This document shows positions 1 to 64,000 of a stretch of 64,000 nucleotides of DNA, in pieces. The translations under genes and the position numbers were made by a program. Location of the stretch: NCBI RefSeq assembly GCF_001428845.1, contig NZ_LMIU01000012.1:500857-564856 (forward strand), read 5' to 3'. The notes beneath the pieces were generated by a model, which was not told the origin of the DNA, did no database searches, and was given only the letters and a program-made list of their open reading frames with translations. Every line of letters starts with the position of its first letter. Within the stretch, counting starts at the first letter, position 1. The DNA comes from Achromobacter sp. Root83. Its GTDB lineage: Bacteria; Pseudomonadota; Gammaproteobacteria; Burkholderiales; Burkholderiaceae_B.

Positions 1-123
1 GACCTGGTGCGCGACGTGGCAGCTCGCCTGAACGCGCACCCCGGCATCGCCCGCTATCGCGTCGAGGCCGAGAACTTCGAATCCATCCACAACCACTCGG
101 CCTACGCCGTCGTGGAAGGCTGA
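1..123 (+). CDS. 3' end of an unidentified gene (partial)
   Basis: An open frame enters from the left edge and stops with TGA at 121-123, giving the last 40 residues of a protein that ends in [10 protein letters not shown]. The tail is too short for me to assign a family. It lies 7 bp upstream of the DUF817 gene on the same strand, so the two may be co-transcribed. Confidence 0.6.
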
Positions 124-130
124 GCGGCCC

Positions 131-1054
131 GTGAGCCATCCGGCGGCCAGCGACTGGCCGCTCATAGCGGGACTGCAGACGTGGGAATCGCGGCTGGCCA
201 GCAATCTGGCCGGCCGCGGCCGCTTTGGCGTCGCACTCTATGAATTCTTCCGCTTCGGCGTCAAGCAGGCCTGGGCCTGCCTGTTCGGCGGCCTCATGTG
301 CGCGCTGCTGCTGGGCACCCATTGGTGGTACCCCCAACACGCCGCCCTGGCCCGCTACGACTTCCTGACCTTGGCCGCGCTCGGCATCCAGGCCGCGCTG
401 CTGGCGCTGCGCATGGAAACCTGGAGCGAGGCCCGGGTGATCCTGATGTTCCATGTGGTGGGCACCTGCATGGAAATCTTCAAGACCGCGGCGGGCTCGT
501 GGATCTACCCCGAGGCCAGCGTGCTGCGCATCGGCGGCGTGCCGTTGTTCACGGGCTTCATGTATGCGGCCGTGGGCAGTTACCTGGCGCGCGTCTGGCG
601 CCTGTTCGATTTCCGTTTCCAGGCCCATCCGCCGCTTGCCGCCACGGCGGCGCTGTCGGTGCTGATCTACCTGAACTTCTTTGCTCACCACTTCATCATG
701 GATTTCCGGTGGGTGCTGTTCGCGCTGACGGGCGTGCTGTTCGCGCGCACCTGGGTGTATTTCCGCATCTGGCGGGCCTACCGCCGCATGCCGCTGCTGC
801 TGGGCTTCGTGCTGGTGGCGCTGTTCATCTGGTTCGCCGAGAACATCGGCACCTTCGCCAACGCCTGGCGCTACCCGAGCCAGGCGCATGCCTGGCAGCT
901 CGTATCCCTTGCCAAGCTCGGCTCGTGGTTCCTGCTGATGATCATCAGCTACGTGATGGTCAGCCTGGTCAACCGGCCGCAGGACATTGGTGTTGCGGAT
1001 ATGCCTCGGGCGGCGGGGCAGGAGCCGACCACTAACGCGTCCCTTATTTCATAA
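131..1054 (+). CDS. DUF817 family integral membrane protein
   Basis: The 307-residue product is strongly hydrophobic, with about seven to eight predicted membrane segments, and keeps features I associate with DUF817 proteins: EFFRFGVKQAWACLFG near residue 40, conserved charged and histidine positions in MEIFKTAAGSWIYPE, and the segment FAENIGTFANAWRYP near residue 240. Function is unknown. The start is GTG, directly after the preceding partial gene. The polar C-terminal 25 residues look disordered. The family call rests on recalled motifs. Confidence 0.75.
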   Translation: MSHPAASDWPLIAGLQTWESRLASNLAGRGRFGVALYEFFRFGVKQAWACLFGGLMCALLLGTHWWYPQHAALARYDFLTLAALGIQAALLALRMETWSEARVILMFHVVGTCMEIFKTAAGSWIYPEASVLRIGGVPLFTGFMYAAVGSYLARVWRLFDFRFQAHPPLAATAALSVLIYLNFFAHHFIMDFRWVLFALTGVLFARTWVYFRIWRAYRRMPLLLGFVLVALFIWFAENIGTFANAWRYPSQAHAWQLVSLAKLGSWFLLMIISYVMVSLVNRPQDIGVADMPRAAGQEPTTNASLIS

Positions 1055-1066
1055 GGTGGCGTCGGC

Positions 1067-1095
1067 TTGCGCGTACTTGCCCAATCGGTGATAAT
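1067..1095 (+). promoter_or_regulatory. Candidate sigma70 promoter of the rpsF operon
   Basis: TTGCGC (1067-1072) and GATAAT (1090-1095) are separated by 17 bp, and the -10 is preceded by a TG. It sits about 145 bp upstream of rpsF and just beyond the DUF817 stop, so the ribosomal operon should have a long untranslated leader. Confidence 0.5.
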
Positions 1096-1240
1096 CGTGG
1101 GCTTTCTTGCTCGACCGCCCATGGTTTTTGGGTAGCGGGCTGCCCCTTGCTGCGAAACGTCGAAGTTGTAAACCCACCCATGATGGAAAGCGCGGGTGCA
1201 AGACGTTCGGCCAGCGAGACATCCTCAAGGAGTTTTACTC

Positions 1241-1615
1241 ATGCGTCACTACGAAGTAGTGTTTATCGTTCACCCCGACCAAAGCGAGCAAGTGCCCGCC
1301 ATGGTCGAGCGTTACCAAACGCTGGTCACGGGCCAAGGCGGCTCGGTCCATCGTCTGGAAGACTGGGGTCGCCGTCAACTGGCCTACCCGATCCAGAAGC
1401 TCGTCAAGGCTCACTACGTCTGCCTGAACATCGAGTGCGGCCAAGCCACGCTGGATGAACTGGAACACTCGTTCCGCTACAACGACGCCGTTCTGCGCCA
1501 CCTGGTCATCAAGACCAAGAAAGCCCAGACCACGCCTTCGATCATGATGAAGTCGGTCGAGCGCGAAGAAGCCCGTAAGGCTTCGGCGGAAGCGGTCCCG
1601 GCTCAGGCCGAGTAA
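1241..1615 (+). CDS. rpsF: 30S ribosomal protein S6
   Basis: The product is 124 residues and begins [18 protein letters not shown], the canonical S6 start, followed by the W-G-R-R-LAYPIQK segment. S6 binds the central domain of 16S rRNA together with S18, which is encoded two genes downstream. ATG at 1241 is chosen because AAGGAG lies just upstream (about 1228-1233) and it gives the family start; an in-frame GTG at 1196 would add a non-homologous extension. First gene of rpsF-priB-rpsR-rplI. Confidence 0.97.
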
Positions 1616-1665
1616 GCAGGGCTCACGAGAGCTCATCCCATGAAGTCCCCTCGGTGCCTGGCAGG

Positions 1666-1989
1666 ATGAATCAGCTGGAACTCAGCGCCCGCGTTCTCGA
1701 ATGCGAGCCTTTGCGCCACACTCCCGCCGGACTGCCCGCACTGGAAATGGTGCTGGCGCACGAGTCGGAAGTCATCGAAGCCGGCCACCCGCGCCGCGTC
1801 GAATTGACGATCACCGCCGTGGCATTGGGAGATCTGGCGTTGCTGTTGAAGAACACCGCTTTAGGGTCCGAATTGCTGGTGCAGGGGTTTTTGGCTCCCG
1901 CGCGCAAGGACTCGGTGAAGATCAAGCTGCATTTGCAGCAGGCGCGCAAGATCAGCGGTAGCGCAGGACGCGATCCGCAGGTGGCTTGA
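1666..1989 (+). CDS. priB: Primosomal replication protein N
   Basis: The 107-residue protein starts [20 protein letters not shown] and has the single OB-fold make-up of PriB (strand-rich, with [14 protein letters not shown] in the middle and [13 protein letters not shown] at the end). PriB is a homodimeric ssDNA-binding protein that stabilises PriA and helps load DnaB at restarted forks; DnaB is encoded 2 kb downstream. The usual betaproteobacterial start is the ATG at 1666. An in-frame GTG at 1654 (giving MPGRMNQ...) is an alternative. Sits between rpsF and rpsR, as in many proteobacteria. Confidence 0.93.
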
Positions 1990-2099
1990 AAGGGTTGAGC
2001 AGCAGGTGTGAATAGCACCTTCTGAATACGGATAGGTTATGGGGAGTGGGAGCGGTTATCGATAACCACCCGGCCCCCTCAAACATAGAGGCACATATC

Positions 2100-2372
2100 A
2101 TGGCTTTCTTCGGAAAACGCAAAGAAAAACGCAAATTCACGCAGCAGAACCCGCTCTTCAAGCGTCGTAAGTTCTGCCGCTTCACCGCAGCCGGCGTCGA
2201 AGAGATCGACTACAAGGATCTGGACACCCTGCGCGACTTCGTGCAAGAAAACGGCAAGATCATCCCGGCTCGCCTGACCGGCACCAAGGCAATCTACCAG
2301 CGTCAGCTGGACACCGCCATCAAGCGCGCGCGCTTCCTGGCTCTGTTGCCTTACACCGACAACCACAACTAA
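2100..2372 (+). CDS. rpsR: 30S ribosomal protein S18
   Basis: The 90-residue basic protein starts [18 protein letters not shown] and contains the conserved [19 protein letters not shown] and the C-terminal [12 protein letters not shown]18 pairs with S6 in the 30S platform. An upstream in-frame GTG at about 2046 would add 18 residues not seen in the family, so ATG 2100 is preferred. The gap to rplI is 14 bp, indicating one transcript. Confidence 0.97.
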
Positions 2373-2386
2373 TCCGGGGCACTGAA

Positions 2387-2842
2387 ATGCAAGTTATTCT
2401 GCTCGAAAAAGTCGTCAACCTGGGCAACCTGGGTGAAGTCGTGCGCGTGCGTGATGGTTACGCCCGCAACTTCCTGATTCCCCAGAAGAAGGCCCGTCGC
2501 GCAACCGACGCCGCCCTGAAGGAATTCGAAGCCCGCCGCGCCGAACTGGAAAAGGCCCAGGCCGAGAAGCTGGCCGCTGCCCAAGCACTGGGCGAGCGCA
2601 TGAACGGCTATCAGCTGAAGATCGCCCAGAAGGCCGGTGTCGACGGCCGTCTGTTCGGTTCGGTCACCAACGCCGACATCGCCGACGCCCTGAAGAAGGC
2701 TTCGTTCGAAGCCGTCGAAAAGGCCCAGGTTCGCCTGCCCAACGGTCAGTTGAAGGCTGTTGGCGAGTTCCCGGTCCAGGTTGCTCTGCACGCCGACGTC
2801 GTGGTTGACGTCACGGTTCTGGTCGAAGGCGAACTGTCCTGA
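2387..2842 (+). CDS. rplI: 50S ribosomal protein L9
   Basis: The 151-residue protein has the two-domain L9 layout: N-terminal [19 protein letters not shown] and [13 protein letters not shown], a long charged connecting helix (about residues 42-75), and a C-terminal domain with [17 protein letters not shown]. It is full length. Last gene before a strong intrinsic terminator, so the ribosomal operon probably ends here and the following kinase-dnaB pair is a separate or read-through unit. Confidence 0.97.
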
Positions 2843-2863
2843 TCCGGTACCTGCTGTAAAAAG

Positions 2864-2888
2864 AAGCCGGCCCGCGCCGGCTTTTTTT
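2864..2888 (+). terminator. Intrinsic terminator after rplI
   Basis: The arms AAGCCGGC (2864-2871) and GCCGGCTT (2876-2883) form an 8-bp stem with loop CCGC, followed by a T run to 2888. Confidence 0.9.
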
Positions 2889-2969
2889 CTTTGCGCCCCG
2901 CGGAGACCCTGCGTGCTGCCTTCCGGGAAGCGCGGTCCAGCCTTCACCCTGTTGTTTTCAGAGGACCTC

Positions 2970-3809
2970 TTGACTCATCCGCCCGTTCATCACAACGCGC
3001 CGCCGGGCTTGCGAGCCTGGCTCGACAGCGTGGACGCATCGCGTGAACCTTCAGTGCGGGAGGTGACGATAGACGGCGTGCGCTGCATCATCAAGCGCCG
3101 CCGGGCCGGCATAGACCGGAGCGTGAGCTATGCGCTGCGCTACGCGCGCGCCTTGTTCCTGGCCATGAGCTGCAAAGTCTTCCTGGGCGAATTTCCACGG
3201 CCCAGCGTGCTCCTGCGCAATGGACTGGCCCACGAGGGGCAGCGGCTGGCGCAATTGCTCAAGGCCGGCTGCCGCGTGCCCGAGGTCTGGTGGCAGGAAC
3301 AGGGGCTGCTCGTCCTGGAGTTCGTGGGCCATGACCTGGCCTACCTGATCCGCAAGGAAGACACGACCTCGCGCCTGTGGCTCACGCGCGCTGCCGCCGC
3401 CGATCTGGCCGCCTTTCATGCCCGCGGCATGTGGCATGGGGGCGCGCAGATCCGCAACGTCACGCTGAACGAGGGCGAGATCTGGCGCATCGACTTCGAA
3501 GAGAACATCGGCGCGACCTTGTCGCGGCCGCTGGCCCAGGCCTACGATCTGTTCCAGATGCTGGCATCGCTGGTGTCTTTGCGTAAATTGCCGGATGCCG
3601 ATGCCAGAGCGCTGGGTAAACTGGCGCTCGACGTCTATCTCGAGTGCAACCCCGACCCCGAGGTCAAAGCCCGCCTGACGCGCCTGGCGCGCGTTCTGTG
3701 CGCCGTGGCGACACCTCTGCGTCCCCTGCTGCGCCGCTTACCCTCGCGAGATGTCCAGGGGTTTTTCCGCGTTGCGGACATCCTGCAGCCGTTACTATTG
3801 AAGTCATGA
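2970..3809 (+). CDS. Kinase-like protein (WaaP/RIO-type fold), translationally coupled to dnaB
   Basis: With the TTG start at 2970, preceded by AGAGGAC, the product is 279 residues. It has a protein-kinase-like core: a lysine in CIIKRRR near residue 40, a catalytic-loop-like WHGGAQIRN near residue 156 and a metal-loop-like IDFEEN near residue 174. This resembles small atypical kinases of the Kdo/LPS kinase or BUD32 type; the substrate is unknown. The stop overlaps the dnaB start (ATGA at 3806-3809), so translation of the two is linked. The start codon is uncertain; an in-frame GTG exists at 2913. Confidence 0.65.
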   Translation: MTHPPVHHNAPPGLRAWLDSVDASREPSVREVTIDGVRCIIKRRRAGIDRSVSYALRYARALFLAMSCKVFLGEFPRPSVLLRNGLAHEGQRLAQLLKAGCRVPEVWWQEQGLLVLEFVGHDLAYLIRKEDTTSRLWLTRAAAADLAAFHARGMWHGGAQIRNVTLNEGEIWRIDFEENIGATLSRPLAQAYDLFQMLASLVSLRKLPDADARALGKLALDVYLECNPDPEVKARLTRLARVLCAVATPLRPLLRRLPSRDVQGFFRVADILQPLLLKS

Positions 3810-5188
3810 ACACACCCGCCGATTCCCAGCTCGAGTACCTGCGCGTTCCCCCCCATTCGATCGAGGCGGAACAATCGGTTCTGGGCGGCTTGCTGCTGGA
3901 CAATACCGCCTGGGACCGTATCGCCGACGTGCTGGTGGAAGAAGACTTCTACCGCCACGATCACCGGCTGATCTGGCACCACATTGCCCGCCTGATCGGG
4001 CTGGCGCGTCCCGCCGACGTGATCACCGTCAACGAATCGCTGATCAGCGCCGGCAAGGCCGAAGACGCGGGCGGCCTGGCCTATCTGAACGCCCTGGCGC
4101 ACAACACGCCGTCGGCCGCCAACATCCGGCGCTACGGCGAAATCGTGCGCGAGCGCGCCATGCTGCGCAAGCTTGTGTCGATCGCCGACGAGATTTCATC
4201 CGCCGCGCTGAATCCGCAGGGCAAGGAAGCCCGCCAGCTCCTCGACGAAGCCGAATCCAAGGTCTTCCAGATCGCGCAGGAAGGCTCGCGCGGCGCCGCG
4301 GGTTTCCAGGAGATCCAGCCGCTGCTCACGCAAGTGGTCGAACGCATCGACGAGCTCTATCACCGGGAAGGCAGTTCGGACGTGACCGGCGTCCCCACCG
4401 GGTTTGCGGACCTGGACAAGATGACCTCCGGCATGCACGGCGGCGACCTGATCATCGTCGCTGGCCGTCCGTCCATGGGCAAGACGTCGTTTTCGATGAA
4501 CATCGGCGAGCACGTGGCCATCGAACAAGGCCTGCCGGTGGCGGTGTTTTCCATGGAAATGGGCGCCGTGCAACTGGCGATGCGTATGCTGGGTTCGGTC
4601 GGCTTGCTGGATCAGCACCGCATGCGCACGGGCAAGCTCATCGCCGAAGACTGGCCTCGCGTGACGCATGCCGTGCAGCTCATGCAGGATGCGCAGGTCT
4701 ACATCGACGAAACGCCCGCGCTCAGCCCCATGGAGGTGCGTGCCCGCACGCGGCGGCTGGCGCGCCAGTGCGGCCAGTTGGGCCTGATCATCATCGACTA
4801 CCTGCAGCTCATGTCGGGCAACGGTTCCGGCGAAAACCGCGCAACCGAAGTGTCGGAAATCAGCCGCTCGCTCAAGGGCCTGGCCAAGGAACTGAACTGC
4901 CCGCTCATCGCGCTGTCGCAGCTCAACCGAAGCCTGGAGCAGCGTCCCAACAAGCGGCCCGTGATGAGCGACCTGCGCGAATCGGGCGCTATCGAACAGG
5001 ACGCCGACGTGATCCTGTTCATCTACCGCGACGAGGTCTATAACCCCGATTCGCCGGACAAGGGCACCGCCGAAATCATTATCGGCAAGCAGCGTAATGG
5101 TCCGATCGGAACCGTGCGGCTGACGTTCCAGGGTTCCAGCACGCGCTTCCTGAACTTCTCGGGCGCCCAAAGGCCGGACATGTACTGA
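3806..5188 (+). CDS. dnaB: Replicative DNA helicase DnaB
   Basis: The 460-residue protein has the DnaB N-terminal domain (PPHSIEAEQSVLGGLLLDN from about residue 15) and a RecA-like motor with Walker A AGRPSMGKTSFS near residue 220, Walker B LIIIDYLQLM, and the DLRESGAIEQDADVI segment. The hexamer unwinds DNA at the fork and is loaded with DnaC-type or PriA/PriB help. No intein is present. Start ATG 3806 overlaps the upstream stop by four bases. A bidirectional terminator follows. Confidence 0.97.
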   Translation: MNTPADSQLEYLRVPPHSIEAEQSVLGGLLLDNTAWDRIADVLVEEDFYRHDHRLIWHHIARLIGLARPADVITVNESLISAGKAEDAGGLAYLNALAHNTPSAANIRRYGEIVRERAMLRKLVSIADEISSAALNPQGKEARQLLDEAESKVFQIAQEGSRGAAGFQEIQPLLTQVVERIDELYHREGSSDVTGVPTGFADLDKMTSGMHGGDLIIVAGRPSMGKTSFSMNIGEHVAIEQGLPVAVFSMEMGAVQLAMRMLGSVGLLDQHRMRTGKLIAEDWPRVTHAVQLMQDAQVYIDETPALSPMEVRARTRRLARQCGQLGLIIIDYLQLMSGNGSGENRATEVSEISRSLKGLAKELNCPLIALSQLNRSLEQRPNKRPVMSDLRESGAIEQDADVILFIYRDEVYNPDSPDKGTAEIIIGKQRNGPIGTVRLTFQGSSTRFLNFSGAQRPDMY

Positions 5189-5208
5189 ACGGCATTCGTT
5201 CAACCAAT

Positions 5209-5237
5209 AAAAAACCGCGCTTCGGGCGCGGTTTTTT
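5209..5237. terminator. Bidirectional terminator between dnaB and the SBF-like gene
   Basis: CCGCGC (5215-5220) and GCGCGG (5226-5231) pair around TTCGG, with an A run before and a T run after, so it can end the convergent transcripts from both sides. Confidence 0.88.
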
Positions 5238-5255
5238 ATTGGGGCGGAGCGAGGC

Positions 5256-6233
5256 TCAGCCGTCGGCCTCGGGCCGTTTGCCGAAGCGCGCCGCGAGCAC
5301 GCCGCATACCATGAGCTGGATCTGGTGGAACAGCATCAGGGGCAGCACGACCGCGCCCACGGCATGGCCGGCGAACAGCACCTGAGCCATGGGGATGCCG
5401 CTGGCCAGACTCTTCTTGGAGCCGCAGAAGAGCAGAGTGATGCGATCTTCCACGCTGAAACCGAACAAGCGGCCAGCCAATGCCGACAGGCCCAGCGCCA
5501 GCGCCAGGATGACGGCGCAGCAGACCAGCAGGCCGAGCAGCGCAGGGATCGGCGTGGAACTCCACAGGCCCTCGTTGATGGCTTCGGAGAAGGCCGTGTA
5601 GACCACCAGCAGGATCGAACCCTGGTCAACGAACTTGAGCATGGACTTGCGCTTGTGGACCCAGGCTCCGATCCAGCGGCGCGCGAACTGGCCCAGCACG
5701 AAAGGCAGAAGCAACTGCAGCATGATCTTGCCGACGGCGTCGAACGAGATCGGCGCGCTGCCGGCGTTTGCAACCACGGTGCCGACCAGCAGCGGCGTCA
5801 GAAAGATTCCCAGCAGGCTGGAGGCGGACGCGCTGCACACGGCGGCGGGCACATTGCCGCGCGCCATGGACGTGAACGCAATGGCCGATTGCACGGTAGC
5901 CGGCAGGCAGCAGAGGAACAGGATGCCCAGGTAGAGTTCGGGCGTGACCAGCGGTTCCAGCACGGGCTTGAGCGCCAGGCCCAGCAGCGGAAACATCAGG
6001 AACGTCGCGGAGAAGATGGTCAGGTGCAGCTTCCAGTGCGTCAGGCCGGCGATGATGGCCTCGCGGGACAGGCGCGCCCCATGCAGGAAGAACAGCAGGC
6101 CGACGGCCACGTTGGTGATCCATCCGAATATGACCACGCCTTGCCCGTGGGCGGGCACGATGCTGGCGATGATGACGGTGCAGATCAGATAGAGGGTGAA
6201 GCGGTCGGGCAGGAGTCGGACAAGACGGGACAT
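5256..6233 (-). CDS. SBF-like (bile acid:sodium symporter fold) transporter
   Basis: The 325-residue inner-membrane protein is hydrophobic throughout, with roughly nine to ten membrane segments. It has the features of the SBF-like CPA family (PF13593): LLFFLHGARLSREAI near residue 46, CLPATVQSAIAFTSMARGN near residue 108 in the crossover region, and GSKKSLASGIPMA near residue 270. Homologues carry organic anions or cations with sodium or protons; the substrate here is unknown. The gene is convergent with dnaB. Confidence 0.82.
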   Translation of the reverse strand: MSRLVRLLPDRFTLYLICTVIIASIVPAHGQGVVIFGWITNVAVGLLFFLHGARLSREAIIAGLTHWKLHLTIFSATFLMFPLLGLALKPVLEPLVTPELYLGILFLCCLPATVQSAIAFTSMARGNVPAAVCSASASSLLGIFLTPLLVGTVVANAGSAPISFDAVGKIMLQLLLPFVLGQFARRWIGAWVHKRKSMLKFVDQGSILLVVYTAFSEAINEGLWSSTPIPALLGLLVCCAVILALALGLSALAGRLFGFSVEDRITLLFCGSKKSLASGIPMAQVLFAGHAVGAVVLPLMLFHQIQLMVCGVLAARFGKRPEADG

Positions 6234-6373
6234 GAGGGCGGGGAGGGAAGACGGAAAGCGGCGGCGCGCGCGGCGCGCCGGAAACGGGGCGTATTGTAGA
6301 CCCGGCCGGTATCGGCCTCTTGCGGGCAGTCAGTCGGTGTCCGCCCGGTGAGGCGCAGGCGGACTTTTCGCGC

Positions 6374-7354
6374 TTACGGCGTCATCGCCAGCGCCAGATC
6401 GAAAGCCGCGACCAGGGAGGCGTGGTCGGCCAGGCCCTTGCCGGCGATGTCGAACGCCGTGCCGTGGTCGACGCTGGTGCGCACGAAGGGCAAGCCGACC
6501 GTCACGTTCACGCCATGGTCCAGCCCCAGATACTTGACCGGGATCAGGCCTTGGTCATGGTATTGGGCCACGACGATATCGAATTCTCCGCGGCGGGCGC
6601 GCATGAAAATGGTGTCGCCGGGCCAGGGACCGCTGGCGTCGATGCCTTCGGCACGCGCGGCGTCGATTGCCGGTTCGATGATGTCGATGTCTTCGCGGCC
6701 GAACTTGCCGCCTTCGCCCGCATGCGGATTCAGGCCCGCGACGGCCACGCGCGGCCGCGCAATGCCCATCTGCCGGCAGGCGCGGTCCGCCAGCCGCATT
6801 GCGGTGAGTTCCGCGCTGGGCGTGATGCGCGCAACGACATCCGCCAGCGCCACGTGAATGGTCACCAGCAGCACGCGCAGCTCGTCATTGGCCAGCATCA
6901 TCGCGAAGTCCTGCGTGCCGGAGCGCTCGGCCAGGATCTCGGTGTGGCCCGGGTAGTCGATCCCGGCCTCGTGCATGGATTTTTTGTTCAGGGGGGCGGT
7001 GACGATGGCGCGGATGCGGCCGGCCTGCGCATCGTCGATCGCGGCACAGACGTAATCGTAGGCGCCGCGTCCCGCGAGGGCGCTGATCTGCCCGGCGGGC
7101 AGATCCGGAGGAAGGGGGTGGCTGCAGGCGATGACATTGATGCGGCCCGCATCGGGACGGGCGTGGCCGATCCCGGCGATTTCCGTGACTTCCAGGCGAG
7201 CACCCAACTGGGCCGCCGCGCGGCGCAGCGCGCCCGCGTCGCCGTAGACGACGCAGGGCGCGTTCAGCCCCTGCGCGTAAGCCTTGACGACGATCTCGGG
7301 GCCGATGCCCGCGGCATCGCCCATGGTGATCCCCACGGGCAGCGGCATGTTCAT
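6374..7354 (-). CDS. pdxA: 4-hydroxythreonine-4-phosphate dehydrogenase
   Basis: The 326-residue product begins MNMPLPVGITMGDAAGIGPE and keeps the PdxA metal-ligand and signature regions: IDYPGHTEIL, LNPHAGEGGKFGREDID and AQYHDQGLIPVKYLG. PdxA oxidises 4-phosphohydroxy-L-threonine on the DXP-dependent route to pyridoxal phosphate. Its ATG overlaps the stop of the upstream lipoprotein gene (ATGA at 7354-7351), implying coupling. No strong Shine-Dalgarno is visible at this start, which supports coupling. Confidence 0.95.
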   Translation of the reverse strand: MNMPLPVGITMGDAAGIGPEIVVKAYAQGLNAPCVVYGDAGALRRAAAQLGARLEVTEIAGIGHARPDAGRINVIACSHPLPPDLPAGQISALAGRGAYDYVCAAIDDAQAGRIRAIVTAPLNKKSMHEAGIDYPGHTEILAERSGTQDFAMMLANDELRVLLVTIHVALADVVARITPSAELTAMRLADRACRQMGIARPRVAVAGLNPHAGEGGKFGREDIDIIEPAIDAARAEGIDASGPWPGDTIFMRARRGEFDIVVAQYHDQGLIPVKYLGLDHGVNVTVGLPFVRTSVDHGTAFDIAGKGLADHASLVAAFDLALAMTP

Positions 7355-7641
7355 GATGGGATGGCGCCGCACTCGAAGGTGACGGTGGCGCGTTTGGATC
7401 CCAGGCCGGTCGCGTGATTGGACGTGATTTTCGGCTTTTGCAGCTTGCGGCCAATGGACTGGCAATACTGGTCGGCGCGTTGCAGGGCCTGATTCTTGAT
7501 TTCGACCCAGGTCAGCAACTGCGTGCCGGAACTATAGGTGACGCTGTATGTGTTCTTGTCGACGGACGTGACTTCGCTCATGCTGGAACAGGCGGTCAGC
7601 AGGGTGAGCAAGGCGGCGGCAGAGGCAAGGCGAGCAAGCAT
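7351..7641 (-). CDS. Small outer-membrane-type lipoprotein, unknown function
   Basis: The 96-residue protein has a signal peptide with lipobox LLTACSS (Cys near residue 18), then a short mature part with the pattern SEVTSVDKNTYSVTY, a YC motif and a second Cys near the end. The ATG at 7641 gives a typical lipoprotein signal; an in-frame ATG ten codons upstream is less likely. It overlaps pdxA by four bases. The segment after the lipobox resembles the lipoprotein at 16020-16454. Confidence 0.75.
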   Translation of the reverse strand: MLARLASAAALLTLLTACSSMSEVTSVDKNTYSVTYSSGTQLLTWVEIKNQALQRADQYCQSIGRKLQKPKITSNHATGLGSKRATVTFECGAIPS

Positions 7642-7723
7642 GAAGGATCCAGGTTTCGCGGTAACCCTCATTACACCACCTTGTCGCGCGGGGTGGAAAG
7701 GCGGGCCGGACGGGGAGGCGCTG

Positions 7724-8182
7724 TCAGGGCGTGCCGACGGCGCTCCGGCGGTCCACCTTGCGGCTCAGCACGATAGAGGTCTGAGTCTGCTTGACGCCGT
7801 CGATCAGGCCGATGCGGTCCAACAGGCCGTCGAGTTGTTCGTGGGTCTCGCAGCGCAGAAATATGAGGTAGTCATACGGCCCGCTGACCGACGAGACTTC
7901 CTCGACCTCGGGCATTCTTTCGAGTTCGCGGATCACCGCGGCCGGCGTCTTCGGCAGCACGCTGATGAAGCAGTAGGCGCGCACCGCCGCTTCTTCCAGC
8001 AAGCGCCCCAGGCGTACGCCATAGCCTGCCACGATGTTCTCGCGCTCCAGGCGGGCGATGCGGGCCACCACGGTGGTGCGGGCCAGGCCCAGCTTGCGCG
8101 CCAGAATGGCCGCCGGCTCGCGCGCATTGGCTTGCAGCAGGCTGAGCAATTGCCGGTCGATGGTGTCGAGTCGTTCGTTCAT
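7724..8182 (-). CDS. Lrp/AsnC family transcriptional regulator
   Basis: The 152-residue protein has an N-terminal winged helix (LDTIDRQLLSLLQANARE, then KLGLARTTVVARIARLE) and a C-terminal RAM ligand-binding domain (VEEVSSVSGPYDYLIFLR near residue 95). Members bind amino acids and regulate nearby transport or metabolic genes. No adjacent gene shows an obvious target. Confidence 0.92.
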   Translation of the reverse strand: MNERLDTIDRQLLSLLQANAREPAAILARKLGLARTTVVARIARLERENIVAGYGVRLGRLLEEAAVRAYCFISVLPKTPAAVIRELERMPEVEEVSSVSGPYDYLIFLRCETHEQLDGLLDRIGLIDGVKQTQTSIVLSRKVDRRSAVGTP

Positions 8183-8262
8183 GCGGTGGGCAATGGCGTT
8201 GAGCCGGAAGACAGGAGTGCCGACGGTACAGGCCTTGGCCCGCCCGCGTCAATGTGGCGCCA

Positions 8263-8868
8263 CTAACCGTCGGACTCCGGCGGAACGCCGCCATGGTAGA
8301 TGCGGCCGTCGAACTCGAAGCGCGTGATGGTCTTGTGCGCGGCATCGAAAATGCGGTCGCGGCTGGCATCGTCCAGGCCGTCGTGGTCGGCGAAGCTGAA
8401 GCGGCACAGGTCTATGTCGCTGTCATAGAAGGCGCTGTGCACGAACCGGCTGACGTCGGCCTCATGCGCGAAATGCGCGAATTCGCGCAACTGCTCCATT
8501 TCATGGAAGGAACCGTTGCGGCTGACCAGCAGCATGCCGAACTTGCGCTCCTCGTCGGCCACCGGTTCCGGCGCGGGCGGCGCGTCGGCGGCCTGCGGAT
8601 CCTTGCAGTCGAAGTGCGCGCCGACTTCGCGCATGGCGGCCAGCACCCGCTGCCACTCGCCTTCATCCAGGGTCAGGCGGGCCATCATGCAGAACAGCCG
8701 CTGCCGTCCCAGCGAGCGGGGCTCGGGGCCGCCCACATAACTCGACCACGGGGTGGATGCGTCCAGTCCAGCCAGCTCGGCCATCCGGGCGTCGCTGTAG
8801 CCCAGCTTGTCCTGCAACCGCCGCATGGCCTGGGCGTTCGGGGGGGCATAGTTCTGGATCGTCTTCAT
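8263..8868 (-). CDS. Hypothetical protein with XRE-like N-terminus
   Basis: The 201-residue product starts MKTIQNYAPPNAQAMRRLQD. Residues about 12-65 look like a degenerate XRE/Cro helix-turn-helix (LQDKLGYSDARMAELAGLD, then a segment with RQRLFCMMARLTL). The remaining 130 residues are acidic and of no family I recognise. It is monocistronic by spacing (about 80 bp from the Lrp gene). Possibly a phage-derived or stress regulator, but that is guesswork. Confidence 0.6.
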   Translation of the reverse strand: MKTIQNYAPPNAQAMRRLQDKLGYSDARMAELAGLDASTPWSSYVGGPEPRSLGRQRLFCMMARLTLDEGEWQRVLAAMREVGAHFDCKDPQAADAPPAPEPVADEERKFGMLLVSRNGSFHEMEQLREFAHFAHEADVSRFVHSAFYDSDIDLCRFSFADHDGLDDASRDRIFDAAHKTITRFEFDGRIYHGGVPPESDG

Positions 8869-9004
8869 GAACGCGCTCCGATTGCACCGGACGCCCTGGA
8901 GCGGGACCGGTGACGTGCGCCGCGGTGCCCTTGCGGCTACGCTTCATGCTAGCGCGCCATATGGCGCTTGCCTAGCGGCGGGCAGATCAACGGGACGGCC
9001 CTTA

Positions 9005-9081
9005 CCGGGGGCGGCCCATGCCGGGGGCGGCCCATGCCGGGGCGGCCCATGCCGGGGCGGCCCATGCCGGCGCGGCCCGAG
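9005..9081. repeat. GC-rich minisatellite, five 15-16 bp units
   Basis: Units run 9005-9020, 9021-9036, 9037-9051, 9052-9066 and 9067-9081, with consensus CCGGGGCGGCCCATG. The first two units are 16 bp, the next two 15 bp and the last is diverged. The array lies 55 bp upstream of the start at 9136, in the otherwise gene-free stretch 8869-9135. Confidence 0.9.
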
Positions 9082-9135
9082 CTTGGGCGCCATGCTAGGA
9101 TTTGCGCCGACTTTCATTGCCAGGAGGCTTTCATC

Positions 9136-9381
9136 ATGGACACTCAGGAACAAATCGCCGTTATCGTGCACACCATCTCGCATCAGGGCGGCCGTATCGA
9201 CGCGCTGAACTCCACGCTCTTGTCGATGCTGCATCTGGTGAAAGGCTCGCCGGGCTTGCGCGAAGCCATCGAGGCCCAACTGGAGCAGAACTATTCCAGC
9301 CTGCTGGCCCGCTCCGAGAATCCTCAGTACGTGGCAGGGTTCGAAAGCGTGCGCGACATGATCGTGGGCGCGCTGAAGTAG
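9136..9381 (+). CDS. Small conserved-looking hypothetical protein
   Basis: The 81-residue protein (MDTQEQIAVIVHTISHQGGR...) is mostly helical and mildly acidic, with no signal peptide or membrane segment. CAGGAGG at 9121-9127 is well placed for the ATG at 9136. The frame stays open upstream through the minisatellite to a TTG at 8968, but that form lacks a ribosome site. No family recognised. Confidence 0.7.
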   Translation: MDTQEQIAVIVHTISHQGGRIDALNSTLLSMLHLVKGSPGLREAIEAQLEQNYSSLLARSENPQYVAGFESVRDMIVGALK

Positions 9382-9395
9382 TCAGCGCGGACCCA

Positions 9396-9474
9396 AGTTA
9401 CCCACAACTTCTGTGGACAAGCCTTGGGATAGCGCGGGCATAGATGCGCAAACTCCTTTAATTACAAGGGCTTG
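9396..9474. repeat. 79-bp dispersed repeat, copy 1 (DnaA-box-like dyad)
   Basis: Begins AGTTACCCACA, then after five bases TGTGGACAAGCCTTGGGATAG (9412-9432), and ends TAATTACAAGGGCTTG (9459-9474). A second copy of identical length lies at 13076-13154. The CCCACA/TGTGG arms form a dyad, and CAAGCCTTG pairs nearly with the terminal CAAGGGCTTG. TTACCCACA differs by one base from the DnaA box TTATCCACA. Confidence 0.85.
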
Positions 9475-9566
9475 CCAGTAGCGCTCAAAGGTGGCGCCGA
9501 TTGCATCGGCCCGGCCTTCATGCGCGGGCCGGCACGGCTTGGTCAAGCCGGGTAATATGCGGCCCC

Positions 9567-9839
9567 ATGCGGAATCAGTATTCAATGGATGGCCGGAGCG
9601 CGGCGATGGCGGCTCGCGTTTCGGAAGCGGCAAAGCTGGCGGCGTTCGACCCTGGCAAACTCTCCCCCGAGGCGCGCCAGAGCTGGGAGCGCATGGGGCA
9701 TGGCTTCAAGGCCTGGCACGACTTCGACCAGCGCCACCCCATTCTGCGCCGGCTGGCGCTGCTGCCTTTCATCGGCGGCCTGTATCGCAGCGCGCGGCGC
9801 CGCCACGTGCTGCGGGCTAGCGGCAAGCTGGTGTTCTGA
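9567..9839 (+). CDS. Small basic hypothetical protein
   Basis: From ATG 9567 (MRNQYSMDGRSAAMAARV...) the product is 90 residues, basic near the end (RSARRRHVLRASGKLVF) with one short hydrophobic patch (LALLPFIGGLY). Alternative in-frame ATGs are at 9585 and 9606, so the start is unsure. No recognised domain. It converges with the DedA gene 12 bp away. Confidence 0.5.
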   Translation: MRNQYSMDGRSAAMAARVSEAAKLAAFDPGKLSPEARQSWERMGHGFKAWHDFDQRHPILRRLALLPFIGGLYRSARRRHVLRASGKLVF

Positions 9840-9851
9840 GCGGCCAGGCGC

Positions 9852-10415
9852 CTATTTCCGGCGCCGGCCGAACACGCGATACGCCAGCCAGATGGCCACG
9901 CCGATGGCGGCTGCTATCGCCAGCTTGGTTTCCACGCCGTGCAGGCGTCCCAGCAGCGATTCGATCGTTTGCCCGAAGGCATAACCCAGCAGGCTGAAGC
10001 AGGCCGCCCAGATGGCCGCGGCGATGGCGTTGAGCACCAGGAACCGCAGCGGCGGCACCTGGGATACGCCAAGCGCCACCGGACCCACCGTGCGCAGGCC
10101 ATACAGGAACCGCAAGGACAGGATGAATCCATGCGGATAGCGGTCGATGGCGGACAGGGCCTTTTCGAAGGCGGGCTTCTCGCGGATGCGCCGGACATAT
10201 CTGTGCTCGCGATAACGCCTGCCCAGGTGGAACAGCAACTGGTCGGCCAGGAACGACCCGGCGAAGGCGCAGAGCATCACGGACGGCAGGTGCAGCAGCC
10301 GCTGGTGCGCCAGGAAGCCGGCTAGCACCACGACGCTTTCGCCTTCCAGGAAGGTGCCGCCGAGCACGGCCCACAGTCCGTAGTCGATGATGAATTGATG
10401 CAGTTCCAGATTCAT
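9852..10415 (-). CDS. DedA family membrane protein
   Basis: The 187-residue protein has the DedA/SNARE-associated layout: GGTFLEGESVVVLAGFLAHQ near residue 18, the F/Y-x-x-R-x3-G-type motif in RFLYGLRTVGPVALG near residue 100, and several hydrophobic helices with a basic tail. The family is linked to lipid-carrier flipping and membrane homeostasis. Its ATG overlaps the stop of the MocR gene by four bases (ATGA), so the two are co-expressed. Confidence 0.88.
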   Translation of the reverse strand: MNLELHQFIIDYGLWAVLGGTFLEGESVVVLAGFLAHQRLLHLPSVMLCAFAGSFLADQLLFHLGRRYREHRYVRRIREKPAFEKALSAIDRYPHGFILSLRFLYGLRTVGPVALGVSQVPPLRFLVLNAIAAAIWAACFSLLGYAFGQTIESLLGRLHGVETKLAIAAAIGVAIWLAYRVFGRRRK

Positions 10416-11851
10416 CCTGTCCGTTCGTCCACAATGCGCGCCAGCGTCAGCAGCGCCCGCGAAATATCCGGCGTGGTGCGCTGTCCGCAACTGATGCGCA
10501 GAAAATGGTTGAACCGGGTACCGTTCGAGAACATGGCGCCCGGCGCGACCCTTATGCCTTGGCGCAGCGCGCTCTCGAAGACGTCCATTCCCGAGCGGCC
10601 ATCGGGCATCTCCACCCACAGCAGCATGCCGCCTTGCGGCACGCTCAGACGTGTGCCCCGCGGAAAGTGCGCGGCGATGGCCTCCGCGGTCTGGTCGCGT
10701 TGCGCCTTCAATTGCCGGCGTAACCGCGTCAGATGGCGGTCGTAGGCGCGCGACTCCATGAACTCCGCCACCGCGATCTGCGCCAGCGGCTCATTGGGGC
10801 GGCTTTGCGCAAACTTCAGCATGGCGATCCGCGCTTTCCAGCGCCCGCCCAGCAGCCACCCCAGCCGCATGCCCGGCGCCAGCGTCTTGTGCATCGACGA
10901 GCAATAGATGACGTTGCCGGTCGCGTCCCAGGACTTGGCCGCGGGCAAAGGCGTGTCGTCGTCGGTGAGGGCACCGTAGGTGTCGTCCTCGATCAGCGGC
11001 ACTTGCTGGCGTTCGCACAGGGCGACGAGCCGTGCCTTGTGCGCATCGGGCATGACGCAGCCCAGGGGGTTGTGGAAATTGGGCACGACGACCACGGCGC
11101 GGATATCGCCGTGCGTCTGGAAGGCCAGGTCCAGCGCCTCTATCGACAAGCCGTGCTGCGGGCTCGTAGGGATTTCCAGCGCCCGCATGCCCAGGCTTTC
11201 CAGGATCTGCAGCAAGCCGAAATAGGCAGGCGACTCCACCGCGATGGTGTCCCCGGGCCGGGCGACGGCGCGCAACGCCAGGTTCAGGGCCTCGATGCAG
11301 CCGTGCGTGACGATGACGTCGTCGGGCGTGGCGTTGATGCCGTTGGCCAGCGCGCGGCGGGCCAGCACCGCGCGAAGATCCGGATGCCCTTGCGGCGGCA
11401 CCGGGCTGACCAGCACCTGTGGCGACTGGCGCAGTGCCCGCGTCATGGCCTGTCTGAGCTCTTCCATCGGATACGCTTCGGGCACGGCCGCCGCCAGCGC
11501 AAAGTTGGCGCTGACCGGATGGGCTTCGCATTTCGCGATGAAGTCCGACACCCGGTCATGGATGCCCACATACTGCGCCGCGCCCAGGGTCTGCCGGATA
11601 TCGGGTTCGCTGACAGGGGGGATGCTGTTGCGCCTGGGTTTCAGGACGAAATACCCGGAGCGGGGCCGCGCTTCGATCAGTCCGTCGTCTTCCAGTTGGC
11701 GGCAGGCCTGCAACGCGGTGGACAGGCTGACGTGATGGGTCCGCACCAGGGTACGAACGGACGGCATGCGCTGGGCGGGAGCGAGCACGCCGGTCTGGAT
11801 GGCGCGCCGGTAGTGATTGGCCAGGCGTAGGTATAGCGGTTGTGGATCCAT
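10412..11851 (-). CDS. MocR/GntR-type PLP-dependent transcriptional regulator
   Basis: The 479-residue protein joins a GntR winged helix (residues about 1-75: MDPQPLYLRLANHYRRAIQ, then the operator helix region HHVSLSTALQACRQLEDDG) to a fold-type I aminotransferase domain. The PLP lysine is in CSSMHKTLAPGMRLGW. Such regulators (PdxR, GabR, DdlR types) sense PLP and a ligand. The start at 11851 is preceded by GAGGAG. It is transcribed divergently from the DUF2917-like gene and overlaps the DedA gene downstream. Confidence 0.92.
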   Translation of the reverse strand: MDPQPLYLRLANHYRRAIQTGVLAPAQRMPSVRTLVRTHHVSLSTALQACRQLEDDGLIEARPRSGYFVLKPRRNSIPPVSEPDIRQTLGAAQYVGIHDRVSDFIAKCEAHPVSANFALAAAVPEAYPMEELRQAMTRALRQSPQVLVSPVPPQGHPDLRAVLARRALANGINATPDDVIVTHGCIEALNLALRAVARPGDTIAVESPAYFGLLQILESLGMRALEIPTSPQHGLSIEALDLAFQTHGDIRAVVVVPNFHNPLGCVMPDAHKARLVALCERQQVPLIEDDTYGALTDDDTPLPAAKSWDATGNVIYCSSMHKTLAPGMRLGWLLGGRWKARIAMLKFAQSRPNEPLAQIAVAEFMESRAYDRHLTRLRRQLKAQRDQTAEAIAAHFPRGTRLSVPQGGMLLWVEMPDGRSGMDVFESALRQGIRVAPGAMFSNGTRFNHFLRISCGQRTTPDISRALLTLARIVDERTG

Positions 11852-12020
11852 GCGCCGATCTTGCTCCTCGGGGTTGGAATGAGGGAAGGCACAGATTCCA
11901 GAAAAATACACCATAACAGCGGCAAAATCGAGCGTCTGCATCGGTACAGAAAGCCGAATTGTGTGGCTGTTGCGCAGAGCAGCCCGGAAGTAGCCTGTCG
12001 GTGTCCGATTGGAGATGACC

Positions 12021-12401
12021 ATGACCCCGCACTACGACGACCTTGCCCCGGCGCGCCGCCTGGAAATCGCGCCCGGCTCCACCCGGTGGCTTGTCCTGCG
12101 CGCCGGCGCCGCCGTCATTTGCACGGAAGGCAGCGTGCGGGTCGAAGAGACTGCAAATGGCGCCGAAGCCCCGGAGGGCCTGCATCGCGCCCTATCCGTG
12201 AGGGTCAATGCGGGCGAGGTCCATGGGTTGGCCTACGGCGGCGCCGTGCGTCTGACGGCGATCCTTGGCGCCCAGGTGATCTGCCTGGATTCCACGAGTC
12301 CCTGGGGCCGCATTTTCCGCCGGGCGGGACGTCTGTTTCAAAGAATTTGGGTGAAAAACAGAAATAACAGCCTGGGTGCGCTGCACAAGATTTCAAAATG
12401 A
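12021..12401 (+). CDS. DUF2917-like small protein, divergent from the MocR gene
   Basis: The 126-residue product (MTPHYDDLAPARRLEIAPGS...) is a short beta-rich domain with LEIAPGSTRWLVLRAGAAV and a basic C-terminal tail; the pattern fits DUF2917 as I know it. GGAG at 12011-12014 supports ATG 12021, although in-frame TTG 12009 and ATG 12015 lie just upstream. About 170 bp separate it from the divergent MocR gene, a typical arrangement for a regulator and its target. Confidence 0.6.
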   Translation: MTPHYDDLAPARRLEIAPGSTRWLVLRAGAAVICTEGSVRVEETANGAEAPEGLHRALSVRVNAGEVHGLAYGGAVRLTAILGAQVICLDSTSPWGRIFRRAGRLFQRIWVKNRNNSLGALHKISK

Positions 12402-12409
12402 GGTATGAT
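12381..12409 (+). promoter_or_regulatory. Candidate promoter for tRNA-fMet
   Basis: CTGCAC (12381-12386) and TATGAT (12404-12409) are 17 bp apart and the -10 ends 12 bp before the mature tRNA start. It overlaps the stop codon of the preceding gene. Confidence 0.5.
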
Positions 12410-12421
12410 TCACACATCAGA

Positions 12422-12498
<77 letters not shown>

Positions 12499-12562
12499 GT
12501 TTCAAGCAGTACCCGGTTCTTTCGGCAGCGCGCTGAATGCGTGTAGCCCCGAGACCTCTGCT

Positions 12563-12594
12563 AAAAAAGCCGCGACATTGTCGCGGCTTTTTTT
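12563..12594 (+). terminator. Intrinsic terminator after tRNA-fMet
   Basis: GCCGCGAC (12569-12576) and GTCGCGGC (12580-12587) form an 8-bp stem, with an A run before and seven T after. Confidence 0.9.
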
Positions 12595-12724
12595 CGTCTG
12601 TCCCTTGCCCTGGGTCAAACCATTGTTCCAGTCCGGAGTTTCCCGGATGCCGCTGTGCGCACAGGGGTGCGCCCCTGCGCTACCATGGGTCACGCGCGCT
12701 AGGTTGCCGCACAGAGGAGGGTCC

Positions 12725-13069
12725 ATGGGAACAGCGAAATACGATCATCCCGGCTATGTCGCCGACACTGGCTCTGAAGGCAAGTACCACGTGGGGATCT
12801 GGTGCCCCCACGGATATCCCGCCCATATCCACATTGGCCGTCCCGCCGAACTCGGCGATCCCCAGGCGTTGTTGCGCTTGCGGATACCGGACGGCGTGTT
12901 CCAGTCGCTTCCGGATGATCCCGAAACCCTGTGCCGCCGGGCGCTGGGCCAGGCCCTGGACGCCGGGCTGCTGCGTTCCGTCTCGGTGGACGGCGAATAC
13001 CAGGAGCTTCGTTTTCAGCTTGACGCCGAGCCGTGGTCCGGGCCCATGCAAGCGGCGGGCAACGCCTGA
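12725..13069 (+). CDS. Hypothetical protein
   Basis: The 114-residue acidic protein begins MGTAKYDHPGYVADTGSEGK and has an early segment rich in His, Cys and Trp (GIWCPHGYPAHIHIGRPAE). A strong ribosome site AGGAGGG precedes ATG 12725. No signal peptide or membrane helix and no family I recognise. It stands alone between the tRNA terminator and the second 79-bp repeat. Confidence 0.65.
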   Translation: MGTAKYDHPGYVADTGSEGKYHVGIWCPHGYPAHIHIGRPAELGDPQALLRLRIPDGVFQSLPDDPETLCRRALGQALDAGLLRSVSVDGEYQELRFQLDAEPWSGPMQAAGNA

Positions 13070-13075
13070 GGCAAG

Positions 13076-13154
13076 AGTTACCCACAGGGATTGTGGACAA
13101 GCCTTGGGATAGCTTCTGCGTATTTGCGATTTCTGCCGTAATAACAAGGGCTTG
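13076..13154. repeat. 79-bp dispersed repeat, copy 2 (DnaA-box-like dyad)
   Basis: Matches copy 1 (9396-9474) at both ends with identical total length: AGTTACCCACA, TGTGGACAAGCCTTGGGATAG after five bases, and TAATAACAAGGGCTTG at 13139-13154. The central bases differ. It starts 7 bp after a stop codon. The rest of the gap to 13392 holds only GC-rich sequence in which I see nothing further. Confidence 0.85.
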
Positions 13155-13391
13155 GCGCCCGAGGTCAAGAAATGGCCGGCGCCAGGCCTTTTTTGCGGAT
13201 GCGCGGGCCTGCCGCCACCGCTCGCGGACCGGCTTGGCGGGCGGGCCGCCCGCGCCCGGCATCGCGGCGGCCGCCCCGTGCGACAATCTCTTCCCCGTGG
13301 CCGGCGGCGGCCCCTTTCGTTTCCTTCTTCGTCCGTCTCACATGCATTCTGTCTTGCCCATCCGTCATGTTGCCATGAAGGGGGCGGCGCC

Positions 13392-14630
13392 ATGAGCCCG
13401 CCCGCCAGGCGCGTCGCTGTCATCGGAGGCGGACCGGCAGGCCTGATGGCCGCGGAAGGATTGAGCGCCAGGGGAGTGCAGGTCGACGTGTTCGACGCCA
13501 TGCCCTCGGTGGGACGAAAATTCCTGATGGCGGGCCGTGGCGGATTGAATCTGACGCACAGCGAGCCATCTGGCCCGTTTCTGGCTCGTTACGGGGCGCG
13601 CGCCGCGTGCGTGGCGCCCTGGCTGGAGGTCCTTGACGCCGCGGGCTTGCGCGCCTGGGCGCATCGGTTGGGCATCGATACGTTCGTGGGATCCTCCGGC
13701 CGCGTATTTCCCCAGGAAATGAAAGCGGCCCCGCTGCTGCGGGCCTGGCTGGCCAGGTTGCGGGCCGGCGGCGTGCGCTTCCATATGCGGCACCGCTGGC
13801 TCGGATGGCCGCAGGGTGGCAAGCCTTGCGCGGGTGCGCTGCGCTTCGATACACCGGATGGCGAGACAACCTGCGCGGCCGATGCCGTCGTGCTTGCCCT
13901 GGGCGGCGGGAGTTGGGCCAAGCTGGGATCGGACGGCGCCTGGGCAGCGGGCTTGCGGGGGCATGGCATCGAGGTAGCCCCGCTGCGCCCCGCCAATTGC
14001 GGTTTCGACGTTTCATGGTCTGATCATTTCCGCGAGCGCTACGCGGGCCAGCCGGTCAAGCCGGTATCCATGGCCGCCGGCGGCATGGCCAGGCAAGGCG
14101 AGTTCGTCATTTCGGAAACGGGCATCGAGGGCAGTCTGGTCTATGCGCTGTCAGCGCCGCTGCGGGACCAGCTTGACGCTCAGGGCCGAGCTGTCGCCAT
14201 GCTGGACCTGGCACCGGACTGGCCGCAAGAAAAGGTCACGGCAGCGGTGACGCACCCGCGCGGCGCGCGCTCGATGTCCAGCCACCTGCAGAGCCGGCTG
14301 GGGCTGACCGGCGTCAGGGCGGGTCTGCTGCGCGAATGCGCCACCGCGGAAGATTTCCGCGACCCGGCCCGCCTGGCGCTGCGGATCAAGGCGCTACCCC
14401 TGACGCTGACGCGTACGCGTCCGATCGATGAGGCGATCAGCACCGCGGGCGGGGTGGCATTCGAGGGACTGACGGCGGGGCTGATGCTCAGCGCCGCGCC
14501 CGGCGTGTTCTGCGTGGGCGAGATGCTGGATTGGGAGGCGCCGACTGGCGGCTACCTGTTGACGGCGTGCATGGCCAGCGGTGCGGTTGCCGCCAAGGCG
14601 GTTGCGGCGTTTTTGGAAGGCGGTTCCTGA
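13392..14630 (+). CDS. NAD(P)/FAD-dependent oxidoreductase, BaiN/TIGR03862-like flavoprotein
   Basis: The 412-residue protein starts with an FAD-binding Rossmann motif (VAVIGGGPAGLMAAEGL) and has the MAGRGGLNLTHSE signature, the middle LALGGGSWAKLGSDG motif and the C-terminal VGEMLDWEAPTGGYLLTACM. This pattern is typical of the BaiN-like (HI0933) flavoprotein group, and the VGEMLDWEAPTGGY ending of its TIGR03862 branch. The physiological substrate is unknown. ATG 13392 is the first codon giving the dinucleotide-binding fold near the N-terminus. Confidence 0.87.
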   Translation: MSPPARRVAVIGGGPAGLMAAEGLSARGVQVDVFDAMPSVGRKFLMAGRGGLNLTHSEPSGPFLARYGARAACVAPWLEVLDAAGLRAWAHRLGIDTFVGSSGRVFPQEMKAAPLLRAWLARLRAGGVRFHMRHRWLGWPQGGKPCAGALRFDTPDGETTCAADAVVLALGGGSWAKLGSDGAWAAGLRGHGIEVAPLRPANCGFDVSWSDHFRERYAGQPVKPVSMAAGGMARQGEFVISETGIEGSLVYALSAPLRDQLDAQGRAVAMLDLAPDWPQEKVTAAVTHPRGARSMSSHLQSRLGLTGVRAGLLRECATAEDFRDPARLALRIKALPLTLTRTRPIDEAISTAGGVAFEGLTAGLMLSAAPGVFCVGEMLDWEAPTGGYLLTACMASGAVAAKAVAAFLEGGS

Positions 14631-14654
14631 GGCGGGCGGGCTGCCTGCCCGCGA

Positions 14655-15062
14655 TCAGGAGCCGGCAGGATAGGGCGACATGCTCAGCGGGGCTCGCGGC
14701 GCCAGATCGCCGACGACGTGGCCGACGACGGGCGGGCCGCCCTCCGGCTGCGTAATGATGCCGATGACCCGGGTGATCGCGCTGGCCGGGATGGCGGTGC
14801 CATGGGCCGGATCCTGCACGAGCTGCCAGATCGTTGCGCTTGCGGCGCCGGCGTCTCCGTCGAGCGAATCCGAGGAATCCAGGCAGCTCCGGGCAAAGAA
14901 TGACCAGTCCGAGGCGCTACAAGGCAAGCCGTGTGCCGTGGCCAAACGGGCCAGGGCCAGAGGCGCATCCGCCTGGCTCGCGGCGTGCTGGGCGGCAGTG
15001 CCCAGCGAGACGTCCAGCGACAGCAAGCGGAGAAACTCTACGACATTGTCGGTGTTCATCAT
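14655..15062 (-). CDS. Nif11-leader-like protein with C-terminal extension (tentative)
   Basis: The 135-residue product begins MMNTDNVVEFLRLLSLDVSL. Residues about 1-55 follow the spacing of Nif11-like leader domains: an N-terminal FL..., an aspartate then leucine, and later ALARLATAHGLPCSASDW, matching the LA..xG....D pattern. The last 80 residues are Gly/Pro/Ala-rich and unrecognised. It follows, by 56 bp, another small gene on the same strand. No RiPP-modifying enzyme is visible nearby, so the leader-peptide idea is only inference. Confidence 0.5.
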   Translation of the reverse strand: MMNTDNVVEFLRLLSLDVSLGTAAQHAASQADAPLALARLATAHGLPCSASDWSFFARSCLDSSDSLDGDAGAASATIWQLVQDPAHGTAIPASAITRVIGIITQPEGGPPVVGHVVGDLAPRAPLSMSPYPAGS

Positions 15063-15118
15063 GTGGTCTCCTGTGAGGGCTGTTCTGGTCTATCGCCGGC
15101 GGTCGGTTGGCGGGCGTG

Positions 15119-15478
15119 TCAGCCGGGGCCTTGGCCCAGCATCGATACCAGCGATTGTTTCAGGCGTGGCGAAAAAATTGGTACCGTATGCGATACACCG
15201 TTGCGGTCGATACCCTCTTTGAGTTCGACCGATTGCCCAAGGAAAATATCCGGCGCGGCGCCAATTTCGTTGTACCTGGCCAGCAGCTCATTCACGTGTT
15301 CCTGCGCGTCCGCAAGCGTACTGCTGTCGGCCAGCTTGCCGGCGGCGTGGGCTTGCAAAATTCGATGTAGATCGTCGATGAACAGCGCCAAAGCGGCCTG
15401 TCCGCGACATTGCGGTTGTTCCCAGCCCCAGCCTTGCGGGCCGGCGCCGGTGTTCTGCGATGCTTGTTTCTTCGTCAT
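15119..15478 (-). CDS. Hypothetical protein, partner of the Nif11-like gene
   Basis: The 119-residue protein starts MTKKQASQNTGAGPQGWGWEQ, has a Trp/Gly-rich N-terminus, then a helical region (LALFIDDLHRILQAHAAGK) and a tail containing IFSPRLKQSLVSMLGQ. It has no signal peptide and no family I recognise. It lies directly upstream of the Nif11-like gene, so the two probably form an operon. Confidence 0.55.
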   Translation of the reverse strand: MTKKQASQNTGAGPQGWGWEQPQCRGQAALALFIDDLHRILQAHAAGKLADSSTLADAQEHVNELLARYNEIGAAPDIFLGQSVELKEGIDRNGVSHTVPIFSPRLKQSLVSMLGQGPG

Positions 15479-15756
15479 TTGCGCATCCTAATCCATTGCC
15501 GCCAAATACGCGACAGGCGTTGGAGGCCCGGAAATGTCACCGTCGCGTAAGGGTGGTGACGGTTTTTCGCGGCCGCCGTTACAAGAGAACCCACTGGAAG
15601 GCCGGCGCAAAAGCGGGATGCGGTGCGGGCGCGGTTACATACGGGTGACGACGCGCCCGGCGACCCGCCGGGCCCTCCGGGCTTGTACGGCCCTGCGCAA
15701 AGCGGGGGCTTTGCGGTATCCTGGCTTCGGTTTCCACGCCCAGACAGGAGATGTTT

Positions 15757-15891
15757 ATGAAGAACAGAGTCTTTCTCGTCATGATGCTTTCGATTGCCGC
15801 GCTTTCGGCGGGTTGCAACACCGTTGCAGGGGCTGGAAAGGACATCCAGCGCGGCGGGGAAAAGATCGAGGGCGCTGCGGAAAAGAAGTAG
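15757..15891 (+). CDS. Entericidin-family small lipoprotein (copy 1)
   Basis: A 44-residue lipoprotein: MKNRVFLVMMLSIAALSAGC is the signal with lipobox SAGC, followed by NTVAGAGKDIQRGGEKIEGA. This is the EcnA/EcnB pattern (NTVxGxGKDxxxxGxxI). CAGGAG at 15745-15750 fits ATG 15757; the ATG at 15751 is too close. A terminator follows. A paralogue is at 51046-51177. The gap 15479-15756 upstream shows a GTCACC/GGTGAC dyad but no other gene. Confidence 0.88.
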   Translation: MKNRVFLVMMLSIAALSAGCNTVAGAGKDIQRGGEKIEGAAEKK

Positions 15892-15924
15892 GCCATCCAG
15901 ACCGGCTGCCGCTCTGACGGTTCG

Positions 15925-15968
15925 AGGCCACGCGAGAAATGTTCCGGCATTTCCGGCGTGGCCTTTTT
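15925..15968 (+). terminator. Terminator after entericidin 1
   Basis: AGGCCACGC (15925-15933) and GCGTGGCCT (15956-15964) form a 9-bp stem with a 22-nt loop, followed by T residues. Confidence 0.75.
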
Positions 15969-16019
15969 GTGGCCGCTGGCATAATCGCGGAAGTCCGAAT
16001 ACCAATCGCGGGAAGAATC

Positions 16020-16454
16020 ATGCGCAAGTCAGTCTGGATGGTGGGTGTAACGTTGGCGGCCTTGTTGGCCGGTTGCGCGAGCAAGGGAGTGTATGAGGTG
16101 GAGTCGGTGAAGAAGGACACCTTCAGCGTCGACACCAACTACCAGGCCGCGTTCCGCCGCGCCGGCGAGTACGTGCGTGCATGTCATGTCCAGGTGCAGC
16201 ATCCCTATGGCGTGTCCTACGCATGGCGCCACACGATCGGCGAGAAGGGCGCCCCCGATGAAATCCAGGTCTTCAAGGTGGGCGAGCCCGCCACCGTGCT
16301 GGAGCTGATTTCCGCCGAGGCCGATGGCCCCGCGAAGTCCAAGGTCACCGTGACCGTCCTGGGCGAAGGGCGCTGGGACGAGGCGGAGATCGCGGCGCTG
16401 CGCAAGTCGGTCCAGAGCGCTACGCCCGAGTGCCGCACCGGCAGCGGCGGTTAA
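16020..16454 (+). CDS. Lipoprotein of unknown function
   Basis: The 144-residue protein has a signal peptide and lipobox LLAGCAS (Cys near residue 19). The mature part begins GVYEVESVKKDTFSVD and has a single paired Cys (VRACHVQ) plus a Cys near the end. The segment after the lipobox resembles that of the lipoprotein at 7351-7641 (EV-x-SV-x-K-x-T-x-SV). It is followed by a small membrane protein gene after 3 bp. Confidence 0.75.
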   Translation: MRKSVWMVGVTLAALLAGCASKGVYEVESVKKDTFSVDTNYQAAFRRAGEYVRACHVQVQHPYGVSYAWRHTIGEKGAPDEIQVFKVGEPATVLELISAEADGPAKSKVTVTVLGEGRWDEAEIAALRKSVQSATPECRTGSGG

Positions 16455-16457
16455 TCG

Positions 16458-16868
16458 ATGGATCCCCGCGCCCAGCAGATACGCGCCGCAGGCCTGTCGT
16501 TCTCGCTGTTTGCGGGGGCGTTCCGGTTCCTGGGCTGGCTCAATGGCGCCGCGGCGCTGATCCTGGTGGGATTCTCATTGGGAGTGGTGGGCGGCGATGT
16601 CGCCGCGCCGGACCTGCAATTGCCTTTGATCCTGTTTCTGGCGGGCTTGCTGGCGACGTGTCTGGGCCTGCTGTTCGCCTATCTGGCGCAGGTCAGCTTG
16701 TTGCGCCAAGGCTACAACGGCCACCTGACCCGCGGCCACTGGCCCGCGCAGATGATGGCGGCGCTTTGCTATGTGTTCAGCGCGCTGGCTTTCTGCGCCG
16801 CGTGCTGGCTGGCGGCGGGGCAGGCGGCGTCGGATATGCCGCAGACGGCGGCCTACGCAAAACGCTAA
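16458..16868 (+). CDS. Small integral membrane protein, unknown
   Basis: The 136-residue protein has three to four hydrophobic helices (near residues 22-45, 53-78 and 98-120) and no recognised motif. It starts 3 bp after the lipoprotein stop, so the two genes are almost certainly one operon, suggesting an envelope role for both. Confidence 0.7.
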   Translation: MDPRAQQIRAAGLSFSLFAGAFRFLGWLNGAAALILVGFSLGVVGGDVAAPDLQLPLILFLAGLLATCLGLLFAYLAQVSLLRQGYNGHLTRGHWPAQMMAALCYVFSALAFCAACWLAAGQAASDMPQTAAYAKR

Positions 16869-16897
16869 ATTTAAGGGTAAACCCTTGTGCGCAAAAG

Positions 16898-16927
16898 CGT
16901 TGGACTTGAGGTGTCGTTGGGAATAAT
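16898..16927 (+). promoter_or_regulatory. Candidate promoter of the ATCase gene
   Basis: TTGGAC (16898-16903) and TAATAT (16922-16927) are separated by 18 bp, about 40 bp upstream of ATG 16969. Confidence 0.4.
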
Positions 16928-16968
16928 ATGCGCGCTGCGTATATAAATCCTCTTTCTTGGGGCCCGTC

Positions 16969-18261
16969 ATGACCATCTCCCAGCAAGCCTTCCTGCGTGA
17001 CGCCATGCGTCGCCTGAATCTCACCCGCGATGTGTTCGCCACGCGCATAGGCGTCAAGCGCCGGGCGCTGGATACGTGGTTGTTGCCGGAAGGGTCTCAG
17101 GAGTTCCGCGCGATGCCGGAAGTGGTGCAGCGCTTCGTCAGCGAAATCGTGCAGAACGGGGTTTTGCTCGAAAAATATACGCAAAGCGTACAAGATGGGC
17201 CTTTGCGTGCCCGGATCGCCGTGGAAGGCAAACACCAGCTCTTGTCAGTGGACCAGTTCACGCGCGAATCCGTCGAAGACCTGTTCCGCGTGGCCGACAT
17301 GATGCAGCCCATCGCACGCCGCCAGAAAGTGTCGCGCGTGCTGGAAGGCGCAGTGCTGGGCAATCTGTTCTTCGAAGCGAGCACCCGCACGCGCGTGAGC
17401 TTCGGTTCGGCGTTCTGCCGGCTGGGCGGCTCGGTATGCGACACGACCGGGTTCACGTTTTCTTCAATGGCCAAGGGCGAGTCCATCTACGACACCAGCC
17501 GCGTCATGAGCGGCTATGTGGATGCCATGGTGATCCGCCACCCGGACCAGGGCTCGGTCGCGGAATTCGCGCGCGCGACGAACATCCCGGTGGTGAATGG
17601 CGGCGATGGTCCTGGCGAACACCCCAGCCAGGCCTTGCTGGACCTGTATACGATCCTGACCGAGTTCTCGCGCCTGGGCAAATTGCTGGACGGCGCGCAC
17701 ATCGCCATGGTGGGCGACCTGAAGTACGGCCGCACCGTGCATTCGCTGATCAAGCTGATGGCGCTGTACAAGAACGTGAAGTTTTCGCTGGTATCGCCCA
17801 AGGGCCTGGAAATGCCGACCTACATCGTCGAGCAGGCCAGCCGCAACGGCAACATCATCGAACAGAAATCGTCGCTGGCCGAAGGCCTGGCCGGCGCCGA
17901 CGTGATCTACGCGACGCGCGTGCAGAAAGAGCGCTTCGCCAATGAAGAAAACGAAGGCTACACGCCGGACTTCCAGATCAGCCGCGCCATCATCGATGCC
18001 TATTGCAGCCCCGAGACGATCGTGATGCATCCGCTGCCGCGAGACAGCCGCCCCGGCGCGAACGACCTGAGCGTGGACCTGAACCACGATCCGCGTCTGG
18101 CCATCTTCCGCCAGACTGACAACGGCATTCCCATCCGCATGGCCATATTCGCGGTACTGCTCGGCGTCGAGGGGCTGGTGCAGCATTCGCTGCGGGACGT
18201 GACGTGGCAGCATCCGTCGCATGTCGGGCCCGACGACTCCGTCTTTCACGGCCTGGAATAA
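16969..18261 (+). CDS. pyrB: Aspartate carbamoyltransferase with N-terminal HTH-like extension
   Basis: The 430-residue enzyme makes carbamoyl-L-aspartate in pyrimidine synthesis. From about residue 88 it is a complete ATCase: carbamoyl-phosphate loop STRTR at 138-142, the mobile SSMAKGES loop, HPSQALLDLYTI and a C-terminal MHPLPR. About 85 residues precede it, and residues 5-40 (FLRDAMRRLNLTRDVFATRI, then VKRRALDTWL) look like a helix-turn-helix. Usual ATCase chains are near 310 residues. No pyrI or pyrC neighbour is present. An in-frame TTG at 16957 is an alternative start. Confidence 0.9.
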   Translation: MTISQQAFLRDAMRRLNLTRDVFATRIGVKRRALDTWLLPEGSQEFRAMPEVVQRFVSEIVQNGVLLEKYTQSVQDGPLRARIAVEGKHQLLSVDQFTRESVEDLFRVADMMQPIARRQKVSRVLEGAVLGNLFFEASTRTRVSFGSAFCRLGGSVCDTTGFTFSSMAKGESIYDTSRVMSGYVDAMVIRHPDQGSVAEFARATNIPVVNGGDGPGEHPSQALLDLYTILTEFSRLGKLLDGAHIAMVGDLKYGRTVHSLIKLMALYKNVKFSLVSPKGLEMPTYIVEQASRNGNIIEQKSSLAEGLAGADVIYATRVQKERFANEENEGYTPDFQISRAIIDAYCSPETIVMHPLPRDSRPGANDLSVDLNHDPRLAIFRQTDNGIPIRMAIFAVLLGVEGLVQHSLRDVTWQHPSHVGPDDSVFHGLE

Positions 18262-18383
18262 CGAGGTATCCCCGGCCCGGCCCGCGCCGACGGCCTTGCC
18301 CGGGGGAATTCAAGCATAATCCGCGCTGGCATTTTTGACGTGTCGCAGCAAGGCACGTCACACAGTCTTGGGCGGATGATCCT

Positions 18384-19817
18384 ATGTCTTCGAGCAGTAC
18401 CGGTGTTCCATCTTCCTCAGCCGGCGCCGATGCCGCAAACGGCCAAGCGTGTTACCTGAGCGCGTCCAATGCGCAGGCCTGGGAGGCTGTCTATCATTCG
18501 GTCGACGCCTACACGCGCGGTCAGGTCGCTGCGGTGGTGGCCGACAGCGCCGCGCAGTTTGTCGACGCGTTCTACTCCACCTTGCTCGCCGACGCCGAGG
18601 CCGGTCCGCGGCTTTCCCACGAAATCGTTTCCACTCGCCTGCACAGCGGCATGACGCGGTGGCTCAAGGGGCTGTTCTGCGTGCGCGATCAGGGCGACAT
18701 CGCCGCCTTGCTGGCCACCCAGAAGAAAGTGGGCGAAGTGCATGCCCGCGTCCATATTCCGATCCATCTGGTGATGGCCGGCGCCCGCATCTTGAAGAAC
18801 GAGATCGCCCTGCGGCTGCGCGCGAGCGACCTCGACGGCACGGCCGCATCGGTGGCGACGCAATACGTCTGCAACCTGTTCGATCTGGCGATCGAGCAGA
18901 TGAGCCGCGCGTTCATGCGGGATACCAATCGGGGCGCCCGCAACGACGAGGCTTACCGGCTGTTCGCCCTGGGGCAGAACATCTCCACCGAGCGCGAACG
19001 CCAGCGCGCCGCGTTGCTGGAGTGGAGCCAGGCCGTGCTGATCGGCCTGCATTACCGGGCGCCCGAGCAGGCGCTGCCGCGCCTTGCCGCTTCCGAGTTC
19101 GGGTTGTGGCTGCAGCACAAGGGCGGGGTGCTGTTTGAAAGCGCGCCTGCCCTGCGCCAGATCACCGAGGCCGTTGCGCGCCTGGACGAAGCGGTGTTGC
19201 CCCGGATGATGCAGGGCGATGCGGATGGACAGCATTCGCTGCCTGATCAGGTCCGCGAACTGCAGGAACTGGTGGCCCGCATCAAGCATCTGCTCAATGG
19301 CCTGTTCGATATGGTGGCCGAAATCGAAAGCGGCAGCGATCCGCTGACCAATGTGCTGAACCGGCGATTCCTGCCCTCGGTGATCGGCCGGGAAATCTCG
19401 ATTTCCCGGCGTCAGCACTCGGACTTTTCCGTGCTGCTGCTGGATATCGACTACTTCAAGGCCATCAATGATGCGCATGGCCACGCCGGGGGCGACCAGG
19501 TGCTGCGCCAGTTCGCCGAGGTCGTGCACCAGGCGTGCCGCTCCAGCGATTTTGTCTTCCGCTACGGGGGCGAGGAATTCCTGGTGGTGCTGGTGGATAC
19601 CGGGCAAGAGGCCGCGCTGGCCACGGCCGAGAAGCTGGGCGCCGAGATTCGACGGCACCGGTTCTCCATCGCCGAAGCGGGTTCGCTGCACGTCACGGCC
19701 AGCATCGGCGTGGCGACCTTCGACGGGCATCCGGACTATGCCTATCTGATCGACCGCGCCGACAAGGCGCTGTACCTGGCCAAGCAGGCCGGTCGCGACC
19801 GCAGCGTCGCAGCATGA
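18384..19817 (+). CDS. Globin-coupled diguanylate cyclase (BpeGReg/DosC type)
   Basis: The 477-residue protein has a heme-globin sensor (about residues 30-180) with the likely proximal histidine His120 in VGEVHARVHIPIHL, a linker to about residue 310, and a GGDEF domain ending the chain. The active loop is GGEEF at 395-399, with an RxxD inhibitory site (RSSD, 386-389) at the usual five-residue spacing. It should make c-di-GMP in response to oxygen or NO. The arrangement matches Bordetella BpeGReg and E. coli DosC. It is monocistronic. Confidence 0.93.
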   Translation: MSSSSTGVPSSSAGADAANGQACYLSASNAQAWEAVYHSVDAYTRGQVAAVVADSAAQFVDAFYSTLLADAEAGPRLSHEIVSTRLHSGMTRWLKGLFCVRDQGDIAALLATQKKVGEVHARVHIPIHLVMAGARILKNEIALRLRASDLDGTAASVATQYVCNLFDLAIEQMSRAFMRDTNRGARNDEAYRLFALGQNISTERERQRAALLEWSQAVLIGLHYRAPEQALPRLAASEFGLWLQHKGGVLFESAPALRQITEAVARLDEAVLPRMMQGDADGQHSLPDQVRELQELVARIKHLLNGLFDMVAEIESGSDPLTNVLNRRFLPSVIGREISISRRQHSDFSVLLLDIDYFKAINDAHGHAGGDQVLRQFAEVVHQACRSSDFVFRYGGEEFLVVLVDTGQEAALATAEKLGAEIRRHRFSIAEAGSLHVTASIGVATFDGHPDYAYLIDRADKALYLAKQAGRDRSVAA

Positions 19818-19820
19818 AAA

Positions 19821-19849
19821 AGGCCGCCCCCGAGGGGCGGCCTGATTTT
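19821..19849 (+). terminator. Terminator after the diguanylate cyclase
   Basis: AGGCCGCCCC (19821-19830) and GGGGCGGCCT (19834-19843) form a 10-bp stem with a CGA loop, then a short T run; five A precede it, so it may also serve rdgC from the other side. Confidence 0.8.
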
Positions 19850-19886
19850 CCTGGCCGGGCCATGCACGGCCGGGCGCAAGGAAAGT

Positions 19887-20786
19887 TCAGATCTTCTTTT
19901 CGCCGCCCAGGGCCTCGACCAGCTCGGCCATCATCTTGGCCAATTCGCCGGTCATCAGCATCATGTCGGAATCGAACTTCTCGTCGTCGTTCGCCGCCAT
20001 GCCTTCGTTGCCTTCCTTCAGCACATCCAGCGGCGCCACGCGCTTGACGTCCAGGCCTTCGGTCAGCACGAAGGACACGCGGTCGGCCCAGGTCATGGCC
20101 AGACGCGTGCATTGCTTGCCCGACTGGATATGGCGGCGCACGTCATCGGCATCGATGGAGTGCTTCACATAGCGGATGGCCGCGCCGCTTTCGCCGGACG
20201 AACGCAGCTCGGTGTCCTGGTCGATGCTGAAGTTGGAAGGCGCTTCGTCTTCAGCCAGCCATCCAGTCATCGCCGACGCGGGCGATTGGGCCACGTACAG
20301 GTTTTCCAGAGGGAAGGGGTCCACGCACTTGGCGAGCAGGCCTATGACTTCGTCCGCCTTGGCCGAGGCCGCCGCGTCGATGACCAGCCAGTGGTTCTGC
20401 GGATCGATCCACACCCGCGTGTCGCGATATACGCTGAAGGCGCGCGGCAGAAGCTCGTCCGTGACGCGCTCCTTGATTTCCTTCATCTGCTTGCGGCCCG
20501 GCTTGTAGCCTTGCTGCTCTTCGATCTCTTGCGCGCGCGCCTTGGCGACCTGATTCACGACGGTGCCGGGCAAAAGCTTCTTCTCGGCGCGCAGGCTGAG
20601 GAGTATCTGGCCGTTGACCACATGGGCGAGCCCGCCGTTTTCGCGCGGCGGTACCCACCCCAGGCTTTGCATTTCCTGGGTGTTGCCGGCTTGGTAGGCG
20701 TGCCGCGCCAGCGTTTCTTCAAGCTGCTCGCCGACCAAGGTCCAGGGCGAGGAGAGACGATAAATCTTGAGATTCTTGAACCACAT
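19887..20786 (-). CDS. rdgC: Recombination-associated protein RdgC
   Basis: The 299-residue protein begins [15 protein letters not shown], the typical RdgC start, with [10 protein letters not shown] near residue 42 and a C-terminal region matching the family in length. RdgC forms a DNA-encircling ring that limits RecA loading. It stands alone, convergent with the cyclase gene. Confidence 0.95.
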
Positions 20787-20937
20787 GAGCGTCGGCCAAA
20801 AGGGTAGATTCTATACGACGCCGCGACTTTGCCGAAGCGCTTCGGCACACCCGCGACAGGCGACACGTTCTGTCACTGACAACGGCGGGGCTATCCGGTA
20901 ATGTCCGGCGCACCCCGTGTGGAATTGGAGAGAAAAC

Positions 20938-21147
20938 ATGAAGATCATTGGCGCCATCCTGATCGTTCTGGGCGTTGCCGCCCTGGCCTACAAGGGCTTT
21001 AGCTACAAGTCCGAAGAAACGGTGTTGCAGATCGGGTCGGTCAAGGCCACCGCCGAAACCGAGAAGTCCGTGCCGATCCCGACCTGGGCAGGCATTGCGG
21101 CGATTGTCGCGGGCGTGGTGGCGATTGGCGTGGGCATGCGCCGTTGA
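20938..21147 (+). CDS. DUF3185-like small two-helix membrane protein
   Basis: The 69-residue protein has two hydrophobic helices (residues about 3-20 and 50-66) joined by a polar loop, starting MKIIGAILIVLGVAALAYKG. GGAGAG lies just upstream of ATG 20938. The pattern matches DUF3185-like proteins; function is unknown. Confidence 0.75.
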   Translation: MKIIGAILIVLGVAALAYKGFSYKSEETVLQIGSVKATAETEKSVPIPTWAGIAAIVAGVVAIGVGMRR

Positions 21148-21225
21148 TCGCGGCCGGCCCCAGAGGCCGGCGGTGTGGTGTGATGATGGCGGCCGCGTTG
21201 CGGCTGCCATGCATTTGCGGCCCGT

Positions 21226-21262
21226 AAAAAAAAGCGGCCCGGCTCAATGAAGAGTCGGGCCG
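21226..21262 (-). terminator. Minus-strand intrinsic terminator in an intergenic region
   Basis: Read on the minus strand, GGCCCGACTC and GAGCCGGGCC pair with one mismatch around a 6-nt loop (plus-strand arms 21236-21245 and 21252-21261), followed by eight T. It lies 270 bp beyond the end of the MFS gene, past another terminator, with no gene upstream of it. Confidence 0.75.
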
Positions 21263-21275
21263 GTACGGGAGCACA

Positions 21276-21316
21276 CAATACCGCGTCATAAAAGGCTCGC
21301 GGGGAACGCGGTATTG
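21276..21316. repeat. 10-bp perfect inverted repeat
   Basis: CAATACCGCG (21276-21285) and CGCGGTATTG (21307-21316) flank a 21-nt loop, between two minus-strand terminators. The full gap 21148-21532 contains no credible protein gene. Confidence 0.8.
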
Positions 21317-21458
21317 GTGTCAGAACACTGGCCCTGCAACCGGCAGACAGGGGGATCAATCGTCGGCCGATCTGGCGCAAGGCCGTAATCTGAGCGCCCA
21401 GTCTAATGGCGGGGGTCTGACATGGTCCTGAAAGTGTGCGCTTCTGCGCCGCATGCAC

Positions 21459-21485
21459 AAAAAAAAAGCTCCGCAAGGAGCTTTT
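21459..21485 (-). terminator. Strong intrinsic terminator after the MFS gene
   Basis: Plus-strand arms AAAAGCTCC (21464-21472) and GGAGCTTTT (21477-21485) around GCAA; on the minus strand the stem is followed by a run of T. Confidence 0.92.
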
Positions 21486-21532
21486 GAAAGGCCGGGCAGG
21501 CGCAGCAGTCCCACCCGGCGGGGGATGGTCTA

Positions 21533-23209
21533 TCAGGCGTTGATGTCGTTGTCCTTGGATTCGCGCACGAACAGTGTGCCGATGACCAGGGTCATGACCG
21601 CGATGATGATCGGGTACCACAAGCCGTCGTAGATGTTGCCGGTAGCCGCCACCACCGCGAATGCGACCGGTGGCAGGAAGCCGCCGAACCAGCCGTTCCC
21701 GATGTGGTAGGGAAGGCTCATCGACGTGTAGCGGATGCGCGTCGGGAACATTTCCACCAGCATGGCGGCGATCGGGCCATACACCATGGTCACGTAGAGG
21801 ACCAGGATCGTCAGCAGCACCACGACCATGACGTTGTTGGTCTGGGCCGGATCCGCCTTGGCCGGATAGCCATGGCTGCGGATGGCGGAGGTCAGCGCCT
21901 TGTCGAGCTCGGCTGCCTTGGCCTTGAAGTCAGCCGGGGCCATCGTCTTGCCGTCAAACGACACGAACTCGTCGTTGCCGATCTTGACGCGGGCCACTGA
22001 ACCGGCCGGCGCGGCTTCGTTGCGGTAGTTCACCGAGTTGCGGGCCATGAACGACTTGACCACGTCGCAAGAGCTGGTGAAGGAAGACGTGCCCACCGGG
22101 TTGAACTGGAACGAGCAGGTGCTGGGGTCGGCGATCACGGTGACCGGAGCGGTTGCTTGCGCCTTTTCCAGTGCCGGGTTGGCGAAGTGCGTAAGGCCCT
22201 GGAAGATCGGGAAGTACGTCGCGGCGGCGATCAGGCAGCCCGCCATGATGATGGGCTTGCGGCCTATCCTGTCCGACAGGGAGCCGAAGATCACGAAGAA
22301 GGGCGTGCCGAGCAGCAGCGCCACGGCGATCATGATGTTGGCGGTATTGGCGTCAACCTTCAGCGTCTGCGTCAGGAAGAACAGGGCATAGAACTGGCCC
22401 GTGTACCAGACCACGGCCTGGCCGGCGGTCAGGCCCAGCAGCGCCAGGATCACGACCTTCAGGTTCTTCCATTGACCGAACGATTCAGCGATCGGCGCCT
22501 TGGAACCCTTGCCTTCTTCCTTCATGCGCTTGAAGGTGGGGGATTCGTTCAGTTGCAGCCGGATCCACACCGAGATGCCCAGCAGCACCACCGAGATCAG
22601 GAACGGAATGCGCCAGCCCCAGGCCTTGAAGTCGTCTTCGCCCATGAACGTGCGGATGCCCAGGATGACCAGCAGCGACAGGAACAGGCCCAGGGTCGCG
22701 GTGGTTTGAATCCAGGACGTGTAGAAGCCGCGGCGTCCGTGCGGGGCATGCTCGGCGACGTAAGTCGCCGCGCCGCCGTACTCTCCGCCCAGTGCCAGGC
22801 CTTGCAGCAGGCGCAGGATGATCAGGATGGCCGGGGCGGCCAGGCCGATGCTGGCGTAGCTGGGCAGGATGCCCACGAGGAACGTCGACAGGCCCATGAT
22901 CACGATCGTGACCAGGAAGGTGTACTTACGTCCGACCAGGTCGCCCAGGCGGCCGAACACCAGGGCACCGAACGGCCGCACCGCGAAGCCGGCGGCGAAG
23001 GCCAGCAGCGCGAAGATGAAGCCCGCGGTCGGGTTCACGCCGGAAAAGAAGTGTTGGGCGATGATGGCTGCGAGCGAGCCGTACAGATAAAAGTCGTACC
23101 ACTCGAACACGGTGCCGAGCGACGACGCGAAGATGACCTTGCGCTCCTCCTTGGTCATCGGACGCGGATCCGCGGATGGACCGCGGCCTGCCATGGTAGT
23201 TGTGCTCAT
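21533..23209 (-). CDS. MHS-family MFS transporter (ProP/KgtP-like) with large periplasmic loop
   Basis: The 558-residue permease has MHS-type signatures: SLGTVFEWYDFYLYGSLA near residue 30, RPFGALVFGRLGDLVGRKYT, and RLLQGLALGGEYGGAATYV. Twelve helices are expected. Between the sugar-porter-like motif DRIGRKPIIM and the last four helices lies a hydrophilic insert of about 110 residues with two cysteines, probably periplasmic. Substrates of this class are organic acids or betaines. It lies downstream of the two-component genes on the same strand, 180 bp away. Confidence 0.88.
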   Translation of the reverse strand: MSTTTMAGRGPSADPRPMTKEERKVIFASSLGTVFEWYDFYLYGSLAAIIAQHFFSGVNPTAGFIFALLAFAAGFAVRPFGALVFGRLGDLVGRKYTFLVTIVIMGLSTFLVGILPSYASIGLAAPAILIILRLLQGLALGGEYGGAATYVAEHAPHGRRGFYTSWIQTTATLGLFLSLLVILGIRTFMGEDDFKAWGWRIPFLISVVLLGISVWIRLQLNESPTFKRMKEEGKGSKAPIAESFGQWKNLKVVILALLGLTAGQAVVWYTGQFYALFFLTQTLKVDANTANIMIAVALLLGTPFFVIFGSLSDRIGRKPIIMAGCLIAAATYFPIFQGLTHFANPALEKAQATAPVTVIADPSTCSFQFNPVGTSSFTSSCDVVKSFMARNSVNYRNEAAPAGSVARVKIGNDEFVSFDGKTMAPADFKAKAAELDKALTSAIRSHGYPAKADPAQTNNVMVVVLLTILVLYVTMVYGPIAAMLVEMFPTRIRYTSMSLPYHIGNGWFGGFLPPVAFAVVAATGNIYDGLWYPIIIAVMTLVIGTLFVRESKDNDINA

Positions 23210-23389
23210 GATGTCTCCTCGTTTTATGGCCGGCGGTTTTCCGCCGTGCTTGACCCTCCGCCGGCGACACCGACATCGAGCTAAACGTCACATTGGGGGC
23301 CGAGGCTGACGAGGTTCTGACGGGACCCTTACTCGAATCTTAAATTTGAAACAAATAGTAAGCGTTCCGTGGGAGGCTAGGGATAGTCC

Positions 23390-24838
23390 TTAGCTTTCGG
23401 CGGGGTCCGTCATGGGGGAGTAGAGGGGGAAAGTCACGCGGATGCGCGTGCCGGGCAGATCGGAATGCCGGGTGGGATGGTCGTCGATCACGACGCTGGC
23501 CTGGTGCTTTTGTGCGATCTCGCGCACGATGGCCAGGCCCAGGCCGCTGCCGTCCGAGGTCGTGCCCAGCACCCGGTAGAAGCGGTCGAATACGCGTTCG
23601 CGTTCGTCCTGGGGGATGCCCGGGCCGGAGTCCTCGACCTCCAGCGCGCCCTGTCCGGCGAAGCTCAGGACCCGGACGGTGATGTGGCCGCCCTGCGGCG
23701 TGTACCGCAGCGCGTTGTCCACCAGGTTGTTGAGCAATTCCGCCAGCAGCAAGGGGTTTCCGTTGATCTCGACGGGATCGTCGGACCCCTCGAAGCCCAG
23801 GTCCGTGCGCAGCGACAGCGCCAGCGGAACCCAATGCATGGTTTGCTCGTAGGCGATGGTGTTGAGGTCGGTGCGGGTCAGGCCGATGGCGCTGGGATTC
23901 TCGGCGCGGGCCAGCAACAGCAATTGGTTGACGAGGCGGGTCGCGCGCTCGGAGCCGGTCACCAGCTGGCGCAGGCTGGACTGCATTTCCTCGGGGCTGG
24001 CATCGCGCAGCGCCAGTTCCGCCTGGGTACGCAGGCCGGCCAGCGGCGTCTTGAGCTGATGCGCCGCATCGGCCACGAAGCGCCGCTGCGCCTGGACGTT
24101 GGCCGACAAGCGGTCCAGCAGGTCGTTCATGGCCGCTACCAGCGGCGCGATCTCGGAAGGGGCGGCGCGTTCGTCGATGGGAGAGAGGTCGTCGGGCCGG
24201 CGCGCCCGCAGCCGCTGCTGCAGCGCATTCAGGGGCGCCACGCCGCGCGACAGGCCGAACCACACCAGCAGCACGGCGATCGGCAGCACCACGAACTGCG
24301 GAATGATCACGCCCTTGATGATGTCGTTGGCCAGTTGCGTGCGCTTTTCCACGGTCTCGGCCACGATCAGCAGCGGGGGCTGCGTATCCGGAAGATGCAG
24401 GTCGACCCAGGTATACGCCAGCCGGATGCCGAAGCCGCGCAGCGTGTCGTCCTCGTATTGCACTTCGCCCGGCCGGGGCTGGCCCACCGTGGCGGGCAGG
24501 GGCAGGGCCCGGTCGCCGCCCAGGTATTCGCCGCGGCTGCCCAGGGCCAGCCAGAACACGCTGTCGGTTTCATCGGCGCGCAGCACGTCGCGCGCGGCGT
24601 CGGTCATCTTCAGCACGGCGCGGCCGTCCTGGGCGTGGACGTGCCGCGTCAGCACATGGAGATTGTTGGCGAGTGCCCGGTCGTAAGGGACATTGGCGAT
24701 GTTCTGCGCGACCACATAGGTAATGGCGACGCTCATCGGCCACAAGAGGAACAGCGGCGCCAGCATCCAATCCAGGATCTCGCCCAACAGGGAACGCTGG
24801 GGCGGCGCGAAGCTCGGGCCCTTGGACCCGGCTTGCAT
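23390..24838 (-). CDS. Sensor histidine kinase, TctE-like
   Basis: From ATG 24838 the product is 482 residues: membrane helix about 22-45, a periplasmic 2CSK_N-type sensor (about 46-175), second helix about 177-197, HAMP-like segment, the phospho-acceptor H260 in FVADAAHQLKTPLAGL, and a HATPase domain with N-box NNLVDNALRYTP and DSGPGIP. TctE-type kinases often respond to carboxylates. The frame is open upstream into the response-regulator gene, and a GTG at 24904 could be used instead. Confidence 0.9.
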   Translation of the reverse strand: MQAGSKGPSFAPPQRSLLGEILDWMLAPLFLLWPMSVAITYVVAQNIANVPYDRALANNLHVLTRHVHAQDGRAVLKMTDAARDVLRADETDSVFWLALGSRGEYLGGDRALPLPATVGQPRPGEVQYEDDTLRGFGIRLAYTWVDLHLPDTQPPLLIVAETVEKRTQLANDIIKGVIIPQFVVLPIAVLLVWFGLSRGVAPLNALQQRLRARRPDDLSPIDERAAPSEIAPLVAAMNDLLDRLSANVQAQRRFVADAAHQLKTPLAGLRTQAELALRDASPEEMQSSLRQLVTGSERATRLVNQLLLLARAENPSAIGLTRTDLNTIAYEQTMHWVPLALSLRTDLGFEGSDDPVEINGNPLLLAELLNNLVDNALRYTPQGGHITVRVLSFAGQGALEVEDSGPGIPQDERERVFDRFYRVLGTTSDGSGLGLAIVREIAQKHQASVVIDDHPTRHSDLPGTRIRVTFPLYSPMTDPAES

Positions 24839-24881
24839 GACATCCAGCGCTTCCTGGTTGAGCTGCTCTGGAGGCGCGGGC

Positions 24882-25571
24882 TCAGCTTGCGAGGTACGCC
24901 GCACCCTGGTCCCGTTCAAGGCAGTAGCCCAGACCCCGCACGGTGACGATCTTGACGCCGCTGGGTTCGAGTTTCTTGCGCAGCCGATGCACGTAGACCT
25001 CGATGGCGTTGGTGCTGACTTCTTCGCCCCATTCGCAAAGGTGGTCCACAAGCTGGGTCTTGCTGACCATGCGTCCGCTGCGGGTCAGGAGAATTTCGAG
25101 GAGGCTGACTTCGCGCGCGGACAGGTCCAGCGTCTGGTCGTCCACGATCGCCACGCGGCCCGTCTGGTCAAACAGCAGCCGTCCGTGCTTGAGCATCGTG
25201 GCGCCGCCGCCGGCGCCGCGCCGGGTCAGCGCGCGTACGCGAGCCTCGAGTTCGGACAGCGCGAAGGGCTTGGCCATATAGTCGTCCGCACCCAGGTCCA
25301 GGCCTTTGACGCGCTGCTCGATGCTGTCGGCGGCCGTCAGGATGAGTACGGGCAGGGCGGAGTTGCGGGCGCGCAGGCGGCGCAGCACTTCCAGACCGGC
25401 CAGTTGCGGCAGGCCGAGATCGAGGATGAGAAGGTCGAATGCCTGGGCGGCCAAAGCGGAATCGGCCGCCAGGCCGTCTCGTACGGCATCCACGGCGTAG
25501 CCGTTATGGCGCAGCGAACGGGACAGGCCATCGGCCAGGATGCTGTCGTCTTCGGCGATCAGAATACGCAT
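24882..25571 (-). CDS. OmpR-family response regulator, TctD-like
   Basis: The 229-residue protein has a receiver domain with phospho-acceptor Asp51 (LLILDLGLPQ), the KPFALSELEARV lysine region, and a C-terminal winged helix ending in EVYVHRLRKKLEPSG and TVRGLGYCL. It is the partner of the downstream histidine kinase and likely controls the MFS transporter gene that follows. Start ATG 25571 gives the normal MRILIAEDDS receiver start. Confidence 0.95.
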   Translation of the reverse strand: MRILIAEDDSILADGLSRSLRHNGYAVDAVRDGLAADSALAAQAFDLLILDLGLPQLAGLEVLRRLRARNSALPVLILTAADSIEQRVKGLDLGADDYMAKPFALSELEARVRALTRRGAGGGATMLKHGRLLFDQTGRVAIVDDQTLDLSAREVSLLEILLTRSGRMVSKTQLVDHLCEWGEEVSTNAIEVYVHRLRKKLEPSGVKIVTVRGLGYCLERDQGAAYLAS

Positions 25572-25741
25572 GGGCTGCTGCAAGGAAGGAACCCCGCGCC
25601 GCGCGCTTTGCCGCCACCTGCGGGGCGCTTTCCGCCTTGCAGGCGGAGCCCGGCGGCGGAAAAGGGGGAAAATACCGGGAACTCCTTCGATTCTGTCATA
25701 GGGCGCCGGGCTTGCCCACTCAGGGTATACGTGCAAAAGAC

Positions 25742-25770
25742 TGGCACACTGGTTTTATGTACAGTACAAT
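25742..25770 (+). promoter_or_regulatory. recA promoter with LexA (SOS) box
   Basis: CTGGTTTTATGTACAG (25749-25764) fits the CTG-N10-CAG LexA operator. It overlaps the spacer of a promoter with -35-like TGGCAC (25742-25747) and -10 TACAAT (25765-25770), 17 bp apart. The gap 25572-25935 otherwise holds only a leader of about 160 bp containing short direct repeats of the type CCAGA..GTCAGAC, with no other gene. Confidence 0.88.
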
Positions 25771-25935
25771 CCGATGCCATAATCTGATCCGTAGCTCAAG
25801 GCGCCAGTCAGGCGAGAAAGCCAGACCAGAACGTTAGACCAAAGCGCCAGACCAGAATGTCAGACTAGAAGTCGGACCCCCGCGTCAGACCCGCAATCCC
25901 TTCGACACCCAGATACGTTACAGACAGGACTCCAC

Positions 25936-26997
<1,062 letters not shown>

Positions 26998-27118
26998 TCG
27001 AAACCATCCACCGGTCACGGGCCATTCCCTGCCGTGACCCTGCATTGGTCCGGGCTCCGGTCCGGTGAATTGCGGCAGGCGCCTCGACGGGCCTGCCGTT
27101 TTGCATAGCAGGAAGCGC

Positions 27119-27808
27119 ATGAGCTGGAAACCGACTCCCGCGTCAGCCGACCGCCTTCGTGCCAAGTTGGATGACGAATTCGAAACCGTCGCCAAGCCTC
27201 AGGGCTTGTGCCGCACCTCGGATGCGCGCCGCGAGCAGGAAGGCGCCGCGCCCGCGGTCGACGCCGATCAATGGCAGCGCAGTTCCGAAGCGCGCGGCGC
27301 GGGGCGCGGCCGCCGCACAGACCCCGCCGGCAGTGACGCCTCCGCGGGCGATGCCAAGCCGGCCCGCAAGGGACCATCGCTCAAAATGCGCGCGGTGGGC
27401 TATCTGTCGCGCCGAGAACACGCGCGTGAAGAACTGGCGCGCAAGCTGGCCGCCCATGCCGAAGACGCCGCCGAAGTCGAAGCGGTGCTGGATGCCCTGC
27501 AGAAAGAGGGGTGGCTGTCCACCGAGCGCTTTGCGCAAAGCCTGGTGCACCGGCGCGCATCGCGCCAGGGCGCGGCACGCATCGTGCAGGAATTGCGCCA
27601 GCATGGCGTGGACGACAACCAGGTCGCCGAACTGCGCGACCAGCTGCGCGCCACCGAATACGATCGCGCGCTGGAAGTCTGGAAAAAGCGCTTCGACGCG
27701 AAACCGGACGACCGCGCGGTCTATGCCAAGCAGGCCCGCTTCCTGGCCAGCCGCGGCTTCGCGCACGATGTGATCCGCCGAATACTCGGCGAGGGCGATG
27801 AGGACTGA
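27119..27808 (+). CDS. recX: Regulatory protein RecX with long N-terminal extension
   Basis: The 229-residue product carries a RecX core from about residue 88 (LKMRAVGYLSRREHAREELARKL, in part) through three helical repeats (LDALQKEGWLSTERFAQSLV; RGFAHDVIRRIL at the end). RecX trims RecA filaments. The first 85 residues are polar and Arg/Ala-rich with no clear fold; typical RecX proteins are 150-170 residues. ATG 27119 has AGGAAG upstream. It follows recA by 121 bp. Confidence 0.9.
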   Translation: MSWKPTPASADRLRAKLDDEFETVAKPQGLCRTSDARREQEGAAPAVDADQWQRSSEARGAGRGRRTDPAGSDASAGDAKPARKGPSLKMRAVGYLSRREHAREELARKLAAHAEDAAEVEAVLDALQKEGWLSTERFAQSLVHRRASRQGAARIVQELRQHGVDDNQVAELRDQLRATEYDRALEVWKKRFDAKPDDRAVYAKQARFLASRGFAHDVIRRILGEGDED

Positions 27809-27887
27809 CGGCCTTGTCCCCCGCCTGTGCGTCAATGAAGATCCGCTAGGGCGAATCTTCTAAAGAGGGCAGGCTGCGGGGGGGGCC

Positions 27888-28562
27888 TCACTCCTGGATG
27901 GCCGACAGGAAATCCGGGTCTTTGGCCAGGGCTTCGGTGCTGAGCCGTATCGAATCGTTCAGCGAAGTGAAGAAATTGGCGAATTTGTTCGTGCGCCGCT
28001 TGATTTCCTTGGTCTGCGAATACACGGGCTTCTGCGTGGCCTTGTCAGTCACGACATAGGCGATACGCAGTGTCCAATCCACCGAATATCCTAGATCGTC
28101 GACCAGGAATTCCTGGACATCGCCGTTCAACCTACGGCGCTGCTGGTCGCCATTGACCTTGACGCCGATGAAGCGCAGTTCGGTAAAGGTGGCGTCTCGA
28201 ACAAAGTCCTTGATGTCCTTTTCGAGCAGTATGTTGCCGATTGCGGTGTTGCGGATTTGGTTCGCGGCAATCTGCGGAGCGCGGTAGGCGCCAGTGGAGT
28301 TGGGCGCGCTGATCTGTTGCGAGGACGACAGGCCGGCATTCGCGTAGCGCTGGGATTTTGGCGCATCCACCGTATCTGCTTTGTTGGGGTCGTATGTGAA
28401 ATCGCCGACTTCGACAGCGCCTTCAGCGCTGATCACCGACGAGGGCGAATACTGGACTGGGAGCGTGTTCGGAATATTGCCGCAACCCGCCAGCAAAGCG
28501 ATGGAAGCAAGAATGGCCGAACGGCGGATATGGCGCGCTGAAAGCAACGATGACAGGAACAT
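27888..28562 (-). CDS. Lipoprotein of unknown function
   Basis: The 224-residue protein has a signal peptide and lipobox LLAGCGN (Cys near residue 27). The mature domain includes DFTYDPNKADTVDAPKSQRY and a conserved-looking TLRIAYVVTDKATQKPVYSQ, suggesting an outer-membrane lipid-anchored domain. I do not recognise the family. Base composition is less GC-rich than its neighbours and the upstream gap 28563-28671 is AT-rich. Confidence 0.75.
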   Translation of the reverse strand: MFLSSLLSARHIRRSAILASIALLAGCGNIPNTLPVQYSPSSVISAEGAVEVGDFTYDPNKADTVDAPKSQRYANAGLSSSQQISAPNSTGAYRAPQIAANQIRNTAIGNILLEKDIKDFVRDATFTELRFIGVKVNGDQQRRRLNGDVQEFLVDDLGYSVDWTLRIAYVVTDKATQKPVYSQTKEIKRRTNKFANFFTSLNDSIRLSTEALAKDPDFLSAIQE

Positions 28563-28671
28563 GTTTGCTGCTGACTCGAAGATTGGAGGAGCGATATTTT
28601 AAACTTTATGTGTTTAATTGAATCGTATTATTTTTGAATATCTCTCACGATCGGCGCGCCAAGAAAGGGCC

Positions 28672-29589
28672 CTATTTCGCTGACTTGATCCCTGACAATG
28701 TCTTGAAGCAGACGTCGCGGGTGATGGTCAGGAACTCGTCGATGTACGAGGTGTCCGTGTCCTCGCTGCGCACCGTGGCGTACAGCGTGCGCCACACGCC
28801 CTGCGGGCCCAGCCGGCAGAGCCGCAGCCAGCCCTGGTTCATGTATTCCGTCAGCGCCCAATTGGGCAGCGCCGCCACGCCGCGGTTGCTGGCTACCAAC
28901 TGCGCGATGATGGGCGTCAGTTCGGCCTTGCGGATGGCTGCGGGTTCCACGTCGGCGGGATCCAGGAACGCCGTGAAGACATCCAGGCGCTGCTTGTCTA
29001 CGGGATACGTGATGAGCGTCTGGTCGGCCAGTTGGTCCGGCGTGACGAACTTGCTGCCGGCCAGCGGATTGGATTCGGACACGGCCAGCACCAATTCGTA
29101 CTTGAACAACGGCAGGTAATCGACGGCGTCCAGCGGCTGGGGGTCGGACGTGATGACCAGATCGAGATCGCCGCGCACCAGGGCGGGCAGGGGGGCGAAC
29201 GAGAACGCCGCCGACAGGTCCAGCGCCACGTCCGGCCATTGCACGCGGAAGGCGTCGAGCGCCGGCATCAGCCACTGAAAGCAGGAGTGGCAATCGATCG
29301 CCAGGTGCAGCCGGCCGGTGCGGCCGGCGGCCAGGCGCTGCAGCTCCCGTTCGGTCGCGCGGATGCGGGGCAGGACTTCGTCGGCCAGCGCCAACACGCG
29401 CAGGCCGGCGGTGGTGAGCCGGGCCGGCCGCGTGCGGCGGTTCAGTAAGGGAGTGCCAAGACGGGTTTCGAGGTCGCGCAATTGATGCGACAGGGCCGAC
29501 TGGGTCAGGTGCAAGCGCTCGGCGGCTTCCTGCAGGCTGCCGCCTTCCCGGATGGCGGTGAGCGTTTCAAGATGGCGGATTTCTAGCAT
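28672..29589 (-). CDS. metR: LysR-family regulator of methionine synthesis
   Basis: The 305-residue LysR protein has an N-terminal helix-turn-helix (MLEIRHLETLTAIREGGSLQ, then RLHLTQSALSHQLRDLE) and a periplasmic-binding-like effector domain (LHLAIDCHSCFQWLMPAL). It is transcribed divergently from metE, the classic metR-metE layout; MetR uses homocysteine as co-activator. Confidence 0.93.
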   Translation of the reverse strand: MLEIRHLETLTAIREGGSLQEAAERLHLTQSALSHQLRDLETRLGTPLLNRRTRPARLTTAGLRVLALADEVLPRIRATERELQRLAAGRTGRLHLAIDCHSCFQWLMPALDAFRVQWPDVALDLSAAFSFAPLPALVRGDLDLVITSDPQPLDAVDYLPLFKYELVLAVSESNPLAGSKFVTPDQLADQTLITYPVDKQRLDVFTAFLDPADVEPAAIRKAELTPIIAQLVASNRGVAALPNWALTEYMNQGWLRLCRLGPQGVWRTLYATVRSEDTDTSYIDEFLTITRDVCFKTLSGIKSAK

Positions 29590-29679
29590 GGAAGTGGCAA
29601 AGGCAGGACAAGCCCCCCCGCCAAAGCGGCGCTGGGCTCGGGCTCCGGACCCCGAGGTCTGGAATGAGCTTATATTGTA

Positions 29680-29723
29680 TGAGAATTCCTCATTTTATGA
29701 ATGTAGACATTGATTTTGATTCA
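29680..29723. promoter_or_regulatory. Candidate MetR binding sites upstream of metE
   Basis: TGAGAATTCCTCA (29680-29692) is a symmetric TGAG-N5-CTCA element and TGATTTTGATTCA (29711-29723) matches TGAA-N5-TTCA with one mismatch. Both sit in the AT-rich gap between metR and metE. Confidence 0.5.
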
Positions 29724-29784
29724 TTTTGGTTTGGCCTCAGAATAGCCTCCACTTGAACAAATTTTGTCTAACGACGGTGTTCCC

Positions 29785-32082
29785 ATGACTACTATTCATA
29801 ATTTGGGGTTCCCCCGCATTGGCGCCCAGCGCGAACTGAAGCGCGCTGTCGAGGCCTATTGGGCCGGCAAGCAGACCGCTGAAGCGCTGGAAGAGACCGG
29901 CCGCGAACTGCGCGCCAGGCATTGGAAGCTGCAAGCCTCGGCGGGCCTGAAGTTCGTGCCCGTGGGCGATTTCGCCTGGTACGACCAGATCCTGGAATGG
30001 ACCACGCTCCTGGGCGCCGTGCCCGCCCGTTTCGGCCAGAAGGACAATGAGCCCGTCACGCTGGACACGCTGTTCCGCATGGGCCGGGGCCGCGCGCCAA
30101 CGGGCAAGCCGGCCGCCGCCTGCGAGATGACCAAATGGTTCGACACCAATTACCACTACATCGTGCCTGAGCTGGTTCCGGGGCAGACGTTCCGCATTGC
30201 GCGCGAATCGTTGTTCGAGCAAATCCAGGAAGCGCAGGACCTGGGCCTTGCCGTCAAACCGGTGATTCCCGGGCCGCTGACCTGGCTGTACCAGGGCAAG
30301 GGCGACGCCTTTGCCGGTGGCGCCGCCGATGCCGGCAAGCTGGAACTGCTGGCCGCGCTGCTTCCGGTATATGAAGAAGTGCTGGCCCGCTTTGCCAAGC
30401 AGGGCGTGCAATGGGTGCAGATCGACGAGCCCATCCTGGTGCTCGATCTGCCCCTGGCCTGGCGCGACGCGTTCAAGCGGGTCTACGCCACGCTGTCCGC
30501 CAGCCCGGTCAAGCTGCTGGTCGCGACCTACTTCGATGGCTTGAAAGACAACCTGCCCACCGCCCTGAGCCTGCCCGTGGCCGGCCTGCACGTGGATCTG
30601 GTCCGCGCGCCCGAGCAATTGGCAGACGTCGTTACCGGACTGGGCGCCGAACAGGTGTTGTCCGCCGGCGTCATCAATGGCCGCAATATCTGGCGCACCG
30701 ATCTGGACGCCGCCCTCGCCACGCTGGCCCCCATCCGGCAGCAATTGGGCGACCGCCTTTGGCTCGCCCCGTCATGCTCGCTCTTGCATGTGCCGGTGGA
30801 TCTGGCCAACGAAACCGACCTGGACGCCGAGCTGAAAAGCTGGCTGTCGTTCGCCGCCCAGAAGCTGGAAGAACTGAGCCTGCTGGGCCGTGCGCTGGAC
30901 GGCGCAACCGACCCGGCGGCGCAGGGTGGCCTGATCAAGCAACGCGCGGCGCTCGCGGCGCGCCGGGCTTCGGTCCGCATCCACAACCCGGCGGTGGGCC
31001 AGCGCATGGCCGGCGCGGCCGAGGTGTCGCGGGATCGCGCGCCGTTCGCCGGGCGAATCGCTCGTCAGCAAGAGCAACTTGGCCTGCCCGCCTACCCGAC
31101 GACGACAATCGGCTCTTTCCCGCAGACCGCCGAAATTCGCGCCCTGCGACGCGACTGGAAGTCGGGCGCACTGACGGACTCCGCGTACGAAGCCGCCATC
31201 CGCAGGGAAATCGAGGAAGTCATCCGCTTCCAGGAAAAGGTGGGCCTGGACGTGCTGGTTCATGGCGAACCCGAGCGCAATGACATGGTTGAGTACTTCG
31301 GCGAACTGCTGGCTGGCTTTGCCTTCACCAAGAACGGCTGGGTGCAAAGCTACGGTTCGCGCTGCGTCAAGCCGCCGATCATCTTTGGCGACGTGGCCCG
31401 TCCCGCCCCGATGACGGTGGGCTGGTCGTCCTACGCGCAGTCGCTGACCGACAAGCCGGTCAAGGGCATGCTGACGGGTCCCGTCACCATCCTGCAATGG
31501 TCGTTCGTCCGCGACGATCAGCCGCGCGAGCAAACCTGCCGCCAACTGGCGCTGGCGTTGCGCGACGAAGTGGTGGATCTGGAGACGGCCGGCATCAGCG
31601 TCATCCAGATCGACGAACCCGCCATCCGTGAAGGCCTGCCCCTGCGCCGCGCCGACTGGCAGGCGTATCTGGACTGGGCCGTGGATTGCTTCCGCCTGTC
31701 GACCGCCGGCGTGCGCGACGAGACGCAGATCCACACGCACATGTGCTATTCGGAGTTCAACGACATCATCGAATCCATCGCCGCCATGGATGCGGACGTG
31801 ATCACGATCGAAACGTCGCGCTCCAATATGGAGCTGCTGAAGGCATTCGAGGATTTCCGCTATCCGAACGACATCGGTCCCGGCGTATATGACATTCACT
31901 CGCCGAACGTCCCCGAAGTGGACTGGATGGTGGACCTGATGAGCAAGGCCGCCGCCCGTCTGCCCAAGGAGCGCCTCTGGGTGAACCCCGACTGCGGCCT
32001 GAAGACGCGGGCCTGGCCGGAAACGGAAGCCGCGCTGATCGGCATGGTGCAGGCCGCGCGCGCGCTGCGCGAAGCGGCCTGA
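29785..32082 (+). CDS. metE: Cobalamin-independent methionine synthase
   Basis: The 765-residue enzyme transfers a methyl group from 5-methyltetrahydropteroyltri-glutamate to homocysteine. It shows the two-barrel MetE architecture: N-terminal [20 protein letters not shown] and a C-terminal catalytic half starting near residue 435 ([20 protein letters not shown]). Zinc ligands are in THMCYSEF and NPDCGLKTR near the end. ATG 29785 gives the family start; an in-frame upstream TTG adds seven residues. Confidence 0.97.
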
Positions 32083-32127
32083 GGGAGCCGTCCGGAGTCA
32101 GGGCTCCGGGCGATAGCGACAATAAAG

Positions 32128-32166
32128 ACCCGGTTTGCGCGGTCAATGCGCTAGCCGGGTTTTTTC
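32128..32166 (+). terminator. Terminator after metE
   Basis: ACCCGG (32128-32133) and CCGGGT (32155-32160) form the outer stem, with an inner GCGC/GCGC pairing, then a T run. Confidence 0.82.
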
Positions 32167-32287
32167 TGCGTTTGGCCGAGCCATCCGGCGCCAGCGGCCC
32201 GCTGTTCTGTCCCCGGTTAGAGGGCGTGCGCCCGTTGCGCGGGCCACGAGACCGATGCGGCGTTGCGGGCAGCGCCCAAGAAGACAG

Positions 32288-32314
32288 TTGATCCCGGGCT
32301 GCCTGCGCTATACT
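32288..32314 (+). promoter_or_regulatory. Candidate promoter of the DUF2889 gene
   Basis: TTGATC (32288-32293) and TATACT (32309-32314) are 15 bp apart (16 with GTTGAT); about 60 bp upstream of ATG 32375. The rest of the gap 32167-32287 shows no feature I can support. Confidence 0.4.
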
Positions 32315-32374
32315 TTGAAGGTTTTGTTGCCGCGCACCATGCGCTGGCCATCTTCGCCCCGCAGGCCCCCACGC

Positions 32375-32977
32375 ATGCCCTTGCCACCGCCGGATTATCC
32401 TCGCCAACCGCTGCACACGCGTTCCATACGCGTGCAGTCCTATGCGCGCGATGACGGCAACTGGGATCTGGAAGCCGAGCTGATCGACGTCAAGGCGTAC
32501 GATTTTCCCAAGCGCGACGGCGAGATGTTCAAGGCCGGGCAACCCGTTCATCATATGCACCTGCGCATCACCATCGACGAGAATTTCTCGATCCTGGCTG
32601 CTCAGGCCGTCTATGACGCGGCGCCCTATGGCGGGCATTGCATGGCGATCGAGCCGGCTTACACTGATCTGATCGGGATGAACCTGCTCAAGGGTTTCCG
32701 CCGTCAGGTCAAGGAGCGTTTCGGGCATGTGGCGGGCTGTACGCACATGACCGAACTGTCGCAGGTGCTTCCCACCGCGGCAATCCAGACCATGGCCAAC
32801 CGCCGGCGGCAAGAAATCAACCCGGACCTGCGTCCATTCCAATTGGACGGTTGCCATGCCTTGAGCACTGGCGGCCCGGTGGTGGCTGAGCACTATCCCA
32901 AGTGGTACACCGGGGGCAGCGCTGAGGCATCGGCCGATTCGTCCTCCGATTCACCTTCTTTTTCTCATACGTCCTGA
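32375..32977 (+). CDS. DUF2889 domain protein
   Basis: The 200-residue protein starts MPLPPPDYPRQPLHTRSIRV and keeps the DUF2889 pattern: YARDDGNWDLEAELIDVKAY, VHHMHLRITIDENFSI and the Cys/His-containing GCTHMTELSQVLP. Function is unknown. It lies 10 bp upstream of sucC, so it may be co-transcribed with sucCD. The C-terminus is Ser-rich. An in-frame ATG at 32339 is an alternative start. Confidence 0.85.
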   Translation: MPLPPPDYPRQPLHTRSIRVQSYARDDGNWDLEAELIDVKAYDFPKRDGEMFKAGQPVHHMHLRITIDENFSILAAQAVYDAAPYGGHCMAIEPAYTDLIGMNLLKGFRRQVKERFGHVAGCTHMTELSQVLPTAAIQTMANRRRQEINPDLRPFQLDGCHALSTGGPVVAEHYPKWYTGGSAEASADSSSDSPSFSHTS

Positions 32978-32987
32978 CAGGTAACAC

Positions 32988-34148
<1,161 letters not shown>

Positions 34149-34152
34149 ATAT

Positions 34153-34225
34153 GCCCCCACGCCGCGCCCTTTCATGGCTCGCTGCCCCCCAAGGGGGCGC
34201 CTTCAGCTGGGGGCGGCCTGGCGCT
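34153..34225. repeat. REP-like palindromic element between sucC and sucD (degenerate)
   Basis: Contains CGCTGCCCCCC, AA, GGGGGCG (about 34180-34199), a C/G block inverted repeat, preceded by GCCCCCACGCCG. The core resembles the two elements at 55363-55440 and 56857-56940, but the second half is not conserved. Confidence 0.6.
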
Positions 34226-34248
34226 AAAGAAAATCCAAGGATTCACAA

Positions 34249-35130
34249 ATGTCGATTCTGATCAACAAGGACACCAAAGTCATCACCCAGGGCATCACGG
34301 GTAAGACGGGTCAGTTCCACACCCGCATGTGCCGTGAGTACGCCAATGGCAAGGCCGCCTTCGTGGCCGGCGTGAACCCCAAGAAGGCGGGTGAAGACTT
34401 CGAAGGCGTGCCGATCTTCGCTTCGGTGAAGGACGCCAAGGCCGACACCGGCGCGACCGTGTCGGTCATCTACGTGCCGCCGGCTGGCGCCGCCGCCGCG
34501 ATCTGGGAAGCTGTCGAAGCCGAACTGGATCTGGTGATCTGCATTACCGAAGGCATCCCGGTCCGTGACATGCTCGAAGTCAAGAACCGCATGAAGGCCA
34601 AGGGCAGCAAGACGCTGCTGCTGGGCCCGAACTGCCCGGGTCTGATCACCCCCGACGAAATCAAGATCGGCATCATGCCCGGTCACATCCACCGCAAGGG
34701 CCGCATCGGCATCGTCAGCCGTTCGGGCACCCTGACGTACGAAGCCGTGGCGCAAGTCACCGAGCTGGGCCTGGGTCAATCCAGCGCCGTCGGCATCGGT
34801 GGCGATCCCATCAACGGCCTGAAGCACGTCGACGTGCTCAAGCTGTTCAATGACGATCCCGACACCGACGCCGTCATCATGATCGGCGAAATCGGCGGTC
34901 CCGACGAAGTCAATGCCGCCGAATGGGCCAAGGACAACATGAAGAAGCCGGTCGTCGGCTTCATCGCTGGTGTCACCGCGCCCGCCGGCAAGCGCATGGG
35001 CCACGCTGGCGCCCTGATCTCCGGTGGCGCCGACACGGCCGACGCCAAGCTGGAAGTGATGGAAGCTTGCGGCATCCGCACCACGCGCAACCCCTCCGAA
35101 ATGGGCAAGCTGCTCAAGTCGGTGCTGTAA
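34249..35130 (+). CDS. sucD: Succinyl-CoA synthetase alpha subunit
   Basis: The 293-residue subunit starts [20 protein letters not shown] (CoA-binding Rossmann) and carries the phospho-histidine in [17 protein letters not shown] near residue 246. It is full length. ATG 34249 has AAGGAT upstream. A strong terminator follows. Confidence 0.98.
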
Positions 35131-35147
35131 GTTTCAGCATGCGCGCC

Positions 35148-35179
35148 AAAAAAAACCCGCTTCGGCGGGTTTTTTTTTG
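35148..35179 (+). terminator. Terminator after sucD
   Basis: ACCCGC (35155-35160) and GCGGGT (35165-35170) with a TTCG loop, extended by A:T pairs on both sides and a long T run. Confidence 0.92.
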
Positions 35180-35358
35180 CCTGCTTTGGCAGTTTTCCTA
35201 GGGTAATCCCGTGTCCACGCCGAGGTCACGGAATCATACGGAAAGCTGAACGAAACTATAATGAAAGAAATTTCGCGCGTACCCAGCAAGAACGCCGTCG
35301 GGCTCGCACCAAGACGGCCAGTACGTTTTTGTCTTCATTCGCCCATTAATTTGGTTTG

Positions 35359-35381
35359 TCCTAGGGGGATCACACCTAGGA
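35359..35381 (+). promoter_or_regulatory. Shine-Dalgarno-sequestering hairpin before the first TerC gene
   Basis: TCCTAGG (35359-35365) and CCTAGGA (35375-35381) form a perfect 7-bp stem with a 9-nt loop. The 3' arm contains AGGA, the ribosome site 7 bases before ATG 35389. A further TCCTAGG lies at 35196-35202. A TATAAT hexamer at 35257-35262 could be a -10, giving a leader of about 120 nt. Confidence 0.55.
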
Positions 35382-35388
35382 AAGAAGT

Positions 35389-36087
35389 ATGGAACTCAGT
35401 TCAGCGGCATTCTGGATAGCGTTGCTCCAGATCATTTGGGTCAATATCCTGCTATCCGGCGACAACGCCGTGGTTATTGCGCTGGCGGCGCGTTCGCTGC
35501 CTCCGGCGCAACAGAAGAAAGCGATCGTGGTCGGCTCCGCTGCCGCGATCATCATGCGTATCGTATTGACGCTCGTGGCGGCCAAATTGCTGCTGTTGCC
35601 GTGGCTCAAGCTCATCGGCGCGCTGCTCCTGGTCTACATCGGCGTGACGCTGCTGATGCCGGAAGGCGAAGAAGACGGCGCGGGCAAGACGCAAGGCAAT
35701 TTGTTCACGGCAATTCGCACTATCATGATTGCCGACCTGGTCATGAGCCTGGACAACGTGGTGGCTGTAGCCGCCGCCGCGATGGGCGACACGACCTTGC
35801 TGGTATTGGGCTTGGCGATCAGCATCCCCTTGGTCATCTTTGGCAGCACGCTGCTCCTGAAGGTCATCGAGCGCTTCCCGGTTATCGTCTGGGTGGGTGC
35901 GGCGTTGCTGGGCTTCATTGCTGGCGAGTTGCTGGTGGGGGATCCCGCCTTGCAGGAACCAGTGGCGCGCATAGACGCTGCCCTGGGTGTGTCACAGCAC
36001 AGCTTCGCGATGATGACGGGCGTGCTGGGCGCGGTGCTTGTTTTGGCGATCGGAAAAGTTTTGGTGATGCGCCAGAAAGCTGACTGA
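35389..36087 (+). CDS. TerC-family membrane protein, copy 1
   Basis: The 232-residue protein has about seven helices and the two TerC acidic motifs: LLSGDNAVVIALAAR near residue 22 and VMSLDNVVAVAAAAM near residue 118. TerC proteins are linked to manganese export and metal loading of exported enzymes. It is followed by a paralogue after 111 bp. Its ribosome site lies in a hairpin, suggesting translational control. Confidence 0.93.
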   Translation: MELSSAAFWIALLQIIWVNILLSGDNAVVIALAARSLPPAQQKKAIVVGSAAAIIMRIVLTLVAAKLLLLPWLKLIGALLLVYIGVTLLMPEGEEDGAGKTQGNLFTAIRTIMIADLVMSLDNVVAVAAAAMGDTTLLVLGLAISIPLVIFGSTLLLKVIERFPVIVWVGAALLGFIAGELLVGDPALQEPVARIDAALGVSQHSFAMMTGVLGAVLVLAIGKVLVMRQKAD

Positions 36088-36122
36088 AAGCTGAATTACA
36101 ATACTGCGTTGTTTTGAATCAC

Positions 36123-36170
36123 CTCGCCGCGCGCAGCGCGGCGAGTCGGCCGGCTCGGGACCGGCCATTC
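36123..36170 (+). promoter_or_regulatory. Two GC-rich hairpins in the TerC intergenic leader
   Basis: CTCGCCGCGC (36123-36132) and GCGCGGCGAG (36136-36145) form a perfect 10-bp stem with a GCA loop; GGCCGG (36148-36153) and CCGGCC (36161-36166) form a second stem followed by ATTCTTTT. They may act as a weak terminator, attenuator or mRNA stabiliser. Confidence 0.6.
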
Positions 36171-36198
36171 TTTTCATAAATGCCTTCGGGGGTTCATA

Positions 36199-36918
36199 GT
36201 GCTTGAGTTTTTACAGACGCTGAGTTGGGCAGCGGTATTCCAGATCATCCTCATCGACATCCTGCTTGGCGGCGACAACGCCGTCGTGATCGCGCTGGCT
36301 TGTCGCAACCTGGCGCCCAAGCAGCGCATGCAAGGCATCCTGTGGGGTACCGCCGGCGCAATCATCTTGCGTGTCGTGCTGATTGCCTTCGCCCTGACGC
36401 TCTTGTCGATCCCCTTCCTGAAGGTCGTGGGTGGCGTGCTGCTGCTCTGGATCGGGGTCAAGCTCCTGGTTCCCGAAGACGATGCGCATGGCAACGTAAA
36501 GGGCGGAACATCCATCGCCGCCGCCATCAAGACCATCATCATCGCTGACTTCGTGATGAGCCTGGACAACGTCATCGCCATCGCTGGCGCGGCCCAGAAT
36601 GCCCACGCCGATCATCAGATCGGCCTGGTCGCCTTTGGCCTGATCGTCAGTGTGCCGATCATCATCTGGGGCAGCACGCTGGTCCTCAAGCTCATCGACC
36701 GCTATCCGCTGGTTGTCACGTTTGGCGCGGCTTTGCTCGGCTGGATCGCGGGCGGCATGTTGATCACCGATGTGATTGTCGAACGTCATTTCGGCGTTCA
36801 GCCCACTACGGTTAAAATCGCTGCAGAAATTATCGGCGCCTTGCTCGTTGTTGTCCTTGGACGGTGGCTGGCAAGCCGCAAAACCGCTTCCAAGGAATCA
36901 GCACATGAGTCTGCGTAG
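36199..36918 (+). CDS. TerC-family membrane protein, copy 2
   Basis: The 239-residue paralogue starts with GTG and has the matching motifs LLGGDNAVVIALACR near residue 22 and VMSLDNVIAIAGAAQ near residue 115. About seven helices are expected, with a polar C-terminal tail. It overlaps the next small gene by 14 bp. The pair likely arose by tandem duplication, though identity is moderate. Confidence 0.92.
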   Translation: MLEFLQTLSWAAVFQIILIDILLGGDNAVVIALACRNLAPKQRMQGILWGTAGAIILRVVLIAFALTLLSIPFLKVVGGVLLLWIGVKLLVPEDDAHGNVKGGTSIAAAIKTIIIADFVMSLDNVIAIAGAAQNAHADHQIGLVAFGLIVSVPIIIWGSTLVLKLIDRYPLVVTFGAALLGWIAGGMLITDVIVERHFGVQPTTVKIAAEIIGALLVVVLGRWLASRKTASKESAHESA

Positions 36919-37027
36919 ATCCGTCGATCCCCAGCAATCCGAATCGGGCCTGAGCCTTCTTCAGGGTCTGTTCGTGCTGGCCATCCTCGGGATAGTCGCG
37001 ACGGTCATCGTCTCCAATTTTGTTTGA
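36905..37027 (+). CDS. 40-residue pilin-like membrane microprotein
   Basis: ATG 36905 lies inside the terC copy 2 gene (14-bp overlap) and the product is 40 residues: a polar leader MSLRRSVDPQQSESG, then a single hydrophobic helix, LSLLQGLFVLAILGIVATVI. This aligns position by position with the N-terminal helix of type IV pilins (G at -1, small polar at +2, hydrophobic stretch, A-I-x-G-I at +11 to +15), except that Glu at +5 is Gln and no globular domain follows. It sits 9 bp before hemC. Confidence 0.55.
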   Translation: MSLRRSVDPQQSESGLSLLQGLFVLAILGIVATVIVSNFV

Positions 37028-37036
37028 TGACGTCTC

Positions 37037-37981
37037 GTGTCTCTTCCGCAACGCCTGGTCATCGCGACCCGCGCCAGCCGGCTTGCCCTGTGGCAAGCCG
37101 AGCATGTGCGCGACCGGCTGCGCACGCTGTACCCGGCGTGCGCGGTTGAGCTTCTTACCCTGACGACCCGAGGCGACCAGATCCTCGACCGCACGCTCTC
37201 CAAAGTGGGCGGCAAAGGACTGTTCGTCAAGGAACTCGAAAACGCGCTGCTCGATGGGCGTGCCGATCTTGCCGTTCACTCCTTGAAGGACGTGCCGGTG
37301 GATCTGCAAGCCCCATTCGAGCTTTGCGCCGTCCTTGATCGCGCGGACCCGCGCGATGCCTTCGTGTCCAACCGCTATGCGTCGCTGGCAGACCTGCCAG
37401 CGGGCGCGGTCGTCGGCACGTCCAGCCTGCGCCGTGAATCCCAGATCCGCGCGCGCTATCCCGAGCTCGTCGTGAAACCCCTGCGCGGCAACCTGGACAC
37501 GCGTCTGGGCAAGCTGGACAAGGGCGACTACGACGCCATCGTGCTGGCGGCAGCCGGTCTTGAACGCCTGGGCCTGGGGGGGCGCATCAGCAGCTTGCTG
37601 GATGCCGCCGACAGCCTGCCGGCGGCCGGACAGGGCGCGCTGGGCATCGAGATCCGCGATGATCGCGGTGATATGCGTGCCTGGCTGGCGCCGCTGGTCA
37701 GCGCCGACACAACCGCCTGCGTATTGGCCGAGCGCGCCGTTTCGCGCAAGCTGGGCGGATCCTGCCAGGTTCCCCTTGCCGCATTCGCCCAGATCGCGGG
37801 TGGCACGCTGACGCTGCGGGCGCTGGTGGCGTCGCCGGACGGCGCACGCATGGTCCACGCCACGCGCAGCGGTCCCGTCAGCGCGGCCGAGGCCATCGGC
37901 GAGGCGGCCGCCGACGAACTGCTGCAGGCGGGCGCCCAGGCCATTCTGCGCGACTTGCTGCAGGACCCCGGGCCAGGCTGA
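37037..37981 (+). CDS. hemC: Porphobilinogen deaminase
   Basis: The 314-residue enzyme polymerises four porphobilinogens into hydroxymethylbilane. It has the family signatures [40 protein letters not shown] and the dipyrromethane-cofactor cysteine in [13 protein letters not shown]. The start is GTG 37037; the stop overlaps the hemD start by one base. Confidence 0.97.
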
Positions 37982-38796
37982 TGACCAAGGCGTCCGCAGC
38001 CGCCGAGAGGCCGCGCGTCGCCGTCCTGACGCGGCCCGCCGGGCGCAACGAGGCACTGGCCGGCCGTCTGTCGGACGCCGGCTGGTTGTCCTGCATCCTG
38101 CCCGCCCTTGAAATCCATCCCTTGCCGATTGCCCCCGAGGACCTGCCTCGGCCGGCCGGTTATGACATGGTTGTGTTTGTCAGCGGCAACGCCGCCAGGC
38201 AGTACCTCGACCAGCTTGCCCGGGTTGACGGGCCGGCGCCGTGGCCGGCAGGCGTGAGCGCGGCCACGGTGGGCCCGGCCAGCGCGCAGGCATTGCACGA
38301 GTCGGGGTGTTTTGGCGCGAATACAACAGTCCTGCATCCGGACGAGTCCGCGCCCAGCCACGATTCCGAGGCCCTGTGGCGCGTGCTCCAGGATCTGCCC
38401 ATGCCCGCCCGCGTGCTGCTGGTGCGCGGCACGCAAGGCAGGGACTGGCTAGGGGACAAGCTCGAGGCCGAGGGCGTCGCGGTCACGCGGCACGCCGCTT
38501 ACCTGCGGCGTCCGGCGCTCTGGCGTCCCGCGCAGTTGACCCAATTGCGGCGCTGGGCGGATGCCGGCGTCAGCGCCACCTGGCTGATCACCAGCGGCGA
38601 GGGCGCGGACGCCGCGCGCGCCGGGCTGGAGGCGGCGGGGCTGTCCGGCTGGTGGGAGCAGTGCGGCTTCGTGCTGACTCATCCCTCCCTTGCGCGCCGC
38701 CTGCCGGTGACGGCCGATGGCGCGTCGTGCCCGTCGATGGTAAAAATCTGCTTGCCCAACGACGAGTCGATATTCCAGGCTTTTGTTGCTGCTTGA
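37981..38796 (+). CDS. hemD: Uroporphyrinogen-III synthase
   Basis: The 271-residue protein has the low-conservation HemD fold: RPRVAVLTRPAGRNEALAG at the N-terminus, VFVSGNAARQYLDQL, VLLVRGTQGRDWLGDKL and a C-terminal ITSGEGADAAR. Assignment is strengthened by position between hemC and hemX. Start ATG 37981 overlaps the hemC stop (TGATG). Confidence 0.92.
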   Translation: MTKASAAAERPRVAVLTRPAGRNEALAGRLSDAGWLSCILPALEIHPLPIAPEDLPRPAGYDMVVFVSGNAARQYLDQLARVDGPAPWPAGVSAATVGPASAQALHESGCFGANTTVLHPDESAPSHDSEALWRVLQDLPMPARVLLVRGTQGRDWLGDKLEAEGVAVTRHAAYLRRPALWRPAQLTQLRRWADAGVSATWLITSGEGADAARAGLEAAGLSGWWEQCGFVLTHPSLARRLPVTADGASCPSMVKICLPNDESIFQAFVAA

Positions 38797-38833
38797 TTCG
38801 TTGCTTCGGACTGACACCGAATACAATCGCGTC

Positions 38834-40024
38834 ATGACAGACAAGACTCCCGCTACCGATCCGGTCGTTCATACGGCCGCCCCGGACGCAAACGCGTCCG
38901 CATCGGCCCCGGCCGATTCCGTCAAGGCCCGTCCGGCCAAGCGCGGCAGTGGCCCGTTGGTCACTGCCCTGATAATCGTCGTGCTGCTGGCCGTAGGCTT
39001 GGGCTACGCGCTCTGGAAGCAGCGCACGCAGTTCGTGTCCGCCGGACGCGAGGTCGCCACCCGCATCGAAACGCTCAGCGCCGACGTCGCGCAGGCCCGC
39101 AAGGACACGCGTGAAGCCTTGGCGCTGGCGCAGGCCCAGGCAGGACGCGTGGGCGAACTTGAAGACACCGTGCGTGAAACGCAAAGCCAGTACAACGCGT
39201 TGCAACTGGCCTGGCAGAACTTCAACGACAGCGCCAGCGACGAGCTTCTGGCTAACGACATCGAGCGTCTGCTGACGATCGCCAACCAGCAATTGCGCCT
39301 GGCCGGCAACGTTTCAAACGCCATCGTCGCCCTGGAAACCGCCCAGTCCAGGCTGGCGCGCGCCGACCGGCCGCGCTTCTCCAGCCTGCAGCAAGCGATC
39401 AACGGCGACCTCGATCGCCTGCGCGCCGTGTCCACGGTGGATATTCCCGCCCAGTCTGCCCGCATCGAACGCCTGGTCGCGCTGATCGGCAGGGCGCCCT
39501 TGCTGGTGCCAGACGCCGCCGCTCCGGGCATTGCGCCCGTCGGCGAATCCCAGCCGGCTGCTCCGGCGCCCACGGTGGACCCCCAGGCTGGCTTGCCCGC
39601 CGACGCTCCCTGGTGGCAGCGCTGGCGTGCGGAAGTGGCCTCTTGGCCCGGCCGCGCCGGCTCCGCGCTGGCGCATGAGCTGGGTGGGCTGATCACCATT
39701 CAGCGCGTGGACGAACCCGCCGCGCTGCTGCTGTCGCCCGAACAGGCTGACCAGGTGCGCGGCACGCTGCGTCAGCGCCTTCTGACGGCGCAACTCGCGA
39801 TGCTGATGCGTCAGTCGCCGGTCTGGAAAAGCGAACTCGAAAACGTCGGCGTGACGCTGTCCAAGTACTTCGACAACCGTTCTCCCGATACCGTCGCCGC
39901 CCAGACGCTGGCGCGCGAACTGGCGCAGATCGACATCGCCGTGCGCATGCCGGACGTGGCCGACAGCCTGAACGCCGTCGCGGCGCTGCGGGCTGCGGGC
40001 TTCAAGACCAGCGATCAGGACTAA
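38834..40024 (+). CDS. hemX: HemX-like membrane protein (PF04375)
   Basis: The 396-residue protein has a polar Ala/Pro-rich N-terminal tail, one membrane helix at about residues 38-58 (LVTALIIVVLLAVGLGYALW, in part), a coiled-coil region and a periplasmic C-terminal domain. This is the layout of HemX, often annotated as a methyltransferase without evidence of that activity. It is followed by hemY after 5 bp. Confidence 0.9.
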   Translation: MTDKTPATDPVVHTAAPDANASASAPADSVKARPAKRGSGPLVTALIIVVLLAVGLGYALWKQRTQFVSAGREVATRIETLSADVAQARKDTREALALAQAQAGRVGELEDTVRETQSQYNALQLAWQNFNDSASDELLANDIERLLTIANQQLRLAGNVSNAIVALETAQSRLARADRPRFSSLQQAINGDLDRLRAVSTVDIPAQSARIERLVALIGRAPLLVPDAAAPGIAPVGESQPAAPAPTVDPQAGLPADAPWWQRWRAEVASWPGRAGSALAHELGGLITIQRVDEPAALLLSPEQADQVRGTLRQRLLTAQLAMLMRQSPVWKSELENVGVTLSKYFDNRSPDTVAAQTLARELAQIDIAVRMPDVADSLNAVAALRAAGFKTSDQD

Positions 40025-40029
40025 GGCAT

Positions 40030-41649
40030 ATGCGTACCTGGTTCTGGACACTGCTGCTCACCGTCATTGCCGTCGCCCTGGCGGTGGTGTTGCGCTCGCA
40101 TTCCGGCAATGTGCTGCTGCTCGTGTGGCCGTGGCGCATCGGGATGTCGCTGACGCTCGCCGTCTTGCTGCTCGTGGCGGCCTTCATCGTGCTGTACGTG
40201 GGTTTGCGCCTCTTGGCGTGGCTGCTCGCCATTCCCGACCGCGTGCGCGCCTGGCGCGGCAAGCGCGCGCAGGCCCGCGATCACGAATTGCTCGAACGTG
40301 GCTGGATCGGCTTGCTGGAAGGCCGCTATACCCATGCCGAAAAAGATCTGACCAAGCTGCTCGAACAGACCAAGGTGAAGACGCGCCGCGTTCTGGCCGC
40401 CTTGTCGGCCGGGCGCGCCGCGCACGGCCTGGGCGAATTCGACCGGCGCGACCGCCTGCTGGTCACCGCGCAGGAACAGGCGGGCGCCGATCCGGGCCTG
40501 GTCGAAGCCACGGCGACGGTGTCGGCCGACATGCTGCTGGACCAGGGGCGCGCCGAACGCGCGCTGGCGGTGCTGGCTCCCCTGGCCGACGGCGGCGCGC
40601 GCCATCTGCACACCATGCGCTTGCTGCTGCGCGCCCATACCGCGTTGAACCACCAGGACCAGGTCTTCACGCTGGCGCGCGGCCTCGTGCGGCGCAATGC
40701 GCTGGCGCGCGCTGAAGCCGATCTGCTCATAGACGCCTCGGGCGCAGCGCGCTTGCGCGCCGCCGCCGGCAGCGATGCCTGGCGCGCCACCTGGAAAGAC
40801 CTGAAGGCCGAAGAACGCCTGCTGCCCGAGATCGCCCTGGCGGGCGCGGCGGCCTTCGAGGCCGCCGGTGAAGCCAACGAAGCCGCCCGCGTGCTGGAAG
40901 CGGCCATTGCCGTCAAGTTCAATCCGGCCCTGGTGGCTGCCTACGCCCGCTGCGAAGCCGAACAGGTCTCGCGCCGTCTGGCCAAGGCGGAGACCTGGCT
41001 GCAACAGCGTCCGACCGATCCCGACCTCCTGACCGCGCTGGGCATGCTGTGCCTGAACGGCCAGCTTTGGGGGCAGGCCGAGCGCTATCTGCTGCGCAGC
41101 CTGAGCCGCCGCAGCGATGCGCAAACGCATGCCCTGCTTGGCAGCCTCTACGATCGCCTGGAACGCCCCGCGGACGCCGTGCGCCATTGGCGCCTTGCCA
41201 CGGCGGCCAGCATGGCCCTGCCGGTGCTGGCGGCGGATGCGGCTCTGCCGCCCGCGGACACGGGTTCCGATCCTTACCATGTGGATGCCGAGGGCGGCTA
41301 TGCGGTAGGCCTGTCGGACACCGATGGCGACACCGGTCTCGGTGGCGACTACCCCGCGCTGGCGCCCGCGGTGGCGGCCTCGGCCTCCGACTACGTGCTG
41401 GATCCGGACGCACGCGTCAGCAGCGAACAGCGCGACCGTGCGCTGGCGCCCGAGGACGCACCGCTTGCCGGCGGCACGTCCGATATCGACGAGTACTTCG
41501 ACAGCGCGCCGATTCCGGCCGCGGCTTTCGACGAACCCGTGCCCACGTATGCGCCGGCGCCGCCCGCCGCGCCCAAGCCCGCGCCCGCGCCGGCCGCGGC
41601 GCCCGTGCCGACCACCAAGCCGCCGTTCAAGGACGATGGCTCGATTTGA
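40030..41649 (+). CDS. hemY: HemY-like TPR membrane protein with long acidic C-terminal tail
   Basis: The 539-residue protein has two N-terminal membrane helices (about 5-22 and 40-62) and the HemY_N/TPR region (RGWIGLLEGRYTHAEKDLTK near residue 90; later WLQQRPTDPDLLTALGMLCL). The last 140 residues are acidic, then Pro/Ala-rich and probably disordered; enteric HemY proteins are near 400 residues. It completes hemCDXY. Confidence 0.88.
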   Translation: MRTWFWTLLLTVIAVALAVVLRSHSGNVLLLVWPWRIGMSLTLAVLLLVAAFIVLYVGLRLLAWLLAIPDRVRAWRGKRAQARDHELLERGWIGLLEGRYTHAEKDLTKLLEQTKVKTRRVLAALSAGRAAHGLGEFDRRDRLLVTAQEQAGADPGLVEATATVSADMLLDQGRAERALAVLAPLADGGARHLHTMRLLLRAHTALNHQDQVFTLARGLVRRNALARAEADLLIDASGAARLRAAAGSDAWRATWKDLKAEERLLPEIALAGAAAFEAAGEANEAARVLEAAIAVKFNPALVAAYARCEAEQVSRRLAKAETWLQQRPTDPDLLTALGMLCLNGQLWGQAERYLLRSLSRRSDAQTHALLGSLYDRLERPADAVRHWRLATAASMALPVLAADAALPPADTGSDPYHVDAEGGYAVGLSDTDGDTGLGGDYPALAPAVAASASDYVLDPDARVSSEQRDRALAPEDAPLAGGTSDIDEYFDSAPIPAAAFDEPVPTYAPAPPAAPKPAPAPAAAPVPTTKPPFKDDGSI

Positions 41650-41678
41650 ACATTCCTTCAGACAAACAAGGTTGAACC

Positions 41679-42209
41679 ATGAGTCTTGATCGCGTCTCCC
41701 CTGGCAAGAAGCTGCCGGAAGACTTCAACGTCATCATCGAAATCCCCATGAACGCCGACCCGGTCAAGTACGAGGTCGACAAGGAATCGGGCGCGATTTT
41801 CGTTGACCGCTTCATGCTGACCGCCATGCACTACCCGTGCAACTATGGCTACATCCCGCAAACCCTGTCCGACGACGGCGACCCCGCCGACGTGCTGGTG
41901 CTGACGCCGTTCCCGATCCAGATCGGCGCCGTCGTGCGCTGCCGCGCCATCGGCGTGCTGGAAATGGACGACGAGTCGGGCGGCGATGCCAAGCTGCTGG
42001 CCGTGCCGATCGAAAAGCTGTACCCCCCGTACCGCAACATCAAGTCCTATGAAGATCTGCCGGCGGAAGATGTTTCCCGCATCCAGCATTTCTTCGAGCA
42101 CTACAAGGACCTGGAAAAGGGCAAGTGGGTCAAGGTCAAGGGCTGGAAGGGTGTTGACGCCGCGCACGAGGAAATCGTGAACAGCGTCGAACGCTACAAC
42201 AAGGCCTGA
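41679..42209 (+). CDS. ppa: Inorganic pyrophosphatase
   Basis: The 176-residue protein is a family I pyrophosphatase: [40 protein letters not shown] with the metal-binding aspartates, and [18 protein letters not shown]. Cytoplasmic hexamer that pulls biosynthetic reactions forward. Its stop is immediately adjacent to that of the convergent IclR gene. Confidence 0.97.
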
Positions 42210-43046
42210 TCAGGCTTTGGCCCGAGCCGGTGCTGTACCGGCTGGCGGTTTGATGCGGCGCGGCCGCGACGGCATGATGCCGATCGCCGCCGCGCCGTTG
42301 CTTTGAGGCGCCTGCAGATTCTGCGAGACCTCTGCCGCCGCGACCTGGATCCGCGCTTGCAGCACATCCAGGCGCGCGGCCGGGGTATGCGCTTCGGCGG
42401 CGATGAAAACCAGGCTGCCGACCACCTTCTGCTCGGGGCTGAAGATGGCCGCGCCGATGCCCATCAGGCCACGGTCGACCTCTCCGTGGGACACGCACAC
42501 GCCGGCCGCCCGCAAGCGCTTCAGATTCGCGCGGAACTCATCCCAGTCTTCGCCAAGTCCGGCTTCGCGGATCTCGGCCGCGTGCCATAGCATCAGATTG
42601 CGCAATTGGTAGGGCGGCAGGTTGGCCAGGATGGGCTTGGCGGTGGCGCCTCGGAACATCGGGAACGGGCGGCCGCGCGCGTAGCTGGATTCGATCGAGT
42701 TGTCCGTCCAGTAGCGGTCCACGCACATCACCTTGTCGCCGTAGTAACTGCACAGCATCAGGTTGGCGCGCAGCTCGTCGCCGGTGGCGCGCATGACCTC
42801 GCGCGCGGCTCGCATCAGCGGGTCGTGCCTGCGCAGATGGCGGTCCAGTTCGATGATGCGCGAACCCAGCACGTAGGCGCCTCCCGCCGTGGGCGCCAGC
42901 AGGCCGCTTTCGGTCAGCGACTTGAGATAGCGATAGGCGGTGGCGCGCGAGCACTCCAGATGCGCCATGACGTCTTCCTGGAACGCGGCAGTGGTGTCGT
43001 CGCGAAAAAGGTCGAGAATGGACAGCATGCGATCGGGAGTGCTCAT
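42210..43046 (-). CDS. IclR-family transcriptional regulator
   Basis: The 278-residue protein has an N-terminal winged helix (MLSILDLFRDDTTAAFQEDV, then CSRATAYRYLKSLTESGLL) and a C-terminal IclR effector domain. A 30-residue basic tail follows. It heads the minus-strand arm of the catabolic cluster and likely controls it. No intergenic base separates its stop from the ppa stop. Confidence 0.92.
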   Translation of the reverse strand: MSTPDRMLSILDLFRDDTTAAFQEDVMAHLECSRATAYRYLKSLTESGLLAPTAGGAYVLGSRIIELDRHLRRHDPLMRAAREVMRATGDELRANLMLCSYYGDKVMCVDRYWTDNSIESSYARGRPFPMFRGATAKPILANLPPYQLRNLMLWHAAEIREAGLGEDWDEFRANLKRLRAAGVCVSHGEVDRGLMGIGAAIFSPEQKVVGSLVFIAAEAHTPAARLDVLQARIQVAAAEVSQNLQAPQSNGAAAIGIMPSRPRRIKPPAGTAPARAKA

Positions 43047-43061
43047 TGCTTCTGGACGTGC

Positions 43062-43826
43062 CTAGTGAATGTGGAAGCCGCCGTTGACGTCGACCACGAT
43101 GCCGGTTGAGTAAGAGGACAGGTCCGATGCCAGGAAAAGAATGGCCTGAGCAACTTCGGCGGGCGAGCCGAAACGTTGCAGCGGAATGCCCTGTTTGAGT
43201 TCTTGTTCCCAATTTTCGCCGAATTTTTCGCGCGTCATGTCGGTTTCAATAATGCCCGGCGCCACGCAGTTGGCCCGTATGCCTCGCGGCCCCAGCTCTC
43301 GCGCCAGGGCCTTGGTGAAGCTGATGACGCCGCCTTTCGAGGCCGCATAGTGCGAACCGCCCAGCAGTCCGCCGCCGCGCAAGGCAGCGGTGGAGCCCAG
43401 GTTCACGATCGCGGGATGCCGCGTGCTTTCCAGCAGGGCGGGCAGCGCCGCGTGCGTGACGTTATACGTGCCGGTCAGATTCACGTCGATCATGCGGCGG
43501 AACTCGTCTTCGGGCAGATCCCAGATGCGCGTGGCGGCGACGATGCCGGCGTTGTTGACCAGAACGTCGATGCCTCCGAGCACCTCTTTTGCGCGCGCCA
43601 GGGCGGCTTCGCACGAGGCCGCGCGGGATACGTCGCAGTGCAGGTCCACGCGGCCCCGGACGGGCTGGACTTCCGCCCCTTCGGGGTAGGCATGGTCCAA
43701 CACCGCGACGTTTGCCCCCTGCGCCAGGAACAGTTCGACGACGGCCGCGCCAATGCCGCGGGGGTTGGCGCCCCCCGTGACAATGGCGCGCTTGCCGGCC
43801 AGCAGCTGGAGCGCGCCGCCTGTCAC
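43062..43826 (-). CDS. SDR-family dehydrogenase, cluster copy 1
   Basis: The 254-residue protein has the Rossmann GGANPRGIG (an unusual TGGxxxRGIG-type dinucleotide loop), NNAG, a catalytic Ser in NLGSTAALRG, and YAASK. The GTG start at 43826 overlaps the stop of the binding-protein gene (GTGA), so translation is coupled. The substrate is unknown. Confidence 0.9.
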   Translation of the reverse strand: MTGGALQLLAGKRAIVTGGANPRGIGAAVVELFLAQGANVAVLDHAYPEGAEVQPVRGRVDLHCDVSRAASCEAALARAKEVLGGIDVLVNNAGIVAATRIWDLPEDEFRRMIDVNLTGTYNVTHAALPALLESTRHPAIVNLGSTAALRGGGLLGGSHYAASKGGVISFTKALARELGPRGIRANCVAPGIIETDMTREKFGENWEQELKQGIPLQRFGSPAEVAQAILFLASDLSSYSTGIVVDVNGGFHIH

Positions 43827-45034
43827 GATTTCACCAGCGCGCAGTTGCCGTCCTTCAGCGGGCGGAAGGCCTGTTCGGCGGGGATCTTGCGCACCAGGTT
43901 GTAGTAGTCCCATTCGCGCTTGGACTCCGACGGCTTCTTGACCTGGAACAGATAGAGGTCGCGCATGACGCGGCCATCCTCGCGGATGCGGCCGTTCTCG
44001 GTCATGAAATCATTGATGGGCGTGTCATGCATCTTCTTCAGCACCGCCTCGGACCCGTCCGTGCCCGCGGCCTTGACCGCGTTCAGGTAATGCATGGCCG
44101 CGCTGTAGTTGCTGGCCTGCACCATGGAAGGCATGCGGCCGGTGCGCTTGAAGTAGCGCTCGGACCACTGGCGCGCCTTGTCGTCTTGATCCCAATAGAA
44201 GGGTTCGACCAGGTTCAGCCCCTGCGCGTATTCCAGCCCCACGCTGCGCACGTCCACGATGCTCATGAAGAGCGCGGCCACGCGCTGCTTGCTGCCCATG
44301 ATGCCGAATTCGAACGCCTGCTTGATGCTGTTGATCGTGTCGCCGCTGCCATTGGCCAGGCCGATCACCTGCGCCTTGGACGCCTGCGCCTGCAGAAGGA
44401 ACGATGAGAAGTCCGAGCTGGCGATGGGGTGGCGCACGCTGCCGATCACCTGTCCGCCCCTGGCCTTCACCACCGCCATCGCGTCGCGTTCGAGCGAATG
44501 GCCGAACGCGTAGTCGGATGTGATGAAGTACCAGCTCTTGCCGCCGTCGTCCATGACGCCGCTGGCCACGCCGGTGGCATAGGCATAGGTGTCGTAGGTC
44601 CAGTGCATGCCATTGGGCGAGCAGGCCTTGCCGGTCAGGTCCGCCGAACCCGCGCTGGTGAAAATCACGATGCGTTTCATCTGCCGGGTCAAATCTTGCA
44701 CCGCCAGCGCGATGGCCGAATTGGGCACGTCCAGGATCAGGTCCACCTTGTCGTTCTCGTACCAGCGGCGCGCAACCGATACGCCGATGTCGACCTTGTT
44801 CTGGTGGTCCGCCGAAATGACTTCGATGGGCTTGCCCAGCACCGTGCCGCCAAAGTCCTCGACGGCCATTTTCACGGCTTCCACGCCAAACTTGCCGGAC
44901 AGGTCCGCCATCATGCCGGACTGGTCGCCCAGCACGCCGATCTTCACGACATCGTCCGACACCTGCGCCTGGGCGGACAGGGACAGGGCGCTCAGCGCGC
45001 AGACAGCAAGGCTGTTCTTGATACGGGTCTTCAT
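43823..45034 (-). CDS. ABC transporter substrate-binding protein, branched-chain amino acid type
   Basis: The 403-residue periplasmic protein has a cleaved signal peptide (MKTRIKNSLAVCALSALSLS, then AQAQ) and a type I binding fold (VVKIGVLGDQSGMMADLSGK). The family binds branched-chain amino acids, amides or aromatic acids. GAGGAG lies before ATG 45034. Its permease and ATPases are encoded on the other strand 1.4 kb away. Confidence 0.93.
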   Translation of the reverse strand: MKTRIKNSLAVCALSALSLSAQAQVSDDVVKIGVLGDQSGMMADLSGKFGVEAVKMAVEDFGGTVLGKPIEVISADHQNKVDIGVSVARRWYENDKVDLILDVPNSAIALAVQDLTRQMKRIVIFTSAGSADLTGKACSPNGMHWTYDTYAYATGVASGVMDDGGKSWYFITSDYAFGHSLERDAMAVVKARGGQVIGSVRHPIASSDFSSFLLQAQASKAQVIGLANGSGDTINSIKQAFEFGIMGSKQRVAALFMSIVDVRSVGLEYAQGLNLVEPFYWDQDDKARQWSERYFKRTGRMPSMVQASNYSAAMHYLNAVKAAGTDGSEAVLKKMHDTPINDFMTENGRIREDGRVMRDLYLFQVKKPSESKREWDYYNLVRKIPAEQAFRPLKDGNCALVKS

Positions 45035-45114
45035 GGGTTGTCTCCTCGGGGGCTTGGTTCCTTGCGCGCCGCCCTGTGCCGGGCAGTCGTGCGGGGTCAT
45101 GCGGCGGGTAACGC

Positions 45115-45513
45115 CTATTCCAGCGTCTGGCCGGCGTAGGCGTCGATGAACAGATTGGGTTTCAGGAAAAAGCTGAGCACCAGGGCGCCATTCGGGGCGC
45201 GCGCCACGTGCTGGTTGCCACGCGGGCGCCAGACATAGTCGCCCGCGCACACCTCGCCTTCGGCGTCCACGATGGAACCCTCCAGCACAAAGGTCTGTTC
45301 GACCTCGACGTGTTCATGCAGCGGCAGTTCGGTGCCAGGCTGCCAGCGGAAGAGGGCGGTAAGCAGGCCGGACTCCTTGTCCTGCATCAGCACCTTCATG
45401 TCTATGCCTTCGACCTGCGTCGGCTTCCAGGGCAGATCGGCAACTTTCAGAAAGCGCGAAGCCAAGGGCGGCAGTGCATTGGCGGCGGGGCAGCCGGGGG
45501 TTTCGAGGGCCAT
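45115..45513 (-). CDS. Cupin-domain protein
   Basis: The 132-residue protein is one conserved cupin barrel with metal-ligand pattern HEHVEVEQTFVLEGSI near residue 66 and a C-terminal histidine in GNQHVARAP. It resembles ChrR-type or 2,4'-dihydroxyacetophenone-dioxygenase-type cupins. Its role in the cluster is unknown. Confidence 0.82.
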   Translation of the reverse strand: MALETPGCPAANALPPLASRFLKVADLPWKPTQVEGIDMKVLMQDKESGLLTALFRWQPGTELPLHEHVEVEQTFVLEGSIVDAEGEVCAGDYVWRPRGNQHVARAPNGALVLSFFLKPNLFIDAYAGQTLE

Positions 45514-45687
45514 GGTGGTCTCCTAGCCGTTGCTCGTTATGGAAGATAAACCAAAAATCTTGTTATTGAGTGTTTAAAAATAGTCGCGTATATTGAGATT
45601 GATGTCAACTTTGTTTTGCATGCCGAAAGCAGAGGAAGACACAGGCCGGACCCAGAGATCCGGTGCATATAAGACAAGGAGACAGCG
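45514..45687. promoter_or_regulatory. AT-rich divergent control region of the catabolic cluster
   Basis: Two TATTGAG direct repeats (45564-45570 and 45591-45597) lie within unusually AT-rich sequence for this genome, between the divergent cupin and SDR genes. They are candidate sites for the IclR regulator; no binding evidence exists. Confidence 0.4.
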
Positions 45688-46467
45688 TTGAAACACGATT
45701 ATCTGGACCAGACGTTCGGATTGGCGGGTCGCGTCGCGTTGGTGACGGGGGCGGCGCGGGGGTTGGGCTACGCCATTGCGCGGGCGCTGGGAAAGGCCGG
45801 CGCGCAGGTGGTGATCAATGACCTGTCGCGGGAGGCCTGCGAGGCCGCCTGCGCGCGTCTGGCCGAAGAGGGCATCAGGGCACATGCCTCGCCCTTCGAT
45901 GTGGCCGACGATGCCGCGGTGGCGCACGCCGTGTCTCAACTGGATTCCGCTGGCCTGGCCATCGACGTGCTCGTCAGCAATGCCGGCAACCAGAATCGCA
46001 AGCCCGTGGTAGAGATGGCCGCCGCGGAGTGGCAGGCGCTGCAGAACGTACACGTCAATGGCGCGTTTCATTGCGCGCGTGCCGTCTTGCCCGCCATGGC
46101 CAAGCGCGGCTTCGGCCGGATCGTGCTGATGTCTTCGGTGGCCGGGCAGGCGACCATGCCAAACATCGCCGCCTACGCTACCGCCAAAGGCGCCATTGCC
46201 GCATTCGCGCGGGCATTGGCCGTGGAGTACGGCCCCAGTGGCGTGACCTGCAATGCGCTCGCGCCGGGCTTCGTGCGCACGGACTTCACGCAGGGCCTGC
46301 AGGACAATCCGCAATTTCAGTCGTTTCTGTCGTCCGCCGTGCCGGCTGGCCGCTGGGCCGCGCCCGAGGATATTGCGCCCGCGGTGGTGTTCCTGGCGTC
46401 CCCGGGCGCGTCGTTCGTCAACGGGCATGTCCTGGCGATCGACGGCGGCCTGTTGGCCCGCATGTAG
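45688..46467 (+). CDS. SDR-family dehydrogenase, cluster copy 2
   Basis: The 259-residue protein has [12 protein letters not shown], catalytic Ser in VLMSSVAGQ and YATAK, like gluconate or 3-oxoacyl SDR reductases. Start TTG 45688 has AAGGAG upstream. The short C-terminal MDGGL-like IDGGLLARM ends at 46467, 10 bp before the ATPase gene. Confidence 0.9.
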
Positions 46468-46477
46468 GAGCGCCGCC

Positions 46478-47239
46478 ATGAGCACCCAAGCGGTTCTGTC
46501 CGCCCAGGGGCTGGTCAAGCGGTTCGGCGGCTTCAATGCCGTCGACGGCGTGACACTCGCCCTGCAGGAAGGCTCCATCCACGCGCTTATCGGCCCCAAC
46601 GGCGCCGGCAAGACCACCTGCTTCAATCTGCTGACCAAATTCCTCACGCCCGACGAAGGCGTGATCCACTACCGCGGGCGCGACATCACGGCTCTGGCGC
46701 CGGAACAGATCGCGCGTCTGGGCATCGTCCGCTCGTTCCAGATATCCGCCGTGTTCCTGGGGCTGACCGTCCTTCAGAACATGCGCGTGGCGCTGATGCG
46801 CCAGCATGGCGACGGCCTGCGCTTCTGGCGCAGCCGGCGCAGCGTGGACCGCCTGAACGGGCGCGCCCTGGAATTGCTGGACGCGGTGGGCTTGGCGAAC
46901 CTCGCGGACACGACCGCCGCGCTATTGCCTTACGGCCGCAAGCGCGCGCTGGAAATCGCCATGACCCTGGCCCTGGAGCCGGAGATCATGCTGCTGGACG
47001 AACCCATGGCCGGGCTGGGCCAGGAAGACGTGGCGCGTATCTCCGCGCTGATCCGCCGGGTGTCGGTGAACCGCAGCATCCTGATGGTCGAGCACAATCT
47101 TTCCGTGGTGGCCGACCTGTCCGACACCATCACCGTGCTGGCGCGCGGCGCCGTGCTGGCGCAAGGCGACTACGCCACCGTTTCGCGCGATGAACGGGTC
47201 ATCACCGCCTACATGGGGTCGGAAGAGGAGGCGCACTGA
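46478..47239 (+). CDS. Branched-chain-type ABC transporter ATPase (LivG-like)
   Basis: The 253-residue ATPase has Walker A GPNGAGKTT, Walker B MLLDEPMAG and a signature-like LPYGRKRALEIA that replaces the usual LSYGEQR with a weaker form. H-loop is VEHN. It belongs to the LivG class of hydrophobic-substrate importers. One base separates it from the next ATPase gene. Confidence 0.93.
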   Translation: MSTQAVLSAQGLVKRFGGFNAVDGVTLALQEGSIHALIGPNGAGKTTCFNLLTKFLTPDEGVIHYRGRDITALAPEQIARLGIVRSFQISAVFLGLTVLQNMRVALMRQHGDGLRFWRSRRSVDRLNGRALELLDAVGLANLADTTAALLPYGRKRALEIAMTLALEPEIMLLDEPMAGLGQEDVARISALIRRVSVNRSILMVEHNLSVVADLSDTITVLARGAVLAQGDYATVSRDERVITAYMGSEEEAH

Positions 47240-47240
47240 G

Positions 47241-47933
47241 ATGCTGGCGATCAAAGACCTCAACGCCTGGTATGGCGAATCCCATGTCCTGCATGGCGTG
47301 GATATCAACGTGAGCCGCGGCGAACTCGTCACCATCCTGGGCCGCAACGGCGCGGGCAAGACGACGACCCTGCGCGCCATCATGGGCATCCTGGACAAGC
47401 GGCGGGGCTCCATCCGCCTGAACGGGCAGGAGACCGTGGGCATGGCGCCGCATCGGATTCCGCGCCTGGGCGTGGTGTATTGCCCGGAAGAGCGCGCGGT
47501 GTTCCGCAGCCTGAGCGTGACCGAAAACCTGATGCTGCCGCCGCGGCTGGCTGCGGGCGGCATGTCGCTGGACGAGATCTACACGCTGTTTCCGAACCTG
47601 CGCGAACGCAGTGCAAGCTCTGGCGGCAATCTGTCCGGCGGCGAGCAGCAGATGCTGGCCATTGCGCGCATCCTGCGCACGGGCGCCCAACTGATCCTGC
47701 TGGACGAGCCCACCGAGGGGCTGGCGCCGGTCATCGTGCAGCAGATCGGCCAAGCCATCCGAACCCTGAAAGAACGGGGATTCACCATCGTGCTGGTCGA
47801 ACAGAACTTCCGCTTCGCGACCAAGGTGGCCGACCGCCATTACGTCATGGAGCATGGATGCGTGGTCGACGAGTTGTCGGCGGACGAGGCGCGCGGCGAT
47901 CCCGGCCGGATCGCGCGCCGCCTGGGTGTCTGA
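47241..47933 (+). CDS. Branched-chain-type ABC transporter ATPase (LivF-like)
   Basis: The 230-residue ATPase has Walker A GRNGAGKTT, LSGGEQQMLAIARIL, Walker B LILLDEPTEGLAP and the LivF-typical YCPEERAVF. It pairs with the LivG-like ATPase to power the fused permease. ATG 47241 follows directly after the previous stop. Confidence 0.94.
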   Translation: MLAIKDLNAWYGESHVLHGVDINVSRGELVTILGRNGAGKTTTLRAIMGILDKRRGSIRLNGQETVGMAPHRIPRLGVVYCPEERAVFRSLSVTENLMLPPRLAAGGMSLDEIYTLFPNLRERSASSGGNLSGGEQQMLAIARILRTGAQLILLDEPTEGLAPVIVQQIGQAIRTLKERGFTIVLVEQNFRFATKVADRHYVMEHGCVVDELSADEARGDPGRIARRLGV

Positions 47934-47940
47934 GAGGAGA

Positions 47941-49824
47941 ATGCACGTGTTCGAAATATTCGGTGTGCCGTCCACGGCACTGTTTGGCCAGCTCCTGCTC
48001 GGCCTGATCAACGGCTCCTTCTACGCGCTGCTCTCGATCGGGCTGGCGGTGATCTTCGGGCTGTTGAACATCATCAACTTCGCCCATGGCGCGCAGTACA
48101 CGGCGGGCGCCTTCCTGGCGTGGATGCTGCTCAACTACGCGGGCGTGAACTACTGGGCCGCGCTGGTGCTGGTGCCGCTCATCATGGCGGTATTCGCCAT
48201 TGTGGTGGAACGTCTGCTGATCTCGCGGACCTACCGCATGGATCACCTGTATGGGCTGCTGCTCACCTTCGGCATCGCCCTGCTCATCGAGGGCGGCCTG
48301 CGCCAGGCCTATGGCGTGTCGGGCCTGCCCTACGTCATCCCCAAGGCGCTGAGCGGCGGGGTCAACCTGGGCTTCATGTTCCTGCCCTGGTACCGCGGCT
48401 GGGCCGTGGCGGTGTCGCTGGTGCTGTGCCTCGCCGTGTGGGTGCTGATCGAGAAGACCCGCGTGGGCGCCATGCTGCGTGCGGCCACCGAGAACCCGAC
48501 CATCGTACGTTCGTTCGGCATCAACGTGCCACTGCTGATCACGCTGACCTACGCGCTGGGCGTGGCGCTGGCGTCGGTGGCGGGCGTGATCGCGGCGCCG
48601 ATCTACCAGGTCAGTCCGATGATGGGCTCCAACCTGGTGGTGGTGGTGTTCGCGGTCGTGGTCATCGGCGGCATGGGCTCCATCATGGGGGCCATCGTCA
48701 GCGGTTTCGGGCTGGGCATCATCGAAGGCCTGACCAAGGTGTTCTATCCCGAAGCCGCCAATCTGGCGATCTTCATCATCATGGTGCTGGTGCTGCTGTG
48801 CAAGCCGGCGGGGCTGTTCGGCAAACCGCTACAGGTGCAGAACGTGCTGGCCGCGGAAGCCACGCGCCAGCCCGTGCAGTTGAGCCGCCGCGCGATGCGG
48901 GTGACGATGGCCGCGCTGGCGCTGGCGGCGCTGGTCGCGCCCTGGTTCGTGTATCCCACGTTTCTGATGAAGGTACTGTGTTTCGCCTTGTTCGCGGCGG
49001 CTTTCAACCTGCTGGTCGGCTATGTGGGTCTGCTGTCCTTCGGCCACGCGGCTTTCTTTGGCGCGGCGGCCTACGCCACCGGCATTGTCATGAAGCTGCT
49101 GGGCGCCACGCCCGAACTGGGCCTGCTGGCCGGCGTGTTGACGGGCGGGCTGCTGGGCCTGCTGTTCGGTGCCATTGCGATCCGGCGCCAAGGCATCTAT
49201 TTCGCGATGATCACGCTGGCGCTGTCGCAGCTTGTCTACTTTATCGCGGTGCAGGCGGGTTTCACGGGCGGCGAGGACGGATTGCAGAGCGTGCCGCGTG
49301 GCAAGCTTTTCGGCATCTTCGACCTGGAAGGCGTGATACCCATGTACTACTTCACGCTGGCGGTGTTCGCGCTCGGATACGCCTTTGTCCTGCGCGTGCT
49401 GAACTCGCCATTCGGCGAAGTGATCCGCTCGGTGCGCGACAACGAACAGCGCGCCCGTTCGCTCGGGTACTCCACGTCGCGCTACAAACTGCTGGCGTTC
49501 ACGCTGTCGGCGTCCGTCGCCGGGCTCGCGGGCGGCTTGAAGGTACTGGTGTTCGGCGTTGCATCGCTGACCGACGTGCATTGGCACGCCAATGGCGAAG
49601 TGGTGCTGATGGCGCTGCTGGGCGGCATCGGCACCGTGTTCGGCCCGCTCGCCGGAGCGTTCACCTTCGTGTCCCTGCAGAACTATCTGGCGCCGCTGGG
49701 CTCGTGGGTGCTGATCGTCCAGGGCGCGATTTTCGTGATGTGCGTGCTGCTGTTTAGAGACGGCATCATGGGGCTGGTGTCGCGCGCATGGCTTGCCGCG
49801 ACGCGCGCGAAGAAGGAGATCTGA
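47941..49824 (+). CDS. Fused branched-chain-type permease (LivH-LivM)
   Basis: One uninterrupted frame of 627 residues holds both permease halves. Residues about 1-295 match LivH (NGSFYALLSIGLAVIFGLLN; GLGIIEGLTKVFYPEAANL). Residues about 315-627 match LivM (AFNLLVGYVGLLSFGHAAFF; GAIAIRRQGIYFAMITLALS). In most genomes these are two proteins. About sixteen to eighteen helices are expected. Confidence 0.92.
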   Translation: MHVFEIFGVPSTALFGQLLLGLINGSFYALLSIGLAVIFGLLNIINFAHGAQYTAGAFLAWMLLNYAGVNYWAALVLVPLIMAVFAIVVERLLISRTYRMDHLYGLLLTFGIALLIEGGLRQAYGVSGLPYVIPKALSGGVNLGFMFLPWYRGWAVAVSLVLCLAVWVLIEKTRVGAMLRAATENPTIVRSFGINVPLLITLTYALGVALASVAGVIAAPIYQVSPMMGSNLVVVVFAVVVIGGMGSIMGAIVSGFGLGIIEGLTKVFYPEAANLAIFIIMVLVLLCKPAGLFGKPLQVQNVLAAEATRQPVQLSRRAMRVTMAALALAALVAPWFVYPTFLMKVLCFALFAAAFNLLVGYVGLLSFGHAAFFGAAAYATGIVMKLLGATPELGLLAGVLTGGLLGLLFGAIAIRRQGIYFAMITLALSQLVYFIAVQAGFTGGEDGLQSVPRGKLFGIFDLEGVIPMYYFTLAVFALGYAFVLRVLNSPFGEVIRSVRDNEQRARSLGYSTSRYKLLAFTLSASVAGLAGGLKVLVFGVASLTDVHWHANGEVVLMALLGGIGTVFGPLAGAFTFVSLQNYLAPLGSWVLIVQGAIFVMCVLLFRDGIMGLVSRAWLAATRAKKEI

Positions 49825-50126
49825 TGTACTTGCATGTCGTGATGTTGCAACTGTCCGCCGCCGCCGATGCGCGGTTCCATGCGCGGGTTCAGGATTACTG
49901 CGACCGGATCCTGGCGGAATGCGAAGGGGTGGCCGGGTATGCGTTCCGGTCCAACCAGGCCAGCCGCGCCGACGGCCTGACCCACGCCGTCGTGGCGGCC
50001 TTCGCGGACGGCCCGGCCCACGACCGCTACCAGGTTTCGGCGGCGCACCAGGAAATGAAGGCGTATATGGCGGACTACATCGAGCGCCTGGTGGTGTTTG
50101 ATGGGGATATCCCTAGGTTTTCCTGA
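49824..50126 (+). CDS. Dabb (stress-responsive A/B barrel) domain protein
   Basis: The 100-residue protein has the ferredoxin-like Dabb features (HVVMLQLSAAADARFHARVQ; YQVSAAHQEMKAYMADYIER). It overlaps the permease stop by one base (TGATG). Such proteins often accompany aromatic or polyketide catabolism genes. Confidence 0.8.
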   Translation: MYLHVVMLQLSAAADARFHARVQDYCDRILAECEGVAGYAFRSNQASRADGLTHAVVAAFADGPAHDRYQVSAAHQEMKAYMADYIERLVVFDGDIPRFS

Positions 50127-50202
50127 ACAAAACCGGGCCGCGCGGAGGGCGCGGAAAGGGATAAACTCGCGGATGATTTTCAATCGCCGGGCCGCTTCGC
50201 CA

Positions 50203-50236
50203 TAAAAAATGCCCCCGTACACGGGACAGCGGGCAT
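50203..50236. repeat. Hairpin in the gap before the FAH gene
   Basis: ATGCCC (50209-50214) and GGGCAT (50230-50235) enclose a shorter CCCGT/ACGGG stem. Six A precede it, so on the minus strand it resembles a terminator, though no minus-strand gene is nearby. Confidence 0.5.
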
Positions 50237-50310
50237 CCGGAGCGCGCGCGGCGTCGGGGTAACATGTTTGGCCGGTTCCCGGTCACGTATTTGTCATAGG
50301 TTGATAGCTC

Positions 50311-51006
50311 ATGGATTACGTTCTACCTCCTCAGCCGCCCGTCGCGGTTCCCGTTGCCGGCAGCGCCGCGCTGTTTCCGGTACGCCGCGTCTATTGCGTG
50401 GGCCGCAATTATGCCGAGCACGCCAAGGAAATGGGGTTCACCGGCCGTGAAGATCCGTTCTTCTTCTGCAAGCCCGCCGACGCCGTGGTGACCGTGGCCG
50501 ATGGCGAAACCGGCAAGATGCCGTATCCCCCCAAGACCTCCAATCTGCACTACGAGATGGAACTGGTCGTGGTGCTGGGCAAGGGCGGCCGCGATATTCC
50601 CGTGGAACAGGCCAATGAGTGCGTCTGGGGTTACGCGCTGGGGCTCGACATGACCCGCCGCGACCTGCAAGGCGAAATGAAGAAGCAGGGTCGTCCCTGG
50701 GAAATCGGCAAGGCGTTCGACCAGTCGGCGCCGCTGGGCCCCATCCATCCGCGCAGCGTGGTCGGCACCCTGGACAAGGGCGCTATCTGGCTGGACGTGA
50801 ACGGCGAACGCAAGCAGTCCAGCGATATCTCGCAGATGCTGTGGAACGTGCCCGAGAGCATTTCCTACCTGTCGGGCCTGTTCGAATTGCAGCCGGGCGA
50901 CATCATCTTCACCGGCACGCCCGAAGGGGTGGGCGCCGTGCTGCAAGGTGACGTGATCACCGGCGGCGTGGAAGGCCTGGGCGAACTGCGCGTGCAGATC
51001 GTCTAA
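50311..51006 (+). CDS. Fumarylacetoacetate hydrolase (FAH) family protein
   Basis: The 231-residue protein has the FAH fold: [18 protein letters not shown], a metal-site glutamate pair in [15 protein letters not shown] near residue 90, and [14 protein letters not shown]-family enzymes hydrolyse acylpyruvates such as fumarylpyruvate or oxaloacetate. It fits downstream of a catabolic cluster but is 184 bp away and may be separate. Confidence 0.9.
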
Positions 51007-51045
51007 GCTTCAGCACTTTTATTTCATCAGTCCAGGAGTTCCAGC

Positions 51046-51177
51046 ATGCGTGGCAAGATCGTGCTGACCGCCTTCGTCGTTTTCGGGTTTGTGCTGGCCG
51101 GTTGCAATACCGTCGCCGGCATGGGCAAGGATATGTCGCGGGCCGGCAATGCCATCACCAACGCCGCCGATAAATAA
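51046..51177 (+). CDS. Entericidin-family small lipoprotein (copy 2)
   Basis: A 43-residue lipoprotein: signal with lipobox LAGC, then NTVAGMGKDMSRAGNAITN. It matches copy 1 at 15757-15891. CAGGAG is well placed before ATG 51046. It is 39 bp after the FAH gene and is followed by a strong terminator. Confidence 0.88.
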   Translation: MRGKIVLTAFVVFGFVLAGCNTVAGMGKDMSRAGNAITNAADK

Positions 51178-51195
51178 TCGGCCCGCGTTGGAAGT

Positions 51196-51228
51196 AAAAA
51201 AGCCCCTTGATCGCTCAAGGGGCTTTTT
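51196..51228. terminator. Bidirectional terminator between entericidin 2 and phoH
   Basis: AGCCCCTTGA (51201-51210) and TCAAGGGGCT (51215-51224) form a 10-bp stem with a TCGC loop, flanked by A and T runs. Confidence 0.93.
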
Positions 51229-51248
51229 CTTTTCTGGACACAGCGGGG

Positions 51249-52955
51249 TTACAGCACGTCCCCGGCGTAATCGGCCAGGCGCGAGCGTTCGCCGCGCTGC
51301 AGCGTGACGTGTCCGGAATGCGGCCACCCCTTGAAGCGGTCCACGACGAACGTCAGGCCCGAACTGCCTTCGGTCAGGTACGGCGTATCGATCTGGGCGA
51401 CGTTGCCCAGGCAGATCACCTTGGTGCCAGGGCCCGCGCGGGTCACCAGCGTCTTCATCTGCTTGGGCGTCAGGTTCTGCGCTTCGTCGATGATCAGGTA
51501 CTTGTTCAGGAAGGTGCGGCCGCGCATGAAGTTCAGGGATTTGACCTTGATGCGCGAGCGGATCAGGTCCATGGTGGCGGCTCGCCCCCAGTCCCCGTTG
51601 CCTTCCCCGTCGCCCATGTTCAGGACGTCCAGGTTGTCTTCCAGCGCGCCCATCCAGGGCAGCATCTTTTCCTCTTCCGTGCCGGGAAGGAAGCCGATGT
51701 CTTCACCGACGGGCACCGTGACTCGGGTCATGATGATCTCGGTGTAGCGTTTGGTCTCGAGCACCTGGGTGATGCCCGCGGCCAGCGCCAGCAGCGTCTT
51801 GCCCGTCCCCGCCTGGCCCAGCAGCGACACGAAATCGCATTCCGGGTTCATCAGCAGATTCATGGCGAAATTCTGCTCGCGATTGCGCGCGGTGATGCCC
51901 CAGACGTTGTTCTTGCCGTGGGTGTAGTCGCGCAGGGTCGCCAGCACGGCCATCTTGCCGCTGACTTCGCGCACCTGCGCGTACAGCGGCATCTGGCCTT
52001 CGAAGTAGACGAACTGGTTGACGACGAACTGCGAGCACAGCGGGCCATGGATGCGGTAGAACGTGGTGCCGCCCTGCTGCCAGGACTCCACATCCTTGCC
52101 GTGCTTGTTCCAGAAATCCTCGGGCAACTGCATCACGCCCGAATACATCAGGTCCGAGTCTTCCAGGACGTGGTCGTTGAAGTAGTCTTCCGCCGCCATC
52201 CCCAGCGCCCGGGCCTTTAGGCGCATGTTGATGTCCTTGGACACCAGCACCACTTCGCGTTGCGGGTACTTTTCCTGCAGGGCGCGGACGACGCCCAGGA
52301 TCTGGTTGTCGGCCTTGCCCATGGGCAGGTCGGAGGGCAGGGTGCTGTGAATGGCGGTCGTCTGGAACATCAGGCGGCCGGTTGCATCCTTGTTGCCCAG
52401 CTTGGCCAGTTCCAGGCCTTCCTCGAGGTGCGTCGCGTCCTGCACCAGGGCGTCCAGCGAACGGCTGACCTGGCGCGCGTTGCGCGCCACTTCCGACATG
52501 CCCTTCTTCTGGTGATCCAGCTCTTCCAGCGTCATCATCGGCAGGAAGATGTCGTGCTCTTCGAAGCGGAACAGCGAGCTGGGATCGTGCAGCAGCACAT
52601 TCGTGTCCAGGACGAACAGCTTGCGCGGAGCGTTCTGAGCGCGCGCCTTGCCGCGCTTGGAGGGCGCCGGGGCGGGCTTGGCCTGGGGGCGCGTTTCCGC
52701 GCGGACGGCTGGCGCGGGCGGAGGCGGCGGCACCTGGCGGGCGGGCGCGGGAATCTGCGCCTTGCGGGCCGGCGAGGCCAGACCATCAAGTTCCGGCTGG
52801 ACCAGCAGCTCGTCCTCGGCGTCTTCGGCGAGGGCGGCCTGGGTATTGGACCGCGCAGCGGCAGTCTTGGTCGTGCGGGCCTGCGCTCGGGCGGATTCGC
52901 CCGAGGGGAAGGTCAGGATGGCTGCGGGGCGGGTAGGCAACTTCGGAAGCGGCAT
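51249..52955 (-). CDS. PIN-PhoH family ATPase
   Basis: The 568-residue protein has a disordered Pro/Ala-rich N-terminus (to about residue 110), a PIN nuclease-like domain (KLFVLDTNVLLHDPSSLFRF near residue 115) and a PhoH ATPase (Walker A GQAGTGKTLLALAAG; Walker B LIIDEAQNLTP). PhoH2-type proteins couple RNA unwinding to RNA cleavage. Start ATG 52955. Confidence 0.93.
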   Translation of the reverse strand: MPLPKLPTRPAAILTFPSGESARAQARTTKTAAARSNTQAALAEDAEDELLVQPELDGLASPARKAQIPAPARQVPPPPPAPAVRAETRPQAKPAPAPSKRGKARAQNAPRKLFVLDTNVLLHDPSSLFRFEEHDIFLPMMTLEELDHQKKGMSEVARNARQVSRSLDALVQDATHLEEGLELAKLGNKDATGRLMFQTTAIHSTLPSDLPMGKADNQILGVVRALQEKYPQREVVLVSKDINMRLKARALGMAAEDYFNDHVLEDSDLMYSGVMQLPEDFWNKHGKDVESWQQGGTTFYRIHGPLCSQFVVNQFVYFEGQMPLYAQVREVSGKMAVLATLRDYTHGKNNVWGITARNREQNFAMNLLMNPECDFVSLLGQAGTGKTLLALAAGITQVLETKRYTEIIMTRVTVPVGEDIGFLPGTEEEKMLPWMGALEDNLDVLNMGDGEGNGDWGRAATMDLIRSRIKVKSLNFMRGRTFLNKYLIIDEAQNLTPKQMKTLVTRAGPGTKVICLGNVAQIDTPYLTEGSSGLTFVVDRFKGWPHSGHVTLQRGERSRLADYAGDVL

Positions 52956-53011
52956 ATGCGTCACTCTCCTGTGTGGGCCGGCTATAGCGCCTGACGGGTC
53001 TTTCCTTGCAA

Positions 53012-53476
53012 CTAACCGATGCTTTTGGCTGCTTGCAGGACTTCCTTGGCGTGGCCCGGGACCTTCACCCCGCGCCACTCCTGCACCAGCACGCCATAGG
53101 CATCGATCAAAAAGGTGCTGCGTTCGATGCCGCGCACCTGTTTTCCATACATATTCTTCTGCTTGATGACGCCGAACAGATTGCAGACGGTTTCGTCGGC
53201 GTCGGAGATGAGAGGAAAGGGAAGTTCGTACTTGGCTTTGAAATTCTCATGCGACTTCAGCGAGTCGCGCGAGATGCCGATCACGATCGCGCTGGCGGCC
53301 AGGAATTCGGCGTGCAGGTCGCGGAAATCCTGGCTTTCGGTGGTGCAGCCCGGCGTGTTGTCCTTGGGATAGAAGTACAGGATCACGGCGCGCCCCTGAC
53401 ATTGTTCCAGGCTGATCGGGCCTATCGTGCTCTCGGCGGTGAATTGCGGGGCAGACTTGCCTATGCTGGGCGTCAT
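53012..53476 (-). CDS. bcp: Peroxiredoxin, PrxQ/Bcp type
   Basis: The 154-residue thiol peroxidase has the peroxidatic Cys44 in YPKDNTPGCTTE. The usual PrxQ resolving cysteine five residues later is replaced by Gln49; other cysteines are Cys26 and Cys98. It overlaps the Mth938-like gene by four bases. Confidence 0.92.
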   Translation of the reverse strand: MTPSIGKSAPQFTAESTIGPISLEQCQGRAVILYFYPKDNTPGCTTESQDFRDLHAEFLAASAIVIGISRDSLKSHENFKAKYELPFPLISDADETVCNLFGVIKQKNMYGKQVRGIERSTFLIDAYGVLVQEWRGVKVPGHAKEVLQAAKSIG

Positions 53477-53985
53477 TTAGCGGATGCTCCATGGGGAGGA
53501 ATGAGGGCGACGACCACGCGCCGGCCCTCGGCCATCAGGATGTTGTAGGTGCGCGAGGCGGCATGTGTGTCCATGATCTCGACGCCTATGCCCGCCGCCA
53601 AAAGGGGACGCAGCACATCGGGGCGCAGGAACTGTTGCCGGGCGCCCGTGCCCACCAGCAGCACTTCGGGCGCATTGGCCGGCCGGCTGGGGGCGGCTTC
53701 TGGTTCGTCCAGAAAAGCCATGGGGTCGCGGACGGGCTCGGACAATCCGGCCGCCTGGAGCAAGAGAGATGAGGTGATGTCGGCCGGCGACTGAACGGGC
53801 CAGAGGGTAACTTCGCCTTCCGGGCCGAAAGCGACCGAGGAGGAAAAACGTACCTGGTTGACCTCGATATAGCCATCACCGTAGGCGGTGACAGTGTTCA
53901 GAGCGGCCGTCGCAGGATCGGTATGCAGCTTCAATAAAAACTCCGGCTTTACGTGCTTGATAATAGCGCATCGGACACGCCGCAT
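53473..53985 (-). CDS. Mth938-like (DUF498) domain protein
   Basis: The 170-residue protein has the Mth938 fold: TAYGDGYIEVNQVRFSSSV near the start, VLLVGTGARQQFLRPDVLRP and a C-terminal ASRTYNILMAEGRRVVVALI. Function is unknown. Its stop overlaps the bcp start (ATGA). ATG 53985 is the only ATG near; a weak TTG at 53934 is an alternative. Confidence 0.82.
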   Translation of the reverse strand: MRRVRCAIIKHVKPEFLLKLHTDPATAALNTVTAYGDGYIEVNQVRFSSSVAFGPEGEVTLWPVQSPADITSSLLLQAAGLSEPVRDPMAFLDEPEAAPSRPANAPEVLLVGTGARQQFLRPDVLRPLLAAGIGVEIMDTHAASRTYNILMAEGRRVVVALIPPHGASAK

Positions 53986-54167
53986 GTTGCAACGTATCCA
54001 CCAGGAAAAGGGGCTTTTTCCGCCCCATTTGCCGCCTAGGCGTCGTTGCGCTAGATTACAGGGTTTTGTTGCGCTGCAAACGTGTGCTGGCGCGGCTTTG
54101 AGCCCCTTTCCCCTTCGCGCGACCGCGCCCTGGTTTATTTGCCTTTTCGCCCCTAAGGATTCCCATC

Positions 54168-55355
54168 ATGAGGAAGTTCTCTCGCATTGAGCGTTTGCCC
54201 CCGTACGTTTTCAACATTACCGGCGAGCTCAAGATGGCGGCGCGCAGGCGCGGCGAAGACATCATCGACATGTCGATGGGCAATCCGGACGGCGCGACTC
54301 CCAAGCACATCGTCGACAAGATGGTGGAAGCCACCTCGCGCCCGACCACGCACGGCTACTCGGTGTCCAAGGGCATCCCGCGTCTGCGCAAGGCGATCTG
54401 CGACTGGTACCAGCGCCGCTACGCGGTCGAGTTCGACCCGGACTCCGAAGCCATCGTCACGATTGGCTCCAAGGAAGGCCTGGCCCACTTGATGCTGGCC
54501 ACGCTGGACCGCGGCGACACCGTGCTTGTGCCCAATCCCAGCTACCCGATCCATATCTATGGCGCCGTCATCGCCGGCGCCAACATCCGCTCCGTGCGCA
54601 TGACGCCGGGCGTGGACTTCTTCGAGGAGCTGGAACGCGCCGTGCGCGAATCCATCCCGAAGCCCAAGATGATGGTGCTGGGCTTTCCCAGCAACCCCAC
54701 CGCCCAGTGCGTGGACCTGTCGTTCTTCGAACGTGTGGTGGCGCTGGCGAAGGAACACGACATCCTCGTCGTGCATGACCTGGCCTATGCCGACATCACC
54801 TTCGACGGCTACGTGGCCCCTTCCATCATGCAGGTTCCCGGCGCGCGCGATGTCGCGGTCGAGTTCTTCACGATGAGCAAGAGCTACAACATGGCGGGCT
54901 GGCGCATCGGCTACATGGTCGGCAACCGCGAGCTGGTCAATGCGCTCGCGCGCATCAAGAGCTATCACGACTACGGCACGTTCACGCCGATCCAGGTGGC
55001 GTCCATCGCCGCGCTGGACGGCCCGCAGGATTGCGTGAACGAAATCGTGGCGCAGTACCAGAGCCGCCGCGACGTGCTCGCGCGCGGCCTGCACGAAGCA
55101 GGTTGGAATGTGGAGATTCCCAAGGCGTCCATGTACATCTGGGCGCAGATCCCCGAACCCTACAGGGCGATGGGCTCTTTGGAATTTGCCAAGCGTGTCC
55201 TGTCGGATGCGAAAGTGGCCGTGTCCCCCGGGATCGGCTTCGGCGAGTATGGCGACGAATACGTACGCTTCGCTCTTATCGAAAACGAGCAGCGCACCCG
55301 CCAGGCGGTGCGCGGCATCAAAGATATGTTCCGCAAGGACGGATTGCTGAAGTGA
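54168..55355 (+). CDS. alaC: Alanine-type PLP aminotransferase (AlaC-like)
   Basis: The 395-residue fold-type I aminotransferase has the PLP-lysine site [15 protein letters not shown] and Asp in [12 protein letters not shown]. It is homologous to AlaC/YfdZ, which interconvert alanine/pyruvate and glutamate/2-oxoglutarate. It lies upstream of hom and thrC, an order common in Betaproteobacteria. Confidence 0.92.
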
Positions 55356-55362
55356 ATGAAGC

Positions 55363-55440
55363 CCACCCCCGCAGCGCTGCGCGCTTCCCCCTTAAGGGGG
55401 CATGCCAGCAGACCGGCGGAGCCGGATCTGCGGCGTCCCG
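55363..55440. repeat. REP-like palindromic element upstream of hom
   Basis: Contains CTTCCCCCTTAAGGGGG and GACCGGCGGAGCCGG; shares both blocks and most of the spacing with the element at 56857-56940. Confidence 0.8.
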
Positions 55441-55508
55441 ATAAGGGGTGACCGCTATCTTGCGTCGGGGGTGCTGCGCAGCATCACACAGCATTATGGA
55501 GAACTGAA

Positions 55509-56852
55509 ATGAATTCCCCTCAACGCCCGCCCGCAGAGGGCGGCGCGATGAATCCCATGAAGGTGGGCCTGCTGGGTCTTGGCGTGGTTGGTGGCGGCAC
55601 ATGGACCGTGCTGTCCCGCAACGCCGAGGAAATCGCGCGCCGCGCCGGCCGCCGCATCGAGGTCACCCGCGCCGCCGTGCGCGACGTCGCCAAGGCGCGC
55701 TCGCGCGTGGGCGACTCGATCCACGTCGACACCGACGTGCACGGACTGGTGCGCGATCCCGAGATCGACATCGTCGTCGAACTGATCGGCGGCGACACGC
55801 TGGCGCTCGAACTGGTGCTGGAAGCAATCGCCAACGGCAAGCACGTGGTGACCGCCAACAAGGCGTTGCTGGCCAAGCACGGCAACGAGATCTTCGCCGC
55901 GGCGTCCGAACGCGGCGTGATGGTGACGTTCGAAGCCGCCGTCGCCGGCGGCATCCCCATCATCAAGGCGATCCGCGAAGGCCTGACGGCCAACCGCATC
56001 CAGTGGGTGGCCGGCATCATCAATGGCACCACCAACTTCATCCTGTCCGAAATGCGGTCGCGCGGCCTGCCGTTCGCCGAGGTGCTGGCCGAGGCGCAGC
56101 GCCTGGGCTACGCCGAAGCCGATCCCACATTCGACGTGGAGGGCGTGGATGCCGCGCACAAGCTGACCTTGCTGGCCTCGCTGGCCTTCGGCGTGCCGGT
56201 GCAGTTCGATCGCGCCTACATCGAAGGCATTTCGCAACTGGCGGCCGAAGACATCGAACACGCCGAGCGCCTGGGCTACCGCATCAAGCTGCTGGGCATC
56301 ACCAAGCGCCGTCCCGATGGCATCGAGCTGCGCGTGCATCCGGCGCTGGTGCCGTCCGAGCGCCTGCTGGCCAACGTCGAAGGCGCGATGAACGCCGTGC
56401 TGGTCAAGGGCGACGCCGTCGGTCCCACGCTGTACTACGGGCAAGGCGCGGGCGAAGAGCCCACCGCCTCGGCTGTCGTGGCCGACCTGGTGGACGTGAC
56501 CCGCCTGCATACCGCGGATCCGGGCAATCGCGTGCCGCACCTGGCCTTCCAGCCGGACGCCATGTCGGATACGCCGATCCTGCCGATCGAACTGGTCAGC
56601 ACCTCTTACTACCTGCGCCTGCGCGTGGACGATCAACCCGGCGTGCTGGCGGACATCGCCCGCATTCTGGCCGACCGCTCCATCTCCATCGGGTCGATGA
56701 TCCAGCAGCCCTCACATATCGGCGGCGCGGACATCATCTTCCTGACGCACGAGGCGGTGGAAGGCAACGTCAACCAAGCCATCGAACGCATCGAGTCCTT
56801 GCCCTTCGTGCGGTCCAAGGTAACGCGGCTGCGCGTGGAAAACCTGACGTGA
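55509..56852 (+). CDS. hom: Homoserine dehydrogenase
   Basis: The 447-residue enzyme has an NAD(P) motif (MKVGLLGLGVVGGGTW), the catalytic region NGTTNFILSEM, and a C-terminal ACT domain (YLRLRVDDQPGVLADIARIL) for feedback regulation. It reduces aspartate semialdehyde to homoserine for threonine and methionine. GGAGAAC precedes ATG 55509; the family start could also be ATG 55548. Confidence 0.97.
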   Translation: MNSPQRPPAEGGAMNPMKVGLLGLGVVGGGTWTVLSRNAEEIARRAGRRIEVTRAAVRDVAKARSRVGDSIHVDTDVHGLVRDPEIDIVVELIGGDTLALELVLEAIANGKHVVTANKALLAKHGNEIFAAASERGVMVTFEAAVAGGIPIIKAIREGLTANRIQWVAGIINGTTNFILSEMRSRGLPFAEVLAEAQRLGYAEADPTFDVEGVDAAHKLTLLASLAFGVPVQFDRAYIEGISQLAAEDIEHAERLGYRIKLLGITKRRPDGIELRVHPALVPSERLLANVEGAMNAVLVKGDAVGPTLYYGQGAGEEPTASAVVADLVDVTRLHTADPGNRVPHLAFQPDAMSDTPILPIELVSTSYYLRLRVDDQPGVLADIARILADRSISIGSMIQQPSHIGGADIIFLTHEAVEGNVNQAIERIESLPFVRSKVTRLRVENLT

Positions 56853-56856
56853 AGAT

Positions 56857-56940
56857 CCACCCCCGAAGTGCCTCCGGCGCTTCCCCCTCAAGGGGGCGCC
56901 GCCAGCGGACCGGCGGAGCCGGCTCCGCGGCGGCCCCGCT
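56857..56940. repeat. REP-like palindromic element between hom and thrC
   Basis: Contains CTTCCCCCTCAAGGGGG and GACCGGCGGAGCCGG in the same order as the copy at 55363-55440, so hom is bracketed by two such elements. Confidence 0.8.
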
Positions 56941-57045
56941 TGGGCTGCACCGGTGCCACGCGGCTCGGGGGTCTCGACTGCACAATTCAGCACTGCATGC
57001 GCTCGCCCCGGGACGGGGCGCGCAGCGCATACCGGAGGAACTCGC

Positions 57046-58455
57046 ATGAAATACATCTCTACCCGCGGCGGCATGGCCGCCCTGACGTTCTCCGACATCC
57101 TGCTCGAAGGCCTGGCGCCCGATGGCGGCCTGGCCGTGCCGGAATCGCTGCCCCAGGTGTCCGAGCAGACGCTCGAATCCTGGCGGGGCCTGCCGTACGC
57201 GGACCTGGCGTTCGAGGTGCTGTCGCTGTTTGCCACCGACATTCCCGCGGACGATCTGCGCCGCCTGACCCGCGCCGCCTACACGCAACAGATCTTCAAC
57301 AGCGAAGACATCGTGCCGCTGCGTCCGCTGAACGGCGGGCTGTCGCTGCTCGGCCTGTCCGAAGGGCCGACGCTGGCCTTCAAGGACATGGCCATGCAGT
57401 TCCTGGGCCAGGTGTTCGAATACGTGCTGGCCAAGCGCGGCACCACGTTGAATATCGTGGGGGCCACCTCCGGCGATACCGGCTCGGCCGCGGAATACGC
57501 CTTGCGCGGCAAGCAGGGCGTGGCGGTGTTCATGCTGTCGCCGCAAGGCCGCATGAGCGCCTTCCAGCGCGCGCAGATGTATTCCCTGCAGGACGAGAAC
57601 ATCCACAACATTGCCGTGCGCGGCGTGTTCGATGAAGCGCAGGACATCGTCAAGGCGCTGGCGGGCGATCTGGCTTTCAAGAGCAAGTACCGGCTCGGCG
57701 CGGTGAATTCCATCAACTGGGCCCGCATCGCCGCCCAGGTGGTGTATTACTTCCACGGATGGCTGCGCGCCACCAGCAAGCCGGGCCAGCAGGTCTCGTT
57801 TGCCGTGCCCTCGGGCAACTTCGGCAACATCCTGTCGGGCCACATCGCGCGCAGCATGGGCCTGCCCATCCGCCGCCTGGTGCTGGCCACGAACGAGAAC
57901 AACGTGCTGGAGGAATTCTTCCGCAGCGGCGTCTACCGCCCGCGCCCGGCCGAGCAGACTTACGCAACGTCCAGCCCGTCGATGGACATCTCGCGCGCCT
58001 CGAACTTCGAGCGCTTCGTGTTCGACCTGGTGGGCCGCGACGCGGGCCGCGTGAAGGAATTGTGGGCCGCGGTCGCGCGCGACGGATCGTTCGACCTGTC
58101 CGATTTGAAGCCGGAGTTCGAATCCCGCTATGGTTTCGTGTCTGGCGCCAGCTCGCACGACGACCGCCTCGCGACGATCCGGTCCGTGTATGAAGAGACG
58201 GGCGTGCTGATCGATCCTCACACCGCCGACGGGGTGAAAGTCGCCCGCGAATTCGTCGAGTCCGGCGTGCCGATGCTGGTGCTGGAAACGGCCTTGCCGG
58301 CCAAGTTCTCCGAGACCATCGAAGAGGCGCTTGGCCGTCCCGCCACGCCGCCCGGCAATCTGGCGGACCTCGAATCGTTGCCTCAGCGCGTGCAAACCAT
58401 GGATTGCGACCAGGCATCCGTGCGCCGATACATCGAGGCAAACGCCAAGGTGTAA
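57046..58455 (+). CDS. thrC: Threonine synthase
   Basis: The 469-residue PLP enzyme starts MKYISTRGGMAALTFSDILL and has the PLP lysine in PTLAFKDMAMQFLGQV and the phosphate-binding VGATSGDTGSAAEYA. It converts O-phosphohomoserine to threonine and follows hom. GGAGGAA precedes ATG 57046. Confidence 0.97.
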   Translation: MKYISTRGGMAALTFSDILLEGLAPDGGLAVPESLPQVSEQTLESWRGLPYADLAFEVLSLFATDIPADDLRRLTRAAYTQQIFNSEDIVPLRPLNGGLSLLGLSEGPTLAFKDMAMQFLGQVFEYVLAKRGTTLNIVGATSGDTGSAAEYALRGKQGVAVFMLSPQGRMSAFQRAQMYSLQDENIHNIAVRGVFDEAQDIVKALAGDLAFKSKYRLGAVNSINWARIAAQVVYYFHGWLRATSKPGQQVSFAVPSGNFGNILSGHIARSMGLPIRRLVLATNENNVLEEFFRSGVYRPRPAEQTYATSSPSMDISRASNFERFVFDLVGRDAGRVKELWAAVARDGSFDLSDLKPEFESRYGFVSGASSHDDRLATIRSVYEETGVLIDPHTADGVKVAREFVESGVPMLVLETALPAKFSETIEEALGRPATPPGNLADLESLPQRVQTMDCDQASVRRYIEANAKV

Positions 58456-58484
58456 AGGCGGCTTGCCGCTTGTGTAAGGTTGCA

Positions 58485-58517
58485 ACCCCTCGCAGGCGCC
58501 GCCCGCGAGGGGTTTTT
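58485..58517 (+). terminator. Terminator after thrC
   Basis: ACCCCTCGC (58485-58493) and GCGAGGGGT (58505-58513) form a 9-bp stem with an 11-nt loop, then a T run. Confidence 0.88.
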
Positions 58518-58633
58518 CACATATGGGGGTGGGGCGGATTACGTTCTCATGCACTTTTCCCACAACCCGACACGAATTCGGGGCCAGGTTCGGATACAGT
58601 GAATTCACCTATTCACAATCGGAGAACACGCCC

Positions 58634-58855
58634 ATGAATCTGAAGACCATGACGTTGGCCCTGGTGGTGACCGGAGTTGGGGTGCTGGCCGGATGCTCGT
58701 CGCCCTCGGTCATTCAGCAGCGGGACGGAACCTCTACCGTGACGCCCGACGCACCCGAATACAACAAGAAGTCGGACATGTACGAATACGACAAGGACGG
58801 CAAGAAGGTTCAGATCAACAAGGACGATGTGAAGTCCATCGAAGAGGTCAAGTAA
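58634..58855 (+). CDS. YgdI/YgdR-family small lipoprotein
   Basis: The 73-residue lipoprotein has lipobox LAGC (Cys near residue 21) and a short acidic mature domain with VIQQRDGTSTVTPDAPEYNK and DGKKVQINKDDVKSIEE, the YgdI/YgdR SH3-like pattern. Function is unknown. GGAG lies upstream of ATG 58634. Confidence 0.9.
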   Translation: MNLKTMTLALVVTGVGVLAGCSSPSVIQQRDGTSTVTPDAPEYNKKSDMYEYDKDGKKVQINKDDVKSIEEVK

Positions 58856-58878
58856 GCGCACCGCGTGTCTGACCCAAC

Positions 58879-58906
58879 AAAAACCCCGGCCCAGGCCGGG
58901 GTTTTT
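58879..58906. terminator. Bidirectional terminator
   Basis: AAACCCCGGC (58881-58890) and GCCGGGGTTT (58895-58904) around CCAG, with a T run after and A run before; serves the convergent YgdI-like and fbp genes. Confidence 0.9.
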
Positions 58907-58922
58907 GCATGGGCGGAAGGGC

Positions 58923-59942
58923 TTACTTGCCGGCGTCTTCCGCGTGATAGCGGCCCACGCGCTCGACTTCGTTCTTCGAGCCCAGGATCACGCTGACGCG
59001 CTGATGCAGCTTGTCGGGCTGGATGTCCATGATGCGCTGCGTGCCGTTGATTGACGCGCCGCCTGCCTGCTCGATCAGGAAGCTCATCGGATTGGCCTCG
59101 TACATCAGGCGCAGCTTGCCGGCCTTGCCGGGCTCGCGCGCGTCCCAGGGATACATGAAGATGCCGCCGCGGGTCAGGATGCGATGCACGTCCGCCACCA
59201 TCGAGGCGATCCAACGCATGTTGAAGTCCTTGCCCAACGGACCGGTCGAACCGGCCAGGCAGTCGTCGATGTAGCGCTTCACGGGGGGAGCCCAGTGGCG
59301 CATGTTCGACATGTTGATGGCGAACTCCTTGGTGTCTTCCGGCACGCGGATGTTCTCGTGCGTGAGCACCCACGAACCCATTTCGCGGTCCAGAGTGAAG
59401 CCGACCACGCCATTGCCGATGGTCAGCACCAGCATGGTCTGCGGGCCATAGACGGCGTAGCCGGCCACCACCTGCTTGTTGCCCGGCTGCAGGAAGTCGT
59501 CTTCGCAGACCGGCGCGCCCGATACGTCGTGGGGCGCGTGCAGCACCGAGAAGATGGTGCCGATGGACACGTTCACGTCGATGTTCGACGAGCCGTCCAG
59601 GGGATCGAACAACAGCAGGTATTCGCCCTTGGGGTAGCGGTTCGGGATCAGATGGATGGTTTCCATCTCTTCCGAGGCCATGGCCGCGAGGTGGCCGCCC
59701 CATTCATTGGCTTCCAGCAGGATTTCGTTGGACAGCACGTCCAGCTTCTTCTGGACTTCGCCCTGGACGTTTTCGCTTTCCAGGCTGCCCAGGACGCCGC
59801 CGAGCGCGCCCTTGCTGACTGCATGGCTGATGGCCTTGCAGGCGCGCGCGACCACTTCGATGAGCAGTCGCACTTCCGGGGCGAGGGCTTGGGCGGAGCG
59901 TTGTTGCTCCACCAGGTACTGAGTGAGTGTTTTGCGTTTCAA
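58923..59942 (-). CDS. fbp: Fructose-1,6-bisphosphatase class 1
   Basis: The 339-residue enzyme carries the class I metal and substrate motifs: [20 protein letters not shown] near residue 105 and the later [20 protein letters not shown]. It performs the committed step of gluconeogenesis. It lies 10 bp downstream of pepN on the same strand. Confidence 0.97.
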
Positions 59943-59952
59943 AAGGGTCTCC

Positions 59953-62658
59953 CTATGCTGCGAATTCTAAAGCCTTGGATACGATTTCCTGCACGTTGCG
60001 CGACAGGCCATCATGCTGGCGCACCTGCTGCAGGGCGGTCTGCATGGGCGTGCGCAACGCGGGTACGAAGCGCGACCAGTTGTCCAGCGCGCGCGCCAGA
60101 CGGGCGGCGATTTCCGGGTTGAGCGCGTCCAGCGCCAGCACCTGTTCAGCCCAGAAGGCGTAGCCCGAACCATCCGGGTGGTGCATGCCGCGGGCGTTGT
60201 TCAGGCAGAACTGGAAGATCAGCGCGCGGGCGCGGTTCGGGTTGCGCAAAGTGAAGGCCGGATGCGTCATCAGTTTGCGCGCGGTCTGCACGGTGGTCGA
60301 GCGGGCGGTGGCCTGAAGGGCGAACCACTTGTCCACCACCAGCGGGTTGTCGCGCCACTTGTCGTAGAACGCCGCTAGCGCTTCCTGCGGAAACTCGCCC
60401 TGCCCGTAGTTGATCAGGGCGGACAGCGCGGCCATGCTGTCGGTCATGTTGCCCGCCTGGCCGTACTGCCGTTCGGCCAGGCGCTGGGCCTCTTGTTCGC
60501 CGGCGGCCATCAGGTGGCTGAGCGCCAGGTTCTTCAGCGCGCGCCTGCCGGCCGGAACCGGGGCGGGGCTGTATTCGCCCGGGGTCTGGTTGTCGTCGAA
60601 GGCGTGGCGGAACTCGGCTTCGAGCTGACGTCCGAGTTCGGCGCGCAGAAAGTCGCGGGCCACGGCCAGCGCGGGCGGGTCGACCTGCTGCATGCGTTCA
60701 GCCAGGGTCTTTTCCGACGGCAGGGCCAGCGCGCGGGCGCGGTACGCGGCGTCCAGCGCCGGGTCGGTGAGCAGCGCGCGCCATGCTTCGATGAAGGCGG
60801 CGTCGGCGTGCAGCGTGCGTCCGGCCTGGCGGGCTTGGGCCAGCGCCAGGATCTGGCGGGTGGCCAGTTCCTGGCCGGCTTCCCAGCGCGCGAAGGGGTT
60901 GCTGTCATGCGCGGACAGCAGGGCCAGTTCCTCGTCGGTCCAGTCGTAGCCCACGATGACGGGCGCCGAGAAGTCGCGCAGCAGCGACGGCACGGGACGG
61001 TCGGCGATGTCGTCGAACACCCATTGCTGGCTGTGCGTCGTCAGTTCCAGCAGAGCCGTTTCGGTGACGGCTCCGTCTTGGCGCAAGGGCAGGGCGCGGC
61101 CGTCGCGGTCCAGCAGGCCGATGGCGAAGGGGATGTGATAGGGCGCCTTGACGTAGTCGGCGCCGGCCTTTCTTTCGACGCCCACCGGCTGGCAGTCCTG
61201 GGTCAAGGTCACGGTGCAGCGGCGGGCCACGGCGTCGTGATCGAGCTTGACCGTGACGCGCGGCGTGCCCGCCTGGCGGTACCAGCGGCGGAACACGGAC
61301 AGGTCGCGGCCGGGCTGCTGGCGCACGTAGACAGACTCCATGGCGTCGACGAAGTCGTCGCAAGTCACGGCCTGGCCATCGTGGCGGCGGAAGTATTCGT
61401 CCATGCCGGCGCGGAAACCCGCCTCGCCCAGCAACGTGTGCTGCATGCGGATGACTTCGGCGCCTTTCTCGTACACGGTGGCCGTATAGAAGTTGCCGAT
61501 TTCCTGGTAGCTTTCCGGACGGATCGGGTGCGCCATGGGACCCGCATCTTCCGGGAACTGGGCGGCGCGCAGCGCCACCACGTCGTCGATGCGCTTGACG
61601 GCGCGGGCGCTGGCCGCCGCGGTGGCGTCCATGCCGTGCGCCATCATGTCCGCGCTGAATTCCTGATCGCGGAAGACGGTCAGGCCTTCCTTCAGGCTTA
61701 GCTGGAACCAGTCGCGGCAGGTGATGCGGTTGCCGGTCCAGTTGTGGAAGTACTCGTGTCCAATGACGGACTCGATGCCTTCGTAGTTGGCGTCCGTGGC
61801 GGTGTCCGCATCGGCCAGCACGTAGGCCGCGTTGAAGATATTCAGGCCCTTGTTCTCCATGGCGCCCATGTTGAAGTCATGGACGGCCACGATCATGAAG
61901 CGGTCAAGGTCCAGCTCCAGCCCGAAGCGGGTTTCATCCCAGCGCAAGGCCCGCACCAGCGAATCCAGCGCCCACTCGGTCTTGGTTTCGGAGCCGGGAT
62001 CGCTGTAGACCTGCAGCAGCACGTCGCGCCCGCTTGCCGTCTTGACGGTGGTTTCGCGGTGTGTCAGGTTGCCCGCCACCAGCGCGAATAGGTAGCAGGG
62101 CTTGGGGAACGGGTCTTCCCATTCCACCTCGTTGCGGCCATCCGGCAATTGGCGCGTAGCGATCAAGTTGCCGTTGGACAGCAAGACGGGATAAGCCGGC
62201 TGCGCACGCAGGGTGACGCGGTAGCGGGACATGACGTCGGGCCGATCGGCGAACCACGTAATGCGCCGGAAGCCTTCCGCCTCGCATTGCGTGAAGAAAT
62301 TGCCGCCTGACACGTACAGTCCCATCAGCGTGGAATTGGCGGACGGCTTGCAGCGGCTGACGATCTCGACCGTGGCATCGGCCGGCAGGCCCTGCAGCGC
62401 AAGACTGTGATCGGACAGGTGGTAGCTGTCGGCGGACAGCGCCGCGCCATTCACGCCTACCGAGACGAGTTCCAGGTCTTCTCCGTCCAGGATCAAGGCG
62501 GCGTCGGCGCTGGCTCCGGCCTTGCGCTGCACTCGCATCGTGCAACGAACTTCGGTCGCGTCGGGCGCAAGATCGAAGGCGAGAGCGACTTCGGGAATGT
62601 CGTAGGGGTAGGGCTGGTAATCCTTGCGGTATACAGTAACGGGCGTTTCGGTGCGCAT
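59953..62658 (-). CDS. pepN: Aminopeptidase N (M1 family)
   Basis: The 901-residue zinc peptidase has the [12 protein letters not shown] exopeptidase motif and the [13 protein letters not shown] zinc site (HExxH), with a downstream Glu ligand. Length matches E. coli PepN (about 870). The C-terminal helical domain is intact. fbp follows directly. Confidence 0.97.
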
Positions 62659-62808
62659 GGGATTGCAGTCCTGTGGGAACGAGGGGTCTATTGTAGTGGC
62701 TGGCTGCTGGGCTCGCCCTGGGGCTTACGGGCTAGCCGTAAACTTTTGGCAAGCGGGCATGTCAAAGGTCAGTATGATGGGCGCCGTCGCACACGAGGAG
62801 TTGCAAAA

Positions 62809-63444
62809 ATGTCCAAACCGTCTTTGTTCAGCAGTGTGGGCCGTTGGGCCGGTATATTGGCCGTGCTCGGGGTGCTGACGTTGACGGGTTGCGCGGCCCC
62901 CACCGTGTCGGCAAGAGTGACCTCATTTCAGCAATGGCCGGCGGGCGTCGAAGGGCAGACCTACCAGTTCGTCCCGGCGGATCCGTCGCAAATCAATAAT
63001 CTCGAACACCAGTCCTTCCAGGATATGGTGCGGGCCGGCATCGGCGCGACCGGATTGATCGAGGCCAAGCAAGGCGTCAAGGGCCGCTTCGATGTGTCGT
63101 TCCGCCATGGTTCCTCGCAGACCCAGGTAATGGTGCGCCGTCCTTACGATCCGTTCTTTTACGGCGGATATGGCGGATTCTACGGACCGCGGCCGTGGGG
63201 GATGGGCGCGGGTTTCTGGGGGCCGGACTGGGTGGATGTGCCGATGGTGGTTCAGCGGAATTCCCTTACCCTGCACATCCGCGATACCCAGCAAGGGGGC
63301 GCGGAGGTATACCGCTCGACCGCTTTCATACTGAGCGAGAGTGACGATTTCATTCGGACCATGCCCTTTCTGGTCCGAGCAATATTTGACAATTTCCCGG
63401 GGAATAATGGCTCGGAACGCGAGATTCAATTCCCGCTGCGATGA
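62809..63444 (+). CDS. DUF4136 lipoprotein
   Basis: The 211-residue protein has a signal and lipobox LTGCAAP (Cys near residue 28), then the DUF4136 pattern YQFVPADPSQINNLEHQSFQ with a Tyr/Gly/Phe-rich patch (DPFFYGGYGGFYGPRPWG) in the middle. ATG 62809 follows GAGGAG. It is probably an outer-membrane protein of unknown role. Confidence 0.85.
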   Translation: MSKPSLFSSVGRWAGILAVLGVLTLTGCAAPTVSARVTSFQQWPAGVEGQTYQFVPADPSQINNLEHQSFQDMVRAGIGATGLIEAKQGVKGRFDVSFRHGSSQTQVMVRRPYDPFFYGGYGGFYGPRPWGMGAGFWGPDWVDVPMVVQRNSLTLHIRDTQQGGAEVYRSTAFILSESDDFIRTMPFLVRAIFDNFPGNNGSEREIQFPLR

Positions 63445-63477
63445 GCCGGACAGCGTCCGGAGCCAACTTCGTTAAAT

Positions 63478-63509
63478 AAAAACGGCGCACCAAATTGGTG
63501 CGCCGTTTT
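63478..63509. terminator. Bidirectional terminator
   Basis: ACGGCGCACCAA (about 63482-63493) and TTGGTGCGCCGT (about 63495-63506) form a long stem flanked by A and T runs, between convergent genes. Confidence 0.92.
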
Positions 63510-63531
63510 GTTTCTTACTGAAGAATAGGTT

Positions 63532-63921
63532 TTATTCTTTGATAAGAAAGCTCTCGCGCGTGGCGCCCGAGGCTTCTTCGGCGGCCAGCCAGCGCGGCGC
63601 CTTGCCGCGACCGCTCCAGGTTTCCCCGGTTTGGGGGTGGCGATACTTCGGCGCCACCGCGCGTTTGGCAGCGTTGGCGGCGCGGGCGGGGGCGCCGGCC
63701 TTGCGGCGCGTGCCGGTGCCGGTGGCGGCGCGGGCGGGCTTGCCGGCACCGAAGGCTGCGATGATCTCTTCAGGGGTGATGTCGTACTCGCGCATCGAAG
63801 TGATGATCGAGGTGATCACGGGCTTGCGGCGCTTCGTTTGTAGGACCTCAGCCTTCTTCTGGAGCTTGTTGATTTCCTTTTCGATCTTTGCTTGCAGAGC
63901 TGCGTATGTTTCTCGGGCCAT
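63532..63921 (-). CDS. H-NS family histone-like protein
   Basis: The 129-residue protein has an N-terminal oligomerising coiled coil (MARETYAALQAKIEKEINKL), a flexible Ala/Arg/Lys-rich linker (about residues 58-88) and the H-NS DNA-binding motif YRHPQTGETWSGRGKAPRWL. It is of the Bordetella/Burkholderia small H-NS type, which silences AT-rich DNA. The upstream 63922-64000 is AT-rich, fitting autoregulation. Confidence 0.93.
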   Translation of the reverse strand: MARETYAALQAKIEKEINKLQKKAEVLQTKRRKPVITSIITSMREYDITPEEIIAAFGAGKPARAATGTGTRRKAGAPARAANAAKRAVAPKYRHPQTGETWSGRGKAPRWLAAEEASGATRESFLIKE

Positions 63922-64000
63922 GGTTTATTCCTGATTATGGAACTGCTTTAATCGCCGGCGAAGTTATGTTTATTTGTTGTGCTTCGCATAATACAGAAGT

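Follow-up and report, generated by a model that had tools for sequence, protein, structure and literature searches.

Members of the genus Achromobacter carry a conserved pair of small genes whose downstream product, here called the Nif11-like protein, bears a weak and remote resemblance to the Nif11 family (PF07862) that is probably not due to chance. The reading we favour, tentatively and with slightly less than even confidence, is that the pair forms an Achromobacter operon in which this protein would serve as a stand-alone cytoplasmic adaptor that docks by means of a remote Nif11-type domain and acts together with the product of the upstream gene, here called the partner. The pair had been pointed out in a preliminary description of the window, i.e. 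the whole stretch of 64,000 nucleotides from Achromobacter sp. Root83 that was analysed. The present analysis puts two unnamed conserved protein families on record.

Locus, reading frames and transcription unit

The two-gene unit was recovered as described beforehand and consists of two minus-strand open reading frames for products of 119 and 135 amino acids, with the gene of the Nif11-like protein starting 56 bp behind that of the partner (Table 1). The former gene begins with two successive ATG codons, the second of which (position 15059) is the start used by most orthologues and gives a product of 134 amino acids. A purine-rich AGGAG-like site occurs at most 15 nt from the gene start in 26 of the 27 other orthologous loci. 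Third codon positions hold most of the variable sites (109 of 208 variable columns for the partner and 124 of 236 for the Nif11-like gene), and each alternative reading frame is interrupted by stops in 12 to 28 of the 28 sequences. Together with the dN/dS values, this pattern demonstrates that both open reading frames are genuine genes under purifying selection.

Partner and Nif11-like gene are adjacent, in the same order and on the same strand, in all 27 named Achromobacter loci, with gaps of 40-77 bp; gene order was scored by the start of the reading frame, and three deviant listings are upstream-extended reading frames according to their coordinates. Gene distance and conservation suggest that the pair is co-transcribed as a small operon of Achromobacter. 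We state this as an inference because no sigma-70-type promoter was found within 14500-15900 and because two weak terminator-like sites (6-pair stems) are located on the minus strand within the partner gene.

Table 1. Features of the window that are referred to in the text.
Feature	Position	Strand	Remarks
Upstream partner gene, 119 aa	15119..15478	-	Open reading frame; mean dN/dS 0.085 (27 orthologues, each against the window copy)
Downstream Nif11-like gene, 135 aa	14655..15062	-	Open reading frame; 28 orthologues aligned; mean dN/dS 0.153 (27 orthologues, each against the window copy)
Putative ribosome-binding site AGGAG of the Nif11-like gene	15068..15072	-	5 nt ahead of the first ATG
Nif11-like N-terminal domain, residues 2-62	14877..15059	-	dN/dS 0.056; invariant columns
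Variable linker, residues 63-76	14835..14876	-	dN/dS 0.643, 24 usable comparisons
Conserved C-terminal segment, residues 77-123 (IWQLVQDP...VVGHVVGDLAPR)	14694..14834	-	dN/dS 0.081
Variable C-terminal tail, residues 124-135	14658..14693	-	dN/dS 0.305
HI0933-like flavoprotein	13401-14630	+	E 5.9e-66; convergent with the Nif11-like gene
Small conserved protein with WCPHGYPAHIHIG motif	12578-13069	+	No Pfam match; synteny kept in 27/27 named Achromobacter loci, also in g15 loci
Entericidin-like short lipoprotein gene	15751-15891	+	Pfam Entericidin, E 4.3e-9
Second entericidin-like short lipoprotein gene	51046-51177	+	Motif only
tRNA gene	12422-12495	+	Sole Rfam match at gathering score in the window

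Distribution and synteny

Of the 29 sampled genomes that belong to the genus of the window, 28 encode the Nif11-like protein, each with a single gene copy; the protein was absent from every other genus sampled (250 genomes of the bacterial family). The one exception within the genus, G240, is an assembly of 1430 contigs; it also has no match to the partner's own subgroup of its family (group A, see below) and retains just a weaker one that resembles the second paralogue, par2. A scan of 84,980 species, which was seeded by two conserved peptide patterns and which distant forms could escape, returned 27 named relatives, all from Achromobacter. By profile, no relative outside the genus passed E 0.001 among 151 genomes, and the matches obtained there (best E 0.00175) were attributed to chance as they showed partial coverage or contained stops.

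Such a confinement to one genus is what would be expected if the Nif11 likeness were due to convergence or chance. In that case the gene would be an orphan restricted to Achromobacter, which may have arisen or been captured between the genes for the flavoprotein and the partner, and its product would have a helical N-half with the spacing common to short helix bundles and still act as a small adaptor or regulator. We regard this origin as doubtful but as a serious possibility, and the evidence from Nif11 profiles that bears on it is given below.

As far as the stretches reach, the 27 named Achromobacter loci share a block that runs from a gntR-type regulator through a small unnamed gene, the WCPHGYPAH gene and the HI0933-like flavoprotein gene, which is convergent with the pair, to the pair itself, which is flanked on its other side by an entericidin gene, a lipoprotein-like gene and pyrB. 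The nearer entericidin-like gene of the window is divergent from the partner gene, and likewise in several Achromobacter and related loci. At two loci (L062 and L071) of genus g15, which we take to be Bordetella, the block includes the partner but lacks both the flavoprotein and the Nif11-like gene, and at a locus of genus g5 (L063) the flavoprotein is positioned head to head with the partner, again with no Nif11-like gene. The presence of the partner alone at these loci argues that the Nif11-like gene joined an already existing partner gene in the Achromobacter lineage; that no such gene lies between the corresponding neighbours in the Bordetella-like loci also suits an orphan gene. The partner does not need the Nif11-like gene, since it is conserved in g15 and others where that gene is missing. 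Co-conservation of the pair, which the preliminary description had suggested checking, thus holds within Achromobacter, whereas the partner is widely present without the Nif11-like gene.

A pair of small neighbouring genes, of which the second has an acidic product (pI 4.59), might also constitute a toxin-antitoxin or similar module in which the partner and the Nif11-like protein are each other's antidote. However, the pair occupies one fixed syntenic place by pyrB across the genus and is not mobile, the partner is widespread on its own, there was no PADLOC or PHROGs match, and no plasmid match was found for the partner. We therefore rejected a toxin-antitoxin or defence role, which lacks any family match and is at odds with the fixed synteny, as extremely improbable.

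Resemblance to Nif11

An N-terminal region with the spacing of Nif11-type domains had been proposed from the sequence, with a PF07862 search as the check. The outcome of this search was divided. The window's Nif11-like protein had no Pfam match at E <= 10, whereas 3 of the 28 orthologues matched PF07862 in a whole-library Pfam search, with a best E of 0.043 that does not reach the default threshold of E <= 0.001. Besides Nif11, a single other Pfam family was matched, by one orthologue. When the window's own genome was searched with PF07862 (curated cut-off 23.8 bits) at E <= 10, six other, unrelated places matched with 11-15.7 bits and the Nif11-like gene did not. The preliminary description would have given up the Nif11 likeness in the absence of both a PF07862 match and N-terminal conservation; it survives in part because conservation of the N-terminal segment is very strong, while the PF07862 matches stay below significance.

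A profile of our own was built from 18 Nif11 domains of other Proteobacteria, taken from 229 and 249 sampled genomes. Left out were L084, L087 and L090, which have no clean reading frame in the stretch, as well as L092, L134 and L136, in which the N-terminal domain was not clearly distinct or was a near copy; one of the repeated copies was kept for L130/L137 and for L138/L139. With this profile all 28 orthologues scored between 7.1 and 14.5 bits (8.9 bits for the window protein), compared to 18-67 bits for true Nif11 members in leave-one-out searches. The score of 8.9 bits was reached by 2 of 5600 composition-preserving shuffles and by none of 587 N-termini of other genes, and 5 of 6483 66-residue tiles scored at or above the window protein. 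All tiles exceeding 8.9 bits in a larger set of 17362 came from L080-L082, which had been chosen for a weak PF07862 match and are biased controls; the best score otherwise was 8.4 bits. Profile-profile alignment by hhalign gave a probability of 81% (P 1.2e-5), with an aligned region that spans residues 2-55 and keeps register with the start Met. An earlier 8-member profile gave 24% (P 8e-4); the figure is thus profile-dependent. The sequence alignment to Nif11 is co-linear from the first Met of the Nif11-like protein.

Part of these data speaks for convergence or chance, since the window protein is without any Pfam match and the PF07862 search of its own genome was blank at this gene while unrelated places scored. 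On the other hand, Nif11 is the top Pfam family of the orthologue set and had been proposed from the sequence beforehand, shuffles and N-termini of other genes rarely or never reach the score, and the alignment starts at the initial Met. On the strength of these profile comparisons, we consider the resemblance weak and remote but probably not a product of chance, and descent shared between Nif11 and the N-half of the protein appears on balance the likelier origin.

Architecture of the Nif11-like protein

The N-terminal domain is near-invariant across the 28 orthologues, and Cys48 and Cys60 are invariant in their alignment. The 80-residue Gly/Pro-rich tail described beforehand was an overstatement. 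Of the last 80 residues, 9 are Gly and 9 are Pro (22%), with Ala being the commonest residue (12), and the region really falls into three parts, namely a linker that varies, a segment that is conserved and a short tail that varies again. AlphaFold2 predicted four helices (residues 4-16, 18-28, 33-43 and 50-65 in the 135-aa numbering), with pLDDT values mostly of 60-76 in the N-half; there is no reliable model after residue 60, and the conserved C-terminal segment has no predicted fold (pLDDT <50). This model and that of the partner were built on 28-row alignments composed of Achromobacter sequences only. Searches of the PDB with the Nif11-like protein returned nothing at E <= 0.001, and VIA-align Z scores were at most 3.9. 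A simple scan revealed no membrane- or signal-type stretch in either protein of the pair (maximum 19-residue Kyte-Doolittle means of 1.10 and 0.86), and the Nif11-like protein is presumably cytoplasmic.

A resemblance of the N-half to Nif11 raises the question of a RiPP precursor, in which this half would be the leader and the C-terminal 70 residues the core, with modification enzymes encoded elsewhere in the genome and export through an ABC transporter that carries a peptidase. One such transporter, of the C39-peptidase type and with a HlyD-type neighbour gene, is indeed encoded on contig 1, far from the Nif11-like locus. However, the presumed core is conserved (Table 1) rather than hypervariable, and no Cys occurs after residue 62 in any of the 28 orthologues. 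Neither a conserved Gly-Gly nor a GA is present at the linker junction in these 28 sequences, and the GG near residue 107 falls within the conserved segment and varies. There is no paralogue expansion, each of the 28 genomes having one copy. The N11P model was absent among the NCBIfam matches of the 28 orthologues at E <= 10. No modification enzyme was detected among 10 neighbour genes scanned, in agreement with the preliminary description, which had seen none nearby.

That description had left room for a distant enzyme and suggested a search for LanM- or cyclodehydratase-like genes elsewhere in the genome. The two enzyme models searched, YcaO (PF02624) and LanC-like (PF05147), had 0 matches in the own genome, and positive controls worked. 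As far as these two enzyme types go, a RiPP role with a distant enzyme is unsupported, and, with the tested signs of a RiPP absent, the non-RiPP role is the better of the two options that had been offered. We rejected the precursor as very unlikely on the grounds of the conserved core, the lack of Cys and Gly-Gly and the lack of YcaO or LanC in the genome; cleavage of the Nif11-like protein into a leader and a core is improbable.

The transporter locus on contig 1 (L140, 170033-170416), with a Peptidase-C39 ABC transporter followed by a HlyD-like gene, is likely an exporter of double-glycine peptides.

The partner protein and its family

The first 16 residues of the partner are predicted to be disordered and are followed by a conserved WGWxxPxCRG motif and an alpha-alpha-beta-beta-alpha body. 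In the AlphaFold2 model (mean pLDDT 68.8), the disordered N-terminus leads into two helices, which are followed by a beta hairpin and a final helix. The partner had been described as having no recognisable family. This was borne out for Pfam, PHROGs and PADLOC, which yielded no match, and for NCBIfam, which yielded one match at chance level (E 0.078), but the protein is a member of an unnamed family that is widespread, with matches in 113 of the 250 genomes sampled from the same bacterial family, distributed over 28 of 43 genera. The protein family was not seen outside this bacterial family: of 229 genomes sampled at class level 1 matched, and of 150 sampled at order level 3 matched, all of them from this bacterial family.

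Many genomes contain two paralogues of this duplicated small-protein family, in which the partner is a group-A member. The genome of the window encodes the partner itself (par1) and a second paralogue (par2) about 74 kb away at C12:590011-590322. An alignment of 25 members (A2) has the invariant positions W17, G18, G26, A29, F33, D36, Q59, L65, Y69, F79, S103 and L106, and the partner displays the features of the family, namely a WG-x(3-4)-C-x-G motif, a two-helix body, and a GQS[IV] and SP/SxLKQ region. Tandem diverged paralogues are frequent in the family (L060, L061, L075 and others), and several of these tandem pairs are neighboured by two further products (clusters c2 and c4), an unnamed secreted one and a small membrane protein.

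Several candidate relatives of the partner were considered and dismissed. By Foldseek, the best match had an E of 0.25, with scattered winged-helix names and an rmsd of about 8 A, and no PDB match reached E <= 0.001. The best VIA-align hit, to the tail sheath of phage P1 (9ay3; Z 6.1 over 72 residues at 2.7 A), lies in a score range common for this tool. Sequence matches in the PDB (keratin with E 0.0031 for the partner, the rest with E >0.03) look like coiled coil or chance. Pfam matches of single family members, among them tRNA_anti-like (0.029) and SpoIISA_toxin (0.013), involved few of the 25 members and were taken as chance. The partner and the Nif11-like domain are not relatives of each other either, as hhalign aligned 3 columns with a probability of <1.

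Proposed role of the pair

The adaptor reading supposes that the Nif11-like protein acts whole, as an unprocessed product of 13.7 kDa, in the cytoplasm. Its helical N-terminal domain would dock on another protein, most simply the operon partner, and the flexible linker would tie this Nif11-type domain to the conserved C-terminal segment, which might present a second binding surface. We favour an intact adaptor because the protein combines two conserved blocks with a free linker between them, shows no signs of processing and has a fixed place behind the partner. Contact with the partner and the adaptor role are proposed from sequence features and gene order. Distances of the partner and the Nif11-like protein among 28 species gave a partial rank correlation of 0.51 after two neighbours had been taken into account, compared to 0.19 with the adjoining flavoprotein; as the pairs are not independent, the correlation carries no probability value and is a mild hint only.

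As a single-copy, genus-wide and strongly conserved putative Nif11 relative without signs of a RiPP, with a fixed partner and in a culturable host, the protein would make a non-RiPP role of this domain genetically testable. If the Nif11 likeness were the result of convergence, the gene would be an ordinary genus-specific orphan.

Comparison with known systems

Literature searches on Nif11 domains, also with regard to Achromobacter and Bordetella, and on Unk10 of Synechococcus yielded no report of this gene pair. Compared to Nif11 (PF07862) and N11P (TIGR03798) proteins as characterized in the relevant part of PMC2887384, the protein is similarly small and has an N-terminal domain anchored at the start Met that is predicted to be helical, and it appears to share with PF07862 the spacing FL-x5-D-x2-L ... 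ALAxxAxxxGL-x2-S-x2-D. Unlike the proteins outlined there, it stays below PF07862 significance and has neither a Gly-Gly nor a hypervariable core rich in Cys, Gly and Ser; unlike N11P in the same part of that paper, it is without paralogue expansion and has no modification enzyme or transporter nearby. The case is that of a Nif11-like protein outside a RiPP context, and its likeness may be convergence.

A conserved rather than hypervariable C-terminus is shared with the group F Nif11 proteins of marine picocyanobacteria, for which the pertinent section of PMC10783134 gives the N-terminus MALDQL and a conserved GEYH/N end. In contrast to the Nif11-like protein, group F members, according to that section, have a much shorter C-terminal part and are clear members of PF07862. 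Two Nif11 proteins of Proteobacteria (L083 and L085) with a MALDQL start and a GEYN end resemble group F as it is portrayed there.

The closest published parallel of the Achromobacter pair appears to be Unk10/Unk14 of marine Synechococcus. According to the relevant passages of PMC3877281, Unk10 has 107-118 amino acids, with an N-terminal Nif11 domain of about 43 residues (Nif11 match E 2.3e-8), and Unk14 has 121-123 amino acids and a paralogue in all strains, the two genes being head-to-head in only four strains; the function of Unk10 was still given as unknown in the corresponding part of PMC10904595. Both cases involve a single Nif11-domain protein of about 110-135 amino acids beside a protein of about 120 amino acids that has a more widespread paralogue (PMC3877281, same passages). 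Unlike the Achromobacter protein, Unk10 is there credited with a significant Nif11 match and a place in a chromatic-acclimation (photosynthesis) island, and Unk14 and the partner are compared here by size and context. A further-reaching proposal, which we put forward as rather unlikely, is that the pair is a non-RiPP two-protein device whose Nif11-type domain would be a docking module for a dedicated small partner. Taken together with Unk10/Unk14, docking in housekeeping complexes, and not peptide maturation, would then be a general role of Nif11 domains, from which its role as a leader would have been recruited.

Follow-up and report, generated by a model that had tools for sequence, protein, structure and literature searches.

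Within the 64,000-nt stretch of Achromobacter sp. Root83 DNA analysed here (the window), an open reading frame of 40 codons plus a stop occupies positions 36905-37027 of the plus strand, which also carries all the neighbouring genes described below. The frame begins with ATG, is translated as MSLRRSVDPQQSESGLSLLQGLFVLAILGIVATVIVSNFV, overlaps the end of the upstream YjbE-type terC copy 2 (36199-36918; PF03741, 8.5e-47; TIGR03717, 4.5e-70) by the 14 bp given in the original prediction, with the terC stop falling inside the frame, and ends, also as stated there, 9 bp before the GTG start of hemC (37037-37981), the gene of hydroxymethylbilane synthase (TIGR00212, 9.1e-106). A Shine-Dalgarno-like AAGGAA, read from the sequence at 36892-36897, stands 7 nt before the ATG and recurs at the same place in most Achromobacter and Bordetella loci of this microprotein. 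Downstream, a hemD-like uroporphyrinogen-III synthase gene (37981-38796), named by its position and homology, abuts hemC and is itself overlapped by a gene for a hemX-like membrane protein (38783-40024; PF04375 match at G000:C12:540095-540844); because these three genes abut or overlap, the set looks like one operon. Upstream lie terC copy 1, also of the YjbE type (35389-36087; PF03741, 5.1e-47), sucD (34249-35130) and sucC (32988-34148), the latter two assigned by synteny and together marking the ancestral slot sucC-sucD-terC-pilA. A terminator-like hairpin, GGCCGGCTCGGGACCGGCC, followed by ATTCTTTT, was also noticed between the two terC copies at 36148-36166, and an Rfam search across the window at gathering thresholds returned only a tRNA, with no Mn riboswitch before terC.

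Pfam and NCBIfam scans yielded no significant family for the microprotein, and its orthologues were located in representative genomes by inspecting the sequence that precedes hemC or follows terC. Conservation of the frame in relatives, which the original prediction had proposed as a check, was evident in 37 sampled genera (36 in the tabulated set plus g39), with orthologues of 29-44 aa located mostly directly upstream of hemC; named records carrying it include Achromobacter, Bordetella, Candidimonas, Castellaniella, Pusillimonas, Paenalcaligenes, and Alcaligenes faecalis. At family level, 233 of 269 genomes returned a match, a loose count that takes in some true pilins. The Achromobacter copies comprise 27 distinct nucleotide sequences for 11 proteins, their variable sites are distributed as 12, 4, and 24 over the first, second, and third codon positions, and dN/dS was 0.16 for codons 6-40, which lie outside the terC overlap, and 0.10 for codons 13-40, while both other sense frames contain stops in all 27 sequences. 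Neither stops in the frame among relatives nor a dN/dS near one, the signs that had been named in advance as speaking against the gene, were thus encountered. These observations indicate, far beyond chance, that the microprotein ORF is a genuine gene with a putative peptide product, conserved in the family to which Achromobacter, Bordetella, and Alcaligenes belong. Losses of the gene in g6 (G077), g25, and some of the g21 genomes show that it is not essential. That the frame is simply a leader coupling ribosomes into hemC, its peptide being irrelevant, would suit the tight 14-bp overlap and 9-bp gap, but the amino acids themselves are under selection and the ORF persists in loci with no hemC downstream, so that we consider this explanation scarcely credible.

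The predicted product consists of a hydrophilic 15-residue leader (36905-36949) ending in Gly15, position -1 in pilin numbering, and a single hydrophobic helix (36950-37024) with Gln at +5 (36962-36964) and an invariant Gly at +14 (36989-36991). The leader agrees with the 6-26 hydrophilic residues ending in Gly that characterize class III signal peptides, and the accompanying stretch of about 21 hydrophobic residues forming a helix is likewise present according to the sequence and to AlphaFold2, which predicted a helix over residues 9-39 with a pLDDT of about 93-96 over residues 21-40. The C-terminal globular domain of type IVa pilins is missing, since the window ORF ends at residue 40. Among the 36 tabulated genera, Gly14 is invariant, and Leu4, Ala11, and Leu3 are kept in 35, 34, and 33, respectively, all of these being pilin positions. 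The replacement of Glu by Gln at +5 and the lack of a globular domain, both pointed out from the window sequence at the outset, were confirmed: the +5 residue is Gln in 57 of 67 sequences, Lys in seven, Gly in two, Arg in one, and Glu in none. Pro22 of the pilin helix is also replaced. Of the 36 genera, 33 have Gly(-1) in one or more of their samples. It has been lost in g2, g4, g23, and g39, as well as in the majority of g12 and g43, where the helix stays; the proteins without it are as short as 29-36 aa in several genera, as exemplified by MEEKPKRSILQGLFILAVIGIVVTVAIHYLR and MKLKRPTLLQTLIVLAAIGIVARLMLSRITL. A helical periodicity of conservation, sought as the mark of an interaction face, was not significant (p 0.33). 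Of the features expected of bacterial small membrane proteins, which also include expression, a length below 50 aa, one predicted helix, and conservation across the family were observed.

Several lines of evidence connect this helix to pilins. A PDB search with the family profile retrieved pilins first (best E 7e-4) and in the same register, which bore out the residue-by-residue alignment of the original prediction. When an HMM made from the N-termini of 14 pilins that occupy the pilA slot in other families was run over 921 hydrophobic ORFs of the fetched loci, 30 real pilins came out on top, followed only by microproteins within the listed top 70. The best microprotein, from g31, reached an E-value of 3.9e-8, and the window copy 7e-4 at Z=10000, a modest value when taken alone; none of 400 helix-residue shuffles of the window copy reached its score, and a few divergent copies (G226, G135) do not stand out. 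As for the locus, the slot after sucC-sucD-(terC) holds a full-length pilin in 11 of 11 sampled genomes of the sister family f31, in one f49 genome, and in all four genomes of g22, a genus of the window's own family, and a full-length pilin directly follows sucD in four sampled f7 genomes. Furthermore, the g31 copies MKKFQKGMTLMQMLVLIGAIGVAVAIAVSYLR and MLNRSPRRQAGLTLMQVMSLLAIVGIVAAVLLTQFR resemble intermediates between pilin and microprotein. A SucD tree separates most pilA-bearing from microprotein-bearing taxa and has little strength within the family.

A conserved single-helix protein that resembles pilins only by convergence has to be weighed here, since short hydrophobic helices match one another easily and the window copy matches NCBIfam pilin models weakly (E 0.03). 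However, the microprotein shares the genomic slot of pilA, its Gly(-1), Ser/Thr2, Leu3-4, Ala11, and Gly14 stand in register with pilins, and both the g31 intermediates and the shuffle controls count against it, which makes convergence highly unlikely. By sequence and locus, the microprotein is homologous to type IV pilins, and the source of the helix appears to be the type IV pilin gene of the pilA slot, not a pseudopilin gene. The original proposal of either a stable single-helix protein or a pseudopilin remnant therefore stood as regards the single conserved helix and its pilin derivation, but not as regards the pseudopilin or the remnant: the slot is that of pilA, and the gene, far from decaying, is conserved under purifying selection. 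We also observed at the slot that a reduced 1.2-Mb genome of f31 (L194, G457) keeps a pilin-like gene with Gly at +5 (GFTLIGLMIVLALIGVL), and that two f7 loci (L203 and L206) have three tandem pilin genes downstream of sucD and two other genes.

Glu5, Gly14, and Pro22 are discussed as positions of the pilin helix, and Glu5 docks on the N-terminus of the neighbouring subunit in the filament (PMC5059446). Gly(-1) is absolutely critical for prepilin processing, whereas Glu5 is dispensable for it, and Glu5 mutants form no homopolymeric pili, yet can enter filaments mixed with wild-type subunits (PMC4471445). It is conceivable that the microprotein still belongs to type IV filament biology, with PilD cutting after Gly15 and the 25-residue helix co-assembling with, capping, or limiting T4P, T2SS, or Tad filaments, or occupying PilD. 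The wide retention of Gly(-1), as if processing mattered in those genera, the presence of prepilin peptidase and platform genes in most genomes tested, the behaviour of Glu5 mutants just mentioned, and the existence of Flp prepilins as short as 44 aa (PMC4471445) would all accord with such a role. In contrast, the helix persists in the lineages that lost Gly(-1), the gene does not lie in a pilus operon, and searches for the prepilin peptidase family PF01478 and the platform (T2SSF) family PF00482 gave no match in G108 and in the four g21 genomes G134-G137, all of which keep the microprotein. Since Gly(-1) is lost in several genera and genomes with no peptidase match keep the gene, processing by prepilin peptidase cannot be the conserved function; judged from the genomes, PilD-type processing, should it occur at all in species with Gly(-1), is dispensable for it, and the microprotein is not simply a pilus part. 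We therefore regard a filament-related role as unlikely, although it retains some weight. The genomes of G108 and G134-G137 measure 0.8-0.9 Mb, the size of endosymbiont genomes, and those of g21, to judge by their size, family, and heme genes, are probably Candidatus Kinetoplastibacterium, trypanosomatid endosymbionts placed in Alcaligenaceae near Bordetella and Achromobacter (PMC3154472). Survival of the microprotein in such tiny genomes could partly reflect lag. Many genera, but not the window's genome, have two paired T2SSF genes, probably the tadB/tadC of a Tad pilus, at a distance of some 14-20 kb from the microprotein (G127, G109, G103, G105, G118, G216, G173, G172, G080, and G083).

The close fit between terC copy 2 and hemC, and a stop that in most genera lies no farther than about 15 bp from where hemC begins, suggest as another candidate a dedicated small regulator or membrane anchor of the HemC/HemD/HemX enzymes or of the TerC metal transporter, as had been envisaged for the Hem or TerC proteins in the original prediction; the tiny genomes, moreover, keep the microprotein beside hemC though terC is no longer adjacent. 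Nevertheless, the microprotein is also kept where terC is not adjacent (L041, L050, L053, and L063), in g21 genomes whose only TerC is a long one (a frame of about 530 aa) located elsewhere, and in g31 and g41, whose copies do not adjoin hemC. G103 and G085 retain the microprotein although they have lost the native hemC and carry one of 36-39% identity elsewhere; a search of G108 for HemX (PF04375) gave no match, and the microprotein is present. The microprotein is thus not tied to one neighbour, and the regulator idea is weakened as an exclusive role, to the point of being quite unlikely. HemC was found in every genome tested except G139, so that HemC itself could be a partner. At the hem loci themselves, the operons of G103 (L039) and G085 (L037) lack hemC and a divergent copy occurs elsewhere in each genome, and in the gene tree G085 SucD falls among other families, which suggests replacement by transfer.

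Taken together, we favour, with a probability of roughly 0.6, the reading that the microprotein is an exapted pilin helix, an autonomous single-pass inner-membrane microprotein selected as a free helix. The gene of the major type IV pilin, pilA, would have lost everything after its N-terminal helix. By analogy with pilin topology, the product would insert into the membrane like a prepilin, its short, positively charged N-terminus facing the cytoplasm and its helix spanning the bilayer. Lacking Glu5, Pro22, and the globular domain, it would presumably build no pilus alone, as the published Glu5 mutants suggest, and the free helix may instead work by packing, through its conserved helix, against another membrane component. 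The 14-bp overlap and the 9-bp gap imply that its translation is probably coupled to terC copy 2 upstream and to hemC downstream. The fuller history, to which we attach about even odds, is that early in Alcaligenaceae a major pilin gene was reduced to the part encoding its membrane assembly helix, lost its processing and polymerising features, and became a pilus-independent inner-membrane regulator or structural helix, important enough to survive in some endosymbiont genomes of 0.8-0.9 Mb.

Flp pilins have the motif Glu5-Tyr6 after the Gly. The microprotein resembles these pilins of the Tad system in being helix-only, but has Gln5-Gly6 instead, and its gene is not in a tad operon. With the type IVa major pilin PilA, encoded at the sucCD-terC-pilA locus of related families, it shares the slot, the hydrophilic leader ending in Gly, and Ser/Thr2, Leu3, Ala11, and Gly14 in register; unlike PilA, it has no globular domain, carries Gln in place of Glu5, lacks Pro22, does not universally keep Gly(-1), and is retained in genomes without a prepilin peptidase match. 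The truncated pilins of Geobacter and other Desulfuromonadales, similarly reduced from full-length pilins towards the N-terminal helix, keep Glu5, build pili, and adjoin the gene of a companion C-terminal protein (PMC5174107), whereas the microprotein is devoid of Glu5 and is flanked by terC and hemC, with no companion gene seen there. CydX (37 aa; PMC4325964) is alike in size, in its single helix, and in being encoded in an operon with larger proteins, but its partner is the bd oxidase (PMC4325964), and the microprotein is set apart by its pilin descent.

Other reduced or unusual pilin-like frames were encountered along the way. Family f34 has helix-only pilin-like microproteins of its own, for example MGNAKNAQKGLTILQLMAILAIAGILATIAMRYFTNQ, in unrelated contexts (L281, 1494-1614, in G546; L282 in G655; L283 in G656; and L284 in G424), which may have arisen by a separate reduction of this kind. 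Elsewhere in the order, in other families (L081, L083, L084, L086, and L094), pilin frames of about 65-89 aa with intact Glu5 recall the Geobacter truncated pilins, and L081 and L083 contain short Glu5-bearing frames in tandem. In a 1.6-Mb genome, repeated profile matches near 565941 and 569557 of G355:C1 (L091), each with an in-frame TGA, lie in frames of 549-687 codons and may represent a chance frame or something odd.

Literature searches on pilin, microprotein, and Bordetella, or on small protein and hemC, with most subscription papers outside their reach, returned nothing on such a microprotein. To our knowledge, a pilin helix that has dispensed with Glu5 and the globular domain, and in some genera with the cleavage site as well, and yet occurs family-wide and in genomes devoid of the machinery, constitutes a new variant. 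The origin of most bacterial microproteins cannot be traced. Here, by contrast, genomes document the source gene, the slot, the near-intermediates, and the losses, so that the microprotein would clearly exemplify how a structural subunit can become a free membrane helix. The finding also carries a warning, in that such frames could be mistaken for prepilins or passed over by annotation. For Achromobacter, Bordetella, and Alcaligenes, which comprise both pathogens and environmental genera, it would add a conserved small gene upstream of the heme operon.
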